A DNA stretch of 14,395 bases from Desulfobacterales bacterium (GTDB taxonomy: Bacteria; Desulfobacterota; Desulfobacteria; Desulfobacterales; Desulfobacteraceae). Positions 1 through 14,395 of the stretch are shown in pieces. The notes below the pieces were generated by a model. It made no database searches. It was not told the DNA's origin and saw only the letters and a list, made by a program, of their open reading frames with translations. The position numbers and the translations under genes are program-made. The DNA is taken from positions 1 through 14,395 of the forward strand of contig JAKSAU010000753.1 in the NCBI GenBank assembly GCA_022361535.1. Direction: 5' to 3'. Every line of letters begins with the position of its first letter. Position 1 is the stretch's first letter.

Positions 1-234
1 CGAGGTGAAATCAATTTTGACCATGATCGGGTACATCATGAAAAACAGGCCGACCGCAATAGGTATGGAAACCACTGGTGCACCGTTCACATTTATGGAC
101 ATGCCGTCCAGGGTTTTAGCAAGGTCCGGTGCTATTTTTCCCAGAATAATACCACCTACAATACACAATCCTACCCACACGGTCAGGTACCGCTCAAACA
201 GGCTGGTCATTTTCCGTTCATTGTTCTCAGTCAT
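1..234 (-). CDS. acr3: ACR3-family arsenite efflux transporter, N-terminal part (cut by window edge)
   Basis: This is the first 78 residues of an inner-membrane arsenite exporter of the ACR3 type, which extrudes As(III) using the proton motive force. After a short polar start (MTENNERK) comes [19 protein letters not shown], the first membrane segment (about residues 10-30). The second is [19 protein letters not shown] (about 58-76); the run SIPIA-GL---MYP is typical of ACR3 and differs from ArsB. The remainder lies beyond position 1. The ATG at 234-232 lies 1 nt after the arsC stop, so the two genes are almost certainly co-transcribed and translationally coupled. ArsC makes the arsenite that this protein exports. 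I see no ArsR repressor in the window; one could lie downstream. The assignment rests on the N-terminal fragment only. Confidence 0.88.
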
Positions 235-235
235 T

Positions 236-685
236 TTAATCTCCTAAAATATTCTCAGGCAGTTTTTCAACAAACGCCTTTATTTCATCTCTTACTTTTC
301 GGTAGCAGTCGAGCTGCCTTTCAACGCTTTCACCTTGTGCTGCAAGTTTCTCAGCCATTTTAGGCGGGTCATCAAATCCAACATGGACAACCTTGCACGG
401 TCCTGGAAAATAAGGGCAGGTTTCATTGGCATGGCCGCAAAGTGTAATGACAAGATCCCAGGCAACATCGCCAAGGTCTTTGACCAGTTTCGACTGGTTT
501 TGTGATATATCCAGGCCAACTTCAGACATCACTTTAACAGCATTGGGATTTAATCCATGGGTTTCGATCCCTGCTGAAAAGGCATTGATCCGGTTATTTT
601 TTAATTCATTTGCCCAGCCTTCTGCCATCTGGCTGCGGCATGAGTTCCCGGTACACAAAAAGAGTACATTCAATTTCTCAGTCAT
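236..685 (-). CDS. arsC: Arsenate reductase, thioredoxin-coupled low-molecular-weight phosphatase type
   Basis: This cytoplasmic enzyme of 149 aa reduces arsenate to arsenite. It has the phosphatase-like P-loop CTGNSCR at residues 11-17, with Cys11 as the nucleophile and Arg17 closing the loop. The redox pair Cys83 and Cys90 lies in [11 protein letters not shown], and the catalytic acid is Asp105 in FDDPP. These match the Cys10/Cys82/Cys89 triad of the Staphylococcus pI258 ArsC family, so electrons should come from thioredoxin rather than glutaredoxin. The length is usual for the family. The start is supported by GGAG about 7 nt upstream (near 694). The gene lies upstream of acr3 and is read divergently from the DUF5714-type gene. 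All key residues are present, so it is probably active. Confidence 0.95.
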
Positions 686-745
686 AGAAGTCTCCGGCCT
701 TTATATGTTTCATCGGATAAAATAATTGCCAAATCTTGTTTTCAG

Positions 746-789
746 CCAATTCTTTATTGGTTGACAAAATATTTTGATGTCGTTATATT
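746..789 (+). promoter_or_regulatory. Sigma70-like promoter with two palindromes in the arsC/DUF5714 divergent region
   Basis: TTGACA (761-766) and TATATT (784-789) are separated by 17 nt, a near-consensus promoter reading toward the gene at 904. A perfect 12-nt palindrome CAAAATATTTTG (765-776) overlaps the -35 box and spacer. A second inverted repeat, CCAAT-N5-ATTGG (746-760), abuts the -35 box. The palindromes are plausible operators and could also affect arsC on the other strand. I do not recognise them as a named regulator's site. I found no equally good promoter for arsC. Confidence 0.6.
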
Positions 790-903
790 CCAATTTATCG
801 ATTTAGTAAAGATTTTTTTTATGACCTAACCGGATGCACACAAGCAAAAACTTGAAACAATGCCAAAGGTAATGAATTCCCGGTCCTGCAAGGAGTAAAT
901 TAA

Positions 904-1605
904 ATGTTTAATACAATGAATGACCATAAAGCAGGTTGTTTTGTTTGTGGCAAAGACCTGGTTTATACCAAAGAAAATGAAAACCTGACATGTATCTATT
1001 GTGAGAATACGTTTTCAACAAACACCAGATGCGAGCAGGGACACTATATCTGTGATACCTGCCACTCTTCTTCTGCCAATGATATCATTGAGCAATACTG
1101 CCTTTCTTGCCTGTCAGAAAACCCCTTTGACATCGCTACTACCCTTATGAAGCACCCGTCAATCAAAATGCATGGGCCTGAGCACCATTTTCTGGTACCA
1201 GCGGTTCTGCTGACTGCATTCTACAACCGTGAGGAGAACCCGTCAAAAAAACAAGAGACACTTAAACAGGCAAGACAGAGGTCAAAGGCCGTTCCTGGCG
1301 GGTCGTGCGGTTTTAACGGTGCGTGCGGAGCAGCTATCGGGACCGGTATCTTTATGAGCCTTATCACCGGTGCCACTCCACTTTCAAAAGAAGAATGGGG
1401 ATTGTCGAATAAAATGACAGCTAAAAGTTTGATGTCAATTGCTGCTTGTGGTGGTCCACGCTGCTGTAAAAGAGATACATTTTTATCAATTGGGACTGTG
1501 GTAAAACATTTTGGGTGGGATATTAATAAGCGGCTGCATTGTGATTTTAGTGAATTGAATAAGGAGTGTCTAAAAAAGAGATGTCCCTACTATTCAAATG
1601 ATTAA
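904..1605 (+). CDS. Cys-rich DUF5714-type protein, divergent from arsC
   Basis: This is a soluble protein of 233 aa with 17 cysteines and no signal peptide or membrane segment. The N-terminal third is a set of zinc-ribbon-like knuckles: C12-x2-C15, C30-x2-C33, C43, C50-x2-C53 and C66-x2-C69. The C-terminal domain has the motifs HGPEHHFLVPA (90-100), GGSCGFNGACGAA (132-144), ACGGPRCCKR (181-190) and CLKKRCPYY (222-230), which I recognise as the DUF5714 pattern. The function is unknown. The arrangement of C135, C141, C182, C187 and C188 suggests a metal or Fe-S site, or soft-metal/metalloid binding. The start is fixed by AGGAG at 891-895, 8 nt before the ATG. Its position divergent from arsC suggests, but does not prove, a role in arsenic or redox handling. 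Confidence 0.75.
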   Translation: MFNTMNDHKAGCFVCGKDLVYTKENENLTCIYCENTFSTNTRCEQGHYICDTCHSSSANDIIEQYCLSCLSENPFDIATTLMKHPSIKMHGPEHHFLVPAVLLTAFYNREENPSKKQETLKQARQRSKAVPGGSCGFNGACGAAIGTGIFMSLITGATPLSKEEWGLSNKMTAKSLMSIAACGGPRCCKRDTFLSIGTVVKHFGWDINKRLHCDFSELNKECLKKRCPYYSND

Positions 1606-1681
1606 TTTTGCCGACTTGATCAAACGAACACCAAACGTCTATAACAATTCTCAAAATAAATTTCCGATTGGCCCTGGAGAA

Positions 1682-1701
1682 CAAGGGCATCCAAGGGCAT
1701 C
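1682..1701 (+). repeat. Perfect tandem 10-nt direct repeat
   Basis: CAAGGGCATC occurs twice back to back (1682-1691 and 1692-1701) in the non-coding region downstream of the DUF5714-type gene. No function is evident; it may be a slippage product. Confidence 0.6.
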
Positions 1702-1716
1702 CCACATACAAATACC

Positions 1717-1742
1717 GGCCCGTTTCTTAGAATAAACGGGCC
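1717..1742. terminator. Hairpin, 9-bp GC-rich stem, after the DUF5714-type gene
   Basis: GGCCCGTTT (1717-1725) pairs perfectly with AAACGGGCC (1734-1742) across an 8-nt loop. It lies about 110 nt downstream of the plus-strand gene and could end its transcript. No T tract follows on the plus strand, so a Rho-independent terminator is only partly supported. It could instead be an mRNA-stabilising or REP-like palindrome. Confidence 0.45.
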
Positions 1743-1748
1743 TAAGTG

Positions 1749-1774
1749 CTCAAACGGCAATGCCGTCACTTGAG
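1749..1774. repeat. Hairpin with ACGGCA/TGCCGT core
   Basis: CTCAA plus ACGGCA (1749-1759) pairs with TGCCGT (1761-1766) and TTGAG (1770-1774), leaving a 1-nt loop in the DNA and a 3-nt bulge (CAC). It follows the previous hairpin by 6 nt. It has no T tract, and its role is unknown. Confidence 0.45.
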
Positions 1775-1837
1775 GTTTCTACCGATAATTAACCTACCCG
1801 TATTATAAGGGAAGATATTATTGAGAACCGTTATAAA

Positions 1838-1862
1838 CCGGCCCGGAAGAAATCCGGGCCGG
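1838..1862 (-). terminator. Strong 10-bp hairpin, likely terminator of the NSS transporter operon
   Basis: CCGGCCCGGA (1838-1847) and TCCGGGCCGG (1853-1862) form a perfect 10-bp GC-rich stem with a 5-nt loop. On the minus strand it lies about 20 nt after the stop of the 33-residue accessory gene and is followed by TTTATAA, a short U-rich stretch. It shares ACCGGCCCG with the hairpin at 1717, so the pair may act as a bidirectional terminator between convergent genes. Confidence 0.55.
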
Positions 1863-1881
1863 GAGATACCGGCTTAACCGG

Positions 1882-1983
1882 TTACATACCTTTATTTTTA
1901 ATGGCAATGGAAATGCAGATTGCCGCACCGCCCCAGGTTACCCCGAGACCAATCACCATCATAATAATCGCTGATGTTGCCAT
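1882..1983 (-). CDS. NSS symporter small accessory subunit (MetS-like), 33 aa
   Basis: This tiny single-pass membrane protein of 33 aa runs MATSAIIMMVIGLG, then VTWGGAAICISIAIKN, then KGM. One hydrophobic helix spans about residues 4-27 with a positively charged C-terminal tail, and GLGVTWGGAA is the signature of the small subunits that accompany bacterial neurotransmitter:sodium symporters. The best characterised example is MetS of the Corynebacterium methionine carrier MetPS, where the small subunit is needed for uptake. The start is strongly supported by AGGAGGT ending 5 nt before the ATG, the best Shine-Dalgarno in the window. It lies 18 nt after the transporter stop and should be co-translated with it. 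Its size means it can easily be left unannotated. The substrate cannot be told from this gene. Confidence 0.88.
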   Translation of the reverse strand: MATSAIIMMVIGLGVTWGGAAICISIAIKNKGM

Positions 1984-2001
1984 GAGTTACCTCCTTCGGT
2001 T

Positions 2002-3474
2002 TTAAGACTGACGCCCTTTGTTGGTAAACTGGATTATAAAACTGATCACAATGATGGAGACAACCAGGAACCAGCCGAACCAGAACAGGGCACTTCCCGG
2101 ATATCCGCCATAAGGGGTTTTGATATCACCGATGAGATTGGCAATACTCATGTACCCAAGCACCGCAGGTGTGATGATTTTCAAGCAGAAAATCCACCAG
2201 GCACCCACTGAGAAATCAGAAGTGCGGTTGATGTGCTCCTGAAAATCTGTCAGTTTGCAGAACCAGGTCAAGAAAATGATTTCTACAAGCCCGCCTGCCA
2301 GAACACCAAAATTCATAATGAACCGGTCTACGATATCTAAGACCAGAAGCCCGCTCTGGGTGGCAAATACGGTTCCGCATACAATACCGACAAAACAGTA
2401 AAGCGTCACTGCCTTTTTACGGCTGATGTCAAGTTTTTCCATCAAAGAAGCAATGGACACCTCGCAGATGGAAACCATGGAGCTTAGTCCGGCAAAAATA
2501 AGGGCCATGAAAAAGAGCGCACCAAAAAATACCGGCCCGGGCAGGCTGTTGATAGCTTTAGGGATAGTGACAAATGCCAGCCCCACACCGGAACTGACCA
2601 CTTTATCCACACCAACGCCCTGTTGAAGTGCCATGTTTCCCAGAACGGAGAAGACCAGTATACCGCAGAGAATACTGAAACCACAGTTGGCAAAAGCTGT
2701 GATAAATCCGTTGTTGGCCATGTCTGCATCTTTGGGCAAATAGGAGGAATAGGTAAGCATGATAGCAAACCCAATACTCAAGGAAAAGAAAATCTGCCCG
2801 TAAGCTGCCATCCAGACCTTGAAATCCAGGAGCGCGGAAAAATCAGGTTTAAACATCCAGTTCAAGCCTTCTAAAGACCCTTCAAGGGTAACCGCCCTCA
2901 TGGTAATGATCAAAATCATGATGAACAGCAAAGGCATGAAAATCTTGGATGCCCCTTCAATGCCTTTTTTAACCCCGTTGAAAAGTACAAACCAGCATAC
3001 AGCCCAGGCACCTGCCACCGCTGCCATAATGGGCCAGCGGATAGACCCGAAATTCATGGGGCTGTCGGAAAGCTGCAGATAAGTCTTAAAAAAGAAATCT
3101 CCTGTCTCAGTTCCCCACCCCTGGTTAAAGGCCAGGAAAAAATAGGAAATGGACCATCCCACTACTGCCACATAATAAATAGAGATGATAAAAGAGACCA
3201 GGATCTGCCACCATCCCAGCCATTCCCAGCGGCGGGATAATCCGGCAAAAATCCTTGGTGCAGAGCCTCGAAGTTTATGCCCGGCACCAAATTCGAGGAT
3301 CATAAACGGAATACCAGCGGTCAGCATGGCAAAAAGATAGGGAACAAAAAATGCCCCCCCTCCGTTTTCATAGGCCACATAGGGAAACCGCCAGATGTTT
3401 CCAAGGCCGATGGCAGACCCGATTGCGGCCAGGACAAACCCTGCCCGGGTCCCCCATTGTTCACGTGCTTTCAT
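2002..3474 (-). CDS. Sodium-dependent transporter, neurotransmitter:sodium symporter (NSS) family
   Basis: This inner-membrane Na+-coupled symporter of 490 aa has about 12 hydrophobic segments. Segment 1 carries GSAIGLGNIWRFPY (residues 19-32), the unwound helix that binds Na+ and substrate in LeuT-fold NSS proteins. QIFFSLSIGFAIMLTYSSYL (about 226-245) corresponds to segment 6, and FAGLSSMVSICEV (about 325-337) to segment 8, whose serines help form the sodium site. Family members carry amino acids; the exact substrate cannot be read from sequence. The start is supported by AAGGAG, 9 nt before the ATG. A 33-residue accessory protein follows immediately, as in MetPS-type systems, which makes a methionine or other neutral amino acid a plausible but unproven substrate. 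It appears intact and is probably transcribed from its own promoter. Confidence 0.93.
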   Translation of the reverse strand: MKAREQWGTRAGFVLAAIGSAIGLGNIWRFPYVAYENGGGAFFVPYLFAMLTAGIPFMILEFGAGHKLRGSAPRIFAGLSRRWEWLGWWQILVSFIISIYYVAVVGWSISYFFLAFNQGWGTETGDFFFKTYLQLSDSPMNFGSIRWPIMAAVAGAWAVCWFVLFNGVKKGIEGASKIFMPLLFIMILIITMRAVTLEGSLEGLNWMFKPDFSALLDFKVWMAAYGQIFFSLSIGFAIMLTYSSYLPKDADMANNGFITAFANCGFSILCGILVFSVLGNMALQQGVGVDKVVSSGVGLAFVTIPKAINSLPGPVFFGALFFMALIFAGLSSMVSICEVSIASLMEKLDISRKKAVTLYCFVGIVCGTVFATQSGLLVLDIVDRFIMNFGVLAGGLVEIIFLTWFCKLTDFQEHINRTSDFSVGAWWIFCLKIITPAVLGYMSIANLIGDIKTPYGGYPGSALFWFGWFLVVSIIVISFIIQFTNKGRQS

Positions 3475-3521
3475 GTATTTAACTCCTTAGTTGTTAACAA
3501 AAAACAATACAAAAGGTTGGG

Positions 3522-3550
3522 AAAATACAGCATTTTATATCTGGCGTCAA
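3522..3550 (-). promoter_or_regulatory. Sigma70-like promoter for the NSS transporter
   Basis: On the minus strand TTGACG (3550-3545) and TATTTT (3527-3522) are spaced by 17 nt, about 50 nt before the transporter start. The -35 box abuts the stop codon of the upstream lipocalin-like gene, and no terminator separates the two genes, so read-through is also possible. A perfect 10-nt palindrome TTGTTAACAA (3491-3500) lies in the 5' leader just before the ribosome binding site. Confidence 0.55.
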
Positions 3551-4741
3551 TCAATACCCGGTCATTTCTACATGACCGAATCCTGAAGAACTTTTTGAAG
3601 ACACCTTCACTGCCCCTTCATAATAGGTAAACATATGGGTATGCTCTTGTCCGGCCATGACAGGTACAACTTCAAACGTGAGTTCCTGACCAGGAATTTT
3701 GATGGTCCATTGGGACGGATACGTCCGACCTGACTCAGGGCTGGTCCAGGTACGGCTGTTCCGGATTGAAAAATCATCCTTACCCAGGATGGTATATCTG
3801 CCGTCGGGAAACGAGATACTGCCGAACTCGTATCCATTGGGACTGCCGTCTGCTTTGCGCACTTGGCAGACCATCAGGTCCATGCCTTTGTGGGGGCCTG
3901 AATCAAAATGGATGGCAAACCAGTCCCATCCCGCCACATCTGAATTTAAGGCAGACGTACTCCATTCATGGTCAAACCAGGAAAATCCGGACACCTCGTG
4001 AGTTGTATCACCAAGAATTAACTCTCCTGAGGTCTCCATTCCCGGAAAAGAATAATAATAGGATGCATCAGAAAGGCCCGGCCCCTTTTTACTCCATCCG
4101 GATTGTCCCTGAAGGATCACAGGTTTGGTCCGGGTCACTGTAAGATTGATTTGTGCAGATTTGCTTGATGGTTTTTTTTGATTTCCCGATTGCTCTTGGT
4201 CCCGGGCTTTGAGGATGACAGATGCCTTTTCACCTTGACCAGGAGCCGCTTTGGCGGACCAGTTGTCTATCCAAACAAAAAACGGGGCTGCCTGAGCCCC
4301 TGCAAGTCCCAAACTGCCTCGGGTCATGCGCTGGAAAGAGTAGAATTTACCTGCCTGAGTGTCAGTGATTGCAAAATGAGCAAAATAAAGCTGGTTAAAC
4401 CGCCAGTCTGACCTTCCCTCCCCCTTGTCCGGCGGAACACAGTCTATGGCCTGGCGAAAAAAGGTAAGCTGATACCCAAAATGGCGTCCCGCGTTTGTGA
4501 ACAAATTTCCTGTATAGTACCACCACTCGGTTTTATATCTGTTGTGTGGCCCTAAATCCTGCGGAAACTCGATTGACCGGGGCTGGTCTGCCCTGGCAAA
4601 ACAGGCATCATCCTGGTCAGAAGATAAGGCCTGTGCAATATCCACGGTGTCATTGGGTTCAGGGGTCTTGCAGGCAGAACTCATCACCCAGATCAGCAAA
4701 GCCAGGAAACCAACCCATTTAATTATTTTTATACCAGGCAT
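3551..4741 (-). CDS. Lipocalin-like lipoprotein, AttH / carotenoid 1,2-hydratase-fold family
   Basis: This is a predicted exported lipoprotein of 396 aa. Residues 8-20 form a hydrophobic signal and MSSAC places the lipid-anchored cysteine at 24; position -3 is Ser, so the lipobox is weak. The mature protein has the two-barrel AttH/CrtC pattern: KTEWWYYTGNL (70-80), GYQLTFFRQ (89-97), SWFDHEWST (254-262), WDWFAIHFDSG (272-282) and a terminal GHVEMTGY (389-396). Related proteins include Agrobacterium AttH and the CrtC hydratases. No carotenoid genes are present, so hydratase activity is unlikely. It is the last gene after an FtsX-type ABC exporter, 13 nt downstream, as in AttEFGH-type sets. The likely site is the periplasmic face or outer membrane, handling what the transporter exports. 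AAAGGA precedes the ATG. Confidence 0.82.
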   Translation of the reverse strand: MPGIKIIKWVGFLALLIWVMSSACKTPEPNDTVDIAQALSSDQDDACFARADQPRSIEFPQDLGPHNRYKTEWWYYTGNLFTNAGRHFGYQLTFFRQAIDCVPPDKGEGRSDWRFNQLYFAHFAITDTQAGKFYSFQRMTRGSLGLAGAQAAPFFVWIDNWSAKAAPGQGEKASVILKARDQEQSGNQKKPSSKSAQINLTVTRTKPVILQGQSGWSKKGPGLSDASYYYSFPGMETSGELILGDTTHEVSGFSWFDHEWSTSALNSDVAGWDWFAIHFDSGPHKGMDLMVCQVRKADGSPNGYEFGSISFPDGRYTILGKDDFSIRNSRTWTSPESGRTYPSQWTIKIPGQELTFEVVPVMAGQEHTHMFTYYEGAVKVSSKSSSGFGHVEMTGY

Positions 4742-4754
4742 AAATGATCCTTTC

Positions 4755-7340
4755 TCACTCGGTTTTCAATGCCAGGGACACGTTGACCCGGCCTGCCCGC
4801 ACTGCAGGATAAAAACCTGAACCAATAGCAGCCAATGCAGCGAACCCTAAAGCCTGAACCAGGGTAAGCACTGACAGGTTCATCTCGTATGTCCAGCCAA
4901 ATGACCTGTAATTGACCACCGCAACAAGAATCCAGGACAAAAAAGCCCCCAAGGGCAAAGCCAGCAACCCGGCCAAAAGGCCTGACATACCACACTCCCA
5001 CAGCACCAGTGTACGGATCTGGGCTGGGACAGCCCCGCATGCTCTCAGGATGCCCAATTCCCTTGATCGCTCAAGGACAAGTGCCATGACCGAGTTGATG
5101 ATCCCTGTCAGGGCCACAAGTGCTGTGAGTATTTGTAGGGCCGAAGTAATCAAAAATGTTTTATCGAACACGGCCAGGATACTGGATTTGATGTCCGGAC
5201 CTGTCCTGATCCGAAGCACCGATGTATCAGGGGCAATCGCTTTGATATTTGAGATTGCCTGTTCAATCGCCTTTGTTTTGCCCTGGCCAAATTCCGGGCG
5301 CACAAAAATCTGAGCTGCTGTGATGTCCTTATGTCCCCAATGGATTTCCATGGTCTTACGACTCACCACGATCCGGCCGCCACCCATAAAAAAATCCCGG
5401 AAAATGCCTGCAATTTTAAACCGGACAGGTCCTTTTAAAGTGTTCATCTCCACAATAGCGTTAGGACCCACCTTTACGTTATGCTGCTTTGCAAATATCT
5501 CCGAGACGATAATCCAGCCTTGTTCCAAAAGCCCTTTGATATGGTTGTCCGCCCCTTCATCAACCGTCCATATCCATTGTTTTTCAGACAAGTCTTCAAG
5601 GTAGGAAAAAACATGAATTTTTCCGGATGCCGGAGAAAAGACCGGATGAATATTATATGCGGAAACACCTGTAACCCTTTCCAATGAACCGATTCTGTAT
5701 ATAAATTCCTTGTCCAGTCCCCGGTTTAATCCATCCAGGGAAGATATATGAACATCACCGCCGATATGGCCGTCTACCCAATCGATGATAGACAGCCTGA
5801 AACTTCTGGTCATCGTATCAATGCCGATGTACACGGAAATAACAACCATAAGTGACGCAATAAGCACGGAAGAACGGCTCAAAAAACGGCGGATATTACC
5901 CATGGCCATTTTCGCCATGAGCGGATGATTTCCTTTTGTCGGCAACAAGGCTGTAAACTGTCCAAGCACTTTTATGACTAAGACAAGAACTGCAGGAGAC
6001 AACAGCGATGCGCCGATAAATACAAGAAAAACACCTGTAAAGACAATATTGATACCTGTACCAGATTGAAGAAAAATAACCAAAGACGTACCCAAACAGG
6101 CTGTGCCGGCAAGGGCAAGCCACCAAAGATGCCTGTCAAGACGGCTTGCAGCCGAAGATACCTGCATAAGGGTTACAGGCTCGGTGCGGGCAGCGTTAAT
6201 GGCAGGTGCCAAAGATGAAACAAAGGCTGCTGTAAGACCTATGCCGGCTCCTTTAATCAGGGTTAGGGGCTCAATACTTATCCGGCTTACGGTAAGGGTA
6301 TAATACATATCTGATACGGTTGCACAAACCGCATGGACAGCACCTTTTCCCATGAGAATTCCCAAGCCAACACCCAATAAAGACCCGGCCACAGCATAGG
6401 CCATCACTTCAATTTCCTGGGCCCAAAAGATTTCTTTGGGTGTGGCCCCTAACGCCCTTAAGGTGCCGTTAATTTGCCGCCGCCGGGTCACAGAAAAAGA
6501 AACGGTGTTGTAAATCAGGAAGATCCCCATAAAAAGGACCAGGATGGAAAATGCTGACAAACTGGTTTCAAATGCCCTGGACAAACCGCGAACCGCACTT
6601 GTCTGCTTGGCCGTTTCGACCAGAACCAGCCCCTTTGGCAACGCATTTCTAACGGCTTCAATATCTTTGGGCTGCTCCAGCTTTAAATCAATCCGGGTAA
6701 TCCGATCCCCAAGCCCTAAAAGTTCCTGTGCCAAAGCAATATCAGCCAGCAGAACGCCCTCAAATGGTCCGGAAGTCCCGAGGTCCGCCATGATTGCCCC
6801 TAATTTAACTTGAACTTCGCGTTCCTCAAACACCAAGGAGAGTGGCTGGCCAACAATCAGATTATATTCCCGGGCAAGCTCACTGGACATAATAACCCCA
6901 GCCCCCTGGGTCATGATACCTCGAAGGTCGGACGTCTCTTCCTCTTTACTTTGTTTGTTGTTATCTTCAAATCTAAGATCTCTGAAACCCGCTTCTGAAA
7001 ACGGATCAATACCCATGAGGGTAAGTTTGCGATCTGTAATTTCCTTGACCTTAACCTCCCGTGTAATAACGGGAGCAGATGCTGCAATGCCCAGCTTGGT
7101 CCTGATATGTGTGAATAAAGATTGAGGTACAGTAAAATCCGGGCCTGTAACCTGATGAGTAGATTGAGAGGTCAGCGCAGCCGTTGATAATTCAAAGGAT
7201 TTGTTGACGCTGGTCTTAGCAATATCAATAGCAATGACGCCCGCAACACCCAAGGCAATTCCAAAAATCAAAAGCAAGGTGCGTAAAGGATGCACCTTGC
7301 TGCTTCGAAAACAAATGCGGATTAGCGGTGAAATGGTCAT
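4755..7340 (-). CDS. ABC transporter permease with two FtsX domains (MacB/LolC-E/AttFG-like)
   Basis: This large inner-membrane protein has 861 aa. It has a first membrane segment at about 18-40, then an extracytoplasmic MacB_PCD-like domain (about 45-255). A first FtsX module follows, with LVLFMGIFLIYNTVSFSVTR (about 268-287) and the coupling motif RALGATPKEI. Two central helices lie at about 405-460 and another near 488-507, followed by a second periplasmic domain. A second FtsX module starts near 735, with ALVLERSRELGILRACGA. It is thus the equivalent of two permease halves in one chain. Such transporters move lipoproteins, peptides or signal substrates rather than small solutes. The start overlaps the ATPase stop as ATGA, so ATPase and permease are translationally coupled. 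The lipocalin-like gene follows after 13 nt. The substrate is unknown; the upstream small peptides are candidates. Confidence 0.9.
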   Translation of the reverse strand: MTISPLIRICFRSSKVHPLRTLLLIFGIALGVAGVIAIDIAKTSVNKSFELSTAALTSQSTHQVTGPDFTVPQSLFTHIRTKLGIAASAPVITREVKVKEITDRKLTLMGIDPFSEAGFRDLRFEDNNKQSKEEETSDLRGIMTQGAGVIMSSELAREYNLIVGQPLSLVFEEREVQVKLGAIMADLGTSGPFEGVLLADIALAQELLGLGDRITRIDLKLEQPKDIEAVRNALPKGLVLVETAKQTSAVRGLSRAFETSLSAFSILVLFMGIFLIYNTVSFSVTRRRQINGTLRALGATPKEIFWAQEIEVMAYAVAGSLLGVGLGILMGKGAVHAVCATVSDMYYTLTVSRISIEPLTLIKGAGIGLTAAFVSSLAPAINAARTEPVTLMQVSSAASRLDRHLWWLALAGTACLGTSLVIFLQSGTGINIVFTGVFLVFIGASLLSPAVLVLVIKVLGQFTALLPTKGNHPLMAKMAMGNIRRFLSRSSVLIASLMVVISVYIGIDTMTRSFRLSIIDWVDGHIGGDVHISSLDGLNRGLDKEFIYRIGSLERVTGVSAYNIHPVFSPASGKIHVFSYLEDLSEKQWIWTVDEGADNHIKGLLEQGWIIVSEIFAKQHNVKVGPNAIVEMNTLKGPVRFKIAGIFRDFFMGGGRIVVSRKTMEIHWGHKDITAAQIFVRPEFGQGKTKAIEQAISNIKAIAPDTSVLRIRTGPDIKSSILAVFDKTFLITSALQILTALVALTGIINSVMALVLERSRELGILRACGAVPAQIRTLVLWECGMSGLLAGLLALPLGAFLSWILVAVVNYRSFGWTYEMNLSVLTLVQALGFAALAAIGSGFYPAVRAGRVNVSLALKTE

Positions 7341-8011
7341 GGGCTTCCCCCGGCTACCAAACCATAATTCTTTACTTTGAATGTTTGATCCGCATATGCC
7401 ATGGCTTCCCTGCTATGGGTAACCATAACAAGGGTTTTACCCAGATTTTTTACCTGTTCAGAAATGGTCTTAAGAATCTTATTTCCTGTCTTGGAATCCA
7501 GGTTTCCGGTAGGCTCGTCAGCTAAAATAATGTCAGGATCATTTATCAATGCCCTGGCAAGGGCTACCCGCTGCTGCTCCCCACCGGAAAGACGGTCCGG
7601 GAAGGACTTTATCCGGTCTTTCAGTCCGACACGCTCTAAAAGCGAGACCGCCCGATCTTTGCAGACAGACTCATCTTTTCCATCCAACTGGCCAACAAGG
7701 GCTACATTTTCGAGCACTGTCAGCACCGGGATCAGGTTAAAAGATTGAAATACGAATCCGATGTGGCGTCGTCTGAAAAGTGTCCTTTGGGTATCACTCA
7801 TCTGGGAAACTTGTGTGGTTCCAATGGTAATATCCCCTGAATCGGGAAGGTCAATACCTGCGATCAAATTTAAAAGACTGCTTTTACCAACCCCTGATTT
7901 TCCAATTACAACAGACACTTCCCCTGATTTGAATGTGACATCCAGATTGGAGAAAATAATATGGTCCCTTCTATCGTAGGTTTTACTAAGATTTGAAATC
8001 CTGATATCCAT
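7337..8011 (-). CDS. ABC transporter ATP-binding protein, MacB/LolD type
   Basis: This cytoplasmic ATPase of 224 aa drives the FtsX-domain permease encoded next. All motifs are intact: Walker A GKSGVGKS (37-44), Q-loop Gln89 in FVFQSFNL, signature LSGGEQ (141-146), Walker B IILADEP (161-167) with Glu166, D-loop NLD, and switch His199 in VTHS. GEQQRVALARAL and DEPTGNLD are typical of the LolD/MacB/FtsE subgroup that partners FtsX permeases. GAGG about 6 nt before the ATG at 8011 is the ribosome binding site. The stop overlaps the permease start by 4 nt. A terminator-like hairpin lies 11-42 nt upstream, between this gene and the two small peptide genes, so expression may depend on read-through. 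Confidence 0.95.
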   Translation of the reverse strand: MDIRISNLSKTYDRRDHIIFSNLDVTFKSGEVSVVIGKSGVGKSSLLNLIAGIDLPDSGDITIGTTQVSQMSDTQRTLFRRRHIGFVFQSFNLIPVLTVLENVALVGQLDGKDESVCKDRAVSLLERVGLKDRIKSFPDRLSGGEQQRVALARALINDPDIILADEPTGNLDSKTGNKILKTISEQVKNLGKTLVMVTHSREAMAYADQTFKVKNYGLVAGGSP

Positions 8012-8021
8012 GGGGCCTCAC

Positions 8022-8053
8022 AAAAAGATGGCAGAGCCTCAAAGAGGCTCTGC
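8022..8053 (-). terminator. Terminator or attenuator between the peptide genes and the ABC operon
   Basis: GCAGAGCCTC and GAGGCTCTGC (8031-8040 and 8044-8053) form a perfect 10-bp stem with a 3-nt loop. On the minus strand the stem is followed by CATC and then five T residues (8026-8022). This is a good Rho-independent terminator, with the U tract displaced by a few bases. It sits 21 nt after the stop of the second peptide and just before the ATPase gene, where it would lower transporter expression relative to the peptides. Confidence 0.7.
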
Positions 8054-8074
8054 GTTCAATATTCCGTTTCCGTG

Positions 8075-8218
8075 TTATCCGGCAACGTCAATGCCTAAAT
8101 CACATCCAAGGTGCTCATCGGGATTCTCACATTCAAAGTTGCTGCTACGTGTATCTACATGGCCTTCGTTTCTTTCTTTATCACTTTCAATGTAGCTTTC
8201 TACTTTATAATCTGTCAT
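8075..8218 (-). CDS. Small acidic peptide, copy 1 of a tandem pair (47 aa)
   Basis: This is an unrecognised peptide of 47 aa. It begins MTDYKVESYIESDKERN, has a polar middle, and ends HLGCDLGIDVAG. It is strongly acidic (13 Asp/Glu against 4 Lys/Arg) and has two cysteines (Cys30, Cys39) separated by eight residues. It lacks a Sec signal and a membrane helix. The start is supported by GAGGTG 5 nt before the ATG. It differs from copy 2 only at residue 3 (Asp/Glu) and residue 21 (Val/Ile), while the codons have diverged. A terminator-like hairpin and then an ABC ATPase gene follow. Possible roles are an exported signal or antimicrobial peptide, a modified-peptide (RiPP-like) precursor with a C-terminal core, or a small cytosolic metal or regulatory protein. 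That it is translated is well supported; its function is not known. Confidence 0.82.
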   Translation of the reverse strand: MTDYKVESYIESDKERNEGHVDTRSSNFECENPDEHLGCDLGIDVAG

Positions 8219-8298
8219 TTTATCACCTCTTATTTGTCATTTGATTTGCTGTTTTGTAATTCTCTCTAATACTTTTATCTTCAAGACTCTGCCTTTTT

Positions 8299-8442
8299 CT
8301 AACCTGCGACGTCTATACCAAGGTCACATCCCAGGTGCTCGTCGGGATTCTCACATTCAAAGTTACTGCTACGGGTATCTATATGGCCTTCGTTTCTTTC
8401 TTTATCGCTTTCAATGTAGCTTTCTACTTTATATTCAGTCAT
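8299..8442 (-). CDS. Small acidic peptide, copy 2 of a tandem pair (47 aa)
   Basis: This is the upstream, first-transcribed member of the pair, also 47 aa. It begins MTEYKVESYIESDKERN and ends HLGCDLGIDVAG followed by TAG, whereas copy 1 ends in TAA. By codon-by-codon comparison the two reading frames differ at 17 of 144 bases. Fourteen of these changes are synonymous, one is in the stop codon and two are conservative replacements, so the protein has been held constant by selection since duplication. The ribosome binding site and spacer (GAGGTGATAAA before the ATG) are the same as in copy 1, while the rest of the leader is different. No terminator lies in the 80 nt between the copies, so they are probably co-transcribed. 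The function is unknown, as for copy 1. Confidence 0.82.
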   Translation of the reverse strand: MTEYKVESYIESDKERNEGHIDTRSSNFECENPDEHLGCDLGIDVAG

Positions 8443-8490
8443 TTTATCACCTCGTTGTTTGTTTTAGAGTGCTGCCCTGTTTGGCATTTG

Positions 8491-8518
8491 ATAATAAGTT
8501 AGCCACAATAAACAACAA
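8491..8518 (-). promoter_or_regulatory. Possible promoter for the peptide/ABC operon
   Basis: On the minus strand TTGTTG (8518-8513) and TATTAT (8496-8491) are spaced by 16 nt, about 50 nt upstream of the first peptide. The boxes are only moderate matches. This 119-nt gap is the natural place for a promoter, because the gene upstream is of a different type. A weak ATAGTA/TACTAT inverted repeat (8548-8565) spans the stop codon of the upstream gene. Confidence 0.4.
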
Positions 8519-8561
8519 ATCAACATGGGTGTGTCGAGGGTTTTATGATAGTAAAAACCTA

Positions 8562-9542
8562 CTATTTAAACCAAATCAGTATCCAGGCCAGGACGATAAC
8601 GCGTGAAAGCATGGCAAATCCCATAGTCATCACGCAGATAGAGGTTCCATGTTTTGCACCAAAAATAGCAATGTACCTTGGCAGGGTGCGGCGAATTCGT
8701 GTGATGGGAATCATCAACAGTCCCCCCGCCATAAGAGCGGTAATGGCCTCATATCCGGACACATGTCCCTGAGCCATAAGATTGGACATATAGGTGATGC
8801 CCACAGTAGGACTAAATAAATATGTAGTAATCGGTCCAACCACTGAGGGAGGCAGACCCAAAACAGAGGTCAAAGGGGCAATGCCCTTTTCCACCCATGT
8901 AAGCATGCCTGATAAGGTCAGCAGTTGAACAGTCAGCGTAACGGTTGCCAGAAGCATAACCATCTTAAAATACATTTTTTTCCTGGCATCCCATGTATCT
9001 TTGAGTACTTGTACTAAAGTTCTCCGACCACATTCCGGATCATCCGGTTGGCATTCATTTAAAGCAAACGCGTCGTCCTTATCATCCTGTGGGTTGTTAG
9101 AAAACCAGCCACGTGCAAGAACAAAAACCAACTTGAGAATCCCTGTCAGCCAAAACGCGGCCACGTAAATCATAGCCAGACGAAATCCAAGCAGGGGAAG
9201 GACTATAGGCAATTGGAAAGTCAGGGTTTCCTTGACATGAAAAGGAACTGTATTCAAGACACCTGTCAGCCGCAGTTCACGGTCAGACAATCGTCCTTTT
9301 TCATAAAATTGGGCAGCCATGGTATGTGCAGCAATCATAGATCCGATAGCAGCCAAAAAGCTGACTGCCGACTCCGAAGGCAGACCAGCGGCCCGGGCAA
9401 TAGGACGGCCCACAGGTTTAAGATAACGCATCAATCCAAGTTGCATGAACAGCTCAATCCCAAAAAGGCTGATGAACATCACAGAACCCAGGCGCCATAC
9501 CAGGGATAACGTAAACTCAAATGCAGGCCAGACTATTTCCAT
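8562..9542 (-). CDS. Nucleoside-recognition (Gate) domain membrane protein
   Basis: This inner-membrane protein of 326 aa has about eight hydrophobic segments arranged as two Gate-domain halves (about 15-145 and 190-325). Related proteins include the spore maturation proteins SpmA/SpmB and the gate parts of nucleoside and FeoB-type transporters. Features typical of the group are GSMIAAHTMAAQFYEKGRLSD (from 67), LNTVPFHVKETL (96-107) and TTYLFSPTVGITYMSNL (239-255). The substrate is unknown. The halves are joined by an acidic cytoplasmic-looking linker (149-174), NNPQDDKDD and then NECQPDDPEC with Cys164 and Cys171, which is unusual and could bind metal. AAGGTG precedes the ATG. It is read in the same direction as the peptide/ABC genes, 119 nt upstream, and divergently from uvsE; a functional link to either is not shown. 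Confidence 0.85.
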   Translation of the reverse strand: MEIVWPAFEFTLSLVWRLGSVMFISLFGIELFMQLGLMRYLKPVGRPIARAAGLPSESAVSFLAAIGSMIAAHTMAAQFYEKGRLSDRELRLTGVLNTVPFHVKETLTFQLPIVLPLLGFRLAMIYVAAFWLTGILKLVFVLARGWFSNNPQDDKDDAFALNECQPDDPECGRRTLVQVLKDTWDARKKMYFKMVMLLATVTLTVQLLTLSGMLTWVEKGIAPLTSVLGLPPSVVGPITTYLFSPTVGITYMSNLMAQGHVSGYEAITALMAGGLLMIPITRIRRTLPRYIAIFGAKHGTSICVMTMGFAMLSRVIVLAWILIWFK

Positions 9543-9581
9543 ATCACCTTGCCGAATGTAATGGGCTTCTTTTCAAACATC

Positions 9582-9610
9582 AAAGTAACGCCTGTCAACC
9601 AGATCGTCAA
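9582..9610 (-). promoter_or_regulatory. Possible promoter for the Gate-domain gene
   Basis: On the minus strand TTGACG (9610-9605) and TACTTT (9587-9582) are spaced by 17 nt, about 40 nt before the start at 9542. An overlapping alternative, TTGACA about 14 nt downstream, has a poorer -10. Confidence 0.4.
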
Positions 9611-9652
9611 TTGTAACAATGCCCGACCATAATGATTATCGATCCCATATTT

Positions 9653-9694
9653 TTTACTCAGTATGCCAAGCATGGTATAGTAACAGTCCTACTA
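9653..9694 (+). promoter_or_regulatory. Likely uvsE promoter with an inverted repeat at the start site
   Basis: TTTACT (9653-9658) and TATAGT (9676-9681) are spaced by 17 nt, giving a leader of about 85 nt before uvsE. An inverted repeat TAGTA-N7-TACTA (9678-9694) overlaps the -10 box and expected start point, so it could be an operator. It does not match LexA sites I know, so damage control by LexA is not supported. Confidence 0.45.
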
Positions 9695-9773
9695 AATGAA
9701 CTTAGGCGAACATGAACACAGATGAATCAGAAAATTCTTTAATGCCGCAACATCACAAGCACAAAGGGAAAAC

Positions 9774-10682
9774 ATGATACGTTTCGGACTTTGCTGCATT
9801 TTTAAAGAAGAAAACATTAAATTCAGGCGAACCACAGCCAAGTATCTTTCATCCCTTCCACGGGTAAATCAGCTAAAACGGTTGAGCGAAATCTGTCTTT
9901 TTAATATTCTAAGCCTAAAACAAGCTCTTATTTTTTGCCGGGACCACGGCATTGGTGACTTTCGGATCAACAGCCAGATTCTCCCTCTGAAAACGCACCC
10001 TGAAGTTGGCTATGATATTCATGAATTACCTGATGAAGAAAAGATTATGAACGCGTTTTCAAACTGCAGGCAGTTCAGCAGGGCAAACGACATCCGAACA
10101 GGATTTCATCCAGACCAGTTTATAGTGTTATCCTCTCCACGGCCAGAGGTGGTGAGACGCTCGGTGGCAGATCTGGTGTATCAGGCTGAGGTATCACAAT
10201 TGGTTGGTTCAGATGTCATAAATATTCACGGGGGCGGGGTATATGGTGATAAAACTACAGCCTTAGAACGGCTGGTAAAAGAAATCAAAACCCTTCCGGA
10301 TCATGTGAGAAAACGGCTTACTTTAGAAAACGATGATAGAAGCTATACCCCTGACGATCTTTTGCCGGTGTGCATAAAAACCGGCGTGCCTCTGGTTTAT
10401 GACATCCATCACCATCGATGCCTGAAAGACGGATTAAATGAGAAAGAGGCGACACAGGCAGCTCTGTCCACCTGGAACCGGGAACCCCTTTTTCATATTT
10501 CCTCACCACGCAATGGTTGGGATAATAAGGATATCAGAAAACATCATGATTATATTGACCCGTCTGACTTTCCTGCTTATTGGCTCCCCCTTGACATAAC
10601 TGTTGAAGTGGAAGCCAAGGCCAAGGAACTTGCAGTGACCAAGCTAATTAATGACTTAAAGAAACAAAAGGGTTCGTTATAG
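9774..10682 (+). CDS. uvsE: UV DNA damage endonuclease UvsE (UVDE)
   Basis: This cytoplasmic repair nuclease of 302 aa nicks DNA 5' of UV photoproducts and some other lesions, starting an alternative excision repair path independent of UvrABC. It has a TIM-barrel fold with a metal cluster. The N-terminal MIRFGLCC resembles the UvsE start. Candidate metal ligands are His112 (GFHPDQF), His152 (NIHGGGVYGDK), Glu185 (LTLENDD), Asp210 and His213 (VYDIHHHR), His241 (FHISSPR) and Glu278 or Glu280 (DITVEVE). The length matches the bacterial family. In the Thermus enzyme a carboxylated lysine lies two residues before the FHISSPR histidine; here that position is Leu239, which may change activity. The ATG at 9774 has only a weak AGGG-like site. 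It is divergent from the Gate-domain gene. Confidence 0.93.
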   Translation: MIRFGLCCIFKEENIKFRRTTAKYLSSLPRVNQLKRLSEICLFNILSLKQALIFCRDHGIGDFRINSQILPLKTHPEVGYDIHELPDEEKIMNAFSNCRQFSRANDIRTGFHPDQFIVLSSPRPEVVRRSVADLVYQAEVSQLVGSDVINIHGGGVYGDKTTALERLVKEIKTLPDHVRKRLTLENDDRSYTPDDLLPVCIKTGVPLVYDIHHHRCLKDGLNEKEATQAALSTWNREPLFHISSPRNGWDNKDIRKHHDYIDPSDFPAYWLPLDITVEVEAKAKELAVTKLINDLKKQKGSL

Positions 10683-10999
10683 GTAAAAATAGATAATATC
10701 AAGCTTGCTGAAATCTTGTATTTATAAATCAGAATTTAATCTATTGAACAGTGTCATAAATTTGATCCAATGTAAGAAGATGTTGAGTACGAATTGAAAT
10801 TCAAATTCTGAGTTTTATACCATGATTGAGCACCTTGGTGTTACTCATCTCTGGCAGAAGAAAACCATATGAATGCATTCGTATTATGATAATCTAATAT
10901 ATGCAAGTAATGTTAACTTTTAAGCAAATAAAAGTTGTAATGCCCCACCCCTAAATTTTGATTGTTTTAAAATTCATAATTATATCCCTATCCTAACAA
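10683..10999. other. AT-rich intergenic region between convergent uvsE and the LytTR regulator gene
   Basis: I see no gene here. It holds an imperfect 18-nt palindrome (GAATT...AATTC, 10791-10808) and an 8-bp AT-only-rich hairpin, AACTTTTA (10915-10922) with TAAAAGTT (10929-10936) around a 6-nt loop. Either could help end the convergent transcripts, but neither has a GC-rich stem with a T tract. Confidence 0.5.
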
Positions 11000-11749
11000 T
11001 TAAGATAATTTTGATAATACCATCGGGCTATAATTTCGACTCATTCGAAGTTCAGTTCCGTCAGTTAGAATCACTGTATAATCACCATGAAAAAGCGTAT
11101 GAAACTCTTTTACATAGGTTATATTCACAATATAAGATTTGTGAATCCTAAAAAAAACATCCGGTTTTAACTGATTTTGTATGGCCTGCATGGTTTTTCG
11201 AATCAAATACTGAGAATTCTGTGTAACTATTTCGAGGTATTTCCCCTGCGCTTTGATATGCTGAATATCCCGTGTTTGGATAAAACTAATTCGCTCTCCA
11301 TCTTTGATAGCTATCCGGTCTGTGTAATCCTTTCGCTTTGATAAATGGTTGATCAACAACTCAATTTTATCTGTAAGTTCACTCTTACGTCCAGTCGCAT
11401 TCAACGCCCTTTGAAATGCTTTATCGAATCGTTCATAATCGAATGGTTTTAGTAGGTAATCCAAAGCGTGCACCTCGAATGCTTTTACAGCATATTCATC
11501 ATATGCGGTTACGAATATAATGGGTGGTTTTTTCTCTCTTGGAAGTTGCTCAAGGACATCAAACCCTGTCAAACCAGGCATTTGGATATCAAGAAACACC
11601 AGATCTGGAGCAATTTCATTTATGATATCAAGCGCCTGTTCGCCATTTTCGGCTTCGGTAATTCGCACATCTACTTTACGCTCCCTAATAAAGCGTATAG
11701 TTTTATCCCTTGCTGGCTTTTCATCGTCTACAACGAGTATATTATACAT
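11000..11749 (-). CDS. LytTR-type response regulator
   Basis: This DNA-binding two-component regulator has 249 aa. Residues 1-120 are a receiver domain with acidic residues Asp8-Asp9, the phospho-acceptor Asp54 (FLDIQMPG), Thr81 (VTAYDEY) and Lys101 (LLKPFD). A short linker leads to a LytTR domain (about 143-246), with IQHIKAQGKYLEI and FFRIHKSYIVN as typical motifs. LytTR proteins bind paired imperfect direct repeats upstream of targets. The start is supported by GAGGAG 8 nt before the ATG. The gene follows the LytS-type kinase after 13 nt and is surely its partner. The targets are unknown; the adjacent acyltransferase operon is the first candidate. It is not an AgrA system, since no AgrB or AgrD is nearby. 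Confidence 0.95.
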   Translation of the reverse strand: MYNILVVDDEKPARDKTIRFIRERKVDVRITEAENGEQALDIINEIAPDLVFLDIQMPGLTGFDVLEQLPREKKPPIIFVTAYDEYAVKAFEVHALDYLLKPFDYERFDKAFQRALNATGRKSELTDKIELLINHLSKRKDYTDRIAIKDGERISFIQTRDIQHIKAQGKYLEIVTQNSQYLIRKTMQAIQNQLKPDVFFRIHKSYIVNITYVKEFHTLFHGDYTVILTDGTELRMSRNYSPMVLSKLS

Positions 11750-11762
11750 TTTTTGAACTCCT

Positions 11763-12866
11763 CTATCTGGACTGCGCCGGGATAATAATACTTATTTCAA
11801 GTCCGCCTGTATCTATGTTTTTTAATTGAAAAGTATGTTCAGTACCAAACAAATTTATGAAGCGATCCCTAGTTGTTTTAAGGCCCATACCCCTATTAAA
11901 TGCGTCATCGACAGCCCCTTCAACCCCTGGCCCATTATCCTTTATCGTTATTTCCAGATTACGGCCTGAATCTGAAATCTTTGCTTGAAGCCCAATTACC
12001 GTTCTCTTAGTTGTTTTATCCATGCTGTGTTTGATAGAGTTCTCAATCAAGGGCTGAAGGCAGAGTGAAGGACAATGAGCATCAAGTGTATTGTCATCGA
12101 TATCAAAATTAATTTCCAATCGGTCTTCAAAACGGGCTTTCATAATATTCAGGTATGCATTGAGTATTTTCAACTCACCTTTTAACGATGTGATCTGTGT
12201 TTTCCCCGTATTAAGAGTCATTCTCAATACATCACTGAGATTTGCTATCATCTGGTCTGCTTTTCGCACATCATTATACATGGTTGAAGAAATCATGTTC
12301 AGAGTATTGAATAAAAAATGGGGATTCAGTTGCATTTTTAAGGAGTGAAGTTTGCTCTCGGTCAATTGTTTTTCCAACTGGGTTGTTTTAATTCTCCGTT
12401 CTTGGTTCTCTCGGACATATTTAAAGAGTGTTACAACACCATATACGAAGATATATATTAATAGCTGCTTTTGAAATTCCATCAAGTATCTGTATTTTAT
12501 AATACCCGGATCATAGGCTTCCCAACCCACGAGCAAATATATCATCTTTCTGGAAAACACCATCAAAGACGTGTGGCAGAACCCGAAAACCAAAACACCT
12601 GCTACATGATAAATGAGATTTCTTAAATGTGTTTTTATGTCGATAGGGTACTTGTTAAAAAACCATACCAGGCCGGGGAGTAAGAGAAGTACACTATAAG
12701 TACCTGTTATTTCATTGGCAAGATGAAATCTTAAAAGAGAAGGTTTGCCATCGCTGAGTGCATCGGTCACAAGGATACCTACATTGATCATCCAGACTAT
12801 GTTTACAAATAAGAATGCAAACACAATTATATTTTGTAACTCTTTTTTAGACTGCTTATTAGCCAT
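11763..12866 (-). CDS. LytS/YehU-type sensor histidine kinase
   Basis: This membrane sensor kinase has 367 aa. Four predicted membrane helices (about 12-34, 54-70, 83-104 and 133-150) form the input region without a large extracytoplasmic domain, so it may sense the membrane state or a small hydrophobic signal. A coiled linker (about 151-178) leads to the His_kinase (PF06580-type) motif LNPHFLFNTLN (180-190) with phospho-acceptor His183. The ATPase follows, with N-box QPLIENSIKH (Asn276), DNGPG (310-314) and GMGLKTTRDR (326-335). The ATG at 12866 lies inside the end of the acyltransferase gene (8-nt overlap), so the two are translationally coupled. The paired response regulator gene follows after 13 nt. 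Confidence 0.94.
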   Translation of the reverse strand: MANKQSKKELQNIIVFAFLFVNIVWMINVGILVTDALSDGKPSLLRFHLANEITGTYSVLLLLPGLVWFFNKYPIDIKTHLRNLIYHVAGVLVFGFCHTSLMVFSRKMIYLLVGWEAYDPGIIKYRYLMEFQKQLLIYIFVYGVVTLFKYVRENQERRIKTTQLEKQLTESKLHSLKMQLNPHFLFNTLNMISSTMYNDVRKADQMIANLSDVLRMTLNTGKTQITSLKGELKILNAYLNIMKARFEDRLEINFDIDDNTLDAHCPSLCLQPLIENSIKHSMDKTTKRTVIGLQAKISDSGRNLEITIKDNGPGVEGAVDDAFNRGMGLKTTRDRFINLFGTEHTFQLKNIDTGGLEISIIIPAQSR

Positions 12867-14010
12867 TGTGCATACCTTTCATTCCAAAGACCACTCTTAA
12901 AACCCTATTTTTTTTTATCAATGTTTCGAAGCAGATCATAATCAATGTGAATGCACTCAACGCAAGAACGACAAACTTCACAACAATGGGAAGAGACATT
13001 GTTGAAAGAAAGTACCCGATAACCACGATAAAAGTCTGGTGAAGCACATAAAAAGGCATAACTGCCTGACAAGAATAAGTCAAATATGAATCATTATTGC
13101 TAAGATGGTGTTTAGCAAATCCGAATATGGCACACAACCAGACCCAGCAGTTTAGGCTCCTTAAAAATGAATACGGTACAAAAGATTCCTGGAACCCACT
13201 TTTAAATTGGAAATATCCAATAGTATAAACAATCAAACCAAAAAACAGAGAGAAATGTCGGTATTTTTCCAATTGCTTTCGAAACAATCTATGGGTAAAG
13301 AGTAAGTAACTAATAATAAAGATAGAAAGGTAGGTTGAAAGAGCCCAGCCACCAAACTTTCTGATACCGAAAGTATCTAAGTGTTGGTTCATGAGGATTT
13401 CAGAAGGGACCAACATTAGAAAAGGAAGCAGAAAGCCAAATGGGAAACAAACCCAGCTGACCATCATCTTAACAATTTGTTGCACCTTGTGCCATTTTAG
13501 AATCAGAAAAAAGGGCAAGGTAATCATTGAAAAAATGAAAAGAATTTCAAGATACCACAGGTGAAGGCCCATCCATGCAAAGTTTCCGCCGAAAGCATAT
13601 AATCCTTTGAAATAATACGGATAAAAGTCGATGAAAGAACCTGAAAAATCTCCATGGCTGATACGTTCAATATAGACCTGTGCCGGAATGAGCACAACAG
13701 TGCTGCCAACAATTAATGGAATGACAAGTCGCTTGAATCGTTCAATTATGAACTGCCACCATTCCCGGTGATTCAGAGCATGATAGATGCTCACAGCAGA
13801 TAAAGCAAAAAACAGTGGCATAATCCACTGTCCTGTAAAAATTACAAAAAAATGAAATAAAGAACTTAGTTCATTGTTCTTAACATGCCAGTCCGACAGA
13901 TTAAAAAAGCGAGCAATATGGTAGAAAAAAATAATTAGAGTTCCAAGAACTCTTAACCAGTCAATATCCACTTCACGTATTTTTGTTTGATTCGATTTGG
14001 TTTTTAACAT
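12859..14010 (-). CDS. Membrane acyltransferase, acyltransferase-3 family (OpgC-like style)
   Basis: This multispanning inner-membrane protein has 383 aa and about ten hydrophobic segments. These proteins transfer acyl groups (acetyl, succinyl and similar) to exported sugars, lipids or peptides. Family signs are VDIDWLRVLGTLIIFFYHIARFF, beginning at residue 14 and carrying the expected catalytic His31; RFKRLVIPLIVGS (91-103); and GLHLWYLEILFIFS near 148-161. The substrate cannot be told. AAGGA, 8 nt before the ATG at 14010, supports the start. It is the first gene of a tight three-gene operon with a LytS-type kinase, whose start overlaps its stop, and a LytTR regulator. That may mean the acyltransferase product is what the kinase senses, or that the system controls its own envelope modification. 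The DNA is AT-richer than that of the ABC and ars genes. Confidence 0.85.
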   Translation of the reverse strand: MLKTKSNQTKIREVDIDWLRVLGTLIIFFYHIARFFNLSDWHVKNNELSSLFHFFVIFTGQWIMPLFFALSAVSIYHALNHREWWQFIIERFKRLVIPLIVGSTVVLIPAQVYIERISHGDFSGSFIDFYPYYFKGLYAFGGNFAWMGLHLWYLEILFIFSMITLPFFLILKWHKVQQIVKMMVSWVCFPFGFLLPFLMLVPSEILMNQHLDTFGIRKFGGWALSTYLSIFIISYLLFTHRLFRKQLEKYRHFSLFFGLIVYTIGYFQFKSGFQESFVPYSFLRSLNCWVWLCAIFGFAKHHLSNNDSYLTYSCQAVMPFYVLHQTFIVVIGYFLSTMSLPIVVKFVVLALSAFTLIMICFETLIKKNRVLRVVFGMKGMHNG

Positions 14011-14045
14011 TTTAAATATCCTTTTGGTGTAATTGAGCTATACAG

Positions 14046-14058
14046 ACATTTAAAATGT
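14046..14058. promoter_or_regulatory. 13-nt palindrome upstream of the acyltransferase operon
   Basis: ACATTT-A-AAATGT is a perfect inverted repeat 36-48 nt before the acyltransferase start. It lies where a promoter or operator is expected. I found no convincing -35/-10 pair and no clear LytTR direct repeat nearby. Confidence 0.35.
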
Positions 14059-14190
14059 TCTTTTAATCAGGCTCCATTATTTTGTCGCAACCGGGATTGA
14101 AATAGGTATCAGTCGATTTCTTTGGTAGCAGGGCTGGATAGAGTATTCTTTGAGGTAATGACAGAGTTTTGAATAATTTTGAATAGTTCA

Positions 14191-14240
14191 GATTCGATCT
14201 GACAGATGCCGGTTTTTACAAGCTGACGTCAGATCGAATC
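14191..14240. repeat. Long inverted repeat, two perfect 13-nt arms
   Basis: GATTCGATCTGAC (14191-14203) is the exact reverse complement of GTCAGATCGAATC (14228-14240), with 24 nt between them. It lies 19 nt downstream of the ferritin-like gene's stop on the minus strand and may end that transcript, but no T tract follows. It could also be a small mobile-element remnant. A 10-nt palindrome ACTTATAAGT lies beside it at 14244-14253. The rest of 14011-14258 shows no gene. Confidence 0.6.
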
Positions 14241-14258
14241 ACGACTTATAAGTTTATG

Positions 14259-14395
14259 TTAAAGCGTTTCCGCCTTTTTCAAAAAACCTTTGAGTTGGGC
14301 AACATGCAAGGTTTCTTCTTTAATGATTTCGTCGATTTTTTCCCGGCCAAGTTTAGCCGGAACAAGATCTTTGAGCCCGATGTAGAAAAGTATAC
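14259..14395 (-). CDS. Ferritin-like / rubrerythrin-type di-iron protein, C-terminal 44 residues (cut by window edge)
   Basis: This is the end of a gene entering from the right edge. The visible part reads FYIGLKDLVPAKLGREKI, then DEIIKEETLHVAQLKGFLKKAETL and a TAA stop. Glu27 and His30 of the fragment, in EETLH, form the E-x-x-H motif of the last helix in ferritin-like di-iron proteins, where they bind iron. Such proteins detoxify peroxide or store iron in anaerobes. Too little is visible to separate rubrerythrin, bacterioferritin-like and other ferritin-family members. It is read in the same direction as the acyltransferase operon, 249 nt upstream of it, so it is probably a separate unit. 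Confidence 0.72.
   Translation of the reverse strand, partial: ILFYIGLKDLVPAKLGREKIDEIIKEETLHVAQLKGFLKKAETL

Follow-up and report, generated by a model that had tools for sequence, protein, structure and literature searches.

What is the role of two nearly identical 47-residue frames that precede an ABC/FtsX/lipocalin cassette, and do they belong to it? An earlier note, made from the letters alone on the 14,395-nt stretch of DNA analysed here (the window), had described two 47-codon frames, each with its own GAGGTG ribosome-binding site and ATG, and had suggested a peptide with a dedicated exporter. Both frames are present on the minus strand, the first copy at 8442–8299, where it is backed by homologues and pN/pS, and the second at 8218–8075, where it is backed by codon comparison. 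The GAGGTG sites, read in the sequence at 8448–8453 and 8224–8229 of the same strand, lie five bases 5′ of the ATG in both copies and have similar counterparts at other loci. The two proteins are identical at 45 of 47 residues, differing at positions 3 (E/D) and 21 (I/V), and the note was correct on both the C-x8-C spacing and the terminal GCDLGIDVAG. Downstream on the same strand, again as described, follow a LolD/FtsE-like ABC ATPase (8011–7337) whose scores fall short of the curated NCBIfam cut-offs in the models shown, a double FtsX permease recognised by profile matches (7340–4755) and a CrtC/Lipocalin_9 protein (4741–3551), assigned by computed Pfam matches, which we take to be AttH-like.

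The similarity within the pair is far above chance, and in the DNA the copies sit in a repeat of 154 nt (90%, spacing 224). Fifteen codons differ between them, 13 synonymously (pN 0.026, pS 0.51), and because roughly half of the synonymous sites have diverged while 45 of 47 residues were kept, both copies are under selection as proteins. The window protein is strongly acidic, with a pI of 4.2 and a charge of about −9, and by-eye inspection revealed no signal peptide or double-glycine leader. Its AlphaFold2 structure model is weak (pTM 0.24, pLDDT 71), and the window contains no Rfam match. Elsewhere in the window, at 904–1605, lies a DUF5714 protein (PF18978) with a cysteine-rich N-terminal part.

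Database comparison makes the window peptides members of a large unnamed family of small proteins from Desulfobacterales and their kin. A single-copy query against 5.77 billion proteins returned 81 homologues at E ≤ 0.001, the best at 7e-24, and a 50-row profile gave 1881 matches, the best 120 of which were given individually. The family consensus is MxENxxEDYxExDxERNEGHVDTRxxNFECENPDxHLGCDLGIDVAG, with 11 positions that never vary in alignments of either 50 or 100 proteins (G19, H20, N27, D34, L37, G38, C39, G42, D44, V45 and G47) and a C-terminus that is fixed through its last residue as LGCDxGIDVxG. Exceptions to the near-invariant residues affect C30 (P0063), C39 (L075) and H20 together with D44 (L071). 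Scanning a single genome for each species yielded 86 relatives, the best 80 of which were kept and fall into 79 loci, giving 80 loci with the window. The relatives are filed as Desulfobacterales and kin or as undefined Deltaproteobacteria, bar one Bacteroidales contig; the peptide and unit of this sole fetched relative under that name (L060) resemble the Desulfosarcina type, and its filing is likely a binning error. Of 291 genomes sampled from one class, many of them draft contigs whose ends may break some links between peptide and lipocalin, 71 carry the acidic peptide at E ≤ 0.001; among 395 genomes of the phylum, three carry it at E ≤ 1e-5, each of them part of the class sample as well. Sixteen whole genomes, chosen because they carry the acidic gene, hold one to eight matches each, some of them fragments.

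Over the 80 loci we counted 97 copies above 60 bits, arranged in tandem at 11 loci, after removing from 100 domain rows two spurious ones (<1 bit) and one truncated 45-bit fragment (L053). Codon comparison indicates that the acidic proteins are under purifying selection: the median pN/pS is 0.29 across 4186 pairs among 92 copies, and for 33 copies of the same length the ratio is 0.23 in frame vs 1.47 and 1.35 in the other two frames. Two copies are decaying with their hairpin still recognisable, one with the acidic gene split across two frames (L112) and one with both cysteines changed (L115). The earlier note knew of no described family with such a C-terminus; in the profile libraries there is no Pfam or PADLOC match for 50 family members and no NCBIfam match for the two window copies. 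Two PHROGs families each matched one member, at non-significant E values of 0.024 and 0.055; a PDB search by sequence returned nothing. We also considered a mobile or phage origin and rejected it, as the acidic protein matches nothing from phages or plasmids and the 21 pattern-matching stretches on viral contigs encode no relative. A literature search confined to open PubMed Central text, thus outside subscription papers and sequence supplements, found nothing on the family; as listed there, a general small-protein catalogue (PMC11364881), a lipocalin-fold structure relevant to PF07143 (PMC2954199) and a goat-feeding study (PMC11582046) contain no description of it.

The acidic loci are usually predicted to be self-contained units consisting of a promoter, one to three acidic genes of 44–47 aa and a terminator. 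A promoter-like TTGnnn-TAnnnT pair, defined by at least 7 of 12 consensus bases, lies upstream of 57 of 77 first copies vs 7.4 expected from base shuffles; the spacer is 16 in 50 of these 57 pairs, the −10 ends a median of 55 nt before the ATG, and none of 14 internal tandem copies has such a pair. In the window, a possible sigma-70 promoter, TTGATT-16-TAACTT (8496–8523, minus strand; 7/12 by hand count), occupies the position seen at other first copies. The script's best pair in this upstream region is an overlapping TTGTTG-16-TATTAT (8/12), and a stricter consensus scan of the window, requiring 9/12, listed no promoter upstream of the first copy.

At the other end of the predicted unit, between the second peptide and the ATPase, lies a 10-bp hairpin resembling an intrinsic terminator that was absent from the earlier note. 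It reads GCAGAGCCTC-TTT-GAGGCTCTGC followed by CATCTTTTTG, occupies 8053–8031 on the minus strand, and was found both by a hairpin scan of the window, in which shuffles average 0.5, and by comparison with other loci. T-tailed hairpins of 10 bp occur within 360 nt after the last copy at 70 of 80 loci, compared with frequencies of 26/207 for other genes and 21/160 for random windows. Under stricter scoring within 150 nt they follow 33 of 83 last copies and none of the 14 copies in other positions, and are seen in 2 of 240 random windows, with one minus-strand copy (L056) omitted from this count and from the upstream-site comparison.

The stem sequence of this putative terminator is itself conserved and nearly private to the acidic family. 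Across loci of several genera it commonly takes the form GGCAGAGCCTC/GAGGCTCTGCC or one close to it, and the Desulfotignum and Desulfoluna loci have different stems. The exact stem pattern occurs at 20 sites in 8 of the 16 whole genomes, compared with one site for the reversed control pattern. At 17 of these 20 sites a peptide copy lies upstream within about 320 nt; the remaining three (G004 C1:368871, G009 C142:3940 and G013 C13:76211) showed no acidic gene. Family-like hairpins with no acidic gene found nearby were also seen at L110 941–965 and L111 912–935, and are possibly remnants or chance occurrences. The 5′ arm of the hairpin also appears on its own, as a GGCAGAG element, and is read in the window at 8287–8293 on the minus strand, after the stop of the first copy. 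Of the 14 non-last acidic copies, 8 are followed by such a bare arm, as are 13 of 23 stops of the membrane ORF described below, vs 12 of 823 other gene ends. As read from the sequence, GGCAGAG can pair with the 3′ arm of the hairpin, and it could possibly exert control at the RNA level. Whole-region RNA folding gave no signal at the two loci scored (z −1.58 for L048 and −0.01 for the window), and a stem sequestering the ribosome-binding site around the membrane ORF was considered with alignments and set aside.

Beside the acidic gene we newly found a second ORF, which encodes a predicted membrane mini-protein with two cysteines. At 23 of 80 loci an intact hydrophobic ORF of 26–31 aa with a ribosome-binding-like site follows the acidic gene, as at L048:10154–10243 and 22 further loci; these ORFs were chosen by eye, and two degenerate ones (the second copy in L038, and L070) were excluded. 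Their consensus is MIGxxLTLIxLGYFINxCxA...CK(I/L/V), with the cysteines spaced C-x8-C, or C-x9-C in the 30-residue members. The median pN/pS is 0.49, and for 12 members the ratio is 0.46 in frame vs 1.04 and 1.20 in the other frames. With a predicted helix at residues 3–20 (pLDDT 74, pTM 0.32), the mini-protein is expected to span the membrane once. The 16 whole genomes contain 23 matches to it at E ≤ 1e-3, 22 of which adjoin an acidic copy or remnant; 14 of the 23 came from the profile set and are adjacent by choice, and of the other nine, eight are adjacent. One mini-protein ORF, ending CIDGASTCKI, stands alone (L113, reverse strand, G008 contig 67), where the absence of an acidic gene covers roughly 360 nt up to the contig end. 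The ORF was recognised neither at the window locus nor at 56 others, making 57 of 80 loci, and 6 of the 16 genomes with an acidic gene (G001, G003, G005, G011, G012 and G015) have no confident match.

How, then, does the family relate to the cassette that adjoins the window pair? The window's genes resemble an AttEFGH-like cassette (PF00005, PF02687, PF07143+PF17186), and the earlier note had suggested that the adjacent ABC/FtsX transporter is a dedicated exporter of the peptide or otherwise works with it, and that the lipocalin-like protein is a processing, binding or immunity partner; homologues occurring mostly without these genes were among the observations that it had named as speaking against this. 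Such homologues are largely what we found. The FtsX permease and lipocalin lie downstream of the peptide at only 5 of 80 loci, although 12 of the 80 have less than 4.7 kb of downstream sequence and a few cassette links could be missed. In the 291 class genomes, with cut-offs of E ≤ 0.001 for the peptide and E ≤ 1e-20 for the lipocalin, 71 carry the peptide, 74 the lipocalin and 43 both, and the two are neighbours by coordinates in six, i.e. in 6 of the 71 peptide genomes; the lipocalin occurs without the peptide in 31 genomes and the peptide without the lipocalin in 28. The six neighbour genomes hold the six best-scoring relatives of the window lipocalin (55–60% identity), and the cassette next by score, in G001, whose lipocalin is 56% identical, has no peptide upstream of its ATPase. 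A terminator-like hairpin, moreover, separates the peptides from the ATPase. On these linkage counts we reject the exporter and immunity model as the core of the acidic family, which mostly lives without the cassette and, taken as a whole, is not dependent on it by these comparisons.

The tie to the exporter does hold in part within the window's clade, where order and spacing are kept. The ATPase adjoins the peptide in seven records besides the window, and the order peptide, hairpin, ATPase is found in 8 of 8 linked records with 64–116 nt from peptide to ATPase (the window, L002, L003, L005, L016, L118, L119 and L121; L003 is the same contig as L120 and was counted once). Peptide and lipocalin also co-occur in genomes above chance (odds ratio 9.4, p 1e-13, with phylogeny not controlled). 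In the window only 19 nt separate the hairpin from the ATPase ATG, which leaves little room for a separate promoter, so that transcription may pass the hairpin and enter the cassette, and leaky read-through is plausible in this clade. At linked loci the initial T run of the hairpin tail is shorter (median 0 vs 2, p 0.014 uncorrected), but the count of T in the first eight tail bases is alike at linked and other loci (p 0.63); a weakened terminator in linked loci was thus indicated by one of two measures and was not adopted. Because order and spacing are conserved in the linked records, we retain the exporter model as a clade-level possibility, while as an explanation of the peptides we regard it as distinctly improbable. 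A toxin–antitoxin-like pair, in which the mini-protein would be a membrane toxin restrained by the acidic protein or by the GGCAGAG/CTCTGCC RNA element, would fit the near-constant adjacency of the mini-protein to an acidic gene, including eight of the nine matches outside the profile set, as well as the several dispersed copies per genome, some of them decayed (L112 and L115), and the repeated RNA element that is able to pair with the terminator's 3′ arm. Type I toxins of the TisB/Ibs kind are short hydrophobic peptides, and the mini-protein resembles them in being tiny and hydrophobic, present in several copies and close to an RNA element, but differs in being paired with a more conserved acidic protein and in having no mobile-element link that we could find. 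An antitoxin gene should not usually stand alone, yet the acidic gene lacks a recognised intact mini-protein at the 57 loci noted above, the acidic protein is more conserved than its would-be toxin (pN/pS 0.29 against 0.49) and finds no counterpart in PADLOC or on phages and plasmids, and one mini-protein is itself alone (L113); we consider this arrangement unlikely. The fixed C-terminus, down to Cys39, Asp44 and Gly47, and the many genomes with several copies of one core could also befit a precursor or carrier peptide that is modified by an enzyme encoded elsewhere, in a RiPP-like or ubiquitin-like use of Gly47. A RiPP precursor would be expected near its enzyme, however, and neighbour genes at the 80 loci, grouped by similarity from frames of at least 80 aa, include no recurrent modifying enzyme. 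In the 16 genomes the nearest YcaO gene is about 55 kb from any peptide, and proteins with CxxxCxxC are not enriched near peptides (5/315 within 3 kb vs 8/454 at 3–10 kb). Among the radical SAM matches listed for these genomes, one (G006 6415114) is on the opposite strand some 0.8 kb away from a peptide, a proximity that we take as chance. A precursor role, too, seems to us to have little probability.

The explanation that we tentatively favour, at somewhat less than an even chance, is that the acidic protein is a two-cysteine protein of the cytosol with a role at the inner membrane, in part with the mini-protein as its partner, and that the locus is a unit of its own. As no signal sequence is visible, we place the acidic protein in the cytosol, where it would remain and from where it would serve the inner membrane as a small regulatory or scaffold subunit. 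Its fixed C-terminus, LGCDxGIDVxG, may dock onto the mini-protein or onto a complex in the membrane, and the two near-invariant cysteines may bind a metal or form a thiol switch; the cysteine pair of the mini-protein would likewise bind a metal or sense the redox state. Copies lacking a mini-protein gene could make joint use of a partner that is produced elsewhere, or could contact that same complex without an intermediary. In the window's clade, some read-through from the unit may reach the ABC/FtsX/lipocalin cassette that it precedes, which would be an added link and not the core function of the family. Counting against this reading are the weak model of the acidic protein, the many loci at which the mini-protein ORF went unrecognised, the six genomes without a confident match to it, the lone L113 ORF and the rare members in which invariant residues fail. 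A more specific version, in which the two cysteines of the acidic protein and the two of the mini-protein would combine at the inner membrane into a four-thiol site for metal or redox chemistry, in a lineage-wide module of sulfate-reducing Desulfobacterales adjusted through copy number and the GGCAGAG RNA element, strikes us as quite speculative and would need considerable luck to be right.

Two further known proteins offer partial parallels to this proposed subunit and its partner. Like Blr (PF24673/NF033231), a small single-helix membrane protein, the mini-protein has one main predicted helix, and 1 of its 23 members matches Blr at a non-significant E of 0.02; we know of no two conserved cysteines or acidic partner gene for Blr. 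DsrC of sulfate reducers has a two-cysteine C-terminal arm, and the acidic protein also has two cysteines in its C-terminal part and occurs in sulfate-reducing bacteria. Its C-x8-C spacing and fixed motif set it apart from DsrC, and the likeness is a lead only, with any sequence relation covered by profile searches alone.

The family described here is large and strongly constrained, with its 1881 profile matches lying in bacteria relevant to the sulfur cycle, and it is without a name in the profile libraries searched. With up to eight matches per genome, a nearly private terminator and a hidden membrane partner ORF, it presents a concrete, testable unit, and it illustrates how the gene order of a single window can point to an exporter link that is absent from most genomes.
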